From the NCBI RefSeq assembly GCF_025840185.1, contig NZ_JAMPJU010000001.1, positions 434,001 through 498,000 on the forward strand: a DNA stretch of 64,000 bases, written 5' to 3'. Origin of the DNA: Brenneria izbisi. Lineage in GTDB: Bacteria; Pseudomonadota; Gammaproteobacteria; Enterobacterales; Enterobacteriaceae. Shown one piece after another: positions 1 through 64,000 of the stretch. The position numbers and the translations under genes are program-made. The notes beneath the pieces are model-generated. The model did not search any database. It saw only the letters and a program-made list of their open reading frames with translations, and was not told the origin of the DNA. Position 1 is the stretch's first letter. The number at the start of each line of letters is the position of its first letter.

Positions 1-3
1 CAT

Positions 4-26
4 AAAAAAGGCCAGACAATCTGGCC
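4..26 (-). terminator. Rho-independent terminator of cysB
   Basis: Read on the minus strand, a 7-bp stem (GGCCAGA with TCTGGCC, 3-nt loop) is followed by a run of six T. It lies about 30 bases past the cysB stop codon, so it fits as the end of the cysB transcript. Confidence 0.8.
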
Positions 27-58
27 CTCTTTAATACCACAGCGATACCACGGCGGCT

Positions 59-1300
<1,242 letters not shown>

Positions 1301-1327
1301 AAAAAAACCAGCCTAAAAAGGCTGGCT
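1301..1327 (-). terminator. Rho-independent terminator of topA
   Basis: On the minus strand an AGCCAGCC/GGCTGGTT stem with a short A/T loop runs straight into seven T. It sits about 30 bases beyond the topA stop and upstream of the cysB promoter region. Confidence 0.85.
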
Positions 1328-1359
1328 CAGGTTAATCCGCGGCATTATCAGGCATTGGC

Positions 1360-3957
1360 TTACTTCTTGCCTTCCACCCATTTGCCCTCAACATAGAACG
1401 CTGTCCAGCCGGTAGCCTTGCCGTCTTTTTCCGAAGAGACATATTGTTGCTTGGTCTTACGGCTAAAGCGCACCTGAGTTTTGTTGCCGTCTTTATCCAC
1501 TGCCGGGGCATCGGCCAGATAACGCAGTTTTTCAGGCAGCCGATCTTTGAAGCGTTGTAATTCTTCAACCAGCGGCGCACGCGTCTCACGGGATTTCGGG
1601 AACGTATTGGCAGCCAGGAATACGCCTGCGGCGCCATCCCGTAATACGAAATAGGCATCCGATTTTTCGCATGGCAGTTCAGGCAACGGCACCGGATCTT
1701 CTTTCGGCGGCGCGACGTCGCCATTGCGTAAAATTTTACGTGTGTTGCTGCAAGTGTCATTGGTGCAGGCCATATACTTGCCGAAACGTCCCATTTTGAG
1801 ATGCATTTCCGAACCGCATTTTTCGCACTCGACAACCGGGCCGTCATAACCTTTGATACGGAATTCGCCCTCTTCAATGTCATAGCCATCGCAAGCCGGG
1901 TTATTACCGCATACATGCAGCTTGCGTTGATTATCGATCAGGTAGCTGTCCATCGCGGTGCCGCATTTCGCACAACGGCGGCGAGCGCGCAAGGCATTGG
2001 TTTCGGCCTCATCCCCTTCCAGCACATTCAGCACTTCGGCTTCCGGGATCAGGTTAATGGTGGTTTTGCAGCGTTCTTTCGGCGGCAGCGCATAGCCGGA
2101 ACAACCAAGGAATACCCCGGTACTGGCAGTACGTATCCCCATTTGGCGTCCGCAAGTCGGGCAGTCGATGCTGGTCATCACCATCTGGTTTGGCCGCATA
2201 CCGCCCGCTTCCGGGTCCTGCTCCGCGGTTTCCAACTGCTTGCTGAATTCGGCAAAAAATTCATCCAGAACCGCTTTCCATTCCGCCTGATTATTTGCCA
2301 CCTGATCGAGGCTGCTTTCCATCCGTGCGGTGAAATCATAATTCATCAGTTCGCGGAAGTTCTCTTCCAGACGATCGGTAACAATTTCGCCCATTTTTTC
2401 GGCGTAAAAACGACGGTTTTCTACCCGTACATAACCACGATCCTGAATGGTTGAAATGATGGAGGCATACGTGGACGGTCGTCCAATCCCACGTTTTTCC
2501 AGTTCTTTTACCAATGAAGCGTCGCTGTAACGCGCTGGCGGCTTGGTAAAGTGCTGACCGGGCAACAGTTTCTGCAATGCAAGCGATTCGCCCACCGCCA
2601 CGGTCGGCAAAGTCCGATCCTCATCGTTTTTACGCAGCGCGGGCATGACTTTCGTCCAGCCGTCAAAGCGTAAAGTTCGGCCTCTGGCTCGCAGTTGGTA
2701 GCCTGCGGCTTCAACAATCAGGGTTGTGGAGTCATATTGCGCGGGCGTCATCTGACAGGCGACAAACTGACGCCAAATCAGTTGATACAGTTTCTGCGCA
2801 TCGGCTTCCATGTCTTTCAGGTTATCCGCCAACACTTTCACATCGGAAGGACGGATCGCTTCGTGCGCTTCCTGTGAATTCTCTTTACTGCTGTAGTGAT
2901 TCGCCGCCTCAGGCAGATAGCGCTTACCGAATTCATCGCTGATGTACTCGCGCGCCATAGTTAACGCATCCAGACTCAGGTTGGTCGAGTCAGTACGCAT
3001 ATAGGTGATGTAGCCCGCTTCATACAAGCGCTGCGCCATCATCATGGTTTTTTTCACGCCAAAACCAAGACGAGTGCTGGCGGCCTGCTGTAGCGTCGAG
3101 GTAATGAACGGCGCGCCGGGTTTACTGCTGGTGGGTTTATCCTCACGCTCAGCGACCACATAGCTGGCTTTTTCCAACAGGCTGACGGCGGCCTCGGTCT
3201 GCGCCTTGTTAACCGGCTTAAACGGCTTGCCGCTGTAATGCGTGACCTGCATTTGTAGTTGGGCGGCATTGCCTGACAATAAATCCGCATGCAATTCCCA
3301 ATATTCTTCCGGCACAAAGGCTTTGATTTCGCGTTCACGCTCCACGATCAGGCGCACTGCCACAGACTGTACGCGCCCGGCTGACAAGCCGCGGGCGATC
3401 TTTTTCCACAGCAGCGGCGAAACCATGTACCCCACCACGCGATCCATAAAACGGCGCGCCTGCTGTGCATTCACACGATCGATATTCAACTTGTCCGGTT
3501 TTTGGAACGCTTGCTGAATGGCATTTTTGGTGATTTCGTTGAACACCACGCGGCTGAAGCGCTTGTCGTCACCGCCAATGATTTCCCGCAGGTGCCAGGC
3601 AATGGCTTCCCCTTCGCGATCAAGGTCGGTTGCGAGATAGATATGTTCGGCGTTTTCAGCCAACGTTTTCAGTTCGGAAACGACTTTTTCCTTACCAGGC
3701 AGAATCTCATAATGGGCTTTCCAGTCATGATAAGGATCGACGCCCATACGGTTGACCAAGGCGGATTTTTCATCCTTTTTAACCGTTTTTTTCGTTTTGT
3801 CTTTGGTTGAGTCCGCGCTCTTTTTACTGACAGAGCCACTGGTCGGCAAATCGCGCACATGACCGACGCTGGATTTAACCACATAGTCATTGCCAAGATA
3901 CTTATTAATTGTTTTGGCTTTTGCCGGGGACTCGACGATTACGAGAGCTTTTCCCAT
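1360..3957 (-). CDS. topA: DNA topoisomerase I (type IA)
   Basis: TopA relaxes negative supercoils by single-strand cleavage and strand passage. The product from ATG 3957 is 865 residues, the same as the E. coli enzyme, and begins [14 protein letters not shown], the start of the TOPRIM domain. The catalytic tyrosine lies in [10 protein letters not shown]. The C-terminal third has three tetra-cysteine zinc ribbons (CPTC..., CAKC..., CEKC...) followed by a basic tail. A longer frame extends 23 codons upstream to 4026, but the shorter start matches the family and has an AGG-type ribosome site. Neighbours cysB and yciN/sohB match the E. coli locus. Confidence 0.97.
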
Positions 3958-4482
3958 ATGTCCTATTACCTGCTTGATTCTTCTGAAAATCAGATAGCTT
4001 TTGGGGGCATTCGCCGGAAAAACCAAGGCGGATGCTCGATTAATGACGGATTACGGCGTTGCGTATTTATCCTGCGTGGGTGAGTCTTTTTTTCAACGCG
4101 ACGCCCGTAACCCTCTATTCCGTATGAATATTAACGTTCTCTGCCGCTACATTAAATCAGTGCAGACAGCCATGACGTAAAGAAATTATTCCACTCATGG
4201 CAGAAAATCCCACACTCTACCTGATAAATAACGCCACGCAACCTAATTAGCATGGAAACGTCGTTTTAGCCAATTCAGACTGAAAGCGCCATCGACAGGC
4301 AAGTGTTTAAAACCTGGCGCATTTGCGATGCCATCACGTCGCGCAGTACAATCGTCCCATCATGAAAAACATCACCATCGTTCTGAATGTTTTGCACCGT
4401 CGATATCCCGTTCTCTCAGGCCTTGACGATTGTACTGGCGTAAAAAACGATGATTAAGTTTCAATGCAGGAGTAGGTAATCC
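3958..4482. other. topA-yciN divergent intergenic region with inverted repeats
   Basis: This 525-bp gap should hold the promoters of topA (leftward) and yciN (rightward). No gene is credible here. A perfect 13-bp inverted repeat (CAGTACAATCGTC at 4344-4356, GACGATTGTACTG at 4425-4437) encloses 68 bp just upstream of yciN. A weaker GCGCCA...TGGCGC pair lies at 4286-4320. Confidence 0.6.
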
Positions 4483-4752
4483 ATGACAGATGCATCTCAG
4501 GTACATGAAGAAAAATCCCCGATTGACCGTCAACGCTTGCTGGCGGAGGCTAACGGCATTATTCAAAATCACGACGATTACCTGCACGGCATGATCGCCG
4601 ACAGTGTAGAACAAAAAAATGGCGTACTGGTTTTCCGCGGCGAGTTTTTCCTTGATGACAATGGGTTGCCAACGCTGAAAACCACCGCGGTTTTCAACAT
4701 GTTTAAACATCTGGCCCATGTGCTGTCAGAAAAATATTATCTGACCGATTAA
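4483..4752 (+). CDS. yciN: YciN family protein
   Basis: This 89-residue cytoplasmic protein belongs to a family of unknown function (DUF2498). The C-terminal half is highly conserved ([15 protein letters not shown]), and the N-terminus is a few residues longer than in E. coli. An AGGAG ribosome site precedes the ATG. It is transcribed away from topA and converges on sohB, as in E. coli. No signal peptide or membrane segment is visible. Its function cannot be inferred from the sequence. Confidence 0.93.
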
Positions 4753-4806
4753 AAGCAAATCGTCCGCGTTGATTCGCGGGCGACGGCGGCAGATGCGATC
4801 AACGCT

Positions 4807-5853
4807 TTACAGCAGCGGGTTGTTTCCACGCTGCCACCAGCGCAGCATCAAACGCGCCGTGGTTTCCCCCGCACTCCCCATCAGACGATCAATCAGACGT
4901 TTACGCCGCGTGTAACGGACACTGAGTACCTCGTGGTTCTCCAGTTCGGCAATCAGTAAATCATCACTGGTGCCGATCGCGTCAACCAGCCCCAGGTCTT
5001 TGGCCTGAGAACCAAACCAGTGCTCGCCGGTTGCGACGGCGTCAATATCCAGAGCAGGACGCATATCCTGTACAAACTGCTTGAATAGCTGGTGCGTAAC
5101 GTTCAAATCCGCCTGAAATTTCTCCCGTCCGGCTTCGGTGTTTTCACCAAACAGGGTCAACGTACGTTTGAACTCGCCCGCGGTATGCAATTCAACATCA
5201 ATATCCTTGTTCTTCAATAAGCGATTGAAGTTGGGAATTTGCGCGACCACGCCAATCGAACCCAGAATGGCAAAGGGTGCGGCTACAATGCGATCGGCCA
5301 CACACGCCATCATATAGCCACCGCTGGCGGCCACTTTATCGACCGCGACCGTCAGGCGCACGCCGCCCTGACGCAAGCGTTGCAGTTGTGATGCGGCCAG
5401 CCCATAGCCATGCACCACGCCCCCCGGACTTTCCAGACGCAGCAGCACTTCATCCTGAGGTTTCGCCACCGCCAGCACAGCGGAGATCTCCTCACGTAAC
5501 GAGCTCACCTCGCCGGCATCCATACTGCCGTTGAAATCCAGTACATAGAGGCAAGGTTTGACGCTTTTCCCCTCACCTCGCTTCGCGCGCTGTTTATCCT
5601 GTCTGGCGGACGCTTTTCCTTTCTTTTTTTCCTGTTTGAATAACAGTTTACGCTCAGCGTCATTCATACAGGCCGCTTGCATTTCCCGTTGCATATCCCG
5701 GTACTGTTCGCTCAGGTTAACCACCTGCAATTCACCTTTCTGCTGGCGCTTGCGCTGCGACAGACCAAATGCCAGAACCACCAGCGCGCCGAACGTCGCC
5801 ACGATGGTGAGCGCTTTAGCCAGGAATAAACCATACTGAGAAAGTAATTCCAC
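4807..5853 (-). CDS. sohB: SohB, inner-membrane S49 family peptidase
   Basis: SohB is a predicted membrane-anchored serine protease related to SppA. The 348-residue product has one N-terminal membrane segment (about residues 8-30), a charged linker, and an S49 domain. The nucleophile serine is in AASGGYMMA and the likely catalytic lysine in EFKRTL. I chose the GTG start at 5853 because the protein then begins (M)ELLSQYGLFLAK like E. coli SohB, and GAGGG lies about 9 bases upstream. An in-frame ATG at 5868 and a longer frame to 5907 have weaker ribosome sites. The gene converges with yciN. Confidence 0.93.
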   Translation of the reverse strand: MELLSQYGLFLAKALTIVATFGALVVLAFGLSQRKRQQKGELQVVNLSEQYRDMQREMQAACMNDAERKLLFKQEKKKGKASARQDKQRAKRGEGKSVKPCLYVLDFNGSMDAGEVSSLREEISAVLAVAKPQDEVLLRLESPGGVVHGYGLAASQLQRLRQGGVRLTVAVDKVAASGGYMMACVADRIVAAPFAILGSIGVVAQIPNFNRLLKNKDIDVELHTAGEFKRTLTLFGENTEAGREKFQADLNVTHQLFKQFVQDMRPALDIDAVATGEHWFGSQAKDLGLVDAIGTSDDLLIAELENHEVLSVRYTRRKRLIDRLMGSAGETTARLMLRWWQRGNNPLL

Positions 5854-6224
5854 AAATACCGCCCTCATTAACGGAGTGTTGAATAGGATGTTGATTATGC
5901 CAACCAACTACGACGTCAGCGTTGTGCGCTAAACCGTTAAGCTAACTGATGGCGCGCCATAAGGCGATGTTATTCACACCGTTTGCGCGCTTTCCGCTGT
6001 TTTTTGCCGCACCCGCCATAAGAAATGGCGCCACTCTCATTGAAAACGCGTGTTATTTAAGGCATAACTCCCTCATTCTCATTTCTCATCCTGATTGGAT
6101 ATCTTTTTTAAGTTTCAGCCGGATACCGTGCAGTAGCGCGATGGCACACCGCTCAGTCAAGGTATCTGGCAGGTTTGTCATCTGAAACGCGGCATTCTTA
6201 TCGCTGCGGTAAGAGGAATTTTCC
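5854..6224. other. sohB-yciK divergent intergenic region
   Basis: A 371-bp gap between divergent genes that must hold both promoters. No RNA gene, strong repeat or convincing operator was seen. Confidence 0.4.
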
Positions 6225-6986
6225 GTGCACTATCAACCTAAAAACGACCTGCTGCAAGATCGCATCATTCTGGTCACCGGCGCAGGCGACGGTATCGGTC
6301 GCGAAGCGGCCCTGACCTATGCCCGCTTTGGCGCACGTCTTGTACTGTTTGGCCGAACAGAAAGCAAACTTCAGGCCGTGAAACAGCAAATCTCGCAGAC
6401 GCCTGGCGCAGAACCCCACATCATTGTCTGCGACATGTTGACCACCGATTCAGAACAGTTTTTCCACATCGCCGACCAACTGGCGCAGGCGATCCCGCAT
6501 CTGGATGGCGTGCTGCACAACGCCGGCTTGCTTGGCGACATCGCCCTGATGACGGAACAATCCGTCGATACCTGGCATCAAGTCATGCAGGTCAACGTCA
6601 ATGCGACGTTTATGCTGACCCAGGCGTTGTTGCCGTTATTATTGAAATCACCCAGCGCGTCGCTGATTTTCACCAGTTCCAGCGTCGGGCGTCAGGGACG
6701 TGCCGGCTGGGGCGCTTATTCAGTATCAAAATTCGCAACCGAAGGCATGATGCAGGTGCTGGCGGAAGAATATCGTCACAGTCCTCTGCGCGTGAACTGC
6801 ATCAACCCCGGCGGTACGCGCACCGCCATGCGCGCCAGCGCTTTCCCGGAAGAAGACCCGGATAAACTGAAAACGCCGGCGGATATCATGCCGCTATACC
6901 TTTATTTGATGGGTGACGACAGCCGCCGGAAAACCGGTATAAGCTTTGACGCCCAACCCGGCAGAAAAGCCGGGGCCGCCGAATAA
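6225..6986 (+). CDS. yciK: YciK, short-chain dehydrogenase/reductase
   Basis: A cytoplasmic Rossmann-fold oxidoreductase of the SDR family with unknown physiological substrate. It has the cofactor motif TGAGDGIG near residue 18, NAG in the middle, and the catalytic YSVSK motif. Its 253 residues match the E. coli protein end to end. The start is GTG with AGAGGAA seven to eight bases upstream, and the first residues HYQPK match E. coli. It is followed 17 bp later by btuR, so the two are probably cotranscribed. Confidence 0.93.
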   Translation: MHYQPKNDLLQDRIILVTGAGDGIGREAALTYARFGARLVLFGRTESKLQAVKQQISQTPGAEPHIIVCDMLTTDSEQFFHIADQLAQAIPHLDGVLHNAGLLGDIALMTEQSVDTWHQVMQVNVNATFMLTQALLPLLLKSPSASLIFTSSSVGRQGRAGWGAYSVSKFATEGMMQVLAEEYRHSPLRVNCINPGGTRTAMRASAFPEEDPDKLKTPADIMPLYLYLMGDDSRRKTGISFDAQPGRKAGAAE

Positions 6987-7003
6987 CCAAACGAGAACAT
7001 CAG

Positions 7004-7594
7004 ATGAGCGATGAACGTCACCAACAACGTCAACAACGCATTAAAGAACGCGTGGACGCCCGTATTGCCGCCGCCAGTAAAATCCGCGGCATCCTGATTA
7101 TCTTTACAGGAAACGGAAAAGGAAAAACCACCGCCGCCTTTGGTACGGTGACCCGCGCTATCGGTCACGATTTGCGCGCAGGCGTGATTCAGTTTATCAA
7201 AGGCGACTGGCCGAACGGCGAAAAGAACCTGTTGCAGAAGCACGGCGTGGAGTTTCAGGTCATGGCTACCGGTTTTACCTGGGAAACCCAGAACCGCCAG
7301 ACAGATACCGCGGCGGCGTTGAGCGTCTGGCAACACGGCAAGCGTATGCTGGCTGATTCGCAATTGGATCTGGTGGTGCTTGATGAACTGACTTACATGG
7401 TAAGTTATGGCTATCTGGAACTGGATGAGGTGGTTGATGCCTTGAACCAGCGCCCTGCCGGACAAACCGTGATTATCACCGGACGCGGCTGTCATCGAGA
7501 TTTACTGGACATGGCCGATACCGTGACCGAGATGCGTCCGGTCAAACATGCATTTGATGCGGGAATCAAAGCTCAGCAGGGAATTGACTGGTGA
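7004..7594 (+). CDS. btuR: Corrinoid adenosyltransferase
   Basis: BtuR (CobA/CobO type) transfers the adenosyl group of ATP to cob(I)alamin and other corrinoids, giving adenosylcobalamin. The 196-residue product has the P-loop GNGKGKTT near residue 37 and the LDELTY motif of the family. It lies 17 bp after yciK and ends facing rluB. No B12 riboswitch is visible upstream. The order yciK-btuR-(rluB) is the same as in E. coli. Confidence 0.95.
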   Translation: MSDERHQQRQQRIKERVDARIAAASKIRGILIIFTGNGKGKTTAAFGTVTRAIGHDLRAGVIQFIKGDWPNGEKNLLQKHGVEFQVMATGFTWETQNRQTDTAAALSVWQHGKRMLADSQLDLVVLDELTYMVSYGYLELDEVVDALNQRPAGQTVIITGRGCHRDLLDMADTVTEMRPVKHAFDAGIKAQQGIDW

Positions 7595-7651
7595 ACTCAG
7601 CCGTTGAGCGTGATCGCCGAACCAGCGGAAATCACGCGCAACGTCAGAAGA

Positions 7652-8536
7652 TTAAGCGTTACGCCTGGATTTTGGCGAGGCGCGTCTGGTCGGCGCCGAA
7701 CTAATCTTGCTATGGCGTTTAACCGCCCGACGAATTTGATTGGCTTTTACCCGGCGACGTTCCCGCTCAACAGGCAGTTTGGTCACGGTTTCCGGCGGCA
7801 ACTGCACCAGTTTACGCAGGTAGTTGACGTCATCGAGCTTCATTTCCGTCCAACCGCCGCGCGGCAAACCTTTAGGCAATTGAATGTCGCCATAACGCAC
7901 GCGGATCAAGCGGCTAACCTGAACGTCCACCGCTTCCCACAGACGACGAACTTCACGGTTACGCCCTTCTGTCAGCGTCACGTTATACCACTGGTTAAGC
8001 CCTTCGCCGCCTTGATAACGGATGGTGCGAAATGATGCTGGGCCGTCTTCCAACTGCACGCCGCGGCTGAGTTGTTTGATCTTCTCATCGTTGATTTCGC
8101 CAAATACCCGCACCGCGTATTCACGCTCGACTTCATGGCTGGGGTGCATCAGACGATTGGCCAGTTCGCCATCCGTGGTAAATAACAGTAAGCCGGACGT
8201 GTTCACGTCCAGACGCCCTACCGCCACCCAGCGAGAGCCCTGAATTTTCGGTAACCGATCAAATACGGTAGGACGACCATCTGGATCGCTGCGCGTACAC
8301 AGTTCGCCTTCCGGTTTGTAATAGATCAGCACGCGGCAAACCGTTTCCTCGGTTTCCTTAACGGAAACCACGTGGCCGTCAATACGAATTTTGGTGGCTT
8401 TCGTCACTTCAACACGATCACCCAGCGTGGCGATTTTGCCGTCAACGCTAACGCGTCCCGCCTGGATAATACCTTCAATTTCACGACGCGAACCGTGACC
8501 TGCGCGCGCCAGAACTTTCTGTAGCTTTTCGCTCAT
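7652..8536 (-). CDS. rluB: 23S rRNA pseudouridine(2605) synthase
   Basis: RluB isomerises U2605 of 23S rRNA. The 294-residue product has an N-terminal S4 RNA-binding domain (about residues 1-60) and an RsuA-type catalytic domain with the aspartate in GRLDVNTSG. The C-terminus is a basic, low-complexity tail. The start at 8536 ([13 protein letters not shown]) has AGAGGT upstream and fits the family; a longer frame to 8584 lacks support. It converges with btuR. Confidence 0.94.
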
Positions 8537-8722
8537 TGAGCAACCTCTAAGTGTCGCCTTCCCAGGCGTCGGGGGGAATAACAAAACGCTGTTATAATTC
8601 AGTGAATTACGTAGAAATCATGCGTTATAAAAAAGACTGGCGCGATTATACAGCGATTCGCGCCGTTTGTATGCCAATTCATTTGCAGACTGATGGTTGC
8701 TGTTGTCTGGATAGCGCCGCAC

Positions 8723-9343
8723 TTACAGGAATGGCGTGATATCGCCCGTGCCTTCGCGAGTAATTTTCGGCGACGACTCGGTTAAATCAATCACGGTGGT
8801 TGGCTGTTGCCCAAGAAAACCGCCATGAATGATCAAATCCACCTGTTTGCCCAGCGTTTCCTGAATTTCCTCTGGATCGGATTCGGCAAAGTCATTGCCC
8901 GGCAGCATCAAAGTCGTGGACATCATCGGTTCATTCAATACCGCCAGCAACGATAAGGCGATGGGATTGGACGGCACGCGCAATCCTATCGTCTTGCGCT
9001 TTTCATTCATTAGCCGACGAGGAACTTCTTTGGTCGCTTTCAGAATAAAGGTGTAATTGCCCGGCGTATTGTTTTTAATCAGACGAAAGGCGGTGTTATC
9101 AACATATGCATACGTGGACAGTTCGGACAGATCGCGACACATCAGCGTAAAGTTGTGATTGCTGTCCAACGAGCGAATACGACAGATACGCGCCATGGCG
9201 TTTTTGTCGCCCAGCATGCATCCCAACGCATAACCGGAATCAGTGGGATAGACAATCACGCCGCCTTTATGCAGAAAGTCCACGGATTGCGTAATCAATC
9301 GCAATTGTGGATTCTGCGGATGAATATAGAAAAACTGACTCAT
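8723..9343 (-). CDS. yciO: YciO, Sua5/YrdC/YwlC family protein
   Basis: A 206-residue paralogue of the threonylcarbamoyl-AMP synthase TsaC/Sua5. It keeps the fold's opening (GGVIVYPTDSGY) and the LRVPSN segment. YciO proteins bind RNA-like surfaces, but their role is not settled. It begins 25 bp after the end of rnm in the same direction, as in E. coli, so the two probably share a transcript. The start at 9343 was chosen over an upstream frame to 9385, which would overlap rnm. Confidence 0.92.
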   Translation of the reverse strand: MSQFFYIHPQNPQLRLITQSVDFLHKGGVIVYPTDSGYALGCMLGDKNAMARICRIRSLDSNHNFTLMCRDLSELSTYAYVDNTAFRLIKNNTPGNYTFILKATKEVPRRLMNEKRKTIGLRVPSNPIALSLLAVLNEPMMSTTLMLPGNDFAESDPEEIQETLGKQVDLIIHGGFLGQQPTTVIDLTESSPKITREGTGDITPFL

Positions 9344-9368
9344 GAGATGACCTATTTCAATATGTTTT

Positions 9369-10244
9369 TCATATGTGGCCGCCATGTCCGCTTTGCGTCA
9401 ACGCCGGATGTCGCCAGACAGGTTCAACATCGGCAGGCAGCCACAATTTCCGGCCTAACTCAATCCAGGCGCAAGGCTGATGGAAGTCCGATCCCTGCGA
9501 TCCCAACAGGTGCAAATCGCGGGCATAACGCGCAAGCTGAGTACGCTCATCAGGCGCTTGCTGACATTGGGCGACTTCCATCGCCCGCCCGCCGTCTTCG
9601 GCAAACGCGGCTAGCAGGCGTTTCAGCCATTTGGCGGTCAAATCGTAACGTCCTGGGTGGGCCAAAACTGAAACACCGCCAGATTGATGAATAGCATCAA
9701 TCGCTTGCTTTATTGTACACCACTGTGGCGGAACGTAACCGGTTTTCCCCTTCGCCAGATATTTCTTGAATACCTGACTGATATTCGCGGCAACGCCAAG
9801 TTCAACCAGATAACGGGCAAAATGCGCGCGGGTGATCTGACCGCCTGACGCCAGACCGCTCGCGCCGGCCAGCGCATCCGGGATGCGGGCTTTCTCCAGC
9901 CGGACAGCGATTTGCTCCGCCCGTGCCTGGCGGGATTGCGCCTGTTGTTGCAACAGGGCGCGCAAAGCGGGATGTTCAATATCCATTCCCAGCCCCACTA
10001 TGTGAATTTCGTGATTTTCCCAGCAAGTGGAAATCTCTACGCCAGACACCAGCTGTAGCGGTAATTGCTGATGTTCAATCGTATGGCGGGCTTCCGCCAG
10101 CCCACTGGTGGTATCGTGATCGGTAATAGCGAGCACGCTCACCCGCATTTCCACCGCACGGGCGACCAGTTCGGCTGGCGTCAAGAAACCGTCCGATGCG
10201 CGGGTATGGCTATGCAGGTCATAGAGTGGAAACGACGACAACAT
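9369..10244 (-). CDS. rnm: RNase AM, PHP-domain 5'-3' exoribonuclease (YciV)
   Basis: The PHP phosphoesterase RNase AM trims 5' ends of rRNAs and removes 3',5'-bisphosphonucleotides. Metal-binding motifs are visible: YDLHSHTRASDG near the N-terminus, AITDHDT, GVEIS, LAHPGRY and GSDFHQP. The 291-residue size fits. I chose ATG 10244 (MLSSFPLYDLHSH), with GGAAGA about 11 bases upstream; further in-frame ATGs at 10280 and 10307 lack ribosome sites. It is transcribed away from the trp operon. Confidence 0.92.
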   Translation of the reverse strand: MLSSFPLYDLHSHTRASDGFLTPAELVARAVEMRVSVLAITDHDTTSGLAEARHTIEHQQLPLQLVSGVEISTCWENHEIHIVGLGMDIEHPALRALLQQQAQSRQARAEQIAVRLEKARIPDALAGASGLASGGQITRAHFARYLVELGVAANISQVFKKYLAKGKTGYVPPQWCTIKQAIDAIHQSGGVSVLAHPGRYDLTAKWLKRLLAAFAEDGGRAMEVAQCQQAPDERTQLARYARDLHLLGSQGSDFHQPCAWIELGRKLWLPADVEPVWRHPALTQSGHGGHI

Positions 10245-10390
10245 TGATTGAGATTCTTCCGGCACAAAGGTATCCAACATGAAGGCTACGCATAGATAAG
10301 GCGGCATGATGCCACTAATGCATGTTAAATGGTAATTTCATACCTGATGGCCGCATTCGTCCGTTCAATAAAATAATGTTATTCCTGTTG

Positions 10391-10423
10391 TTGACTTTTG
10401 AATCATGAACTAGTTAACTAGTA
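10391..10423 (+). promoter_or_regulatory. trp operon promoter and TrpR operator
   Basis: A -35 TTGACT (10391-10396) and a -10 TTAACT (10414-10419) are spaced by 17 bp. The -10 lies inside the perfect palindrome ACTAGTTAACTAGT (10409-10422), which is the classical TrpR operator core of E. coli. The tryptophan-loaded repressor would therefore block polymerase directly. Confidence 0.95.
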
Positions 10424-10458
10424 CGAAAGCTTGATTCACCCATCGTGAGATGATGATA

Positions 10459-10521
10459 ATGACTATGCAACAGATGATGACATTTGGCTGGTGGCGCTCT
10501 TCCCTGTCGCGGGTGGAGTAA
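10459..10521 (+). CDS. trpL: trp leader peptide
   Basis: A short frame upstream of trpE encodes about 20 residues with tandem Trp codons (TGG TGG at 10489-10494) in the context FGWWRSSLSRVE. Ribosome stalling at these codons controls the downstream attenuator. The exact start is uncertain, because in-frame ATGs occur at 10450, 10453, 10459 and 10465; I give 10459. Stop is TAA at 10519. Confidence 0.85.
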   Translation: MTMQQMMTFGWWRSSLSRVE

Positions 10522-10560
10522 TCACGCATAGCGTTTATCACAACATGCAAATATTCCCAG

Positions 10561-10585
10561 GCCCGCTTATTCAGCGGGCTTTTTT
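10561..10585 (+). terminator. trp attenuator terminator
   Basis: GCCCGCT pairs with AGCGGGC around a 5-nt loop, followed by six T. It lies between trpL and trpE and is the 3:4 attenuator hairpin of the tryptophan leader. Confidence 0.93.
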
Positions 10586-10622
10586 ATGGATTCAATGATA
10601 CGGAATGATACAGGTCGCAATA

Positions 10623-12185
10623 ATGCAAACAACAAAACCAAAACTGGAACTGCTGCGTATCGAGGCCGTCTATCGCAACGACCCAAGCGCGATTTTCCAT
10701 CAATTGTGCGGGGCCAGACCAGCGACGCTGCTGCTGGAATCCGCGGAGATAGACAGCAAAGCCAACCTGCAAAGTCTGTTGATCGTCGATAGCGCCTTAC
10801 GCATTACCGCGCTGGGCCAGCAGGTTTCCGTACAAGCGCTGACGGCAAACGGCGCGGCATTGCTCCCGTTACTCGATGCCGCGCTGCCGGAAGCGGTACT
10901 CAATGAACATCGCCCGAACGGACGTGAGCTTACATTCCCAGACACGGATACGCTTCAGGATGAAGACGCACGCCTGCGCGCCTTGTCCGTCTTTGATGCC
11001 TTACGTCAGATTCTGATATTGGTCGACAGCCCGAAAGACGAACGTGAAGCCATGTTTCTCGGCGGGCTGTTCGCCTACGATCTGGTTGCCGGTTTCGAAT
11101 CGCTGCCCGCACTGAGTCAACAACAACGCTGCCCGGATTTCTGCTTCTATCTGGCGGAAACCTTATTGATTCTCGATCATCAAAAACAGGTCTCCAGACT
11201 ACAGGCAAGCCTGTTTACCCCGGACAATGCCGAACGGCACCGCCTGCAACATAGACTGGAACAGTTGCAGCAGCAATTGACCCATCCGGCGCCGGCGTTG
11301 CCGCATCAGTCAATCGAAAAGATGACGTTACGCTGTAATCAGAGCGACGAAGCCTTCGGTGAAGTGGTCAGCCAGATGCAACAGGCGATCCGCATCGGCG
11401 AAATCTTTCAGGTGGTGCCTTCGCGCCGCTTCTCATTACCCTGCCCGTCGCCGCTGGCCGCCTATCACACGCTGAAAGCGCATAATCCCAGCCCCTATAT
11501 GTTTTTCATGCAGGATCAGGATTTCACCCTGTTCGGCGCTTCGCCGGAAAGCTCGTTGAAATACGATGCCGACAGCCGTCAGATTGAAATTTATCCGATT
11601 GCCGGCACGCGTCCTCGCGGTCGGCGGGCGGATGGTTCCCTGGATCGCGATCTTGACAGCCGTATTGAACTGGAAATGCGCACCGACCATAAAGAATTGG
11701 CTGAGCATCTGATGCTGGTCGATCTGGCGCGTAACGATCTGGCGCGCATTTGTGAACCGGGCAGCCGTTATGTCGCCGACCTGACCAAAGTAGACCGTTA
11801 TTCCTTCGTCATGCATCTGGTTTCGCGCGTGGTTGGGACGTTGCGCGCGGATCTGGACGTGTTGCACGCCTACCGCGCCTGTATGAACATGGGCACGCTG
11901 AGCGGCGCGCCGAAAGTCCGCGCCATGCAGTTGATCGCCGACAGCGAGAAAACGCGGCGCGGCAGCTACGGCGGCGCGGTGGGGTATTTTACGGCCCACG
12001 GCGATCTGGATACCTGTATTGTTATCCGCTCCGCTTACGTCGAGGATGGCATCGCCACCGTTCAGGCAGGCGCAGGCGTGGTGCTGGACTCGATCCCACA
12101 GGCGGAAGCCGATGAAACACGCAATAAAGCCAGGGCGGTACTGCGGGCCATCGCCAGTGCGCACCATGCCAGGGAGATATTCTAA
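10623..12185 (+). CDS. trpE: Anthranilate synthase component I
   Basis: TrpE converts chorismate to anthranilate using ammonia supplied by TrpG. The product is 520 residues, as in E. coli, and starts [11 protein letters not shown]. The LLLES element (residues 36-40) forms part of the tryptophan feedback site. The chorismate-binding domain carries [19 protein letters not shown] and [12 protein letters not shown]. An AGG ribosome site lies about 9 bases upstream of ATG 10623. The stop overlaps the trpG start by one base (TAATG), which suggests translational coupling. Confidence 0.98.
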
Positions 12186-12763
12186 TGGCCGATATCCTAC
12201 TGATTGATAATGTCGATTCTTTCACCTACAACCTGGTGGATCAGTTGCGAGCCAGTCAGCACAACGTGGTGATTTACCGTAATCAGATACCTGCCGATGC
12301 GATTATTGAACGCTTGCAGCAGATGGAAAAACCGGTTCTGATGCTTTCCCCCGGTCCCGGCACCCCGGCAAATGCCGGTTGCATGCCGCAACTACTGCAA
12401 CGTCTGCGTGGCCGCTTGCCGATTATCGGCATCTGCCTCGGCCATCAGGCGATTGTCGAAGCCTACGGCGGTCATGTCGGTCAGGCGGGCGAAATCCTGC
12501 ACGGCAAAGCCTCGGTCATTGAACATGATGGGCTGGGCATGTTCAACGGATTACCCTCGCCGCTGCCGGTCGCCCGTTACCATTCGCTGGTTGGCAGCAA
12601 TATTCCCGCCTCGCTGACCGTCAATGCGCGCTTTAATGACATGGTCATGGCGGTGCGCAATGACGCAGACCGCGTTTGTGGTTTCCAATTTCACCCTGAA
12701 TCAATTTTAACCACTCACGGTGCGCGTTTGCTGGAGCAAACGCTGGACTGGGCTTTGGCTTAA
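12185..12763 (+). CDS. trpG: Anthranilate synthase component II (glutamine amidotransferase), unfused
   Basis: TrpG supplies ammonia from glutamine to TrpE. This 192-residue class I amidotransferase has the nucleophile Cys84 in GICLGHQ and the His/Glu pair in FQFHPES. In E. coli and close relatives this domain is fused to TrpD; here it ends with TAA at 12761 and trpD starts separately, as in Serratia-type operons. It overlaps trpE by one base and precedes trpD by about 14 bp. Confidence 0.97.
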
Positions 12764-12777
12764 GGATGGACTCGATC

Positions 12778-13809
12778 ATGCAAAATACATCTTCCTTACA
12801 ATCTAATTCCTTACAACCCACGCTGGAAAAATTATACCGCGCTGAAAACATCAGCCGACAGGAAAGCCAGGATCTGTTTACCGCGATTATTCACGGCGAA
12901 CTGGAAGCCAGCCAATTGGCGGCGGCGCTGATCAGCATGAAAGTGCGTGGCGAACACCCTGATGAGATCGCGGGCGCGGCGGCGGCATTATTGGCGGACG
13001 CCCAGCCGTTTCCCCGACCGGATTATCTGTTTGCCGACATCGTCGGCACCGGCGGCGACGGCACCAATAGCATCAATATTTCGACAGCCAGCGCTTTCGT
13101 CGCGGCCTGTTGCGGTCTGAAAGTGGCCAAACACGGTAATCGCAGCGTCTCCAGCCGTTCAGGTTCATCCGATTTGTTGTCCGCGTTTGGCATCAAACTC
13201 GACATGTCGGCGCAAGTAGCGCGTCAGGCGCTGGATGATCTGGGCGTCTGTTTTCTATTCGCGCCGCACTATCATCTGGGCTTCCGCCATGCCATGCCGG
13301 TGCGTCAGCAATTGAAAACCCGCACGCTGTTCAATGTGCTGGGGCCGTTGGTCAACCCCGCCCGCCCGCCGCTAGCGCTGATCGGCGTCTACAGCCCGGA
13401 TTTGTTGCGTCCCATCGCCGAAGCGTTGCGAATGCTCGGCTATCAGCGCGCCGCCGTGGTGCATGGCGGCGGTATGGATGAAGTCGCCATTCATGCGCCG
13501 ACGCAGGTTGCGGAACTGAATGACGGCAAAATCGAAACATACCAACTGACGCACCGCGATTTCGGTCTGGACAGCTATTCACTATCGTCATTGCAGGGCG
13601 GAACGCCGGAAGAAAATCGTGATATTCTGACGGCGCTGCTGCAAGGTCAGGGCGAACGCGCGCATGGCGCCGCCGTCGCCGCCAACGTTGCGTTGCTGAT
13701 GCGGTTGTTCGGGCAGGAGCATCTGCGGCAGAATGCGCAACAGGCGCTGGAAGTCATACACAGCGGACAGGCTTATCAACGCGTTATTGACCTGTCGGCC
13801 AGAGGATAA
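12778..13809 (+). CDS. trpD: Anthranilate phosphoribosyltransferase, unfused
   Basis: TrpD joins anthranilate to phosphoribosyl pyrophosphate. Key PRPP/anthranilate motifs are [14 protein letters not shown] and [15 protein letters not shown]. An ATG at 12766 is in frame but has its AAGG directly abutting it; ATG 12778 has AAGGA about 11 bases upstream and is preferred (343 residues). It is not joined to trpG. It is followed after 4 bp by trpC. Confidence 0.95.
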
Positions 13810-13813
13810 CAAC

Positions 13814-15193
13814 GTGATACAGGAAACCGTTCTGAATAAAACGATTCTGGGGAAAATCGTGCGTGATAAAGCCCTGTGGGTTGAAGAACGCCAGCAAAAG
13901 CAGCCGCTGTCTACCTTTCAACATGAGATCGCGCCAAGCCAGCGTGATTTCTATCAGGCGCTGCGACAGAATAAACCCGCATTTATTCTGGAGTGCAAAA
14001 AGGCCTCGCCATCAAAGGGATTGATTCGTGATGATTTCGATCCCGTCGCCATCGCGCAGGTTTACCAGGACTATGCCTCCGCCATTTCAGTCCTGACCGA
14101 TGAAAAATATTTTCAGGGTGATTTTGCGTTTCTGCCACGCGTTAGCGCCGCGGTGCCGCAACCCGTCCTGTGCAAGGATTTCATCATTTCGCCCTACCAG
14201 ATCTATCTGGCGCGTTACTATCAGGCCGATGCAATTCTGCTGATGCTCTCGGTGCTTGATGATGAGCAATATCGGCAGTTGTCCGATATCGCCCATAGCC
14301 TGAAGCTGGGCGTACTGACCGAAGTCAGTAATGAAGAGGAATTGCAGCGGGCGATCCAGCTTGAAGCGCGGGTGGTGGGGATCAACAACCGGGATTTGCG
14401 CGATCTGTCCATCGATCTCAACCGTACCCGAACGCTGGCGCCGCGTCTGCCCGATGACGTGACGGTGATCAGCGAATCCGGCATTAATCGTTATGCGCAA
14501 ATACGCGAGTTGAGCCAGTTCGCCAGTGGTTTTTTGATTGGCAGTTCTTTAATGTCCGAACCCGATCTGAGCATGGCGGTGCGCCGTATCATTCTGGGAG
14601 AGAACAAAGTCTGCGGGCTTACCCGGCCTGAAGACGCGCAGGCTGCCTATCGCAACGGTGCGATCTTCGGCGGCTTGATTTTTGTGGCTGCTTCTGCGCG
14701 CCATGTTGATCTTGCACAAGCGAAAAACGTGATTACCGGCGCCCCGCTGCGCTATGTCGGCGTATTCCGCGATGCGCCGATTGACGAAATTATCGCTATC
14801 GCCGAACAACTTAAATTAGCCGCGGTTCAGCTACACGGACAGGAAGAGCAGCAAACTATTTCACAGCTTCGTCAGCAGTTGCCCGCCTCTTGCCAGATCT
14901 GGAAAGCGCTGAGTATTCAGGGAGAACTGCCTGCCCGCAATCTGCAAGATGTTGATCGCTATTTACTGGATAACGCGCAGGGCGGCAGCGGTCAAACATT
15001 TGACTGGTCGCTGCTCGACGACGAGTCGCTGGACAACGTCATGTTGGCTGGCGGATTGAATGCCGAAAACGTGGCGCAGGCGGCGCAGTTCGGCACGCTG
15101 GGGCTGGATTTTAATTCCGGCGTTGAAAGTCAACCCGGCCAAAAAGATCCGCATAAAATCGCGGCGGTTTTCAAGTCATTACGCACGCTGTAA
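13814..15193 (+). CDS. trpC: Bifunctional indole-3-glycerol-phosphate synthase / phosphoribosylanthranilate isomerase
   Basis: A fused two-barrel enzyme (459 residues) for two consecutive tryptophan steps: the N-terminal part (about residues 1-255) is IGPS with [12 protein letters not shown] and SESGI, and the C-terminal part is PRAI (TrpF) with CGLTRPEDA near its start. I place the start at GTG 13814, four bases after the trpD stop, with AGAGG upstream. Translation then reads (M)[15 protein letters not shown], which aligns with family N-termini. The open frame continues upstream into trpD without a plausible start. Confidence 0.95.
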
Positions 15194-15239
15194 ACCGACC
15201 GCATGGCACCCGATTCGACAAATAAAAGACAGGAATATT

Positions 15240-16430
15240 ATGACGTTACTTAATCCTTACTTTGGTGAATTCGGCGGGCAGTATGTCCCGCAGATCCTCA
15301 TCCCGGCGTTACGCCAACTGGAAGAAGCCTTTGTCAGCGCTCAACAGGATCCTACTTTTCAGGCTGAATTTTTTGATCTGCTGAAGAACTACGCCGGTCG
15401 CCCAACCGCGCTGACCTTGTGTAAAAACCTGACCGCCGGCACGCGCACTAAGCTGTACCTGAAACGTGAAGATCTGCTGCACGGCGGCGCGCACAAAACC
15501 AACCAGGTGCTGGGTCAGGCGTTGCTGGCCAAACGTATGGGCAAAAGCGAAATCATCGCCGAAACCGGCGCGGGACAGCATGGCGTCGCTACCGCGTTGG
15601 CTTGTGCTTTGCTGGGATTGAAATGCCGCATTTACATGGGCGCCAAAGACGTCGAGCGTCAATCACCCAACGTTTTCCGTATGCGTTTGATGGGCGCGGA
15701 AGTGATCCCCGTGCACAGCGGTTCCGCCACCCTGAAAGATGCCTGTAACGAAGCGCTGCGCGACTGGTCAGGCAGCTATGATAATGCTCATTACCTGTTG
15801 GGAACCGCGGCTGGCCCGCATCCCTTTCCGACCATTGTGCGTGAGTTCCAACGGATGATCGGTGAAGAAATCAAAGCCCAGTTGCAGGAAAAAGAGGGCC
15901 GTCTGCCAGACGCGATGCTGGCCTGTGTGGGCGGCGGCTCTAACGCCATTGGCATGTTCGCCGACTTTATTGACGAGACGTCGGTACGGCTGATTGGCGT
16001 CGAACCTGCCGGTTTGGGCATTGAAACAGGACAACACGGCGCGCCGTTGAAACATGGCCGCGTGGGGATCTACTTCGGTATGAAATCGCCCATGATGCAA
16101 ACCGCCGACGGACAGATTGAAGAATCCTACTCTTTATCCGCCGGTCTGGATTTCCCTTCCGTCGGGCCGCAGCACGCTTACCTGAACAGTATTGGCCGCG
16201 CCGATTATGTTTCCATCACCGATGATGAAGCCCTGGACGCCTTTAAAGCGCTTTCCCGTCACGAAGGGATTATTCCGGCGCTGGAATCGTCTCATGCGCT
16301 GGCCTACGCGCTCAAGATGATTAAAGAAGAACCAGAGAAAGAGCAGATACTGGTGGTCAACCTGTCTGGTCGGGGAGATAAAGACATATTTACCGTTCAC
16401 GATATTCTGAAAGATCGGGGAGAAATCTGA
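15240..16430 (+). CDS. trpB: Tryptophan synthase beta chain
   Basis: The PLP-dependent beta subunit condenses indole and serine. The 396-residue product carries the PLP lysine in [13 protein letters not shown] and the phosphate-binding loop [11 protein letters not shown] 15240 follows AGGAATATT. The C-terminal HDILK...RGEI end overlaps trpA by one base (TGATG), the usual coupling for the alpha2-beta2 complex. Confidence 0.98.
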
Positions 16431-17239
16431 TGGAGCGTTATCAACAGCTATTCAAACGTCTGGCGGATAAAAAAGAAGGCGCGTTTGTTCCTTTTGTCAC
16501 GCTGGGCGATCCTTCTCCCGAACAATCGCTGAAGATTATCGATACATTGATTGCCGCGGGCGCCGATGCATTGGAACTGGGTATCCCCTTCTCGGACCCG
16601 CTGGCGGATGGCCCAACCATTCAGGATGCCACATTACGCGCTTTTGCGGCGGGCGTGACGCCAGGCCACTGCTTTGAGATGCTGGCCGCTATCCGGCAGA
16701 AATACCCGGAGACGCCTATCGGTCTGTTGATGTACGCCAATCTGGTGTTCAGCAATGGTATTGATGCGTTTTATCAACGTTGCGCTGAAGTGGGTGTTGA
16801 CTCGGTGCTGATTGCCGATGTCCCGGTAGAGGAATCCGCGCCTTTCCGGGCGGCGGCGCAACGCCATGCTATCGCGCCGATCTTTATCTGCCCGCCGAAT
16901 GCCGATGATGAGTTGCTGCGCGAAATTGCGTCCTATGGCCGGGGTTATACTTATCTGTTGTCACGCGCCGGGGTGACCGGTACGGAAAAACGGGCGCAAC
17001 TGCCGCTTCATCATCTGGTCGCCAAATTGCAGGAGTATCATGCCGCCCCGCCGCTCCAGGGATTCGGCATTTCTGAGCCGGCTCAGGTGCGTGAATCGCT
17101 CGCCGCGGGCGCCGCAGGCGCGATCTCCGGCTCTGCCATTGTGCGTATTATTGAAAAAAATCAGCATCAACCGGCTGAAATGTTGTCCCAGTTACACGCT
17201 TTTGTCAGCGAGATGAAAGCCGCGACGCGTTCGCAATAG
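16430..17239 (+). CDS. trpA: Tryptophan synthase alpha chain
   Basis: The alpha subunit cleaves indole-3-glycerol phosphate and channels indole to TrpB. The TIM-barrel protein of 269 residues has catalytic Glu49 ([10 protein letters not shown]) and Asp60 ([10 protein letters not shown]). It is the last gene of trpLEGDCBA and is followed by a strong terminator. Confidence 0.98.
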
Positions 17240-17261
17240 TGATGTGTTAGTTACTGGCGAT

Positions 17262-17294
17262 AAAACGGCGGGTAGTATCCGCCGTTTTTTTTAT
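17262..17294 (+). terminator. trp operon terminator
   Basis: AAAACGGCGG pairs with CCGCCGTTTT around a 7-nt loop and runs into eight T. The A-rich 5' arm means it could also work on the minus strand for ompW, which ends at 17303. Confidence 0.92.
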
Positions 17295-17302
17295 TGCGTG
17301 CT

Positions 17303-17935
17303 TCAGAACCGATATCCGACGCCAAACATAAAGGTCCACGGATCTAGCCGGGTTTTGATGGTTTGCTGATCATTACCGGCTCTGAATTTCACGTCCGTAT
17401 CAATATCCATCCACCACAGGGAAGCATTAATCAGCCAGTTTTTATCCAGGTTGTAATCCAATCCGGCTTGTGCGGCAAGCCCCCAGGAGTTCTTCAGACT
17501 CAGATCGCTCAGCCCGGCGTCTTTCCCGCGCTGATTGAACTTCTCATCGAAGAACATGGTGTAGTTCAGCCCCACGCCAAGATAAGGACGCAGCTTATCC
17601 GCTTTTTCACCGAAGTAATATTGCGCAACCAGCGACGGCGGTAGATGCTTGACTTCAGCGATAGTCCCTACGCCATTCAACCCGACTTTATGGTTGAAAG
17701 GCGTGGCCGCCAGCAACTCTACGCCAATGTTGTCAGTCACCATATAACTGAATGTCAAACCAAGCTGGGTACTGTTATCAACTTTAAACGATCCCAGTCC
17801 CAACACGTTATCAGAGCCCTCTACCGGACGCACGGTCGCAGATCCCGCACGGACGATGAAATCACCGGCCTGATGCGCTTGTACGAATGATGGCACCAGT
17901 GCCGCTGCCAGTAATAAGAAAGACGCCTTTTTCAT
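17303..17935 (-). CDS. ompW: OmpW, outer-membrane eight-stranded beta-barrel
   Basis: A small outer-membrane porin-like protein linked in E. coli to hydrophobic solute passage and respiratory state. The 210-residue product has a signal peptide cut after VQA-HQAGD (about residue 20) and ends in the barrel-insertion signal GVGYRF. It lies next to trpA as in E. coli, but the yciEFG genes found there in E. coli are absent. A perfect FNR box lies about 150 bp upstream of the start codon. Confidence 0.95.
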   Translation of the reverse strand: MKKASFLLLAAALVPSFVQAHQAGDFIVRAGSATVRPVEGSDNVLGLGSFKVDNSTQLGLTFSYMVTDNIGVELLAATPFNHKVGLNGVGTIAEVKHLPPSLVAQYYFGEKADKLRPYLGVGLNYTMFFDEKFNQRGKDAGLSDLSLKNSWGLAAQAGLDYNLDKNWLINASLWWMDIDTDVKFRAGNDQQTIKTRLDPWTFMFGVGYRF

Positions 17936-18081
17936 TACCCACTCCCTTTTTATGGTTTAAATTTCGAGCGAAATATACCTTGCTGTGGCTATTGTTGTTT
18001 TAAGCCAGATCACATCTTTTAAAGGTTTTTTGCAAAAAGCGAAGCACATCAATTCATGCTAAATCATTAAAAATGAAAGAA

Positions 18082-18095
18082 TTGATCTACATCAA
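18082..18095. promoter_or_regulatory. FNR box between ompW and the YkgJ-like gene
   Basis: TTGAT-CTAC-ATCAA is an exact match to the FNR consensus (TTGAT-N4-ATCAA). It lies in the divergent region, 147 bp from the ompW start and 124 bp from the start of the 18219 gene. ompW of E. coli is known to be FNR-controlled; which of the two genes responds here is inference. Confidence 0.8.
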
Positions 18096-18218
18096 AAACA
18101 GACATAAATGCATAAAATGCGCATCAGGAAATTTCCTCGCCCCATCGTCCGAATTAGGCGGTAGATTTTCATTCCTGCTAATGTTGATTCAATGCTCCAC
18201 GGGCGGTGGTTAAATCAA

Positions 18219-18599
18219 ATGAGTGATAACATCTGTATGCGTTGCGGCGCTTGTTGCGCTTATTTCAGGGTGTCGTTTTACTGGGCTGAAGCCGATGACG
18301 GCGGCGGTTGCGTTCCCGCGCAACTCACCGAGCCACTCTCTCCTTTTCTTCGCTGCATGGCCGGAACCAACAGTAAAAAACCTCGTTGTAGCGCCCTGGA
18401 GGGAAAAATTGGCGGTTCCGTTAGCTGCTCTATTTATATCAATCGCCCTTCACCGTGTCGTGAGTTCGTACAATCAAGGGTGAAGGAATTCGGGGTGAAC
18501 GGTCAGATCACTGATGCCTGCAGCCGGGCGCGAGCGTATTACGGATTACCGCCGCTGGCGACAACAACGGCGGATCAGAACGGGGAAGTTAATAAATAA
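18219..18599 (+). CDS. YkgJ-family cysteine-cluster protein
   Basis: A 126-residue cytoplasmic protein with the zinc/iron-chelating cluster CMRCGACC at the N-terminus and further cysteines (C-S-I-Y...PSPCREF and a later Cys), the pattern of the CxxCxxCC family (PF03692). Start ATG 18219 gives [13 protein letters not shown]; a longer frame begins at 18192. Function is unknown, though metal binding is likely. It is divergent from ompW with an FNR box between them, so a link to oxygen or metal status is possible but unproven. Confidence 0.85.
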
Positions 18600-18693
18600 C
18601 GCCGTCGCAAAGCACACAGGGTGCCACACTGAAGCGTAACAGGTTACAATCACCGGTTAAGTCTGATTGATTATTTTACTTCAAGGAGTTTGC

Positions 18694-19443
18694 ATGCCTA
18701 TCACGGCTAACACTTTGTACCGTGACACAATGAACTTTACCCGTAATCAGTTCCTCAGCATTTTACTGATGGCACTGCTGACGGCGCTCATTACTGTCAT
18801 ACTGAATCATGCCATGTCGCCCAGTAGTGAGGATTTACAGATATTGCAAAACGCGGACAGCGATTTATCTTCTGTTGAACTGGGGATGATGGACTTGATC
18901 CAGCAAATGACGCCGGAACAGCAAACGGTATTATTGAAAATGTCGGCGGCTGGCTCATTTTCAGCTTTGATTGGCAACGCCCTGCTTACTGGCGGCATTC
19001 TGATGTTGATTCAGATGGTTTCCGCAGGACATCGCACCAGTGCGTTGCGGGCGATAGGCGCCTCCGCGCCGGTATTACACCGCTTGTTTCTGTTGATCCT
19101 GCTATGCACGCTATTGATCCAGTTGGGTATGCTGTTTTTAGTCATCCCCGGCGTGCTGCTGGCCATCGCGTTAAGTATGTCGCCGATTATTGTTGTAATC
19201 GAGAAGCGTGGCGTCTTCTACGCCATAAAAACCAGCGCCCGGTTAGCCTACCGTAATTTTAAAATCACAGCGCCGGCGATCATCCTTTGGTTATTGACTA
19301 AAATCGCCATTTTGCTGCTGGTGACAAAACTGACCATGTTTTCTCCCACCATAACGGCGGTGATCCTGAATGGGCTGAGCAATCTGGTTTCCGCCATTAT
19401 GCTGATTTACCTGTTCCGCCTTTATATGCTGCTGCGCTCCTGA
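18694..19443 (+). CDS. yciC: YciC, UPF0259 multi-pass inner-membrane protein
   Basis: A 249-residue protein with six or so hydrophobic segments and no recognised enzyme motif. It corresponds to E. coli YciC by position (ompW side of yciB) and size. ATG 18694 has an excellent AAGGAG six bases upstream. Function unknown. A hairpin with a short T run follows the stop. Confidence 0.9.
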
Positions 19444-19449
19444 TATCAC

Positions 19450-19478
19450 GGCGTGCTGTAGCACTGCGGCACGCCTTT
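19450..19478 (+). terminator. Probable terminator after yciC
   Basis: GGCGTGC pairs with GCACGCC around a 12-nt loop, followed by only three T. It lies just past the yciC stop, so weak termination is likely. Confidence 0.5.
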
Positions 19479-19635
19479 CCCCCAGATCCCTCTGGCCGCG
19501 AGAATGCCTAATCGTAATTTTCTGCAAATTATTACAATATCTCGGGAACAGCGCGCCACAATAAAGGATAATGACTGAGTTATCAGATGACGGTTTGGTC
19601 ATCATCAATACATTCTTGAGTGACGGATTGACATA

Positions 19636-20196
19636 ATGAAGCAACTTCTTGATTTTCTTCCGCTGGTCGTTTTTTTTGTGGTTTACAAACTGTACGACAT
19701 CTACATCGCTTCAGGCGCGTTGATTGCCGCAACCGCGCTGGCGCTGGCGGTAACCTGGTTTGTGTACCGCAAGGTAGAAAAAATGATGCTGGTCACCTTT
19801 TTGATGGTCGCCATTTTTGGGACGCTGACCCTAGTATTCCATAACGATCAGTTCATTAAATGGAAGGTTACCATTATCTATGGCCTGTTTGCCATCGCCC
19901 TGTTGGTAAGCCAGTTTGTCATGAAAAAAACGCTGATCCAGAGAATGCTGGGGAAAGAGTTAACATTGCCGCAAGCCGTGTGGGGCAAGCTTAACGTCTC
20001 CTGGGCAATGTTCTTTCTGGCGTGCGGATTAGTAAACATTTACATTGCTTTCTGGATGCCACAAAGTGTATGGGTAAATTTTAAAGTCTTTGGTCTGACC
20101 GGATTTACCTTGCTGTTCACGTTGCTGTGCGGCATTTATATTTACCGGCACTTGCCCGGCGACAATGAAAAGTCAGAGGAAGAAAACAAGCAATGA
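19636..20196 (+). CDS. yciB: YciB, inner-membrane septation protein A family
   Basis: A 186-residue integral membrane protein with about five hydrophobic helices and a charged C-terminal tail ([12 protein letters not shown]). YciB proteins are associated with septation and envelope synthesis (IspA/IspZ in Shigella). The N-terminus [18 protein letters not shown] is typical. It is followed by yciA, the same order as E. coli. Confidence 0.95.
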
Positions 20197-20264
20197 CGCA
20201 GGGCGCAGTGCCTGCTGAAAACACGCATTAACTTGATAATTCAACTACATTGATTGATACCATA

Positions 20265-20690
20265 ATGAGCAAACAAGACGTGTTACCACATGGCGAAATG
20301 GTACTTCGCACACTGGCGATGCCAGCAGACACCAATGCGAATGGGGATATTTTTGGCGGCTGGTTGATGTCGCAGATGGATATCGGTGGCGCTATTTTGG
20401 CTAAAGAAATTGCGGAAGGCCGTGTGGTGACCGTCCGGGTGGACGGCATGTCGTTTCTAAAGCCAGTAGCGGTTGGCGATGTGGTGTGTTGCTACGCGCG
20501 CTGTCAGCATACCGGGCGCAGTTCCATTAACATCAATATTGAAGTCTGGGTGAAAAAAGTGTCATCGGAGCCCATTGGTCAGCGTTATCGGGCAACGGAA
20601 GCACTATTTACCTATGTCGCCGTTGATGAAGAAGGTCGTCCGCGCGAACTGCCCGTTGGCAAAAGCAACTTTAATCCAGGTGAAGCATAA
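20265..20690 (+). CDS. yciA: YciA acyl-CoA thioesterase
   Basis: A hot-dog-fold thioesterase that hydrolyses many acyl-CoA species. The segment TLAMPADTNANGDIFGGW carries the family's catalytic Asn/Asp. The 141-residue product is slightly longer at both ends than in E. coli. ATG 20265 is chosen; a TTG at 20250 is in frame but lacks support. It lies between yciB and tonB, converging with tonB across a shared terminator. Confidence 0.95.
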   Translation: MSKQDVLPHGEMVLRTLAMPADTNANGDIFGGWLMSQMDIGGAILAKEIAEGRVVTVRVDGMSFLKPVAVGDVVCCYARCQHTGRSSININIEVWVKKVSSEPIGQRYRATEALFTYVAVDEEGRPRELPVGKSNFNPGEA

Positions 20691-20735
20691 ATCCGGGTGA
20701 AACGCAGATGTATTTCCCCGCGAATAACAGATGAC

Positions 20736-20761
20736 AAAAGAGCCGCAATTGCGGCTCTTTT
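20736..20761. terminator. Bidirectional terminator between yciA and tonB
   Basis: A perfect 26-bp palindrome with an AAAAGAGCCGC left arm and its mirror right arm ending in TTTT. Because both ends are A/T runs it can end transcripts from yciA (+) and tonB (-). Confidence 0.9.
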
Positions 20762-20785
20762 CCCAACCACCGCACCTGCGTGGCA

Positions 20786-21556
20786 TTATTCCATGGCCGC
20801 CCCGCCATCAATTTTAAAGACAATCGTGACCACCAGATCTTTACCAGGCTTGTTGGTTTCATAGCGCCATTTGCGCATCGCCTGTCGGATATCTCGCTCG
20901 AACATATTACGCGGCTCTGCGGAAAGTACGCGAATGTTATCAACCCGGCCAGAACTGTCGACGTCGAATTGCATTTTAACCCGGCCTTCTACCCGCAATG
21001 CAAAAGCACGCGCCGGATATTGCGGCTGAGTCCGATTCAGCGGACGAGGCCCGCTCGACTGCGTATTCGCTGAAGGCGCCTGCTGAACTGGCGCATTGTT
21101 GACACTGCGGGTTGGCGTTTCGCTGGTGAACGGAGACGGTGGTTGTTTGTTGACGGCGGGCTCGCGTTTCACCGGTTTCGATTCCTCAACCTTTTTCACC
21201 GGCTTAGGCTTAGGCTTGGGCTTTGGTTTCGGCTGAGGTTTGGGTTCCGGCAGCGGTACAGGAACCGGCTCAGGGATCGGTTCGGGTATTGGTTCCGGTT
21301 CAGGTAAAGGTTCCGGTTCAGGCTGTTTTACCGGTTCAGGTTCGGTTTCAGTGGGCGCGGACTTTTCCGCAGGCGCCGCTTCAAACGCAGCAGGATTCAC
21401 CATCACCACACTGATCGGTTTCGCTTCCTGAGGCAGTTCAATCGCATTATTGAATGATGCGTACAGCAAGCCGGCAATCAGCGAACCGTGGATACCCACT
21501 GAAAGTATAAATGGCCATGAATAACGGCGGGTAATGAGAAACGTTGTATGCGGCAT
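20786..21556 (-). CDS. tonB: TonB energy transducer
   Basis: TonB couples the ExbBD proton motor to outer-membrane siderophore and cobalamin receptors. The 256-residue product has an N-terminal membrane anchor (about residues 13-34), a long periplasmic proline-rich rod with Glu-Pro then Lys-Pro repeats (about residues 68-128), and a C-terminal TonB domain with RNQPQYP-like [10 protein letters not shown] and [11 protein letters not shown]. The rod is somewhat longer than in E. coli. A Fur-like box lies upstream. Confidence 0.96.
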
Positions 21557-21593
21557 TGTATGTCTTTATCCTCTTATGCCGCCCAAGTTTAAA

Positions 21594-21613
21594 TGCAAAT
21601 AGCAATCATATTC
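21594..21613 (-). promoter_or_regulatory. Fur-type site in the tonB promoter
   Basis: On the minus strand GAATATGATTGCTATTTGC lies about 40-60 bases upstream of tonB. As I recall, it is nearly the same as the Fur-controlled E. coli tonB promoter segment. It matches the Fur consensus only in part, so the call rests on that conservation. Confidence 0.6.
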
Positions 21614-21761
21614 AATAACAACCCGATTAATTGTTAAAAAAAACCAATCCCGGTTGAACGAGCGCGGTTGCGCTGTCTGAATCACAGGATGCTTGTTCTG
21701 ACATTTTCATCACGTATGATGGTTTATCCCTTTGTTTCATGTCTTTATTTGTGAGGTTTTT

Positions 21762-22058
21762 ATGCTGTATGTCATTTATGCCGAGGATAGTGCCGATTCG
21801 CTGGAAAAACGGCTGGCGGTAAGGCCAGACCACCTCGCCCGCCTGAATCAATTACATGATCAGGGCCGGTTGCTCACCGCGGGGCCGACACCAGCCGTGG
21901 ACAGTGAAAATCCAGGCAACGCCGGTTTTACGGGTTCCGTTGTCATCGCTGAGTTTGAGTCTCTGGAGGAGGCAAACGCATGGGCGCAGGCTGACCCTTA
22001 CATGATGGCCGGTGTTTATCGTCAGGTAACGGTCAAACCTTTCAAGAAAGTTTTTTAG
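21762..22058 (+). CDS. yciI: YciI, YCII-related domain protein
   Basis: A 98-residue ferredoxin-like-fold protein of the YCII family (related to muconolactone isomerase). The opening [17 protein letters not shown] and the central H/D residues (RPDHLARL) are typical. It is divergent from tonB as in E. coli. Its enzymatic activity is not established. Confidence 0.94.
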
Positions 22059-22072
22059 TCTCCTTCCATTAC

Positions 22073-22100
22073 CATGGTCACCTTGCTGGTGGTGACCATG
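22073..22100. repeat. Strong hairpin downstream of yciI
   Basis: CATGGTCACC and GGTGACCATG form a perfect 10-bp stem around 8 nt. No T run follows, so it is either a transcript-stabilising hairpin or a protein-binding palindrome rather than a classical terminator. Confidence 0.7.
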
Positions 22101-22199
22101 AAGTCGAACGTCCAAGCCTGTCTCTCGCGGAAAAGCTGAAATATTTTAGTCATTTAACCATGCTAGCCTGGATACTCTTCATGAGTAGAGAGTCACGAC

Positions 22200-23861
22200 A
22201 TGTTAACGTCCATTATTTCTCGCTTTGGCCTCTTAACGAAAAACCGCCACTATCGGTTGGGCATCCTTTCCGGGTTACTGCTGATCATCGGATTATTTTC
22301 TTTCTTGCAGTTGATTTCGATCGGCATCATTTCTCAAACCATGACGCAGGTAAAATTAGCGATTTCCGCCAATGATAACCTGATCCACCAGCAGGCGCTG
22401 ATGGATAAAACCAGAATGGCCGTCATGAATGCCAGCGACAAGTTAAACCGCGCAGGCATTTACCTGCTGGTCGATAAGGAAACGGGTTCGGAAGGCAGTT
22501 GGCACAGCCTGATGGATGAGGCCGAAGCCTCACTGGAACAAGCCAGGATCAATTATCAGTTACTGGAAAAATCCGCCACCGATCTGAGCGACGAACAGTC
22601 GCTGAATAATCTGAAACAGAGTTATCACCAGTTATACAACGGGCTGATTGAACTGGCGCAAGGCATCAAAGCTACCAACGGAATTGATATTTTCTTCGCC
22701 ATCCCCATTCAGGCGTATCAAAACGACTTTACCCAGAAATATGCGCGCTATCTGCAAAGCAACAGTGCGTTACAGAAACAACACGGACAACAATTTCTCG
22801 CCTCTCTCGACCTCACCCAACTGATATTCATGATTGTGCTGGGCGTATTGCTGGCGCTATCCCTTGCCGTTGGGTTAGGCGTTAACCGTATAATTATCCG
22901 TCCGCTGACGCGGATTATTCAGCATCTACAACGCATCGCCGCAGGCGACCTGTCGCGGTCGCTCCATCTGGAACACTCGGCCATGCAAGAAATCAACCTG
23001 TTGCACGGCAACGTGATCCAGATGCAGAACGGACTGGTGGCTCTGGTGAATCGCGTCCGCCAAAGCGTCGACAATATGATCTTCCAGGTTGATAAAGTCG
23101 CTCAGGATAACCAGATGCTTTCCGAACAGGCCAGCAAACAGTCTCATGAGTTAAAGGCGACCACCGAACATATTATGCAGTTGGGCCAGCATCTCGAACA
23201 AAATGCCGGACACACTCGGCAGGCCAGCCTGTACGCCACCGACGCCAGCAATATTGCGATGCAAGGCGAAATGATGATGGATGAAGTCAAAGAAGCCATG
23301 TCGGACATCACCGGCAGAACACGGGAAATGACAGAGGCCATCGGCATGATTGAAAACGTGGCGTTTCAAACACACATTTTGTCCTTGAATGCGGCGATAG
23401 AAGCCGCCCACGCGGGGGAAATGGGGCGAGGGTTTTCCGTCGTCGCCCGTGAAGTGGGTTCGCTGGCGTCACAAAGCAGCCATTCTGCGCAAAATATTAA
23501 CGCGTTAATCCGGGATTCAGATCACAGTGTTGAAACCGGCGCCCTGCTGGTGCAAAAACTGAATGACAGCTTGCAAGAAATCATCCATGCGGCAAAAGGC
23601 ACCAGCACATTTTTAAGCGAAATATCTGAAATATCTCATCAGCAAAATGAGAGCATTCAGCAAGTGACCAATCGTATCAGCACGCTGAATGACAGCGTTC
23701 GACAGAATGCGGATCAGGTTGAAACGTCAGCGTTAACATTCTCATCCCTGTTGCAACAAACCGAACAACTCAATGCGACCGTTTCCCTGTTTCAGTTGCC
23801 TGCCGATGAAAAGACGCTCACCCATATGACCGGTAACACACTTATACCCGCGTTATCCTGA
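22200..23861 (+). CDS. Methyl-accepting chemotaxis protein, divergent signalling tip
   Basis: A transmembrane chemoreceptor of 553 residues. Two membrane segments (about 19-42 and 207-227) bracket a Tar-like four-helix periplasmic ligand domain. A HAMP domain follows (about 228-280), then the coiled-coil signalling domain with its hairpin tip at about 386-412. The tip reads [21 protein letters not shown]; the arginine usual in EAARAGE is His404, and FQTN is FQTH. There is no NWETF-type CheR/CheB docking end. The gene occupies the place of kch between yciI and yciY. Ligand unknown. Confidence 0.93.
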
Positions 23862-23873
23862 TATCCGGGCGCG

Positions 23874-24050
23874 TTACCATTCATGCGTCACCGCAAATAA
23901 CAACGCGCGCCGTTGGTGCTTTTGTTGCAAATAGCGCGCATAGTGAATATGGCGATAGGTGCGGGACTGGGCCTCCAGCCAGCGGCTTCTTCGACGCTGA
24001 ACCTGACGTAACATGCGCCAACGGCTTACTTCATTGCGACTGCGTTTCAT
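23874..24050 (-). CDS. yciY: YciY small basic protein
   Basis: A 58-residue, very Arg-rich protein starting MKRSRNEVSRWRM, clearly matching E. coli YciY (MKRSR-EV-RWRM). Start is ATG 24050 rather than an in-frame ATG three codons upstream. It is next to clsA, as in E. coli. The high basic content suggests nucleic-acid or membrane-surface contact, but no function is known. Confidence 0.85.
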   Translation of the reverse strand: MKRSRNEVSRWRMLRQVQRRRSRWLEAQSRTYRHIHYARYLQQKHQRRALLFAVTHEW

Positions 24051-24245
24051 GCGTGTCACTCTTCTCTCAGCAACAGGTGACGAACATTATAGAAGCTTCC
24101 GATGGCGATCCAAGCAATGTTTAAATTTGTCTGAACTGAAAACCGTCAACCACCCTATACTATTCTGACCAAAGGCGTTTCCCCTTTCATAAAACTATGC
24201 GTACACTTTACTGATATTTTACCGCAGGGAATCTGTCTCGCCTCT

Positions 24246-25706
24246 ATGACAACATTTTATACCGTAATGAGTTGGTTGCTTGTTTTCAGTTACTGGTTGC
24301 TGATCGCGGGGGTCACGCTGCGTATTCTGATGAAACGTCGGGCGGTGCCGTCGGCTATGGCCTGGTTGCTGGTCATTTATATCCTGCCACTTGTCGGTAT
24401 TGTTGCTTATCTCTCTTTTGGCGAATTGCATTTAGGTAAACGCCGAGCCGAACGCGCCAGTAAAATGTGGCCTTCCACGGCCAAATGGCTGCGCGAGTTG
24501 AAAGAATATCGGCGGATTTTTGCCACCGAAAACAGCGAAGTCGCCAGCGCGCTATTCCAACTTTGCGAGCGACGTCAAGGGATTGGTGGCGTCAAAGGCA
24601 ACCAATTGCAATTGCTCACCACTTTCGAAGATACCATTAAGGCACTATTGCGTGATATCAATCTCGCCCGTAATAACATCGAGATGGTGTTTTACATCTG
24701 GCAACCCGGCGGATTGGTGGAGCCGATTACCAGTGCGTTGATTGCCGCCGCGCGCCGTGGCGTACATTGCCGTATTTTGCTCGACTCGGCAGGCAGCGTT
24801 CGTTTCTTCCGCAATCAGCATCCCGAACTGATGCGCACCGCCGGGATCGAAGTCATCGAGGCACTAAAGGTCAACCTGTTCCGTGCCTTTCTGCGACGTA
24901 TGGATTTACGCCAGCATCGTAAAATTGTTCTGATCGACAATCGCATCGCTTATACCGGCAGTATGAATATGGTCGATCCGCGTTACTTTAAGCAGGATGC
25001 TGGCGTCGGACAATGGATTGATCTGATGGCGCGGGTTGAAGGCCCGGTGGCGACCACGCTGGGGATTATCTATTGCTGCGACTGGGAAATGGAGACCGGC
25101 AAACGCCTTTTGCCGCCGCCGCCGGATGTCAACGTGATGCCCTTTGAACAGGAGAGCGGCCACACCATTCAGGTAATAGCGTCCGGGCCGGGGTATCCAG
25201 AAGAAATGATCCATCAGGCGCTGTTGACCGCAGTCTATTCCGCCCGTAAGCAGTTGATCATGACGACGCCCTATTTTGTCCCCAGCGACGATCTGCTGCA
25301 TGCCATCTGCACCGCCGCCCAACGCGGCGTGGATGTCAGCATCATTGTGCCGTACAAAAATGACTCGATGTTGGTGGGCTGGGCCTGCCGCGCCTTCTTT
25401 ACTGAACTGTTGGATGCCGGCGTGAAGATTTACCAGTTCAAAGACGGGTTGCTGCACACCAAGAGCGTTTTGGTCGATGGACAGTTGAGTCTGGTCGGCA
25501 CCGTCAATCTCGATATGCGCAGCCTGTGGCTGAACTTTGAAATTACGCTGGTCATTGACGATGCGGGGTTTGGCAGCGATTTGTCTTGTGTGCAGGAGGA
25601 CTATATCGCACGTTCCGCTTTGCTGGAGCCGTCTCAATGGCAAAACCGACCTTACTGGCAGCGAATTGTTGAGCGGTTATTTTACTTTTTCAGTCCCCTG
25701 CTATAA
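24246..25706 (+). CDS. clsA: Cardiolipin synthase A
   Basis: ClsA condenses two phosphatidylglycerol molecules to cardiolipin in the inner membrane. The 486-residue product has two N-terminal membrane segments (about residues 5-27 and 37-58) and two phospholipase D HKD motifs: [18 protein letters not shown] and [18 protein letters not shown]. Full length for the family. It lies between yciY and yciU as in E. coli. Confidence 0.97.
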
Positions 25707-25762
25707 ATACCGCTTTCAGCATGTTTTAATAACGCCCTTTATGCATTAACAGGAATTGCGCT

Positions 25763-26086
25763 ATGGATTTGAATAACCGCCTGACCGAAGATGAAGCGCT
25801 GGAACAGGCTTACGACATCTTTCTGGAACTGGCCGCCGATAATCTCGATCCGGCAGATATTCTGCTGTTCAATCTGCAATTCGAGGAGCGTGGCGGCGCC
25901 GAGCTATTCGATCCGGCGCAAGACTGGGCCGAGCATGTTGATTTCGATCTGAACCCTGACTTTTTTGCCGAAGTGGTGATTGGACTTGGGGAACAGGACG
26001 GTGGGGAAATCACGGATATTTTCGCCCGCGTGCTGATTTGCCGGGAAAAAGATCACAAGCTTTGCCATATTCTGTGGAAAGAATAA
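25763..26086 (+). CDS. yciU: YciU, HI1450-type putative double-stranded DNA mimic
   Basis: A very acidic 107-residue protein (DUF440 family) rich in Asp/Glu, which folds as a DNA-mimic surface in the Haemophilus homologue. The motif [21 protein letters not shown] is family-typical. It follows clsA and converges with oppF. The partner protein is unknown. Confidence 0.92.
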
Positions 26087-26122
26087 GTGCCTGTGAAAAA
26101 AATACGTTCTCCCGCCCGATAA

Positions 26123-26146
26123 AGACGTCCCCGCCACGGGACGTCT
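26123..26146. repeat. Hairpin between convergent yciU and oppF
   Basis: AGACGTCCC and GGGACGTCT form a 9-bp stem with a 6-nt loop. No T run follows on either strand. By position it may protect or end both messages. Confidence 0.55.
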
Positions 26147-26155
26147 GATAGCGAT

Positions 26156-27184
26156 TCAAAGCTCCGCTTCTACCGGCAGCAGTGCCTGCGGGTCCACTTT
26201 CAAACAGGATACCGCATGATTAAAACTCCCTTCCATCACCGGTCTGGTTTTGCTGCACTCCGGCCCGACAATCGGACAGCGGGTGCAGAATACGCACCCC
26301 GATGGCGGATTGATCGGAGAAGGCAGTTCCCCTGTCAGCAACTGGATCGGTTTGTTTCTTTCTTTATCAGGATCCGGGATTGGCACCGCGGACATCAGCG
26401 CGCGCGTATAGGGGTGCAGAGGATGACGATAAATCTGCTCATAGGTTCCCAACTCCACCGCATGTCCCAGATACATCACCAATACCCGATCGGAAATATG
26501 CTTCACCACCGATAAATCATGGGCGATAAAAATCAGCGACAGCCGCATTTCACGCTGTAACTGTCTCAGCAGATTTACCACCTGCGCTTGAATGGAGACA
26601 TCAAGCGCGGAAACCGGCTCATCACAGATGATCAGTTTCGGCTCCAGGATCAGCGCCCGCGCGATACCGATACGCTGACACTGCCCGCCCGAAAACTCAT
26701 GCGGATAGCGGTTAATCAGATTCGGCAGTAAGCCGACTTTCAGCATCATGCTTTTAACGCGATCTTTTACCTCCTGACGTGTGAGTTCAGGGTGATACGT
26801 TTTCAACGGTTCAGCGATGATTTCTCCGATGGTCATCCGCGGATTCAGCGAGGCCAGCGGATCCTGAAAAATCATCTGAATATCGCTGCGCGCTTTACGC
26901 CATTCTCCATCATCCATCCCCAGCAAATCTTTACCCAACCAGGTGACTTTCCCGCTGGTCGCTTTGACCAGGCCGATAATCGCTCTGGCCAGGGTGGACT
27001 TGCCGCAACCGGACTCCCCCACCACGCCCAGCGTTTCGCCTTCATACAACCGAAACGTAACGCCATCCAACGCTTTCAATGTTTTCGCTGGTTGCCAGAA
27101 CCATTGCTTTTCATCTCTGAAATCAAAATGTATTTTCAGATCGACGACTTCCAGCAATACCGTTTTTTCCGTTGTACGATTCAT
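26156..27184 (-). CDS. oppF: Oligopeptide ABC transporter ATPase OppF
   Basis: One of two ATPases driving oligopeptide uptake. The 342-residue product has Walker [10 protein letters not shown] (about residue 58), signature SGGQCQR, Walker [13 protein letters not shown], and the C-terminal oligopeptide-type Cys cluster (CVFCTRCP...C) that may hold an iron-sulfur centre. Its ATG overlaps the oppD stop by 4 bp (ATGA), implying coupled translation. Last gene of the operon. Confidence 0.97.
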
Positions 27185-28176
27185 AGCACCTCCTCAACCG
27201 CTCTGAAGCAAGCGCGCATACGTCCGTTATTGAAAGACGTTAACGCTGGCGTGTTATGGCAAACATCCATCGCATAAGGACAACGTGGCTGGAACGGGCA
27301 ACCTTTGGGTAAGCGCAGTAAATTGGGTGGATTGCCGGCGATAGTCGCCAGCGTTTCATCTTCCGCATCCAGGCGGGGAACCGCGTTCAACAACCCGACG
27401 GAATAAGGATGACTTGGCTGATAAAACACGTCACGCGCCATGCCATATTCCATCGTCCTCCCCGCGTACATCACCAGCACCTTATCGCAGATACCCGCCA
27501 CCACGCCAAGATCATGGGTAATCAAGATAATGGCGGTATTGAATTCGTGTTTCAGTTCATTAAGCAGCGTCATGATTTGCGCCTGAACCGTCACATCCAG
27601 CGCCGTCGTCGGTTCATCCGCGATCAGCAGCTTAGGCCGGCACAACAACGCCATAGCGATCATGACGCGCTGACGCATCCCGCCGGAGAACTCATGGGGA
27701 TACATTTTCATGCGTTTACGCGCTTCCGGCATTTTTACCGCATCCAGCATTCTGACCGACTCTTCAAAAGCTTCCCGCTTGCTGATCCGTTTGTGCAACA
27801 TCAGCACCTCCATCAGTTGCTCACCCACCCGCATATAGGGGTTTAGCGATGTCATCGGATCCTGAAAAATCATGGCGATTTCTTCAGCACGCAACTTGTT
27901 CAACTGCTGTTCCGGCAGATTTAAAATCTCTTTGCCGCGAAAACGGGCTGAGCCGGTAATGCGACCGTTCTGGGCCAACAAGCCCATCAACGCGAATGCG
28001 GTTTGCGACTTGCCCGATCCCGATTCACCAACAATGCCCAACGTTTCCCCGGCATTCAGCCTGAACGTCAGGTCGTTTACCGCCGTGACCTCGCCATCCT
28101 GCGTATGAAACGTCACGCGTAAATCCTGAACACTGAGCAGCGCCTCATTCTCACCGGCTGAATTCATCCTATTCAT
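27181..28176 (-). CDS. oppD: Oligopeptide ABC transporter ATPase OppD
   Basis: The partner ATPase to OppF (331 residues). Walker A is GESGSGKSQ, signature SGGMRQR, Walker [13 protein letters not shown]; the C-terminus carries the [14 protein letters not shown] cluster. GAGGAGGGG lies upstream of ATG 28176. It begins 11 bp after oppC. Confidence 0.97.
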
Positions 28177-28187
28177 GCAACCCCTCC

Positions 28188-29096
28188 TCAGCGATCTTTC
28201 GGATCGAGGGCATCACGCAGGCCATCGCCGATAAAATTGAAACAAAATAGCGTTACCACCAGAAAGGCGGCGGGATAAAGCAGTAGCCAGGAAGAGACTT
28301 CCATCGAGTTGGCGCCATCATTCAACAACGCGCCCCAACTGCTTAACGGTTCCTGCGTACCTAATCCCAAAAAACTCAGGAAGGATTCGAACAGGATCAT
28401 GTTCGGCACCAGCAATGAGGCATACACCACCACTACACCCAGTACGTTCGGCACAATATGGCGCAACACGATGCCGCGCGTCGAAACGCCGGAAACCATC
28501 GCAGCCTCAATGAACTCTTTACGTTTCAGGCTTAGCGTCTGACCGCGTACGATCCGCGCCATATCCAGCCAGGAAACCATGCCTATCGCCACGAAGATCA
28601 ACAGCATGTTCTGTCCGAAAAAGGTCACCAGCAGAATGACGAAAAACATGAACGGGAAGGAGTTGAGGATCTCCAACAGTCGCATCATAACGGAATCGAC
28701 TTTACCGCCCAGATAACCGGACAGCGCGCCGTATAACGTGCCGACCACCACAGCCACCAACGCCGCCGCGACCCCCACCATTAACGACACGCGCCCGCCG
28801 ATCGCCACGCGCACCAGCAGATCGCGACCGGAAGAGTCGGTGCCGAAATAGTGACCGGAAGTCATGTCCGGGGCGGAAGACATCATCCCCCAGTCAGTAT
28901 CCGCATAATTAAACGGCGACACCAACGGCGCAATAATCACAAACAGCGTGATCACCCCCAGCACCAGCAAACTGGCCAACGCCGCCCGATTATTGATAAA
29001 ACGCAACCGGGCATCCTGCCACAGACTGCGCCCTTCAATCTCCATCTGCTCACTGAAACTTTCCAGGGCTTCAATATCTTTTCGATGCCAAAACAT
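28188..29096 (-). CDS. oppC: Oligopeptide ABC transporter permease OppC
   Basis: A 302-residue inner-membrane permease with an N-terminal cytoplasmic stretch, about six membrane helices, and the ATPase-contact (EAA) loop around [21 protein letters not shown]. It is nearly collinear with E. coli OppC, ending in [12 protein letters not shown]. It lies 12 bp after oppB. Confidence 0.97.
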
Positions 29097-29108
29097 AACG
29101 CCCCCGAC

Positions 29109-30029
29109 TCAGTAGCGGATTTTAGGGTCGATAACCGCGTATAACACGTCAATTATCGCATTGAATAAAATGGTCAATCCACCGACCAGAATGGTCAGGC
29201 TGAGTACCAGCGAATAATCACGATTCAGTGCGCCATTCACAAACAACTGACCGATTCCCGGCAACCCGAAAATGGTTTCAATCACCATTGAGCCGGTAAT
29301 AATGCCGACGAATGCCGGTCCCATATATGAAAGCACCGGCAACAGCGCCGGTTTCAACGCATGACGTAGAATAATGCGGCGCATAGGCAACCCTTTGGCC
29401 CGTGCGGTGCGAATGAAGTTGGAATGAAGAATTTCAATCATCGAACCTCTGGTAATCCGCGCAATACTCGCAATATAAGAGAGCGACAACGCCACCATCG
29501 GTAAAATCATGAATCTGGCTTCACCACCGTTCCAGCCGCCGCCTGGCAGCCAGCGCAGCGTAATCGCAAAGATCAGCACCAGTAAGGGCGCAACCACAAA
29601 ACTTGGGATCACTACTCCCGTCATGGCAAACCCCATGACTGTATAGTCCCATTTACTATTTTGCTTCAACGCGGCAACCACACCGGCGGTCACCCCCAAT
29701 ATCACAGCCAGTAAAAAAGCGGCGGCGCCCAGTTTGGCGGAAACCGGAAATGACGCCGCCACCAAATCGTTTACGGAATAATCTTTGTATTTGAAAGAAG
29801 GTCCAAAATCACCCTGCGCCAACTGCAATAAATAATTGCCGTATTGCGTCAGGATGGGATCGTTCAGATGATATTTGGCCTCAATATTCGCCATCACTTC
29901 AGGTGGAAGATTACGCTCCCCGGTAAATGGGCTGCCTGGCGCCAGCCTCATCATAAAAAACGAAATTGTAATCAGTATAAATAGTGTTGGAATAGCTTCC
30001 AGACAGCGGCGAAATATGAATTTTAACAT
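29109..30029 (-). CDS. oppB: Oligopeptide ABC transporter permease OppB
   Basis: A 306-residue permease with about six membrane helices and the EAA loop at NFIRTARAKGLPMRRIILRH. It forms the channel with OppC. It is separated from oppA by 56 bp that contain a terminator-like hairpin, which should lower expression of oppBCDF relative to oppA. Confidence 0.97.
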   Translation of the reverse strand: MLKFIFRRCLEAIPTLFILITISFFMMRLAPGSPFTGERNLPPEVMANIEAKYHLNDPILTQYGNYLLQLAQGDFGPSFKYKDYSVNDLVAASFPVSAKLGAAAFLLAVILGVTAGVVAALKQNSKWDYTVMGFAMTGVVIPSFVVAPLLVLIFAITLRWLPGGGWNGGEARFMILPMVALSLSYIASIARITRGSMIEILHSNFIRTARAKGLPMRRIILRHALKPALLPVLSYMGPAFVGIITGSMVIETIFGLPGIGQLFVNGALNRDYSLVLSLTILVGGLTILFNAIIDVLYAVIDPKIRY

Positions 30030-30041
30030 TGCTCATACCTG

Positions 30042-30077
30042 TAAAAAAACAGACAGGACGGAATACCGCCTGTCTGT
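30042..30077 (-). terminator. Intra-operon terminator between oppA and oppB
   Basis: On the minus strand ACAGACAGG and CCTGTCTGT form a 9-bp stem around an 11-nt loop and lead into seven T. It is located between the oppA stop and the oppB start, so read-through controls the downstream genes. Confidence 0.88.
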
Positions 30078-30085
30078 CATTTTTA

Positions 30086-31723
30086 TTAATGCTTGATAAT
30101 ATAAAGATCTTTAACGTAAACGTAATCCAGCGGATCTTTACCGGTTAATCCGCCGACATAGGGTTTTACCAACCGAATATTGGCGTAGTAATAAACCGGC
30201 GCGATGACCGCATCCTTATCCAGCAAAGCCTCAGCTTGCTGATAAATCACCGAACGCGCTTCATCCGTGGTCACCTGCAAGGATTTGCTCATCAATTGAT
30301 CAAATTCCTGATTTTTATAATGCGACGTGTTGTTACTGCTGTCCGATATCATGCTATTCAGGAAGGTAGACGGCTCATTATAGTCGGCGCACCACCCCGC
30401 ACGCGCAATATCATATGTCCCCTGATGACGTGAACTGAGGTACGTTTTCCACTCCTGATTATCCAGCTTGACGGTAACGCCGATATTTTGCTTCCAGAGC
30501 GATGCCGCCGCAATAGCCAGCTTTTTATGTAAATCAGAGGTGTTATACAACAGGCTCAGCGTCAACGGTTTGTCGGCGGTATAACCCGCTTGCGCCAACA
30601 GTTTTTTTGCTTCTTCATTACGCTTCGCCTGCGGCCAGGTAAACCACTCCGGTTCGTCGACTTTCAATCCATCAATGTAAGGCGGCACAAAACCATAAGC
30701 CGGCGTGTCGCCCTGATTCTTGACTTTATTGGTTAAAATATCCTGGTTCAGCCCCAAACGCAGCGCGGTTCTTACCCGGACATCATTAAAGGGCGCTTTC
30801 TGATTATTGATTTCGTAATAATAAGTACACAAATAAGGATTGGCCTGCACTTCCTGCGGAATTTCTTTTTTCAGTTTCTGGAACAGTTCGATGGGCAGAT
30901 AATTATAGGTCATATCGATTTCACCGCTGCGGTAGCGGTTTACATCCGTCACTTCGGAGGCAATCGGCAAATAGGTGACCTGATTAATCACCGTATCGGC
31001 GTTATCCCAGTATTGCGGGTTGCGCGCCAGCACGATTTTTTCATTCACCACCCACGCTTTCAGCTTGTAGGCGCCATTACCAACCCAATTTTGTGGTTGC
31101 GTCCATTTATCGCCAAACTTTTCGACCACCGATTTATTGACCGGCGACATCGCCGGATAAATCGGCAATTTATAGAAATAAGGCACCGCTTCAGACAGCG
31201 TGATTTCCAGCGTATGATCGTCCAGGGCTTTCACTCCCAGCGTATCAGGGGCTTTCTTGCCGGCAATAATGTCATCGATATTCAATAAATGACCATATTG
31301 CAGATAGCTGGCATAAGGGGATGCGGTTTTGGGATCGGCCAGGCGTTGCCAGCTATAAACGAAATCCTGCGCCGTGACGGGATCACCGTTTGACCAGCGC
31401 GCATCTTTGCGCAAATGAAAAGTCCACACCTTGAAGTCTTTATTATCCCAACGTTCCGCCACGCCGGGGATCACTTTGCCGTTCACATCTGAAATCACCA
31501 GCCCTTCCAGCACATCGCGCAACACATTCGACTCTGGCACGCCTTCGATTTTATGCGGATCCAATGACGCCACTTCCGCGCCGTTATTGCGCACCAGTTC
31601 CTGTTTTTCCGCCAGTTGGACGCCAGCGGGAACGGTGGCCGCCCAGGTTTGTCCCCCTGTTGTTGCGTACGACAACGCAATGAAACTGGCCAGCAGGCTT
31701 TTTCTTGTGATCATGTGTGTCAT
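30086..31723 (-). CDS. oppA: Periplasmic oligopeptide-binding protein OppA
   Basis: The substrate-binding protein of the Opp system (family 5 solute-binding protein, 545 residues). A signal peptide is cut near TWA-ATVPAG, after which the mature sequence (VPAGVQLAEKQELVRNNG) matches E. coli OppA. GGAGAGGAGA precedes ATG 31723; another ATG three codons downstream (31714) is also possible. In E. coli the sRNA GcvB represses oppA; I could not confirm a target site here. Confidence 0.97.
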   Translation of the reverse strand: MTHMITRKSLLASFIALSYATTGGQTWAATVPAGVQLAEKQELVRNNGAEVASLDPHKIEGVPESNVLRDVLEGLVISDVNGKVIPGVAERWDNKDFKVWTFHLRKDARWSNGDPVTAQDFVYSWQRLADPKTASPYASYLQYGHLLNIDDIIAGKKAPDTLGVKALDDHTLEITLSEAVPYFYKLPIYPAMSPVNKSVVEKFGDKWTQPQNWVGNGAYKLKAWVVNEKIVLARNPQYWDNADTVINQVTYLPIASEVTDVNRYRSGEIDMTYNYLPIELFQKLKKEIPQEVQANPYLCTYYYEINNQKAPFNDVRVRTALRLGLNQDILTNKVKNQGDTPAYGFVPPYIDGLKVDEPEWFTWPQAKRNEEAKKLLAQAGYTADKPLTLSLLYNTSDLHKKLAIAAASLWKQNIGVTVKLDNQEWKTYLSSRHQGTYDIARAGWCADYNEPSTFLNSMISDSSNNTSHYKNQEFDQLMSKSLQVTTDEARSVIYQQAEALLDKDAVIAPVYYYANIRLVKPYVGGLTGKDPLDYVYVKDLYIIKH

Positions 31724-32387
31724 TCTCCTCTCCTTTGACTGTTTGACAAAACATCTGCATCTGAGTGGTGTTATTGACGATTCAGCGCGACTGCCATTTA
31801 TGCCTGACTAACAAGGTGTTAACGGATTCGTTGTATCTGCGTCGTCATGATTATCAGACAGAATCGATGATTACCGTAATAGAACCAATAAAAATAACTT
31901 ATCAATTACACTGCAATGACGATATTAATCCGAAGCTATCAAAAGCCCTCACATCCGCCAACATGTTTAAAGCCGCGTTGCTGAGTATTATTTAAGCCAA
32001 ATGAAGCAATCATTAAATATCATCAAGCCGATAAAGATTAACTAATTGATAAATTACGCTATTTAATATGATATGCCTTTTTATAAATAATCATCCATTA
32101 AACTATTGATACAAAAAAGATCTGCCCGAATCCTGACGCCGAGATAAGTAACCATACCATCGCTCGCTTAAACACATAACATCCTATTGCTCCATTCGTT
32201 ACAAATTTAGCAAAATATACTTAACCTATAGGGCTATGCAATGACAGTGCTCACGATTAAAAGATAAAAAAAGCATGTCAAACATTACATTTTTACATAA
32301 GAATTATTTATGAAAAGGCGAGAATATTCGCCAGCACAAAGGCATTGATGGGATGCCAGGCGCGGCGATAAAAACAGATAAGTTGAA

Positions 32388-32408
32388 TATTGATAATAAT
32401 TATCAATA
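32388..32408. promoter_or_regulatory. Fur-box-like palindrome
   Basis: The core TGATAATAATTATCA equals the 7-1-7 Fur consensus (TGATAATnATTATCA) at every fixed position, and the dyad extends to 10-1-10. It lies 338 bp upstream of adhE and 664 bp from oppA. The target is unclear. The half-site spacing excludes FNR. Confidence 0.7.
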
Positions 32409-32455
32409 ACCGCTTGCTGAATGGTGTCAGCATAACAAAAAATAGACAGAGATCA

Positions 32456-32486
32456 CAAAAAAGAGCCTCACAAATCGGTATGCTCT
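32456..32486 (-). terminator. Possible minus-strand terminator upstream of adhE
   Basis: AAAAGAGC and GCTCTTTT form an 8-bp stem with a 14-nt loop. On the minus strand six T follow the stem, and on the plus strand four. No gene feeding it is known. Confidence 0.4.
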
Positions 32487-32746
32487 TTTCATACTCGGTT
32501 AAACAAGCGAATATTCTGCATTCACACTAATCAGCAAATTTTTATTTTTATAATACCCGCCATTCTCGATTACAGTATTTTAAAAACCGAATAGTAGACC
32601 ATGGAGGTCGACAAGCTCTTTGAGTCAATCAATGCGACGTAACGGATATACGTTTTGTTGGCAAAACGCGTTCAACGTACGTTTATCTATACCTTTGGGC
32701 TTAGCAGCGATTGACTGAAAGAGTTTAACATTATCAGGAGAACATT

Positions 32747-35437
32747 ATGGCCGTAACCAATGTTGCTGAACTTAACGCACTAGTGGAAAGAGTAAAGAAA
32801 GCGCAGCAGGAATTTGCCAACTATTCCCAGGAACAAGTTGATAAAATTTTCCGCGCTGCCGCGCTCGCCGCCTCAGATGCACGTATCCCGCTGGCGAAGA
32901 TGGCCGTGGCCGAATCCGGCATGGGTATTGTTGAAGATAAAGTGATCAAAAACCATTTTGCTTCCGAATACATATATAACGCTTATCAGGACGAAAAAAC
33001 CTGTGGCGTTCTCTCTACCGACGATACCTTTGGCACCATCACCATCGCCGAACCGATTGGCCTGATTTGCGGTATTGTGCCGACAACCAACCCGACTTCC
33101 ACCGCGATTTTTAAAGCGCTGATCAGTCTGAAAACCCGTAACGGGATTATCTTTTCTCCGCATCCCAGGGCCAAAAGCGCCACCAATAAAGCAGCGGATA
33201 TTGTTCTGCAGGCAGCGATTGCGGCGGGCGCGCCTAAAGATATTATCGGCTGGATTGATCAACCTTCTGTTGAATTGTCCAACCAGTTAATGCATCACCC
33301 GGACATCAACCTGATTCTGGCAACCGGCGGCCCCGGCATGGTGAAAGCCGCATACAGTTCCGGTAAACCCGCAATTGGCGTGGGCGCGGGCAACACGCCC
33401 GTCGTCATTGATGAAAGCGCCGACATTAAACGTGCCGTTGCTTCTATTCTGATGTCGAAAACCTTCGATAACGGCGTGATCTGTGCGTCTGAGCAGTCGG
33501 TGATTGTAGTTGAGAGCGTCTATGATGCGGTACGCGCGCGTTTCGCTTCTCATGGCGGCTACATGCTGCAAGGTAGAGAGCTTCAGGCCGTTCAAGGCGT
33601 ATTGCTGAAAAATGGCGCGCTCAATGCAGATATCGTGGGCCAAACAGCGCCGAAAATTGCAGAAATGGCGGGGATTTCTGTACCTGACAACACGAAGGTG
33701 CTAATCGGTGAAGTGACCGCGGTTGACGAGTCGGAACCCTTTGCCCACGAAAAACTGTCGCCGACCCTGGCCATGTATCGTGCCGTCGATTTCAACGATG
33801 CGGTGATGAAAGCTGAAAAACTGGTTGCGATGGGCGGCATCGGCCACACCTCCTGTTTGTATACCGATCAGGACAACCAGCCGGAACGCGTCCATCATTT
33901 CGGCAACAAGATGAAAACCGCCCGTATTCTGATCAATACCCCTGCGTCTCAAGGCGGTATCGGCGATCTGTATAACTTCAAACTCGCCCCTTCCCTGACG
34001 TTGGGTTGCGGTTCCTGGGGGGGGAATTCCATCTCGGAAAACGTTGGTCCGAAGCACTTGATCAACAAGAAAACGGTAGCCAAGCGAGCAGAAAATATGT
34101 TGTGGCATAAACTTCCCAAATCCATTTATTTCCGTCGCGGTTCATTGCCGGTGGCACTTGAAGAGGTCGCGTCCGACGGCGCCAAACGCGCATTCATTGT
34201 GACTGACCGTTTCCTGTTCAATAACGGTTATGTCGATCAAGTGGTCAGCGTGCTGAAACAGAATGGGCTGGAAACCGACGTGTTCTTCGAGGTCGAAGCA
34301 GACCCTACTCTGAGCATCGTGCGTAAAGGCGCTGAGCAAATGAACTCCTTTAAACCGGATGTCATTATCGCGCTGGGCGGCGGTTCTCCGATGGATGCGG
34401 CAAAAATCATGTGGGTGATGTACGAACACCCCACTACCCATTTTGAAGAACTGGCGTTGCGCTTTATGGACATCCGTAAACGTATCTACAAGTTCCCGAA
34501 AATGGGGGTAAAAGCCAAGATGATTGCCATCACCACCACATCTGGCACCGGTTCCGAAGTTACGCCGTTTGCGGTGGTGACCGACGACGCGACAGGCCAG
34601 AAATATCCTCTGGCTGACTACGCATTAACCCCGGATATGGCCATTGTGGACGCCAATCTGGTGATGAATATGCCAAAATCGCTGTGCGCCTTCGGGGGAC
34701 TGGATGCGGTGACTCACTCACTGGAAGCTTATGTCTCGGTATTGGCGAATGAATATTCTGATGGTCAGGCGTTACAGGCGCTGAAGCTGTTGAAAGAAAA
34801 CCTGCCGGCCAGTTATCGCGACGGTGCGAAAAATCCGGTAGCCCGTGAACGAGTCCATAATGCCGCAACGATTGCCGGTATCGCATTTGCTAACGCTTTT
34901 CTGGGTGTTTGTCACTCCATGGCGCACAAGCTGGGCTCGGAGTTCCATATTCCGCACGGTCTGGCGAATGCGCTGCTGATCTGCAACGTTATTCGCTATA
35001 ACGCCAATGACAACCCAACCAAGCAAACAACGTTCAGTCAGTATGACCGTCCACAGGCTCGACGTCGTTATGCCGAAATCGCTGACCATCTGCGGCTGAC
35101 CGCACCGAGTGATCGCACCGCGCAGAAAATCGAGAAGCTGTTGAACTGGTTGGAAGAAATGAAAACTGCGTTGGGGATCCCTGCCTCCATCCGTGAAGCG
35201 GGCGTACAGGAAGCGGATTTCCTGGCGAAAGTGGATAAACTGTCTGAAGATGCGTTCGATGACCAATGTACCGGCGCTAACCCGCGTTATCCGTTGATTT
35301 CTGAACTGAAACAGATTCTGATGGATACCTACTACGGTCGTCAATTCTCTGAAGATACCGCAAAAAAAGAGGTGGAAGCTGTTGTTGCTGCGCCCGCAGC
35401 AAAAACCGTGAAACAATCGAAGAAAGTCACCAGTTGA
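32747..35437 (+). CDS. adhE: Bifunctional aldehyde-alcohol dehydrogenase AdhE
   Basis: AdhE reduces acetyl-CoA to acetaldehyde and then ethanol during fermentation and assembles into spirosomes. The 896-residue fusion has an N-terminal CoA-acylating aldehyde dehydrogenase (catalytic Cys in GVICASEQSV) and a C-terminal iron alcohol dehydrogenase with GGGSPMDAAK and metal ligands in THSLEAY, CHSMAHKLG and HIPHGLANAL. AGGAGA precedes ATG 32747. The C-terminal tail is Ala/Lys-rich. A hairpin and a terminator follow. Confidence 0.98.
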   Translation: MAVTNVAELNALVERVKKAQQEFANYSQEQVDKIFRAAALAASDARIPLAKMAVAESGMGIVEDKVIKNHFASEYIYNAYQDEKTCGVLSTDDTFGTITIAEPIGLICGIVPTTNPTSTAIFKALISLKTRNGIIFSPHPRAKSATNKAADIVLQAAIAAGAPKDIIGWIDQPSVELSNQLMHHPDINLILATGGPGMVKAAYSSGKPAIGVGAGNTPVVIDESADIKRAVASILMSKTFDNGVICASEQSVIVVESVYDAVRARFASHGGYMLQGRELQAVQGVLLKNGALNADIVGQTAPKIAEMAGISVPDNTKVLIGEVTAVDESEPFAHEKLSPTLAMYRAVDFNDAVMKAEKLVAMGGIGHTSCLYTDQDNQPERVHHFGNKMKTARILINTPASQGGIGDLYNFKLAPSLTLGCGSWGGNSISENVGPKHLINKKTVAKRAENMLWHKLPKSIYFRRGSLPVALEEVASDGAKRAFIVTDRFLFNNGYVDQVVSVLKQNGLETDVFFEVEADPTLSIVRKGAEQMNSFKPDVIIALGGGSPMDAAKIMWVMYEHPTTHFEELALRFMDIRKRIYKFPKMGVKAKMIAITTTSGTGSEVTPFAVVTDDATGQKYPLADYALTPDMAIVDANLVMNMPKSLCAFGGLDAVTHSLEAYVSVLANEYSDGQALQALKLLKENLPASYRDGAKNPVARERVHNAATIAGIAFANAFLGVCHSMAHKLGSEFHIPHGLANALLICNVIRYNANDNPTKQTTFSQYDRPQARRRYAEIADHLRLTAPSDRTAQKIEKLLNWLEEMKTALGIPASIREAGVQEADFLAKVDKLSEDAFDDQCTGANPRYPLISELKQILMDTYYGRQFSEDTAKKEVEAVVAAPAAKTVKQSKKVTS

Positions 35438-35449
35438 TTCATGATGCGC

Positions 35450-35473
35450 AAACAGCCTCATTGGAGGCTGTTT
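35450..35473 (+). repeat. Hairpin after adhE
   Basis: AAACAGCCTC and GAGGCTGTTT form a perfect 10-bp stem with a 4-nt loop just past the adhE stop. It ends in only three T and precedes a better terminator. Confidence 0.65.
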
Positions 35474-35491
35474 GACTGCGTTATCATCGCT

Positions 35492-35519
35492 GCCTTGCTA
35501 ATGAAGCAGGGCTTTTTTT
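35492..35519 (+). terminator. Rho-independent terminator of adhE
   Basis: GCCTTGCT pairs with AGCAGGGC (one G-T pair) around 5 nt, then seven T. It is 55 bp past the adhE stop. Confidence 0.85.
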
Positions 35520-35757
35520 ACGTCACTATCCCCGTATTCATCCCGCCTGAATGTTTCAATCAACCTTACCAAACGGCGTTAGCCCGAATTACCGCAAAAA
35601 AAGGCCATCAACAGCGCGACGGCGGCATTTTTCGCAGGACATGGAAACTCCTAAGCAATGGCGGCGCAACACGTTCACAAGCCCTTAAATCGCGTTTTTA
35701 ACGTAACCAGGCAGCCATAACGATGAATTGAAGAAACCATCGCCTCTCATCGTTGTT
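35520..35757. other. adhE-tdk convergent gap
   Basis: No credible gene. An 8-bp inverted repeat AACGATGA...TCATCGTT (35719-35754) lies just beyond the tdk stop and may close the tdk transcript, though no T run follows it on the minus strand. Confidence 0.4.
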
Positions 35758-36354
35758 TTATTCGCTCGCGGTTCTGATCAATCCCAACGCTATTTTGTAG
35801 TGTTTTCGACAGACGGAGACATAGCTTTCATTGCCGCCAATTACTACCTGTTCGCCTTCACGCAACGGATTACCCTGAGCATCCAGACGCAATACACAGT
35901 TCGCTTTACGTCCGCAGTGACAAACCGTTTTTAGCTCTATCAATTTATCGGCCCAGGCTAATAAATAGTGGCTTCCTGAGAACAATTCGCCGCGAAAATC
36001 CGTGCGTAAACCGTAACACAATACCGGGATATCTAATTGATCCACCACGTCGGAAAGCTCGCTCACCTGCTCACGAGTTAAAAACTGACATTCATCAATT
36101 AATACACAGTGAATAGGTTGAGCCCTATGTTCTTTTGCCAGCAAGTTAAATAAAGATGTCTGCGGATTATACAATAATGCGGGAGAAGAAAGGCCGATAC
36201 GGGAACTCACCACCCCGACGCCATGGCGGTTATCTATTTCTGCGGTGAACACCAGCGTGCGCATGCCGCGTTCCTGATAGTTATATGAAGATTGCAATAG
36301 TGCGGTGGATTTTCCCGCATTCATTGCTGAATAATAAAAATAAAGCTGAGCCAT
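35758..36354 (-). CDS. tdk: Thymidine kinase (type II)
   Basis: Tdk phosphorylates thymidine in the salvage pathway. The 198-residue product has the P-loop [11 protein letters not shown] at the N-terminus, the DECQF Walker B-like motif, and a lasso domain with zinc cysteines ([10 protein letters not shown] and SVCRKHY). It is divergent from hns as in E. coli. Confidence 0.96.
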
Positions 36355-36753
36355 ACTCGGCGCTCCAAAAGATAGGCGAGATCATCGCTTATACGGTCAG
36401 ATTTTATTGTAACAACCCGCCTTTAGACTATGCAATGCGCTATTACATTTACGTTCCTCCGCCCAGATAGTGGCTATTGATAGGCGCGGAAAGATAAACA
36501 GATAAAATTCCCTTATAACGGTAAGCTAAGGTCCAATATCCGCCCCCTTCTACATTTGTTGTAGAAAAAATGACGGAAAAATGTATTTCTCATCTTGGCG
36601 AAAGTATTTTATATTCAGGTTTCAGCGTGTGTGATATCCGTTTTAAAACTAGTATTTTTTAACAAACTTACAAATTTGACTATTGCAGAAAAGAAAATAG
36701 CATTCTATTATCACACTACACGACACCAATAATATAAATCTGAGATTATCACA
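36355..36753. other. tdk-hns divergent regulatory region
   Basis: A 399-bp gap, strongly AT-rich in its last 150 bases, where the hns promoter must lie. In E. coli H-NS binds curved DNA here and represses itself; AT-tracts (for example 36640-36690) fit that. No gene is visible. Confidence 0.5.
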
Positions 36754-37161
36754 ATGAGCGAAGCACTAAAGATTCTAAACAATATCCGTACTCTGCGTGC
36801 CCAGGCAAGAGAATGTAGTCTGGATACTTTGGAGGAAATGCTGGAGAAACTGGAAGTCGTCGTTAATGAACGACGTGAAGAAGAAAGCCAGGTCCAGGCA
36901 GAAGTTGAAGAACGTGCACGTAAATTGCAACAATATCGCGATATGTTGATCGCTGATGGTATTGACCCTAACGAATTATTACAATCTCTAGGCTCCGTCA
37001 AAGTCGCAGGTAAAAGCAAACGTGCCGCACGCCCTGCTAAATATCAATATACCGATGAAAACGGCGACCTTAAAACCTGGACTGGTCAGGGTCGGACGCC
37101 AGCTGTAATCAAAAAAGCCATTGAAGAGCAAGGCAAATCCCTGGATGATTTCCTGATCTAA
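36754..37161 (+). CDS. hns: H-NS nucleoid-structuring protein
   Basis: H-NS binds and silences AT-rich DNA, including acquired genes. The 135-residue protein has the N-terminal coiled-coil oligomerisation domain (about 1-65), a linker, and the C-terminal DNA-binding loop TWTGQGRTP, identical to the canonical motif. A strong terminator follows. Its setting (galU/rssB/rssA on one side, tdk/adhE on the other) identifies it as hns rather than stpA. Confidence 0.98.
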
Positions 37162-37184
37162 TTCAGCTTTAAAATAATACGCCG

Positions 37185-37217
37185 ATACCCTTGATTTTTA
37201 TCAAGGGTATTTTTTTA
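37185..37217 (+). terminator. Rho-independent terminator of hns
   Basis: ATACCCTTGA pairs with TCAAGGGTAT around a 6-nt A/T loop, followed by seven T, 24 bp past the hns stop. Confidence 0.93.
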
Positions 37218-37293
37218 TTAAAAAAAGCGGGGAGGACGAAAATTGATGCTCTCCATCTTGGATAATAAAACAGAGAGCAGGCTTTACCCGATA

Positions 37294-38205
37294 TTATTTC
37301 GCCTCGGCGTCAACCGTTTCCTGCAACCACTCGGTGAATTCACTACCCAGGCTATCATTGCGCATACCGTACTCGACAAAGGCCTGCATATAACCTAATT
37401 TGTTGCCGCAATCATGGCTCACGCCTTTCAGATGGTAAGCTTCCACCGTCTCTTTCTGCATCAGCATGGCAATAGCATCCGTTAACTGAATTTCATTACC
37501 CGCGCCTGGCGGCGTTTTTTCCAGCAAAGACCAGATTTCCGCAGAAAGAACATAACGACCAACAACGGCTAAATTAGACGGGGCTTCGGATGCTTTCGGT
37601 TTTTCAACGACGCCCACCATTGGGGCGCTGTCACCCGCGTTTAATTTCACGCCTTTGCAATCCACAACCCCGTAGCTGCTGACATTGTCCACCGGCTCAA
37701 CCATAATCTGGCTGTGACCGGTTTCTGAAAAACGCTTCAACATTTCGCTCAGGTTATCTTTTTTCAAATCGGAAGCATATTCATCAATAATGACGTCAGG
37801 TAAAATAACGGCAACCGGCTCATCACCGACTAAAGGATGCGCGCACATTACCGCGTGGCCCAATCCTTTCGCCAACCCCTGACGAACTTGCATAATGGTA
37901 ACGTGCTTAGGACAAATAGATTGAACTTCTTTGAGTAGCTGGCGCTTAACACGTTTTTCCAACATGGCTTCCAGTTCGAAACTGGTATCAAAATGGTTTT
38001 CAATCGAATTTTTAGAAGAGTGAGTAACCAGAATGATTTCATTGATTCCCGCAGCAATACACTCATTAACCACATATTGAATTAGCGGTTTATCCACCAA
38101 TGGCAGCATTTCTTTTGGAATAGCCTTTGTCGCCGGTAACATACGCGTTCCCAGCCCTGCAACGGGGATTACCGCTTTTTTTACTTTCTTATTAACAATC
38201 GACAT
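37294..38205 (-). CDS. galU: UTP-glucose-1-phosphate uridylyltransferase
   Basis: GalU makes UDP-glucose for LPS, trehalose and exopolysaccharide synthesis. The 303-residue product has the nucleotidyltransferase motif [20 protein letters not shown] and VEKP. ATG 38205 has AGAGG upstream; a TTG two codons earlier is not needed. The order hns-galU-rssB matches E. coli. Confidence 0.97.
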
Positions 38206-38408
38206 AAACAACCTCTTATATATCGTTCAAATAATGAACTTTATTTGTCTTGCCTAAAAACGGGATGAGTTCAACTCATTTACCGGATGGCGCTTGACCA
38301 ATGTTATAACGCAATAAAAAATAAGATCACTAGGAATAGTGTAGAAAATAAAAAATAATAACGGAAGGTGTACATCGTCTGGAGAGAGTAACCAACATAC
38401 CTATCGGA

Positions 38409-39425
38409 TTATTCTGTAGACAACATGAGTCGTAAACGCCCCCCCCCACCCCATATCTGACATTGCCAATCAACACAATTGTGATTTAACTGATTGAGGT
38501 AAGTGACATCCAACGTTCCTAACGGCACGCCGCTATTCAGAGAAATCTGGTTGCCATCGGCATTTAACATGGCGTTCAAACCGGCTGATACCAGAATTAA
38601 CCGTTTTAATTCACGATGATAATAACCAACCAATAAAGGGAAGCGTCCCTCTAAACTCGCTTGCCGCAACAACTGGTTTACCTGCTTTAATAATGTCGGT
38701 AGATACGGTAAGCGATGCTGCTGATTAGCCAAATGATCCTGAAGCAACCCATTGAATAATGTCCGAAGTAATAAGGCCGCTAACGTTCCATTATTATTCA
38801 CCGCCTGAGTCACATCCAGACAGTAAAACGCCAGTTCCGTCTCTGAGAGCGCGGCAATATCCAAAACCAGGCCCGGCTGTTCGGCAATCGTCAACTGGCG
38901 ATAATTAATCCGACAATGCGCAAGCGTTTGCTGAACCGGCGGCTGCAATTGCGCCAGCAATTTTGCGACCGCATCGGGAGATTGACTCAATGAGTCCATA
39001 TCCTGCATTAATTGTTCAAGCTCATTCACCTGCGAGGTAAACATGTCTGGATACAGGCAAGACATGACGACCTCGCGTAAGCGGGCATAATCACGAACCG
39101 GTTTCAGCAGCACATCCTGAGCCCCAAGGCGCAATACCTTTGCGACATCCGCCATATGGCTGGTCGCCGATATAACCAATATCGGCGTGTTGTTGCCTCT
39201 TAAGCGCAGGCGCTCAAGAAATTCGATCCCTCCCATCATCGGCATATCCAGATCGCAGATAATCAAATCAGCTTGGCGATCTTCCAAAAGGCTCAATGCT
39301 TCCAGTCCATGGACTGCTTCTAACACTGAAGCGCCAAGCGTAATCAGATAACCGGAAAGCACTGAGCGGAAAACGGCCTCATCCTCAATGATTAAAACAT
39401 GTTTACCCGCTAATGGTCGTTCCAT
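38409..39425 (-). CDS. rssB: RssB, RpoS-degradation adaptor response regulator
   Basis: RssB delivers sigma-S to ClpXP. The 338-residue product has an N-terminal receiver domain (about 1-125) with phosphoacceptor Asp58 (ICDLDMP) and a degenerate PP2C-like C-terminal domain. The last codons run through a nine-C tract on the plus strand (38439-38447), read as IWGGGGRLRLMLSTE; E. coli has a similar ending without the long tract. The reading frame is intact here. The gene is 72 bp downstream of rssA. Confidence 0.95.
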   Translation of the reverse strand: MERPLAGKHVLIIEDEAVFRSVLSGYLITLGASVLEAVHGLEALSLLEDRQADLIICDLDMPMMGGIEFLERLRLRGNNTPILVISATSHMADVAKVLRLGAQDVLLKPVRDYARLREVVMSCLYPDMFTSQVNELEQLMQDMDSLSQSPDAVAKLLAQLQPPVQQTLAHCRINYRQLTIAEQPGLVLDIAALSETELAFYCLDVTQAVNNNGTLAALLLRTLFNGLLQDHLANQQHRLPYLPTLLKQVNQLLRQASLEGRFPLLVGYYHRELKRLILVSAGLNAMLNADGNQISLNSGVPLGTLDVTYLNQLNHNCVDWQCQIWGGGGRLRLMLSTE

Positions 39426-39497
39426 CCGTTTGTTACCTCTTGCTTCAAACTCTTCATGTTCAAAAATTGCTTATCGACAATACCTGAACCCAAGGTT

Positions 39498-40436
39498 TCA
39501 GTGAGATTGATTAACCAAAGGCAGCAATTCCTCACGTTTCTTCTCCACCGCCTGACGTCCCGCGCTTATTGCCTCCTGCGCTCGGTGGAAATCCAGAGTG
39601 GCAATCTGCGGGCAGTAGGGTTGCACCAGCACATCCGGCGGATCACCCGCCATTCGCGTCATTTTCAGTCTACTTTCCAGGATATGGATCGAGGTGCTCA
39701 TGATTTCCATCGCCGTTGGCGAAACGGCTGGACGATGGCGTCGTCCGCGTAATAAGCGCTCACGGATTTTACTCCGCCAATCATTTGGCTCAACGTCGCC
39801 ATCCTCCTCTGCGTTCGTGGGCTTAACCGACAGCATGTGCTGATTGAGGCTGGCATCCTGCTGCAAATCCACCGCGATGACAACATCAGCACCCATCGCA
39901 CGCGCCAGTGAAACTGGGATAGGGTTCACTACGGCCCCATCCACCAGCCAGTAACCATTGAACCATACGGGAGACAATAAGCCCGGCACACTACAAGAAG
40001 CCCGGATTGACTGGTGCAAGTCCCCTTCCGTCAACCAGAGTTCGCGTCCGGTGCTCAGATTGGTCGCGACCGCACCAAATTTAATAGCGCATTCTTCAAT
40101 GCGTTGTGTATGTAACAAATGCTTTACATTATTAAATACCCGCTCACCACGCAACAACCCGCCACGCTGCCAGGAGAGATCCATCAATCGAATGACATCC
40201 CAGTAGCCGAATCCTGACACCCAGCGCTCAATCACCGCCAGATTATGCGTGGCGTAAGCGGCCCCGACCAACGCGCCGACAGAGCAGCCAGCGACAACAT
40301 CAATCTTGATGCCCAGTTCGGTCAATGCATTGATGACGCCGATATGAGCCCATCCTTTGGCCGCGCCGGAACCCAAAGCCAGCCCCACTTTTACCTGTCG
40401 CATGGGTACATCGTGTGTTTTCATTCTAGCCCACAT
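39498..40436 (-). CDS. rssA: RssA, patatin-like phospholipase family protein
   Basis: A predicted lipid acyl hydrolase cotranscribed with rssB. The patatin motifs are visible: glycine-rich LALGSGAAKGWAHIG, nucleophile GCSVGA and the dyad Asp in DGAVVNP. Start is uncertain: ATG 40436 has GGAAG five bases upstream (312 residues), while 40424 and 40403 lie closer to the E. coli start (MRKIKIGLALG corresponds to 40403) but have poor ribosome sites. Confidence 0.93.
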   Translation of the reverse strand: MWARMKTHDVPMRQVKVGLALGSGAAKGWAHIGVINALTELGIKIDVVAGCSVGALVGAAYATHNLAVIERWVSGFGYWDVIRLMDLSWQRGGLLRGERVFNNVKHLLHTQRIEECAIKFGAVATNLSTGRELWLTEGDLHQSIRASCSVPGLLSPVWFNGYWLVDGAVVNPIPVSLARAMGADVVIAVDLQQDASLNQHMLSVKPTNAEEDGDVEPNDWRSKIRERLLRGRRHRPAVSPTAMEIMSTSIHILESRLKMTRMAGDPPDVLVQPYCPQIATLDFHRAQEAISAGRQAVEKKREELLPLVNQSH

Positions 40437-40550
40437 TACTACTTCCAGAATGTCTTGGTTAACATATTGGTTAACATATCTGTATCCTGATTAAAGATCT
40501 CTTTATTATCTATCAAGTTTTAAGTTATTAAATTTTCTTCAGGAGAAACT

Positions 40551-41015
40551 GTGCCAGAACTTTGTCCTTGTTGCAGCGGCTTGCAGTATAGCGCATGCTG
40601 CCAGCCGTATCTTGGCAATACCCGTACCGCCGCGGATCCGCAAACGCTAATGCGTTCTCGCTATACCGCTTATGTCAAACACGATGTGGACTATCTGGTC
40701 GCCACCTGGCATCCCGACCTGCAAGCGGAGAAATGGCGTGATTCCATTACGGAAAGCTGCCGGGACACCTGCTGGCTTGGGCTCAATATATTGACCTCAG
40801 GCCCCGGCAAGACGCAAGACGAAGGTTATGTTGAATTTGCCGCACGCTATACGGCCGCCAACCGGCAGGAGACTGGATTGATGCGGGAACGCTCGCGCTT
40901 CCTTCGTTATCATGATCGCTGGTACTATAGCGATGGCATTCATCTGCAAACTGGCAGAAATGAACATTGCCCATGCGGTTCCGGCAAAAAGTACAAAAAG
41001 TGCTGCGGACAATAA
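40551..41015 (+). CDS. ychJ: YchJ, SEC-C motif protein (UPF0225)
   Basis: A 154-residue protein with cysteine clusters at both ends: CPCCSGLQYSACC near the N-terminus and the SEC-C zinc motif CPCGSGKKYKKCC at the C-terminus, with an NTF2-like middle. The start is GTG with AGGAG six bases upstream. It is divergent from rssA and precedes purU, as in E. coli. Molecular role unknown. Confidence 0.93.
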   Translation: MPELCPCCSGLQYSACCQPYLGNTRTAADPQTLMRSRYTAYVKHDVDYLVATWHPDLQAEKWRDSITESCRDTCWLGLNILTSGPGKTQDEGYVEFAARYTAANRQETGLMRERSRFLRYHDRWYYSDGIHLQTGRNEHCPCGSGKKYKKCCGQ

Positions 41016-41098
41016 GCAAGGCGCATTAACCGCAGTGAATTCCGGCACTGCATTAACATACGATCGCTATTATAGTTTTGGACAGGATCCACGCTCTC

Positions 41099-41947
41099 AT
41101 GCAATCCCAGAATATACAAAGAAAAGTGTTACGGACTATTTGCCCTGATGCCAAGGGCCTTATCGCAAAAATTACCAATATTTGTTACAAGCATGAACTT
41201 AACATCGTGCAGAACAATGAGTTTGTTGATCATCGTACTGGTCGCTTCTTCATGCGCACGGAACTGGAAGGGATTTTTAACGATACCACCTTGCTGGCCG
41301 ATCTCGACAGCGCCCTCCCTGACGGTTCTTCTCGTGAGTTAACCAGCGCAGGCCGTCGCCGCATTGTTATTCTGGTCACCAAGGAAGCACACTGTCTGGG
41401 CGATTTACTGATGAAAAGCGTATACGGCGGATTGGATGTTGAAATCTCCGCGGTGATTGGCAACCACGAAACGCTGCGCACGCTGGTCGAGCGCTTTGAT
41501 ATTCCCTTCCATCTGGTCAGTCATGAAGGTTTTTCCCGCGAAGAACACGATCAGCACATGATCGCGCAGATCGACCAGTACCAGCCGGATTACGTTGTGT
41601 TGGCAAAATACATGCGCGTGCTGACGCCCGCTTTCGTTCAGCACTATCCGAATCAGGTTATCAATATCCACCACTCGTTCCTGCCGGCGTTTATCGGCGC
41701 ACGACCTTATCATCAGGCTTATGAGCGAGGCGTAAAAATCATTGGCGCCACCGCTCACTATGTCAATGACAACCTGGATGAAGGCCCAATCATCATGCAG
41801 GACGTAATCAACGTCGATCATTCCTACACCGCGGATGACATGATGCGTGCCGGACGCGACGTTGAGAAGAATGTGCTGAGCCGAGCGCTGTATCGTGTAT
41901 TGGCACAGCGGGTTTTTGTCTACGGAAACCGCACTATCATTCTTTAA
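41099..41947 (+). CDS. purU: Formyltetrahydrofolate deformylase
   Basis: PurU hydrolyses 10-formyl-THF to formate and THF, supplying formate to PurT and balancing one-carbon units with glycine. The 282-residue product has an N-terminal ACT domain and a formyltransferase-fold domain with INIHHSFLPAF and the catalytic Asp in NLDEGPIIMQD. ATG 41099 gives MQSQNIQRKVLRTICPD, two residues longer than E. coli. It is followed by tRNA-Tyr, as in E. coli. Confidence 0.96.
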   Translation: MQSQNIQRKVLRTICPDAKGLIAKITNICYKHELNIVQNNEFVDHRTGRFFMRTELEGIFNDTTLLADLDSALPDGSSRELTSAGRRRIVILVTKEAHCLGDLLMKSVYGGLDVEISAVIGNHETLRTLVERFDIPFHLVSHEGFSREEHDQHMIAQIDQYQPDYVVLAKYMRVLTPAFVQHYPNQVINIHHSFLPAFIGARPYHQAYERGVKIIGATAHYVNDNLDEGPIIMQDVINVDHSYTADDMMRAGRDVEKNVLSRALYRVLAQRVFVYGNRTIIL

Positions 41948-42030
41948 TTTGCTGATCGGGCATCATTTTTTGTATCAGGATGCCCGGCATAAAAAATCGG
42001 CAAACAGGTTCGTTTTTTAATATATCCGGC

Positions 42031-42067
42031 TTTACAGCGGCGTATCATTTGATATGATGCGCCCCGC
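42031..42067 (+). promoter_or_regulatory. tyrT promoter with GC-rich discriminator
   Basis: TTTACA (42031-42036) and TATGAT (42053-42058) are 16 bp apart, followed by the GC-rich discriminator GCGCCCCGC. This matches the E. coli tyrT promoter almost base for base and is the signature of stringent (ppGpp) control. Confidence 0.93.
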
Positions 42068-42099
42068 TTGATGCGAAAGCGTCTTGCGGCAAGGCCAAT

Positions 42100-42166
<67 letters not shown>

Positions 42167-42184
<18 letters not shown>

Positions 42185-42387
42185 ATTCAATATTGTTCTA
42201 CTGAATTCAATTTTAACACCACACATCCATTTTCCCCTTCAGGGGGAAGGTGAGAAACTTCGACCAAGGTTCGACAAAACCGGAACGGTTTTGAACAACG
42301 CGACAGCGTTGACCCGTAGGGCGAGGCGCAAAGCGCCGAGTTATCCTTCCCCCACCACCAATTCAATATTGTTCTACTGAATTCAAT
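42167..42387 (+). repeat. tRNA-Tyr 3'-end direct repeat with 176-bp period
   Basis: A 45-bp sequence at 42167-42211 (last 18 nt of tRNA-Tyr plus 27 nt downstream) recurs exactly at 42343-42387. Between the copies lie several small hairpins: TTCCCC/GGGGAA (42232-42248), CAACGC/GCGTTG (42296-42311) and GGCGC/GCGCC (42325-42337). The E. coli tyrT operon has 178-bp repeats that each carry 19 nt of the tRNA end (the rtT/tpr repeats), and this is very likely the same type of element. Confidence 0.85.
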
Positions 42388-42403
42388 CCTTCCCGGCATC
42401 AGA

Positions 42404-43024
42404 TCAACTTTTCCAACTCCCCGGCACGTAGGAAAACACCGGCAGTTGCCACGACCAGCGAATGGCTGCCAGACGAACGGATAAGCCGAGGGTGAAGGAC
42501 ACCAGCAGATTGATGTCGTGGTTCACATTCAACGCTTTCAGACCGAGATATAATAAAGCCACCAGCAACGATACGCTGGCATAGAGCTCTTTTCTCAACA
42601 CCATCGGCGTGCGGTTGCAGAAGATATCCCGCAGAATTCCGCCGAAAATACCGGTCACAATTCCCGCCATAATCACCACTGTCGTGGAATAGTTCAATTC
42701 CTGTGCGACATTGCAGCCGATGACGGTAAACGCGATCAGTCCCATCGCATCCAGTATCAGAAACAGACGATGTAGATGGTGCATAATGCGCGCGATAATA
42801 ATCGTGAACAAACCAGCGCCAATGGTGAGATAAATATAACCAGGGTGTTGAGTCCAGCCGATGGGGTAATTGCCGAGAAGAATGTCACGCACCGTACCAC
42901 CGCCCAGCGCGGTGATAAACGCGATCATGCCGACACCAAAAATATCCATATTTCGCCGTCCGGCAGCCAGCGCGCCAGACATGCCTTCAGCCGTGATCGC
43001 GATCAGATAGATGTAAGTAAGCAC
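42404..43024 (-). CDS. TRIC/UPF0126 family membrane protein, YicG type (probable glycine-linked transporter)
   Basis: A 206-residue inner-membrane protein made of two repeats of three helices, each with a GGG-RD signature (GGGTVRDILLG and FGGILRDIFC), the fold of trimeric cation-channel (TRIC) proteins. The N-terminus (ITAEGMSGALAAGRRNMD) is closer to E. coli YicG than to YadS. The tandem glycine riboswitch upstream in the same direction argues for glycine transport. Substrate not proven. Confidence 0.88.
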   Translation of the reverse strand: MLTYIYLIAITAEGMSGALAAGRRNMDIFGVGMIAFITALGGGTVRDILLGNYPIGWTQHPGYIYLTIGAGLFTIIIARIMHHLHRLFLILDAMGLIAFTVIGCNVAQELNYSTTVVIMAGIVTGIFGGILRDIFCNRTPMVLRKELYASVSLLVALLYLGLKALNVNHDINLLVSFTLGLSVRLAAIRWSWQLPVFSYVPGSWKS

Positions 43025-43046
43025 ACAAGATTTCCTGTGAAATGTG

Positions 43047-43245
43047 CCCCTCCCTCTGTCCGTTTTACCTGAGAGTTTACGCAGCGCTCGCCGCTTGCCC
43101 CTTCGGTGGGTTGTCGCAACAACCTCTCTCCAGTTGGCATCAATGAAATTCGCAGTATGGTGACCTGAGCGATTATGGGAGTTTGCGCCTTCGGCGGAGC
43201 ATCATTCGATACCCTCTCTCCTGCGAGCAGCGCAGTATACGGACT
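43047..43245 (-). ncRNA. Tandem glycine riboswitch
   Basis: On the minus strand two glycine aptamers follow each other. The upstream one (about 43245-43150) contains GGAGAGAGGG, CCGAAGGCGCAA and CTCAGGTCACC. The second (about 43137-43047) contains GGAGAGAGG, ACCGAAGGGGCAA and ACTCTCAGGTAAAACGGAC. These are the conserved GGAGAG, CCGAAGG-GCAA and CUCAGGnAAA boxes of the family. The element ends some 20 bases before the TRIC gene start, so it most likely controls it. Confidence 0.93.
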
Positions 43246-43362
43246 CCCCACGCCTGGTTCAACCTGTCATAGCCGAATCTTATTATCAGGTGGCGTTGCC
43301 GTGACGTTTGGCCTCGATTTCTGCTACCATCTGCAAACATTTTTCATTGAACGGCAGCTAAC

Positions 43363-44169
43363 ATGAAAGTTGTTTCTTTTAATATCAATGGACTGCGAGC
43401 TCGCCCTCATCAGTTGGCCGCAGTTATCGAACAGCATCAACCGGATGTCATCGGCTTGCAGGAGACAAAAGTCCATGACGATATGTTTCCACTGGCAGAG
43501 GTTAGCCAATACGGTTATCACGTCTTTTATCACGGTCAGAAAGGGCATTACGGGGTCGCGCTGTTGTGTAAAGCAGAACCGATTGCCGTCCGACGTGGTT
43601 TCCCTGATGATGATGAAAACGCGCAACGACGTATCATCATGGCGGATTTTGCCACCGTTCACGGCACGCTGACCGTTATCAACGGCTATTTCCCGCAGGG
43701 CGAAAGCCGCGATCACCCGATCAAGTTTCCTGCTAAAACCCGGTTCTATCAGGATCTGCAACACTACATTGAACAATACCATACCGCCGCTCAACCCTTA
43801 ATCGTGATGGGCGATCTCAACATCAGCCCAACCGATCTGGATATCGGCATTGGCGAGGATAATCGCAAACGCTGGTTGCGTACCGGAAAGTGCTCTTTCC
43901 TGCCAGAAGAGCGCGAATGGCTTGCCCGTCTGCAATCCCTGGGATTGATCGATACTTTTCGCGCCGCCAATCCCGAATGTAACGATCGTTTCTCGTGGTT
44001 TGACTACCGTTCCGCGGGATTTGATACCAATCGAGGATTACGTATTGATTTGATACTGGCAAGTCAAGTGCTGGTCGAACGCTGTACACGCACAGGTATC
44101 GATTATGCTATTCGGGCAATGGAAAAACCTTCCGACCATGCGCCGATTTGGGCCGAATTTGCCTTATAA
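43363..44169 (+). CDS. xthA: Exonuclease III
   Basis: XthA is the main AP endonuclease and 3'-phosphodiesterase in base-excision repair. The 268-residue product shows all active-site motifs of the family: LQETK (Glu34), GDLNISP (Asp151/Asn153), RIDLIL (Asp229) and SDHAPI (His259). ATG 43363 fits the family N-terminus [14 protein letters not shown]. It is divergent from the TRIC gene and converges on ynjH. Confidence 0.97.
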
Positions 44170-44190
44170 CGTTGCCTTGTTGTAATCATC

Positions 44191-44220
44191 ACGCCGTGCG
44201 TCGAAGATGCCGCACGGCGT
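44191..44220. repeat. Hairpin between xthA and ynjH
   Basis: ACGCCGTGCG and CGCACGGCGT form a perfect 10-bp stem with a 10-nt loop. No T run follows. It sits between two convergent genes and may stabilise or end both transcripts. Confidence 0.65.
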
Positions 44221-44240
44221 GATCGTCGGCTTTCAGAACG

Positions 44241-44534
44241 TTACTGTTTGATTAACTGCCAAATCAAATTATTAGTGCCCAGCGTTTGTTTATCGCGCAC
44301 GCATTGAAGCAATACCCCTTCTGTTTTCAGCACCGCGCCTTCCGAATAGTTGCGGTTTTCGTAAACGCAGCAGCGGATGCAGGTATTCTGCTGCTGCCCG
44401 CGCGAGGCAGAGCCTGAACCCCATACTTCGGCGGGAACCGGCACCACAATGTCCGTTTCGCCGCGATTGGCCAGAACCATTGACGGCAGTGCTGAAACCG
44501 CACCGAGAATAACCATAAACGCTCGTAATCTCAT
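44241..44534 (-). CDS. ynjH: YnjH, DUF1496 secreted small protein
   Basis: A 97-residue protein with a signal peptide cut near VLA-NRGE (about residue 22). The family motif [19 protein letters not shown] is present. The start codon overlaps the topB stop by 4 bp (ATGA), so it is translated as the second gene of a topB-ynjH transcript. Function unknown; a periplasmic location is expected. Confidence 0.9.
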
Positions 44535-46453
44535 TGTTCCCGCTCCTTCCCATTAGGCTGAGGCTTTCGCCGTTTTTTACTGCGAGCCGGCGGTGCGGAC
44601 ATTCCCTTGAACGCACTGACAGCCCGGTTTTGTCTGGCTTGGCGGATCATTTCCTGTAGCGAATGCGTCAACGGCTGCATGAAATCCTGATAACGGCATT
44701 GCTTTTCACTGATTTGCGTCAGCGTCGCTTCCCAATGGGCGGTCATATCCGGCAGTGCGGCACTGTCCGGCAACGAATGGATCAACGCCCGACCCGTTTC
44801 GCTGGCATGAATATAACGTCCTTTTTTGAACAGGAATGTCCGCTTGAATAACAGTTCGATAATGCCGGCGCGCGTCGCTTCAGTGCCAAGACCATCAGTC
44901 GCACGCAGGATCTTTTTCAGATTTTTATCCTGCACAAAGCGCGCAATACCAGTCATAGCCGATAACAAGGTCGCATCGGTAAACGGTCTGGGCGGCTGCG
45001 TCTGTCGCTCAACCACTTCGCCACGCTCACACAACAGTTCATCACCTTTGGCAACCACGGGCAACGGCGTCCCCTCATTCTCCTCATCACGCTCTTTGCC
45101 GCCCAGCAACGTTCGCCAGCCCGCTTCCGCCAGAAAACGCGCTTTCGCCAAAAATTTACCGCCCGCGATGTCCAGTTCGATAACACATTTGCGAAAAACC
45201 GCATCGGGGCAGAATTGCATGATGTATTGCCGCGCAATCAGACCATAAACGTTGCTCTCATTATCCGATAACGTCGTGCCGGCGCTGCGCGCCGTCGGGA
45301 TAATCGCATGGTGCGCGTCCACTTTGCCGTCATCCCAGCAGCGATTGCGCCGATCTATGTCCATAACGGGCTGCGGCAATAACGCGGGCTGATGCAGCGA
45401 AATGGCGTTCAATACTGCATGGCGCCCCGCAAAATGCTCTTCAGGCAAGTAACGGCTATCCGAGCGCGGATAGGTGATCAGTTTGTGGGTTTCATACAAC
45501 CGCTGACAAATATCCAGCACCTGCTGCGCGCTAAGCCCAAAACGCCTGGCGGCTTCAATTTGCAATGTGGACAGCGAGTAAGGCAACGGCGCGGTTTCAG
45601 ACTCACGTTTATCATTATAGCCGGTGACAAAAGCAGGTTGACCGTCGATTCGCTTAACAACATGCTCCGCCAGGGCCCGATTGAGCAGTCGTCCTTCTTC
45701 ATCCTGATAGGGTTCACAGGATTCGCTGGGTTGCCAGATCGCCACAAATCGTTCATCGGCTGGCGTGACGATATGCGCTTTCACCTCGAAATAATCCCTG
45801 GGGACAAAATTCTCGATTTCTTCATCACGCCGCACAACCAGACCAAGCACCGGCGTCTGAACGCGACCAACCGACAACACGCCGTCATAACCGGCATTGC
45901 GCCCAAGCAATGTGTAGGCGCGAGTCATATTTATGCCATACAGCCAGTCCGCGCGTGAACGGGCCAGCGCGGACACGCACAACGGAATAAACTCACGGTT
46001 TTCCCGCAAGCGCGAAACGGCGCGCGCCACCGCCTGCGGATTTAAATCGTTAATCAGACAACGACGCACCTGGTGTCGTTTTTCTGTCGGCAACGCCAGA
46101 TATTCCAGCACTTCATCAACCAGTAATTGCCCTTCACGATCGGGGTCGCCCGCATGAATAATTTCGTCGGCGTCAGCCAGTAATTTTTTGATGGCATTAA
46201 GCTGCTTGCTGACCGATGAACGCGGTTGCAGCAACCACTTTTGCGGAATGATCGGTAAATCGTCCAGGGACCAACGCGCATAGCGCGTATCATAAACATC
46301 CGGCTGCGCCTGTTCGAGCAGATGCCCGACGCACCAGGTGACGACATCACTCCGCCCGCAGGCGATAAAACCGTCGCCACGTCGATGCGGTTTAGGCAGC
46401 ACATCCGCAATCGCCCGCGCGAGGCTGGGCTTTTCGGCAATAAAAAGTCGCAT
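44531..46453 (-). CDS. topB: DNA topoisomerase III (type IA)
   Basis: TopB decatenates replication intermediates and works with RecQ. The 640-residue product begins [17 protein letters not shown] (TOPRIM) and has the catalytic tyrosine in [13 protein letters not shown]. The basic C-terminal tail is shorter than in E. coli (653 residues there). ATG 46453 is chosen; a frame extends to 46528 but would lengthen a conserved N-terminus. The next gene upstream is ydjA, without selD between. Confidence 0.95.
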
Positions 46454-46549
46454 TACCCACCGTTGCGCTGAAAGCATGTTTCCCGACGCCGTGCGGCACA
46501 ATTGCGCGTCAGCTTCGTCGGTGAACACGACATTTTCAATTGGCGCTTA

Positions 46550-47101
46550 TCAGAAGTACTGAACAAATTTTTCCGGGTCGAGCGGCGTAACCGTAGTCGA
46601 CGCTTTCAGCATCGGCGTCCCCAGATAGAGGAATCCGACGATCTCATCGTGCTCGCGGCACTGAAATGCTGCACGAACACGCGGGCTGTGCGTCCAGGCG
46701 CCGCTGCGCCAGATACCGTTAAAGCCCTGAGCCAGCGCCGCCATTTGCATCGCCTGAACCGCACAACCGGCAGAAACAACCTGCTCCCAGATCGGAACTT
46801 TCGGATGTTCCTCGCAATATGCCACAACCGTAATGATCTGCGGTGCGCGGAAAGGCGCCTGGCGCGCTTTATCAATACCGGCTTCGTCCATACCTTCCGC
46901 TTGCGCCGCTTCAGTCAGCACCGCGCTAAAACGCGCCAGGCCCTGCCCCTCAATGACAAAAAACCGCCAGGGTTGCAACGTGCCATGATCCGGCGCACGC
47001 ATCCCGGCCTGGATAATATTGCTCAGGGCGTCGCCGGCCGGCGCGGGTGTTGTCAGGCGTGACGCCGATCGGCGGTTGAGCAACAGTTTGAGAGCATCCA
47101 T
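46550..47101 (-). CDS. ydjA: YdjA, small FMN nitroreductase-family protein
   Basis: A 183-residue nitroreductase-fold flavoprotein of the minimal type. The N-terminal [16 protein letters not shown] and [19 protein letters not shown] carry FMN-binding residues. It starts at 47101 ([11 protein letters not shown]). In E. coli the order is topB-selD-ydjA; here only 96 bp separate topB and ydjA. Confidence 0.93.
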
Positions 47102-47501
47102 CACACATCTCCTGTATGGCAATCTGATTTCTGAGATATCTCGTTTACGTTTAAGTCGCTGGTGTGCTGGCTTCCCGTAACGCGAAACCTATCGGGATAG
47201 GACAACGTTGCGCGCCACGGTAGCACAAGTAGAAGTTTTGTTACAAGATAGCCCCAATTCAGGGCGTCTGGGGTATTATTTAATGCTGACTTTTAGTGGC
47301 TCGCTCATTAGGATATTAGGGGCTATTACACTAAGGCTGAATTATCGCGGACAGGCTTCGCGTTGACAGCACACAGACAACCAAACGAAACATTTTTGAA
47401 TGGCTACCTGTTACCGGAGCGTACCGCTGTCCGGTATCAACATGCCTGTAAAACAGCCTTTGGGAGCGATTCCAGGCGATTTTCCCGATCTCGGAGATAT
47501 T
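47102..47501. other. ydjA-sppA divergent region
   Basis: A 400-bp gap with promoters of both genes. A frame open upstream of sppA (from 47400) is not conserved and is not taken as coding. No RNA gene or strong operator was seen. Confidence 0.4.
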
Positions 47502-49352
47502 ATGCGCACATTGTGGCGAGTTTTTAGCGGACTTTTTAAGTGGACGTGGCGTCTGCTTAATTTTATCAGAGAATTTATTCTCAACATTTTTCTTATCGCG
47601 CTCATTCTGATCGGCGTCGGGATTTATTCACAATTTACGAGTTCTCCGACAGAAACGACGCGTGGGGCATTGCTGGTTGATTTGACCGGGGTGGTTGTCG
47701 ATCAACCGTCGGTAAATAATAAATTACGTCAATTAAGTCGTGAGTTTTTCGGCGCATCCAGCAATCGTCGTCAGGAAAACTCGCTATTTGATATTGTCGA
47801 CAGCATTCGTCAGGCGAAAAATGACGACAATATTACCGGTATGGTGCTGGATCTGAGCGATTTTACCGGCGCCGATCAGCCTTCATTGCAATATATCGGC
47901 AAGGCGTTACGTGAATTCCGCGACAGCGGTAAGCCGATTTACGCCGTTGGCGACAGTTTCGACCAGTCACAATATTATCTGGCCAGCTTTGCCAATACGA
48001 TTGCGCTGACACCGCAGGGAGATGTCAATCTGCATGGTCTGGCAACCAATAACCTCTACTTCAAATCTCTGCTGGATAAGCTGAAGGTCACGACGCATAT
48101 TTTCCGGGTCGGTACGTATAAATCCGCGGTCGAACCCTATCTGCGCGATGATATGTCCGATGCCGCACGGGATGCGGATCGCCAGTGGGTCAACTCGCTA
48201 TGGCAGCAATATCTGAATACCGTTTCCGCCAATCGTCAGATCACCCCAGAGCAACTGTTCCCCGGCGCGGCGGGCGTGATTGCCGGTTTGCAGTCGGTTG
48301 ATGGCGACACGGCAAATTATGCCTTGCAGAACAAACTGGTTGACGAAGTGGCTTCCCGCTCAGTTATCGAGCAGACACTGGTCAAAACATTTGGCTGGAA
48401 CAACAAAACGAACAACTTTAATTTCACCAGCATTTACGACTACGTTACGACGCCGCCGGTGCAGAATAACAATCAGATCGCGGTTATTTTTGCCAATGGC
48501 GCAATTATCGATGGGCAGGAAACGCCGGGGATGGTTGGCGGCGACACCACAGCGGCCCAGATTCGTAATGCGCGACTGGATCCCAAGGTGAAAGCGCTGG
48601 TACTGCGCGTCAACAGTCCGGGCGGCAGTGTAACCGCATCCGAACTGATCCGCGCCGAATTGATGACCACGCGGCTGGCAGGCAAACCGGTGGTGGTTTC
48701 CATGGGCGGCATGGCGGCATCGGGCGGTTACTGGATTTCAACACCGGCTAACGCGATTATTTCCAGTCCGAGCACATTAACCGGCTCCATCGGCATTTTT
48801 GGCGTCATCACCACCTTCGAAAACTCGCTGGACAGCATTGGCGTGTATACTGACGGCGTCGCCACTTCTCCACTGGCGGATCTCTCGATAACCAAGACGT
48901 TGCCGCCAGAATTCAGTCAGATGATGCAACTCCGCATTGAGCGTGGTTACAAAAACTTCATCGATATTGTGGCTCAGGCGCGTAAGAAAACACCGGAGCA
49001 AATCGATCAGATTGCTCAAGGGCATGTCTGGGTCGGCAGCGATGCGAAAGAAAATGGTCTGGTCGACCAATTGGGCGACTTTGACGATGCCGTGAAAAAA
49101 GCCGCAGAACTGGCGAAACTGGGTAAATACCAGTTGAACTGGTATACGGAGCAACCCGGTCTGCTGGATTCGCTGCTGAATCAGGTCAATGCGTCTGTTT
49201 ACGCCTGGCTGCCAGCCGCCGTGCAATCCATGCTGCCCGCGCCAGTAGCGCAGTTGTCTGAAACGGTGCGCTCGCAACCCGCTATCATGAATAACTTCAA
49301 CGATCCGCAGAACCGATATGCCTTGTGCCTGAACTGTGGAGAAGTTCGCTAA
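47502..49352 (+). CDS. sppA: Signal peptide peptidase A (protease IV)
   Basis: SppA degrades cleaved signal peptides at the inner membrane. The 616-residue product has an N-terminal membrane anchor (about residues 24-45) and two S49 domains. The catalytic dyad is Lys207 (VGTYKSAVEPYL) and Ser407 (MAASGGYW), close to E. coli K209/S409. ATG 47502 has GGAG upstream and gives MRTLWRVFSGLFKW. Confidence 0.95.
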   Translation: MRTLWRVFSGLFKWTWRLLNFIREFILNIFLIALILIGVGIYSQFTSSPTETTRGALLVDLTGVVVDQPSVNNKLRQLSREFFGASSNRRQENSLFDIVDSIRQAKNDDNITGMVLDLSDFTGADQPSLQYIGKALREFRDSGKPIYAVGDSFDQSQYYLASFANTIALTPQGDVNLHGLATNNLYFKSLLDKLKVTTHIFRVGTYKSAVEPYLRDDMSDAARDADRQWVNSLWQQYLNTVSANRQITPEQLFPGAAGVIAGLQSVDGDTANYALQNKLVDEVASRSVIEQTLVKTFGWNNKTNNFNFTSIYDYVTTPPVQNNNQIAVIFANGAIIDGQETPGMVGGDTTAAQIRNARLDPKVKALVLRVNSPGGSVTASELIRAELMTTRLAGKPVVVSMGGMAASGGYWISTPANAIISSPSTLTGSIGIFGVITTFENSLDSIGVYTDGVATSPLADLSITKTLPPEFSQMMQLRIERGYKNFIDIVAQARKKTPEQIDQIAQGHVWVGSDAKENGLVDQLGDFDDAVKKAAELAKLGKYQLNWYTEQPGLLDSLLNQVNASVYAWLPAAVQSMLPAPVAQLSETVRSQPAIMNNFNDPQNRYALCLNCGEVR

Positions 49353-49358
49353 ATACCG

Positions 49359-49390
49359 CAGCCCGGTTCAAATACCGGGCTGTTTTCCTT
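49359..49390 (+). terminator. Terminator of sppA
   Basis: CAGCCCGGT pairs with ACCGGGCTG around 6 nt and is followed by a T-rich run. It lies 7 bp past the sppA stop and 40 bp before ansA, so the two genes have separate transcripts or partial read-through. Confidence 0.85.
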
Positions 49391-49433
49391 TGTTGTTGCC
49401 CTATAATCGTTTTTTACCCTTATACACACACCT

Positions 49434-50453
49434 ATGCAGAAAAAATCCATTTATGTGGCCTATACTGGCGGCACGATCGGGATGCAACGCTCCAGCAACG
49501 GTTATATTCCCGTGTCCGGGCATCTCCAACAACAGTTGGCTCAGATGCCGGAATTTCACCGTGCTGAGATGCCGGCGTTTACTATCCATGAATACTCCCC
49601 GTTGATTGACTCTTCCGATATGACACCCGCGGATTGGCAAGCTATCGCGGATGATATTCAGCAGCATTACGACCACTACGATGGCTTCGTCATTCTGCAC
49701 GGTACTGACACCATGGCTTTTACCGCCTCTGCACTTTCGTTCATGTTGGAAAATCTGGCGAAGCCGGTTATTGTGACAGGGTCACAAATTCCTTTAGCGG
49801 AACTGCGTTCCGACGGACAAACCAATCTGCTCAATGCGCTCTATGTCGCCGCCAACCACCCGGTGAATGAGGTCGCCCTGTTCTTCAACAATAAGTTATT
49901 ACGCGGCAACCGGACCACCAAAGCACACGCGGACGGCTTTGATGCTTTCGCCTCCCCCAACTATCCGCCGCTACTGGAAGCCGGCATTCATATTCGCCGT
50001 TTCGCTCCCGCCGCAACAGGTGAGAATGGCCCGCAGTTGAAAGTTCATCACATCACGCCGCAACCTATCGGGGTGATTACCATTTATCCGGGCATTTCCG
50101 CCGATGTGGTGAGCAACTTCCTGCGTCAGCCGGTCAAAGCGCTGATCCTCCGTTCTTACGGCGTAGGCAATGCGCCTCAGAGTCCTGGTTTGCTGAATGA
50201 GTTACGCCAGGCTTCAGAACGCGGTATTGTCGTAGTAAACCTAACGCAGTGTATTTCTGGCCGAGTGAATATGGGGGGTTATGCGACCGGCAATGCACTG
50301 GCGCAAGCTGGCGTCATCAGCGGTTTTGACATGACGGTGGAAGCCGCCTTGACCAAGCTGCACTATCTACTCAGCCAGCAAGATCTCAGTTCCGATGAAA
50401 TCAGACAACAGATGCGGAAAAATTTACGGGGCGAGTTAAGCGATAGCGATTAA
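49434..50453 (+). CDS. ansA: Cytoplasmic L-asparaginase I
   Basis: AnsA hydrolyses asparagine to aspartate and ammonia in the cytoplasm. The 339-residue product lacks a signal peptide. It carries the two threonine motifs YTGGTIG and HGTDTMA and the lysine of the KAHADGF segment. It precedes pncA by 35 bp, as in E. coli, and probably shares its transcript. Confidence 0.96.
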   Translation: MQKKSIYVAYTGGTIGMQRSSNGYIPVSGHLQQQLAQMPEFHRAEMPAFTIHEYSPLIDSSDMTPADWQAIADDIQQHYDHYDGFVILHGTDTMAFTASALSFMLENLAKPVIVTGSQIPLAELRSDGQTNLLNALYVAANHPVNEVALFFNNKLLRGNRTTKAHADGFDAFASPNYPPLLEAGIHIRRFAPAATGENGPQLKVHHITPQPIGVITIYPGISADVVSNFLRQPVKALILRSYGVGNAPQSPGLLNELRQASERGIVVVNLTQCISGRVNMGGYATGNALAQAGVISGFDMTVEAALTKLHYLLSQQDLSSDEIRQQMRKNLRGELSDSD

Positions 50454-50488
50454 CCCATTGAAAATGAATTTAATTATGGAGTGAACAC

Positions 50489-51148
50489 ATGAGCAGAGCG
50501 CTGTTATTGATTGATTTACAAAATGACTTTTGTCCCGGCGGCGCATTGCCGGTCAGTGAGGGCGATCAGGTCATTGAGATTGCCAATCATGTCATCAGCG
50601 CCTGTCTGACGGCCAACGTTCCGGTGATTGCCAGTCAGGACTGGCACCCGGCCAATCATGGTAGTTTTGCCGTCAACGCACATGCCAATGTCGGTGAAAC
50701 GGGTGAACTGGATGGCTTACCGCAAATCTGGTGGCCGGTGCATTGCGTACAAGGGGAAGCTGGCGCGCAATTTCATCCGGCACTCAATCAACAGGCTATC
50801 GAATGGGTGGTTCAGAAAGGGACGCAAGCCAATATCGACAGCTACAGCGCGTTCTTTGATAACGGGCATCGCGCCCAAACTCAGCTCGATAGCTGGCTGA
50901 AAGCCCGCAAGATCGCTCATTTGACCATCATGGGGCTGGCGACGGATTATTGCGTGAAATTCACGGTGCTGGATGCGCTTGATCTGGGGTATCAAACGGA
51001 CGTGCTGGTCGAGGGGTGCCGCGGCGTAAATCTTAGCCCTGACGACAGCCAGAAGGCGTTAGCGGAAATGGCGCAGCACGGCGCCAATCTACTGACGCTG
51101 GCGCAGGTTATCGCCAGCCTGAGCTCCGCCGCTGCTATTCATGGATGA
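50489..51148 (+). CDS. pncA: Nicotinamidase
   Basis: PncA converts nicotinamide to nicotinate for NAD salvage. The 219-residue isochorismatase-fold enzyme has Asp in LIDLQNDFCPGG, metal ligands in SQDWHPANH, and the nucleophile Cys in GLATDYCVKFT. It is close downstream of ansA and converges with yeaC. Confidence 0.96.
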   Translation: MSRALLLIDLQNDFCPGGALPVSEGDQVIEIANHVISACLTANVPVIASQDWHPANHGSFAVNAHANVGETGELDGLPQIWWPVHCVQGEAGAQFHPALNQQAIEWVVQKGTQANIDSYSAFFDNGHRAQTQLDSWLKARKIAHLTIMGLATDYCVKFTVLDALDLGYQTDVLVEGCRGVNLSPDDSQKALAEMAQHGANLLTLAQVIASLSSAAAIHG

Positions 51149-51157
51149 GGATGATAA

Positions 51158-51430
51158 CTAAGGTTTGAGCGTGATGATGGCGGCGCCGTCATAGAATTGT
51201 TGCTTCAGTTCCTGTTTGCTTTTCATCACGATCTCACCGTTGGCGCCAATCGTCATATGCTCCGCCTGCTGATTGTGACGAGCTTGCCACAGCATCACTA
51301 TTTGCAGGCAGTTCTCTTTCTGTTCCGTCGACAGCGCCACGCCATCCGGCCATTTCCCCAGTTCTACCGCCGTTGCCAGGCGTTGATAAATCTCGGGCGT
51401 CATCGCATCAATCAGGTCATCAAGTTGCAT
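51158..51430 (-). CDS. yeaC: YeaC, DUF1315 family protein
   Basis: A 90-residue protein of unknown function; family sequence AVELGKWPDGVALS and CLQIVMLWQARHN is clear. I place the start at 51430 (MQLDDLIDAMTPE) to match E. coli; a frame with ATG at 51496 would add 22 residues. It lies in the yeaC-msrB-gapA order of E. coli. Confidence 0.9.
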   Translation of the reverse strand: MQLDDLIDAMTPEIYQRLATAVELGKWPDGVALSTEQKENCLQIVMLWQARHNQQAEHMTIGANGEIVMKSKQELKQQFYDGAAIITLKP

Positions 51431-51553
51431 ATCCTGGTCCTGCACAGTGGAATATTTATCGATTTTGTCTGTGGCTTGCGCATCATCAATCCGCATTTTT
51501 TGCTGAATCGATTAAAGCAAAACTTGATATAATCGTCTGCGTTATATCACGAG

Positions 51554-51973
51554 TTAACCGTCAACCCGCTCTCCGTCTACCCCGTCAATAAAGCTGAGCG
51601 AGGCGGAATTGACGCAGTAGCGCTCCCCGGTGGTCTTGGGGCCATCGGGGAAGACATGTCCCAGATGCGCGTCACAGTGTCCGCAGCGAATCTCGATACG
51701 GCGCATGTTGTGTGAATCGTCTTCCAGATAGCGAATCGCCTGCGAGGATACCGGCTGATCAAAACTCGGCCAGCCACAGCCGGAATCATATTTGCTATCG
51801 GAATAGAACAGTGGCGACTGACAGCAGAGGCAGTGATAAACGCCGGTACGTTTGTTATGCAGCAACTTACCGGAAAAGGCTGGTTCAGTCCCCCGCTGCT
51901 GTGTGACATAACGTTGCATTTCGGTTAGCTCAAGGTCATCAGGGGGCGTTTGCCGGGTGGGTTCGTTCGTCAT
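51554..51973 (-). CDS. msrB: Peptide-methionine (R)-S-oxide reductase
   Basis: MsrB repairs methionine-R-sulfoxide in proteins. The 139-residue product has two zinc CxxC pairs (CLCC and CGHC), [10 protein letters not shown], and the catalytic Cys in RYCVNSASL, so it is the cysteine rather than the selenocysteine form. It is divergent from gapA. Confidence 0.96.
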
Positions 51974-53313
<1,340 letters not shown>

Positions 53314-53337
53314 GCATCGGTGATGATTCAATGATGA

Positions 53338-53364
53338 AGGGCGACCGTTGCGTCGCCCTTTTTA
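53338..53364 (+). terminator. Rho-independent terminator of gapA
   Basis: AGGGCGAC pairs with GTCGCCCT around 6 nt and runs into a T tract, 25 bp after the gapA stop. Confidence 0.92.
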
Positions 53365-53421
53365 TTTGCTGCCTGACGAGCCGTTATGCGCTCATATATA
53401 ACAACCATAAAAGGCAATATC

Positions 53422-54291
53422 ATGAACGATAAGATTTTCAAACTTCCCATCATAAATCCTATTACCGCCACCATCAGTCAACGTCAGTTGGCGCAACTGC
53501 CCGTCATCGTGGTTGACCATCCGCAAGTCCGTGCTGCCATCGCGCTACAGGGTGCGCACCTGCTGAACTGGCAGCCCGTCGATGAAGCATCGGTGCTGTG
53601 GTTGAGCGAAAACACGCCATTCACCGAACAGGTGGCCATTCGCGGCGGCGTGCCAGTCTGTTTCCCCTGGTTTGGCCCGTATGCCGAGCCTAATCATGGA
53701 TTTGCACGACTTTTACCGTGGGAATTTACCTCGCACCGCGAAGATGACGACGGCGTTCAACTTGCCTTCACGCTGCGAGACAACGAACAAACCCGCGCCA
53801 TCTGGCCGCATGCGTTTACACTTATCGCCCATTTCCATCTGGGTAAAGAGTGTCGTATTGAGTTGGAAGCTCATGGGGATTTCAGTATCACCAGCGCACT
53901 GCATACCTACTTCCAGGTTGGCGATATCAGCGAGATCAGCATCAGCGGTCTGGGTGAAACATTTATCGATAAGGTCGATCAAGGTAATCTGTCGAAAGCG
54001 TCCGGGAATTTGGCGTTTACTGGCCGCACCGATCGGATTTACACGCATCCGCAACCCGTCAGCATGATTAATGATCCGGTACTGCAACGCACAATTGAAG
54101 TGCGCCACATCAACCACAGCGATGTGGTAGCCTGGAATCCCGGCGCGGAACTGTCGCATACCATGAGCGATATGACCGACGACGGTTATCAAACCTTTGT
54201 GTGCGTAGAAACCGCGCGCATTAATCAACCGCTTATCGCCAGCGCCAGTTCACCGGCACGATTGACCAGCCTGATTCGAATCAGGAAATAG
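53422..54291 (+). CDS. yeaD: YeaD, glucose-6-phosphate 1-epimerase family
   Basis: A 289-residue aldose-1-epimerase-fold enzyme thought to interconvert hexose-6-phosphate anomers. Motifs RGGVPVCFPWFGP and ALHTYFQVGDI carry the substrate and active-site residues. ATG 53422 is preferred (AAGG upstream). It follows gapA as in E. coli, with a terminator between. Confidence 0.94.
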   Translation: MNDKIFKLPIINPITATISQRQLAQLPVIVVDHPQVRAAIALQGAHLLNWQPVDEASVLWLSENTPFTEQVAIRGGVPVCFPWFGPYAEPNHGFARLLPWEFTSHREDDDGVQLAFTLRDNEQTRAIWPHAFTLIAHFHLGKECRIELEAHGDFSITSALHTYFQVGDISEISISGLGETFIDKVDQGNLSKASGNLAFTGRTDRIYTHPQPVSMINDPVLQRTIEVRHINHSDVVAWNPGAELSHTMSDMTDDGYQTFVCVETARINQPLIASASSPARLTSLIRIRK

Positions 54292-54352
54292 CCCCTCCGC
54301 CAGCGGGTGTCAGCCGATGCGCGGACACCCATTTCAATGCTGGCGCGCTAGC

Positions 54353-55207
54353 CTACACCACATCCAGATATTGTTTGTGGCTCGGAGGCGGAAACGCCTG
54401 ATCCAACATCGCCAGTTCCTGCGCCGTCAGCACGATCGCCAGTGCTTGTGCATTTTCTTTCACATGCTGCTCGCTACTGGCTTTGGGGATCGCGATCACA
54501 TCGGGATGGCGAATTACCCAAGCCAGCAGAAGCTGAGCAGGCGTTATTCCTCGCGCGTCGGAAATACGCTTTACTGTCGAATGCGTCAGCAGGTCATCAC
54601 GTAAACGGCCTGCCTGCGCCAATGGGCAATAAGCCATCACCGGTACATGATGTTGCTGACACCAGGGCAACAAATCAAACTCAATCCCACGCGATGCCAG
54701 ATGATAAAGCACCTGATTGGTTTGGCAGGTCTGACCGCCGTTGAGCGACCATAATTCCTGCATATCCTGAATATCCAGATTGGAGACGCCCCACTGTCTG
54801 ATTTTGCCGACCTGCTGTAGCTTTTGCATGGCGGTGATCGTATCAATCAGCGGAAAACCACCGCGCCAATGCAGCAGATATAAATCGATATAATCTGTTT
54901 TCAGGCGCTGCAAACTTTGCTCACAGGCATTGATGGCTTGCTTACCGCCGGCATTGTGCGGATAGACTTTGGAAACCAGATAAACTTTGTCGCGCTGCCC
55001 GCGAATGGCTTCGCCAACAACCTCTTCCGCTCCGCCATCGGCGTACATTTCCGCCGTGTCGATCAACGTCAATCCGTGCGCGATGCCGACCTGTAGCGCA
55101 TAAACCTCTTGCGCTCTCAACTCGGCATTTTCTCCCATATGCCATGTTCCCTGCCCCATTGCCGGAACCGTGGTTCCATCTGGAAATGCCACTTTCCTGT
55201 TAGTCAT
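54353..55207 (-). CDS. yeaE: YeaE, aldo-keto reductase
   Basis: A 284-residue NADPH-type aldo-keto reductase; the E. coli homologue reduces methylglyoxal. The catalytic tetrad is visible: Asp in LIDTAEMYADG with Tyr, Lys in LVSKVYPHN, His in LYLLHWRGG. ATG 55207 is chosen (MTNRKVAFPDGTTVP). It converges on yeaD. Confidence 0.95.
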   Translation of the reverse strand: MTNRKVAFPDGTTVPAMGQGTWHMGENAELRAQEVYALQVGIAHGLTLIDTAEMYADGGAEEVVGEAIRGQRDKVYLVSKVYPHNAGGKQAINACEQSLQRLKTDYIDLYLLHWRGGFPLIDTITAMQKLQQVGKIRQWGVSNLDIQDMQELWSLNGGQTCQTNQVLYHLASRGIEFDLLPWCQQHHVPVMAYCPLAQAGRLRDDLLTHSTVKRISDARGITPAQLLLAWVIRHPDVIAIPKASSEQHVKENAQALAIVLTAQELAMLDQAFPPPSHKQYLDVV

Positions 55208-55332
55208 CGAGCTTCGCCCTCCTCTGAACAATCCTGGACAAGCAGCATAAGGGCCATTGCCTCATTAATGTGCGAATGGGGTGAAAACACCCCATTATTG
55301 TGCAACCAATGCACCATCACCGCTAAGTCTGC

Positions 55333-56082
55333 TCAGAACCGATAGCTGACGCCCACACTCATCAGTGCATTGTAGCTTCTATCTACAATCGGGCTGTCTT
55401 TTACCTCATCAGATAAACGGGTATAACGCCCTACCGCCCAGGTGCTCCAGTTCGAGTTGATCTGGTAATTCGCGCTGAGCTCCAGATAAGGCGACCAGCC
55501 ATCGTCTGGACGATAACGAGCAAAACCGGAACGTGCGGACTCTTTGCTGCTGACGCCATAGTAATAGCGGTTCATATTCTCACTGAACCAGGTGGCGCCA
55601 ATGCCGGGAGTTAAGCTCAAATCGCCCAGCGTGAAGCGATAAAGGTAAGCGGTATCCCAGACAAATCCGTTACTGTAATCCAGCGTATCCCCGGCCAGAA
55701 CGGTACGAACCTCGCCCCAGTCGGCCCGGTGGCTATAAGCCACGCCCGCCATCAGCGTTCCACGGCGTTTATCCAATTGCTTCATCTGCTGATCGTCATT
55801 GTCGCCGCGCTTAAAGCCCAACGGCAGGTAATACGCCGTCAATGAAAGACGATTGGCGCCATCATTCCACAGATAATATCCTCCGCCCAAACCACGAAAA
55901 TAGAATTGCTCGCTTTCATAGTTCAATACCGGGATCGGATAAACGTTATTATCCTCTCCACGATACACGGAAGTTGAACTCGCGGCGCCAACGCCTAAGG
56001 ACACCTCGGCTGCATAAGCGGCCGGCAATGCCGCAACGCCGGAAACAAGCGCTGCCAATAGACATACATGAGAGTTTTTCAC
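55333..56082 (-). CDS. mipA: MipA/OmpV family outer-membrane protein
   Basis: MipA is a beta-barrel protein reported to scaffold MltA and PBP1B. The product from GTG 56082 is 249 residues with a signal peptide (KNSHVCLLAALVSG... cut near AYA-AEVSL) and ends in SVGVSYRF. AGGAAA lies 8 bases before the GTG. A longer frame to 56127 would place extra residues before the signal peptide and is less likely. FRGLGGGYYLWND is nearly identical to E. coli. Confidence 0.93.
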   Translation of the reverse strand: MKNSHVCLLAALVSGVAALPAAYAAEVSLGVGAASSTSVYRGEDNNVYPIPVLNYESEQFYFRGLGGGYYLWNDGANRLSLTAYYLPLGFKRGDNDDQQMKQLDKRRGTLMAGVAYSHRADWGEVRTVLAGDTLDYSNGFVWDTAYLYRFTLGDLSLTPGIGATWFSENMNRYYYGVSSKESARSGFARYRPDDGWSPYLELSANYQINSNWSTWAVGRYTRLSDEVKDSPIVDRSYNALMSVGVSYRF

Positions 56083-56603
56083 CGTTTTATTTCCTATTAC
56101 ATATTGGGATGAATAAGGATAGGACATGAAGCGACACCTTTGTGCCCACCCTCACGCGATAAGATCAATTAAAAATAAGATAAGCAAACAGGTTATATCA
56201 AGAAAATCGCCGTATGACGAATACATGACACGCCGCCCCAACGCCCACCCTACGGGATAATACATGGGATTGGCAGGAAGTGAGTCATTGAAATGTCTTA
56301 AAAATATGTCTAACAAGGAGAGGAAATTTTACGGATGCAAACTAAGCTTTAACAGAGAAGGTGAATTTTCCCGGGTCAGTATGCATGAAAAAAAAATCGT
56401 GAAACAGCCCGCTATCGCAAGTTGGCATAAGGGTTGCTGTACTCAGGATGACTTCATCTTTCGGGGGGCATTATATCCCATCAATATCAAGGTGCGGCAC
56501 CGTGGCAACTTGAAGGAGAGCGGATATACATATTATATAGGCCACACGCATTCTACACGCTCTCTTAATCATCTGTGCTAATCGACGAAGGACGGGCATC
56601 GCT
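56083..56603. other. mipA-yeaG divergent intergenic region
   Basis: This 521-bp gap contains the yeaG sigma-54 promoter (56422-56438). A weak frame at 56264-56581 overlaps it and has no recognisable homology or ribosome-site support. I could not locate an NtrC-type upstream activator site. Confidence 0.6.
56422..56438 (+). promoter_or_regulatory. Sigma-54 promoter of yeaGH
   Basis: TTGGCATAAGGGTTGCT matches the sigma-54 consensus (YTGGCACGRNNNTTGCW) at all but two positions, with the invariant GG and GC exactly 10 bp apart. It lies about 165 bp upstream of yeaG. E. coli yeaGH is known to be part of the nitrogen-starvation (Ntr) response. Confidence 0.88.
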
Positions 56604-58538
56604 ATGAACATATTTGATCACTACCGTCAGCGTTATGACGCTGCCAAGGATGAAGAGTTCACATTGCAGGAATTCCTTACTATCTGCCAGCAAGATCGCA
56701 GCGCGTTTGCCAATGCCGCTGAACGATTGCTAATGGCTATCGGCGAACCCGTGATGGTGGATACCGCACATGAATCGCGTTTATCACGTTTATTCTCGAA
56801 TCGGGTCATTGCCCGCTATCCTGCGTTTGAAGAGTTTTATGGTATGGAAGATGCCATAGAACAGATCGTGTCGTATCTAAAACACGCCGCTCAGGGATTG
56901 GAAGAAAAGAAACAGATCCTGTATCTGCTAGGGCCGGTCGGTGGCGGTAAATCCTCACTGGCGGAGCGTCTGAAAGTGCTGATGCAGCGTGTCCCCATCT
57001 ATATTCTTAGCGCCAATGGCGAGCGCAGTCCGGTCAACGACCACCCGTTATGCCTGTTTAACCCACAGGAAGATGCCGCAATCCTGGAAAAAGAGTACGC
57101 CATTCCGCGACGCTATCTCGGCACCATCATGTCGCCCTGGGCCGCCAAACGTTTGCAGGAATTCGGCGGCGATATTACCAAATTCAAGGTTATCAAAGTC
57201 TGGCCTTCCATTCTTGCGCAACTGGGGATCGCCAAAACCGAACCAGGCGACGAAAACAACCAGGATATTTCGGCGCTGGTGGGTAAAGTTGATATCCGTA
57301 AATTGGAGCACTATGCCCAGAACGATCCCGATGCTTACGGTTATTCCGGCGCCCTCTGCCGCGCTAATCAGGGCATCATGGAATTTGTGGAAATGTTCAA
57401 AGCCCCGATCAAAGTGCTGCATCCCCTGTTGACGGCAACACAGGAAGGCAACTACAACGGTACGGAAGGCATTGCCGCCTTGCCCTTCAACGGCATCATT
57501 CTGGCGCACTCCAATGAATCGGAATGGGTGCAGTTCCGTAACAACAAAAACAATGAAGCTTTCCTTGACCGCGTCTATATCGTGAAAGTGCCATATTGCC
57601 TGCGCGTTTCAGAAGAAGTCAAAATCTACGACAAGCTGCTTAACCATAGCGAACTGACTCATGCGCCATGCGCGCCCGGAACGCTGGAAACGCTGGCCCG
57701 TTTCTCCATCCTTTCCCGGCTGAAAGAACCGGAAAACTCCAGCATCTACTCCAAAATGCGGGTATATGACGGTGAAAGTCTGAAAGATACCGATCCGAAA
57801 GCCAAGTCTTATCAGGAATACCGTGACTATGCGGGCGTGGATGAGGGCATGAACGGCCTTTCAACCCGCTTTGCGTTTAAAATCCTGTCACGCGTCTTCA
57901 ATTTCGATCACAGTGAAGTCGCGGCGAATCCGGTCCATCTCTTCTATGTGCTGGAGCAGCAGATTGAGCGCGAACAGTTCCCACAAGATCTGGCTGAGAA
58001 ATATCTGGAGCACCTGAAAGGCTACCTGATCCCAAAATACGCGGAATTTATCGGTAAAGAGATCCAGACCGCTTATCTGGAATCCTATTCGGAATACGGG
58101 CAAAACATCTTTGATCGTTATGTTACCTATGCCGACTTCTGGATTCAGGATCAGGAATACCGCGATCCCGATACCGGGCAGTTGTTTGACCGCGAATCCC
58201 TGAATGCCGAACTGGAGAAAATTGAAAAACCGGCTGGTATCAGCAACCCCAAAGATTTTCGTAATGAAATCGTCAATTTTGTGCTGCGCGCCAGAGCAAA
58301 TAATAGCGGACGTAATCCAAACTGGACCAGTTACGAGAAATTGCGCACAGTGATTGAGAAGAAAATGTTCTCCAACACGGAAGAACTGTTGCCGGTTATT
58401 TCGTTTAACACCAAGACCTCAACGGATGAGCAGAAAAAACATGATGATTTCGTCGATCGCATGATGGAGAAGGGCTATACCCGTAAGCAGGTGCGTTTGC
58501 TGTGCGAATGGTATCTGCGGGTGAGGAAATCATCATAA
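56604..58538 (+). CDS. yeaG: YeaG, PrkA-family serine protein kinase
   Basis: YeaG is a stress- and nitrogen-starvation-induced protein kinase of the PrkA family. The 644-residue product has an AAA-type N-terminal domain with P-loop GPVGGGKSS (residues 110-118) and the PrkA C-terminal domain. Full length for the family. ATG 56604 begins MNIFDHYRQRYD. It is followed 36 bp later by yeaH. The SpoVR homologue ycgB, its usual third partner, lies about 4.4 kb downstream. Confidence 0.97.
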   Translation: MNIFDHYRQRYDAAKDEEFTLQEFLTICQQDRSAFANAAERLLMAIGEPVMVDTAHESRLSRLFSNRVIARYPAFEEFYGMEDAIEQIVSYLKHAAQGLEEKKQILYLLGPVGGGKSSLAERLKVLMQRVPIYILSANGERSPVNDHPLCLFNPQEDAAILEKEYAIPRRYLGTIMSPWAAKRLQEFGGDITKFKVIKVWPSILAQLGIAKTEPGDENNQDISALVGKVDIRKLEHYAQNDPDAYGYSGALCRANQGIMEFVEMFKAPIKVLHPLLTATQEGNYNGTEGIAALPFNGIILAHSNESEWVQFRNNKNNEAFLDRVYIVKVPYCLRVSEEVKIYDKLLNHSELTHAPCAPGTLETLARFSILSRLKEPENSSIYSKMRVYDGESLKDTDPKAKSYQEYRDYAGVDEGMNGLSTRFAFKILSRVFNFDHSEVAANPVHLFYVLEQQIEREQFPQDLAEKYLEHLKGYLIPKYAEFIGKEIQTAYLESYSEYGQNIFDRYVTYADFWIQDQEYRDPDTGQLFDRESLNAELEKIEKPAGISNPKDFRNEIVNFVLRARANNSGRNPNWTSYEKLRTVIEKKMFSNTEELLPVISFNTKTSTDEQKKHDDFVDRMMEKGYTRKQVRLLCEWYLRVRKSS

Positions 58539-58574
58539 TGATGCATGAAGTTGGCAATGTTGTTTGGGGGAAGT

Positions 58575-59849
58575 ATGGCCTATTTCATTGATCGACGGCT
58601 TAATGGCAAAAACAAAAGCATGGTTAACCGCCAGCGCTTTTTGCGCCGCTATAAGTCGCAAATAAAAAAGTCGATTGCCGAGGCCATTAATAAGCGTTCG
58701 GTGACCGATATTGAAAGTGGGGAGTCCGTTTCGATCCCCAATGGAGACATCAACGAACCCATGTTTCACCAGGCCCGCGGTGGACACCGCCATCGTGTTC
58801 ATCCGGGAAATGACCACTTTGTACAAAACGATCGCATCGAGCGTCCGCAAGGTGGCGGCGGCAGCGGTTCCGGGCAAGGCGAGGCCAGTCAGGATGGTGA
58901 AGGTCAGGACGAGTTTGTGTTCCAGATATCCAAGGATGAATATCTGGATCTGTTATTTGAAGATCTGGCGCTGCCTAATCTGAAGAAGACACAGCATCGG
59001 CAGATGAATGAATTCAAGACGCACCGAGCGGGTTACACGGCGAACGGCGTACCTGCCAATATCAGCGTCGTACGTTCATTGCAAAACTCCCTTGCCCGCC
59101 GGATGGCGATGACGGCAGGCAAACGACGGGAATTGCACGCGCTGGAAGAATCGCTGGAACAGTTGGTGCATACCGAGCCGGCCCAGCTTCTGGAGGAGGA
59201 ACGTTTACGGCTGGCTATTGCGGAACTGCGCCAGAAGATTGCCCGTGTCCCGTTCATTGATACCTTTGACCTGCGCTATAAAAATTACGAGCGGCGGGCC
59301 GAACCATCCAGTCAGGCGGTGATGTTTTGTCTGATGGATGTCTCTGGTTCGATGGATCAGGCGACCAAAGACATGGCCAAACGCTTTTATATCCTGCTCT
59401 ATCTGTTTCTCAGCAGGAGTTATAAAAACGTCGAGGTGGTGTATATTCGTCACCACACGCAGGCCAAAGAGGTCGATGAACAGGAGTTTTTCTATTCGCA
59501 GGAAACGGGCGGCACCATTGTATCCAGTGCGTTAAAACTGATGGAAGAAGTGGTGCATGAACGTTACGACCCCGCGCAGTGGAATATTTATGCCGCGCAA
59601 GCATCCGATGGCGATAACTGGGCTGATGACTCGCCGCTGTGCCATCAGATTCTGGCCAACCAACTGCTGCCGTTGGTGCGATATTACAGCTACATCGAAA
59701 TCACCCGGCGTTCACATCAGACGCTGTGGCGCGAGTACGAAATGCTGCGTGACGAATTCGATAACTTCGCCATGCAACATATTCGTGAACCAGATGATAT
59801 CTATCCGGTATTCCGCGAACTTTTCCGCAAACAAACGGTAGGACATTAA
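58575..59849 (+). CDS. yeaH: YeaH, VWA-like domain protein (DUF444)
   Basis: A 424-residue protein with a basic N-terminal region, a Gly-rich linker ([10 protein letters not shown] about residue 95), and a von Willebrand A-type domain with metal-site motif MDVSGSMDQ. It is the standard operon partner of PrkA kinases. ATG 58575 has GGGGGAAG upstream. Biochemical role not established. Confidence 0.95.
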
Positions 59850-59869
59850 CCATTGTTTATTCCTCAAAA

Positions 59870-59908
59870 TAGAATCAGCCAGAGATAATCGGGTTGATTC
59901 TATCTCTT
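59870..59908 (+). terminator. Probable terminator region after yeaH
   Basis: TAGAATCA pairs with TGATTCTA (8 bp); an overlapping second pair AGAGATA/TATCTCT would exclude it. A TCTCTTTC run follows. Termination is likely but weak. Confidence 0.45.
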
Positions 59909-60052
59909 TCCGTTAAGAATAAGTGACAACGTCACGCACATTCTGGTTTAACCACGTCAGGGGAGATAACGCTTTCTTTCCTCTGATCTGACCATTATCC
60001 TAGGCCCCCTATTTAGGAAAGCATTGAAGTAACATTCAGGTTTTTGTTGTAT

Positions 60053-61252
60053 ATGAGAAATTTTGTTCTGTTGTTATTGGCGCTGGTGTTGCTGGGGCCA
60101 TTAGGGATCGACATCTATTTACCGCTGATCCCCACCATCGCTCAGGAATTAAACAGCACTGAGCCGCTGATCCAATCCACCATCGCCCTGTTCATTCTAA
60201 TCATGGGAGTGGGACAACTCGCCGCCGGTCCATTAGCGGATCGCTATGGTCGTCGTCCTATGGCGCTGGCGGGCGTCGTCATCTACCTGCTTGGCGCGTG
60301 CATGGCGGCGCTGGCGACCAACGCCGGGATTTTCATGGCGTCGCGCATTTTGCAGGGAATGGCCGTCTGCTGTACCTCGGTGGCCATCTTCAGTTGTGTA
60401 CGCGACCGACTGAATGGCGACGAGGCCGCCAAAACTTTCGGTTTTCTTAACGGCACGCTGAATATTGTGCCGGCGTTAGCGCCATTATTAGGCGGACTGT
60501 TGGCGGAGTTTTTGGGCTGGCGAGCGCCCTTCTGGTTTCTGGCGGCGTACAGCATTATTCTGCTGGCGCTGGTCATTTTCTTCCTGCCTGAAACCAGGCC
60601 GGCATCAACCTTGTCGTCGCGCGGCATCCCACTGCGGCAATACGCACGCATTCTCACTGAACCTCGCTTTTTGGGCTTCGCATTGGTCAATGCGGGCGCG
60701 ATGGGCATGGCGTTGACCTATGTCACCTTTTCGTCGGTCGTGTTGATGAGTGACGCGCAACTGACGCCATTACAATTTTCCCTGGCATTCGGCGGTAATG
60801 GGTTCTGGATCATGCTGGTCAGCTTTTTTGCCAACCGTATCATCCGTAAAGCGGGACGCCCCGCGTGCCTGACTGTGGGCGGTCTGTTGATGGGGTTAGG
60901 TTGCATGAGTATGTTGGCTGGCGTGATGTGGCTGCCTTCTTACTGGCAAAACAGTTGGCAGAGCTTCATGTTGCCGGTGGCGCTGGCCTGTGCGGGGCTG
61001 GCGTTCCTGATGGGCCCCGCCACCAGTTATGCGCTGGAGCCTTATTCCAATGAGGCGGGCATTGCTTCGGCAATGGTGGGATTCCTTCAGATGGCGGGGG
61101 GCGCGGTGCTGGGGCTGACGGCCATGGCGCTGCCTCTGCCCTCCAAGGTTTCGCTCTCCGTGGTGATGCTGTGCGCCGCGCTGCTGGCGGTGTGGGCGCG
61201 GTTGTTGACGCGAAAACTGAAAGGCAATATTACGCCGTTGTCCCAACATTAA
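60053..61252 (+). CDS. MFS transporter, Bcr/CflA drug-efflux type
   Basis: A 399-residue 12-helix major facilitator protein. The loop 2-3 signature GPLADRYGRRP is intact, TM1 has the acidic GIDIYLP motif typical of the Bcr/CflA (DHA1) group, and TM5 has the LAPLLGGLLAEFLGWR antiporter motif. ATG 60053 is chosen, though its ribosome site (AGG 12 bases upstream) is weak and TTG codons at 60044/60047 are in frame. Substrate unknown. It lies between yeaH and dadA, where E. coli has no counterpart. Confidence 0.9.
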   Translation: MRNFVLLLLALVLLGPLGIDIYLPLIPTIAQELNSTEPLIQSTIALFILIMGVGQLAAGPLADRYGRRPMALAGVVIYLLGACMAALATNAGIFMASRILQGMAVCCTSVAIFSCVRDRLNGDEAAKTFGFLNGTLNIVPALAPLLGGLLAEFLGWRAPFWFLAAYSIILLALVIFFLPETRPASTLSSRGIPLRQYARILTEPRFLGFALVNAGAMGMALTYVTFSSVVLMSDAQLTPLQFSLAFGGNGFWIMLVSFFANRIIRKAGRPACLTVGGLLMGLGCMSMLAGVMWLPSYWQNSWQSFMLPVALACAGLAFLMGPATSYALEPYSNEAGIASAMVGFLQMAGGAVLGLTAMALPLPSKVSLSVVMLCAALLAVWARLLTRKLKGNITPLSQH

Positions 61253-61270
61253 GCTGATTTATATCCTGAA

Positions 61271-61306
61271 CAACCCAGTCATTGAAGGATTCAGATGACC
61301 GGGTTG
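61271..61306. terminator. Hairpin between convergent MFS gene and dadA
   Basis: CAACCCAGTCAT pairs with ATGACCGGGTTG with one mismatch around 12 nt. There is no clear T run. By position it may close both transcripts. Confidence 0.5.
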
Positions 61307-61336
61307 ATTCGACGCGTGCTTCCAGCCGGGTAAACG

Positions 61337-62590
61337 CTATTGCGCGTAGCGCGAGAGGGAAAGATCGTCGGATTGAATATCCGGCGTTTTACCGGAAATG
61401 ATATCCGCCAACAGTTGTCCCGAACCACAGGCCATTGTCCACCCCAGCGTCCCGTGACCCGTATTAAGATAGAGATTTTTCAGCGGCGAACGTCCTACCA
61501 GCGGCGTGCCGTCTGGCGTCATCGGGCGTAACCCCGTCCAGAACTCCGCCTGCGCCAGATGACCAGCACGGGGATACAAATCTCTGACCACCATTTCCAG
61601 CGTGGCGCGGCGCTTCGGATTCAATGCGGTATTGAAGCCGACGATCTCTGCCATGCCGCCAACGCGAATACGTTGATCGAAGCGGGTAATCGCTACTTTA
61701 TAAGTTTCATCCAATACGGTGGAAACCGGGGCGGCGGCATCATCCGCCAGAGGAATGGTCAATGAATAGCCTTTCAGCGGATAGACCGGGATGGTAAAAC
61801 TATCGCGCAGCAGGCCCGTTGAATAGGAACCGCAAGCCATGACATAAGCATCCGCCGTTATCACTTCCCCATCGCATTGCACGCCCGTTACCTGCCGACC
61901 TTCCACTTCCAAATGGCGAACTTCACGCCCCAGCTTGAATACCACGCCCTGCGCTTGCGCCTTCGTAGCCAACTGGCGGGTAAACATCTGACAATCGCCG
62001 GTTTCATCATGCGGCAAACGCAAGCCGCCAGTGAGTTTTTCCATTACGTTGGCCAGCGCAGGCTCCACGGTTGAAAGTTGCATATTGGTCAGCAATTGAT
62101 ATGGCACGCCGGCGTCTTCCAGCACCGCGATATCGCGCGCCGCATTCTCATACTGTTGCGCGGTTCTGAACAGTTGCAGTGTTCCGCCCTGCCGTCCCTC
62201 ATACTGAATCTGGGTTTCCTGCCGCAATTTTTGCAAACAATCCCGACTGTATTCCGCCAGTCGAACCATGCGCGCTTTATTGACTTTGTAATGCCGGCTA
62301 TCGCAATTGAGCAGCATCCGCCACATCCAATACAACTGTTCGGCGGTGAAATCAGGACGGATCGCCAACGGTGCATGACGTTGGAACATCCATTTAATCG
62401 CTTTCAGCGGCACGCCTGGCGCCGCCCAGGGCGCGGAATAGCCGGGCGATATCTGACCGGCATTGCCGGCGCTGGTTTCAAGCGCGGGCTCAGGCTGCCG
62501 ATCAATCACCGTGACATCATGCCCGGCTTGCGCCAGATACCATGCCGTAGAGACACCAATCACGCCACTGCCCAAAATCACAACCCGCAT
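61337..62590 (-). CDS. dadA: D-amino acid dehydrogenase small subunit
   Basis: DadA is an FAD enzyme that oxidises D-alanine and other D-amino acids and feeds electrons to the respiratory chain. The 417-residue product starts with the dinucleotide motif [21 protein letters not shown] and ends with [19 protein letters not shown]. In E. coli dadX (alanine racemase) follows; here the next gene is a convergent MFS transporter, so dadX is not in this operon. It is divergent from ycgB, as in E. coli. Confidence 0.96.
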
Positions 62591-62897
62591 TTTTACTTAT
62601 CCCCTCTCTTTTACCTGATCACCATGCAATATGCTGGTCAATTACCTATCCATTGGAATAAAAAACCACCTCAACCGTGGAATAGGAGACTACTGTAGCA
62701 TTTAGATAAAAATTGTCATCAAGCGCAGATATAGCATTTATCTATTATTCATTCCTTGTGCACTCATCGTATGATGTGCGCCAACCCTATCAATATTTAT
62801 TCCCAACTCACCGTTTTCTCATCACTTTTACCAGATTGAGCTACGATTAATAATGTCTGTACGATACCGTGCAGACAGTCATATAGAGGGCGCGCTG
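62591..62897. promoter_or_regulatory. dadA-ycgB divergent promoter region
   Basis: The 307-bp gap holds both promoters. A CTACGATT segment (62841-62848) resembles the extended -10 preferred by sigma-S, fitting ycgB. A hairpin TGTCTGTA...TGCAGACA (62854-62877) lies in the presumed ycgB leader. Neither call is firm. Confidence 0.45.
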
Positions 62898-64000
62898 ATG
62901 GCGATATCGACTGATAATCGGGTAAAGAAACCTCATCGTCTTGATGATGGACCAGACTGGACGTTCGAGCTATTGCAGGTCTACCTCGATGAGATAGATC
63001 GGGTAGCGAAATCCTATCGGCTGGATACCTATCCGCATCAAATTGAAGTCATTACCTCTGAGCAGATGATGGATGCCTATTCCAGTATCGGTATGCCGAT
63101 CAATTATGCTCACTGGTCGTTCGGGAAGAAATTCATTGAAACCGAGCAACGCTACAAACACGGTCAGCAAGGGTTGGCGTATGAAATCGTTATCAACTCC
63201 GATCCCTGTATTGCTTATCTGATGGAAGAAAACACCATGCCCATGCAGGCGCTGGTCATGGCGCATGCCTGTTACGGGCATAACTCGTTCTTCAAAGGAA
63301 ACTATCTGTTCCGTAGCTGGACCGATGCGGGCTCTATCGTCGATTATCTGATTTTTGCCCGTCAGTACCTCTCGCACTGCGAGGAGCGCTATGGCGTCGA
63401 AGAGGTTGAACGTCTGCTGGACTCCTGCCATGCCTTGATGAATTACGGCGTGGACCGTTACAAACGCCCGCAGAAAATTTCGCTGGAAGAGGAGAAGTCC
63501 CGGCAAAAAAGTCGTGAAGAATATCTGCAAAGTCAGGTTAACGAACTTTGGAAAACCCTGCCGCGGCGCGAACAGGATGTCTCCCCGGAAAAAGCCCGTC
63601 GTTTCCCACAGGAACCGCAAGAAAACCTGCTGTACTTTATGGAAAAGAACGCCCCGCTGCTGGAGCCGTGGCAACGTGAAATTTTGCGTATCGTGCGCAA
63701 AGTCAGCCAGTATTTCTACCCGCAAAAACAGACTCAGGTGATGAACGAAGGCTGGGCGACATTCTGGCACTATACGATCCTCAACCATCTGTATGATGAA
63801 GGCCGGGTGTCTGAGCGCTTTATGCTGGAATTTTTGCATAGTCATACCAATGTTGTTTATCAGCCGCCCTATAACAGCCCGTATTACAATGGCATCAACC
63901 CTTACGCACTGGGTTTTGCCATGTTTCAGGATATCAAGCGTATTTGTCAGGAACCAACGGAAGAAGATCGCTATTGGTTCCCGGATGTCGCGGGTAAAGA
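62898..64000 (+). CDS. ycgB: YcgB, SpoVR family protein (partial, cut by window end)
   Basis: The first 367 codons are present; the E. coli protein is about 510 residues, so roughly the last quarter is outside the window. The reading MAISTDNRVKKPHRLDDGPDWTF fits, followed by highly conserved blocks (YPHQIEVITSEQMMDAYSS, MAHACYGHNSFFKGNYLF, MNEGWATFWHYTILNHLYDEG). SpoVR proteins are associated with stress survival and biofilm together with YeaG/YeaH. An unrelated long frame exists on the opposite strand. Confidence 0.95.
   Translation, partial: MAISTDNRVKKPHRLDDGPDWTFELLQVYLDEIDRVAKSYRLDTYPHQIEVITSEQMMDAYSSIGMPINYAHWSFGKKFIETEQRYKHGQQGLAYEIVINSDPCIAYLMEENTMPMQALVMAHACYGHNSFFKGNYLFRSWTDAGSIVDYLIFARQYLSHCEERYGVEEVERLLDSCHALMNYGVDRYKRPQKISLEEEKSRQKSREEYLQSQVNELWKTLPRREQDVSPEKARRFPQEPQENLLYFMEKNAPLLEPWQREILRIVRKVSQYFYPQKQTQVMNEGWATFWHYTILNHLYDEGRVSERFMLEFLHSHTNVVYQPPYNSPYYNGINPYALGFAMFQDIKRICQEPTEEDRYWFPDVAGK

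Follow-up and report, generated by a model that had tools for sequence, protein, structure and literature searches.

The window studied here is the whole stretch of DNA analyzed, 64 kb in length, in which adhE and a divergent oppA-like gene are separated by a gap of 1,023 bases. Within this gap, TATTGATAATAATTATCAATA at positions 32388-32408 forms a perfect dyad with 10-base arms centered on 32398, and it is the sole 10-1-10 dyad in the window. Its core (32391-32405) aligns to the 7-1-7 Fur consensus TGATAATNATTATCA with 0 mismatches, matching 14/14 consensus positions. An earlier note on this DNA had described a 10-1-10 dyad holding the full 7-1-7 Fur consensus, which the exact core bears out, and the distances that it gave, 338 bp to the adhE ATG (32747) and 664 bp to the oppA start (31723), are correct. 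Its description of the kilobase as gene free holds for clear protein genes but not for the region as a whole, because the adhE promoter and leader lie inside it. The features that we place at the locus are as follows.

30086..31723, minus strand: oppA-like solute-binding protein gene (SBP_bac_5), the divergent neighbor (open reading frame and Pfam).
32388..32408, no strand: perfect 10-1-10 dyad with exact 7-1-7 Fur box (dyad scan and consensus match).
32416..32431, plus strand: Cra-like operator GCTGAATGGTGTCAGC, near-invariant upstream of adhE (Cra consensus and reported binding of Cra at E. coli adhE).
32443..32456, plus strand: degenerate FNR/CRP-like box TAGACAGAGATCAC (hand layout and consensus).
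32459..32489, plus strand: 8-pair stem over the predicted -10, the possible terminator of the earlier note (folding; window and closest relative only).
32479..32484, plus strand: predicted adhE -10, TATGCT, within GGTATGCT (distance from the Cra-like box matches the E. coli downstream promoter).
32616..32723, plus strand: adhE leader with helix arms 32616-32630 and 32709-32723, conserved and covarying, just 5' of the ribosome-binding site.
32747..35437, plus strand: adhE, 896 amino acids, Aldedh and Fe-ADH domains (open reading frame and Pfam).

By hand layout, the block upstream of adhE runs in the order Fur box, 16-bp Cra-like box, FNR/CRP-like box, and extended -10, with the Fur box outermost. 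We take the 16-bp box to be Cra-like from its likeness to a Cra consensus (14/16 positions) and, likewise by consensus, the box at 32443-32456 to be FNR/CRP-like; relatives read TTGATNNNNATCAC or TGTGANNNNNNTCACA at the latter, of which the window carries a degenerate copy. According to the title of a 1999 paper by Membrillo-Hernandez and Lin, fnr and RpoS reportedly act on E. coli adhE through a downstream promoter. The extended -10 reads GGTATGCT in the window and GAGTAATCT in E. coli, and the distance from it to the Cra-like box, counted by hand, is identical in the two. This layout would place the adhE transcription start at about 32490-32491, the center of the Fur box at about -92, and the center of the FNR/CRP-like box at about -41. 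A promoter scan of the window found nothing at its threshold that overlapped the Fur box, which lies about 92 bp upstream of the predicted start. A laxer scan returned weak pairs only, including a leftward pair (8/12, with TG before the -10) that overlaps the Fur box and a rightward 8/12 promoter with its start at about 32389, and a promoter overlapping the box was not favored on that account. Cra binds E. coli adhE regulatory DNA in electrophoretic mobility shift assays (EMSA) (PMC5829826).

Two of these elements are well conserved in their own right. An exact GCTGAAWGGWGTCAGC was present in 230/392 family genomes, nearly always once per genome, and the reversed control gave no match. This box (32416-32431) is strikingly invariant and nearly always single copy, and Cra may not be the whole reason. 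The arms of the leader form 15 pairs, with 89.8% of cells paired across 15 sequences; 6 pairs were changed on both sides, and the covariation score was matched by 0/500 shuffles. No Rfam match to the leader helix was obtained at E values up to 5, and we assume that it is probably the counterpart of the RNase III-dependent adhE leader of E. coli.

The palindrome itself might be an AT-rich accident without function, given a gap of 36% GC and a degraded copy in the closest relative. In first-order Markov controls built on the composition of the window or of the adhE-oppA gap, respectively, 10-1-10 dyads arose at a mean of 0.2 per 64 kb and 0.002 per 1,023-base gap, and the exact 7-1-7 core appeared in 0 of 60 window-sized and 0 of 3,000 gap-sized sequences. 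An expectation so far below 1, together with the conserved fixed offset described below, led us to reject a chance origin, which we regard as extremely improbable; the offset argues against it for the lineage, though not against a loss of function in this species. The E. coli Fur ChIP-exo motif is TGAnAATnATTcTCA (PMC10164565), and the window's Fur box fits that motif save for an A at the weakly conserved c.

Next to chance expectation stands the conservation of the site. The window's AdhE is 95 to 96% identical to that of Pectobacterium and 92% identical to that of one Brenneria. When the whole gap was searched against the nine genomes of the window's genus, distant members retained mainly about 32383-32487 and the adhE leader, and two genomes (G001 and G006) additionally retained a piece nearer oppA. 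The Fur box was in place in 9/9 of these genomes at 11 to 14 of 14 positions, the closest relative (G007) having a weak box of 11/14. For a wider sample, 80 loci were chosen by AdhE, of which 73 were usable; 7 were dropped because they had a short flank or no Cra-like box with at most 1 mismatch. A Fur box with at least 11/14 positions lay 24 to 27 bp before the Cra-like box in 20/73 loci, 13 of them at exactly 25 bp, against 8 matches at 92 other offsets together, a background of about 0.001 per offset per locus. The site was found under 8 of 33 genus labels (one label being "unassigned"), and the other 25 were below the threshold. Those with the site were Pectobacterium (3/3), Brenneria (1/1), Serratia (5/8), Edaphovirga (1/1), Rahnella (3/3), Enterobacillus (1/1), Yersinia (3/3), and Proteus (3/3). 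When loci were instead chosen by the Cra-like box, all 85 were usable and 20/85 qualified, in 12/56 genera; 5 of those 20 belong to the window's genus, one being the window itself. The 85 comprise the first 30 matches listed and 55 others that we selected manually from the listed matches, with roughly one or two for each genus. These two counts are fairer than an earlier set of 166 segments, which includes loci found with a query that contained the box.

The distribution of the box is patchy. Among 25 Yersinia genomes, 21 matched the 19-base form of the site with at most 2 mismatches, at a distance of exactly 25 bp to the Cra-like box in 20 of them and elsewhere in one, leaving 5/25 without an in-place match; the 20/25 count was taken without species names and so is not specific to Yersinia pseudotuberculosis or Yersinia pestis. 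In the Yersinia alignment, the Fur box is as invariant as the Cra-like box, and the bases immediately upstream are variable. A further well-conserved stretch was seen in the Yersinia loci (L238-L258) about 100 to 160 bp 5' of the Fur box (alignment columns 80 to 140). On a FastTree AdhE tree of 80 rows, 75 of them labeled (of 81 rows, 6 received no label at the limit of 2 mismatches, and an internal stop removed one of those 6), the box label required 7 changes against 18.4 in shuffles, 0/500 of which were as low, and near-copies contribute to this clustering. Among named, scorable loci, no Erwiniaceae and no Enterobacteriaceae save Edaphovirga reached the threshold, E. coli included; this family-level statement rests on the named loci, and the site-bearing genera g25, g104, g117, g126, and g145 are outside it. 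Edaphovirga is listed under Enterobacteriaceae and groups with Yersiniaceae on the AdhE tree. Some loci of Siccibacter, Enterobacter, Kosakonia, and Phytobacter reached 10/14, below the threshold, and in the loci scored the box was absent from 3/8 Serratia and from Rouxiella, Acerihabitans, Photorhabdus, Xenorhabdus, Providencia, Pragia, and Leminorella. These counts appear compatible with gain or loss of the box alike.

Sites of comparable quality elsewhere in the genome give an indication of what such a box accompanies. There are 4 exact copies of TGATAATNATTATCA, the window's included, and the remaining 3 adjoin metal or iron genes. Allowing at most 1 mismatch from TGAKAATNATTMTCA, we counted 27 sites against 3 for the reversed-pattern control, and the neighbors of 15 of the 27 (the window's and 14 others) were inspected through reading frames and a Pfam scan of the flanking proteins. 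Nine loci adjoin ten proteins of the following Pfam assignments: Fe-S assembly, Nramp, two TonB-receptor plug proteins, a ZnuA-type metal binder, a chorismate-binding enzyme with an iron-siderophore-type binding protein, FecCD, HemS, and a sigma factor. By the same assignments, made on four further proteins, one locus is beside a heavy-metal ATPase and a YhhN protein, one is beside an SBP_bac_5 protein, and one site falls within an RHS-repeat gene that has no link to iron; sites of this kind can therefore be idle. The remaining two sampled sites precede a RyhB gene. In this genome, then, iron or metal genes are the usual but not the invariable neighbors of a site of such quality. The genome encodes two proteins with the FUR-family domain PF01475, scoring 161.8 and 58.6 bits, of which the stronger is probably Fur and the weaker Zur.

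The earlier note had also suggested that the box drives an unannotated small RNA. Such an RNA would be Fur repressed and would run either rightward to the stem at 32459-32489 or leftward toward oppA. In this species, the box is indeed followed after about 60 bases by a foldable stem with a U run, and the weak leftward promoter-like pair (8/12, TG before the -10) overlaps the box. Nevertheless, we consider a small RNA very unlikely, and the suggestion went unsupported. Rfam searches at the locus at E values up to 5 gave two irrelevant subthreshold matches and no RyhB. RyhB genes are present elsewhere as two copies in each of 9/9 genus genomes, and both copies in the window's genome have Fur-like sites upstream. 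Furthermore, species that have no Fur box also conserve the Cra-like, FNR/CRP-like, and -10 elements that lie downstream of it here, and 4/8 other genus genomes (G002, G003, G004, and G008) match nothing to the left of the box. The absence of a threshold promoter on the box and the lack of conservation of the stem completed the grounds on which this candidate was rejected. The stem folds at -7.8 kcal/mol, and 6/200 shuffles were at least as good; a terminator scan of the window with loops of 3 to 8 did not list it, and among the 17 sequences folded it was shared by the window and its closest relative only. The terminator that the note had thought possible at 32456-32486 thus survives as a foldable stem but not as a terminator, a reading that we rejected because the stem is species local and overlaps the predicted -10 of adhE. 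As a separate observation on RyhB, one copy (G000, C15:202309-202471; L225 and L226) has two Fur-like boxes ahead of it, spaced 38 bp from start to start.

A conserved dyad could also be bound by a regulator other than Fur. Some sites depart from the consensus in the middle of the dyad, such as TGATATTGATTATCA in Pectobacterium, so that Fur is a candidate for the binding protein, and genus g117 carries at this position dyads, GATAGGTTAAAACTATC among them, that are nearer an OxyR consensus. Against this, the window copy is an exact Fur box, and a matrix built from 49 sites gives TGAKAATNATTMTCA, most strongly in its right half, an argument that is partly circular in that the sites were chosen for their likeness to the consensus. 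On balance, we think another regulator unlikely. The g117 dyads (loci L130, L111, and L196; GATAGGTTAAAACTATC is that of L130) lie 25 bp before the Cra-like box, and if, as we assume, they are closer to an OxyR consensus, they may reflect an exchange of regulators at one position.

Our preferred reading is that Fur-Fe(II) controls adhE through the palindrome, with either sign, to which we give a probability of about 0.72. This reading is built on the site, its fixed spacing, its conservation, its patchy distribution, and the presence of a Fur-family protein in the genome. The palindrome would be a Fur operator belonging to the adhE promoter, at which Fur with Fe(II) would bind about 92 bp upstream of the predicted start, behind the Cra-like and FNR/CRP-like boxes, and would add an iron signal to a promoter already reading glycolytic flux and oxygen. 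Fur binding, the position of the transcription start, and iron control are predictions from the sequence. The suggestion in the earlier note that adhE, which encodes an iron enzyme, might be under iron control gains support from the fixed, conserved position of the box across genera.

As to the sign of the effect, we lean toward activation over repression. Activation is favored because AdhE carries Fe-ADH domains and because the promoter scan placed nothing at its threshold over the Fur box; a center near -92 is presumably on the face used by upstream activators. Fur-Fe would then aid adhE expression, either as a direct activator or by relief of silencing, and an iron enzyme would be made when iron is available. 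Several reports can be set beside this lean. In Caulobacter, iron-bound Fur can directly activate genes for iron proteins (PMC6120978). In Shewanella oneidensis, adhE goes down on iron depletion and up on repletion, with no Fur site shown (PMC2667191). Strongly negative values for adhE, cited here apart from the meaning of their columns, stand in a table of an iron and fur mutant study of Clostridioides difficile, likewise with no Fur site seen (PMC6311696).

Within the same main reading, Fur-Fe could instead repress adhE by occupying the start site of an upstream promoter, the counterpart of P1 in E. coli, so that iron starvation would move cells toward fermentation. We view this as somewhat unlikely, although more than one point speaks for it. 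Fur is mostly a repressor, and the E. coli P1 start at -292, when mapped by its spacing from the Cra-like box, presumably falls at about 32389, on the edge of the Fur box, where the weak rightward 8/12 promoter also has its start. However, the Fur box has no overlapping promoter at the scan threshold. Moreover, Fur activity is highest where Fe(II) is abundant, anaerobic growth included, and repression would peak anaerobically, just when adhE is induced, a point that we also count for activation. Under O2 limitation, adhE rises 16.8-, 3.6-, and 3.9-fold in Dickeya, Pectobacterium, and E. coli, respectively, by our reading of the columns (PMC3349551). Expression in plasma is a further point for repression: relative to LB, adhE was 2.116-fold higher in Y. 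pseudotuberculosis and 3.383-fold higher in Y. pestis, in a medium that is iron poor, but plasma is also richer in glucose, and the authors invoke both factors for aceB and its neighbors and not for adhE by name (PMC2631605).

Among the papers listed in searches of an open-access library, we saw no report of a Fur site at adhE in Enterobacterales; subscription papers were mostly outside that scope, so this is weak evidence of absence. The main text of the E. coli Fur pan-regulon paper has 0 whole-word mentions of adhE, which fits the missing site in E. coli, and the main text of a Y. pestis iron starvation proteome makes no mention of AdhE, which we count against Fur control. The parts are of known kinds, a Fur box and an adhE promoter, and their combination is new as far as we searched. 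We conclude that 32388-32408 is a real, conserved candidate Fur operator for adhE, through which the likely Fur regulon would extend to a central fermentation gene in several enteric genera that do not belong to the E. coli group. If this is true, the capacity of soft-rot pathogens, tree pathogens, and Yersinia to ferment to ethanol would be set directly by iron supply, and the E. coli model has no such connection. More tentatively, we suggest that in Pectobacteriaceae, Yersiniaceae, and some Morganellaceae and Hafniaceae, Fur-Fe(II) may directly activate adhE from a fixed position beside Cra and FNR/CRP, making ethanol fermentation conditional on iron, and that E. coli and the Erwinia-Pantoea lineages may have no such input, in which case the E. 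coli model of adhE would not be general.

The arrangement can be compared with several known systems. Fur-repressed RyhB likewise has a Fur box upstream of what at adhE might be a short RNA, but the adhE locus gave no RyhB match, and the genome's two RyhB genes are elsewhere. With known Fur box operators, the window shares the 7-1-7 dyad; it differs from them in that its box is in a fermentation promoter, about 92 bp before the predicted start, with no clear promoter beneath (PMC10164565). The adhE control region of E. coli aligns with the window in its Cra-like box, FNR/CRP-like box, -10, and leader helix and, unlike the window, has no Fur-like site at the corresponding position (7/14). Although adhE has a single box and a mechanism of the ftnA type would be putative here, Fur-activated genes such as ftnA of E. 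coli likewise have a Fur site upstream of the gene for an iron-using protein.
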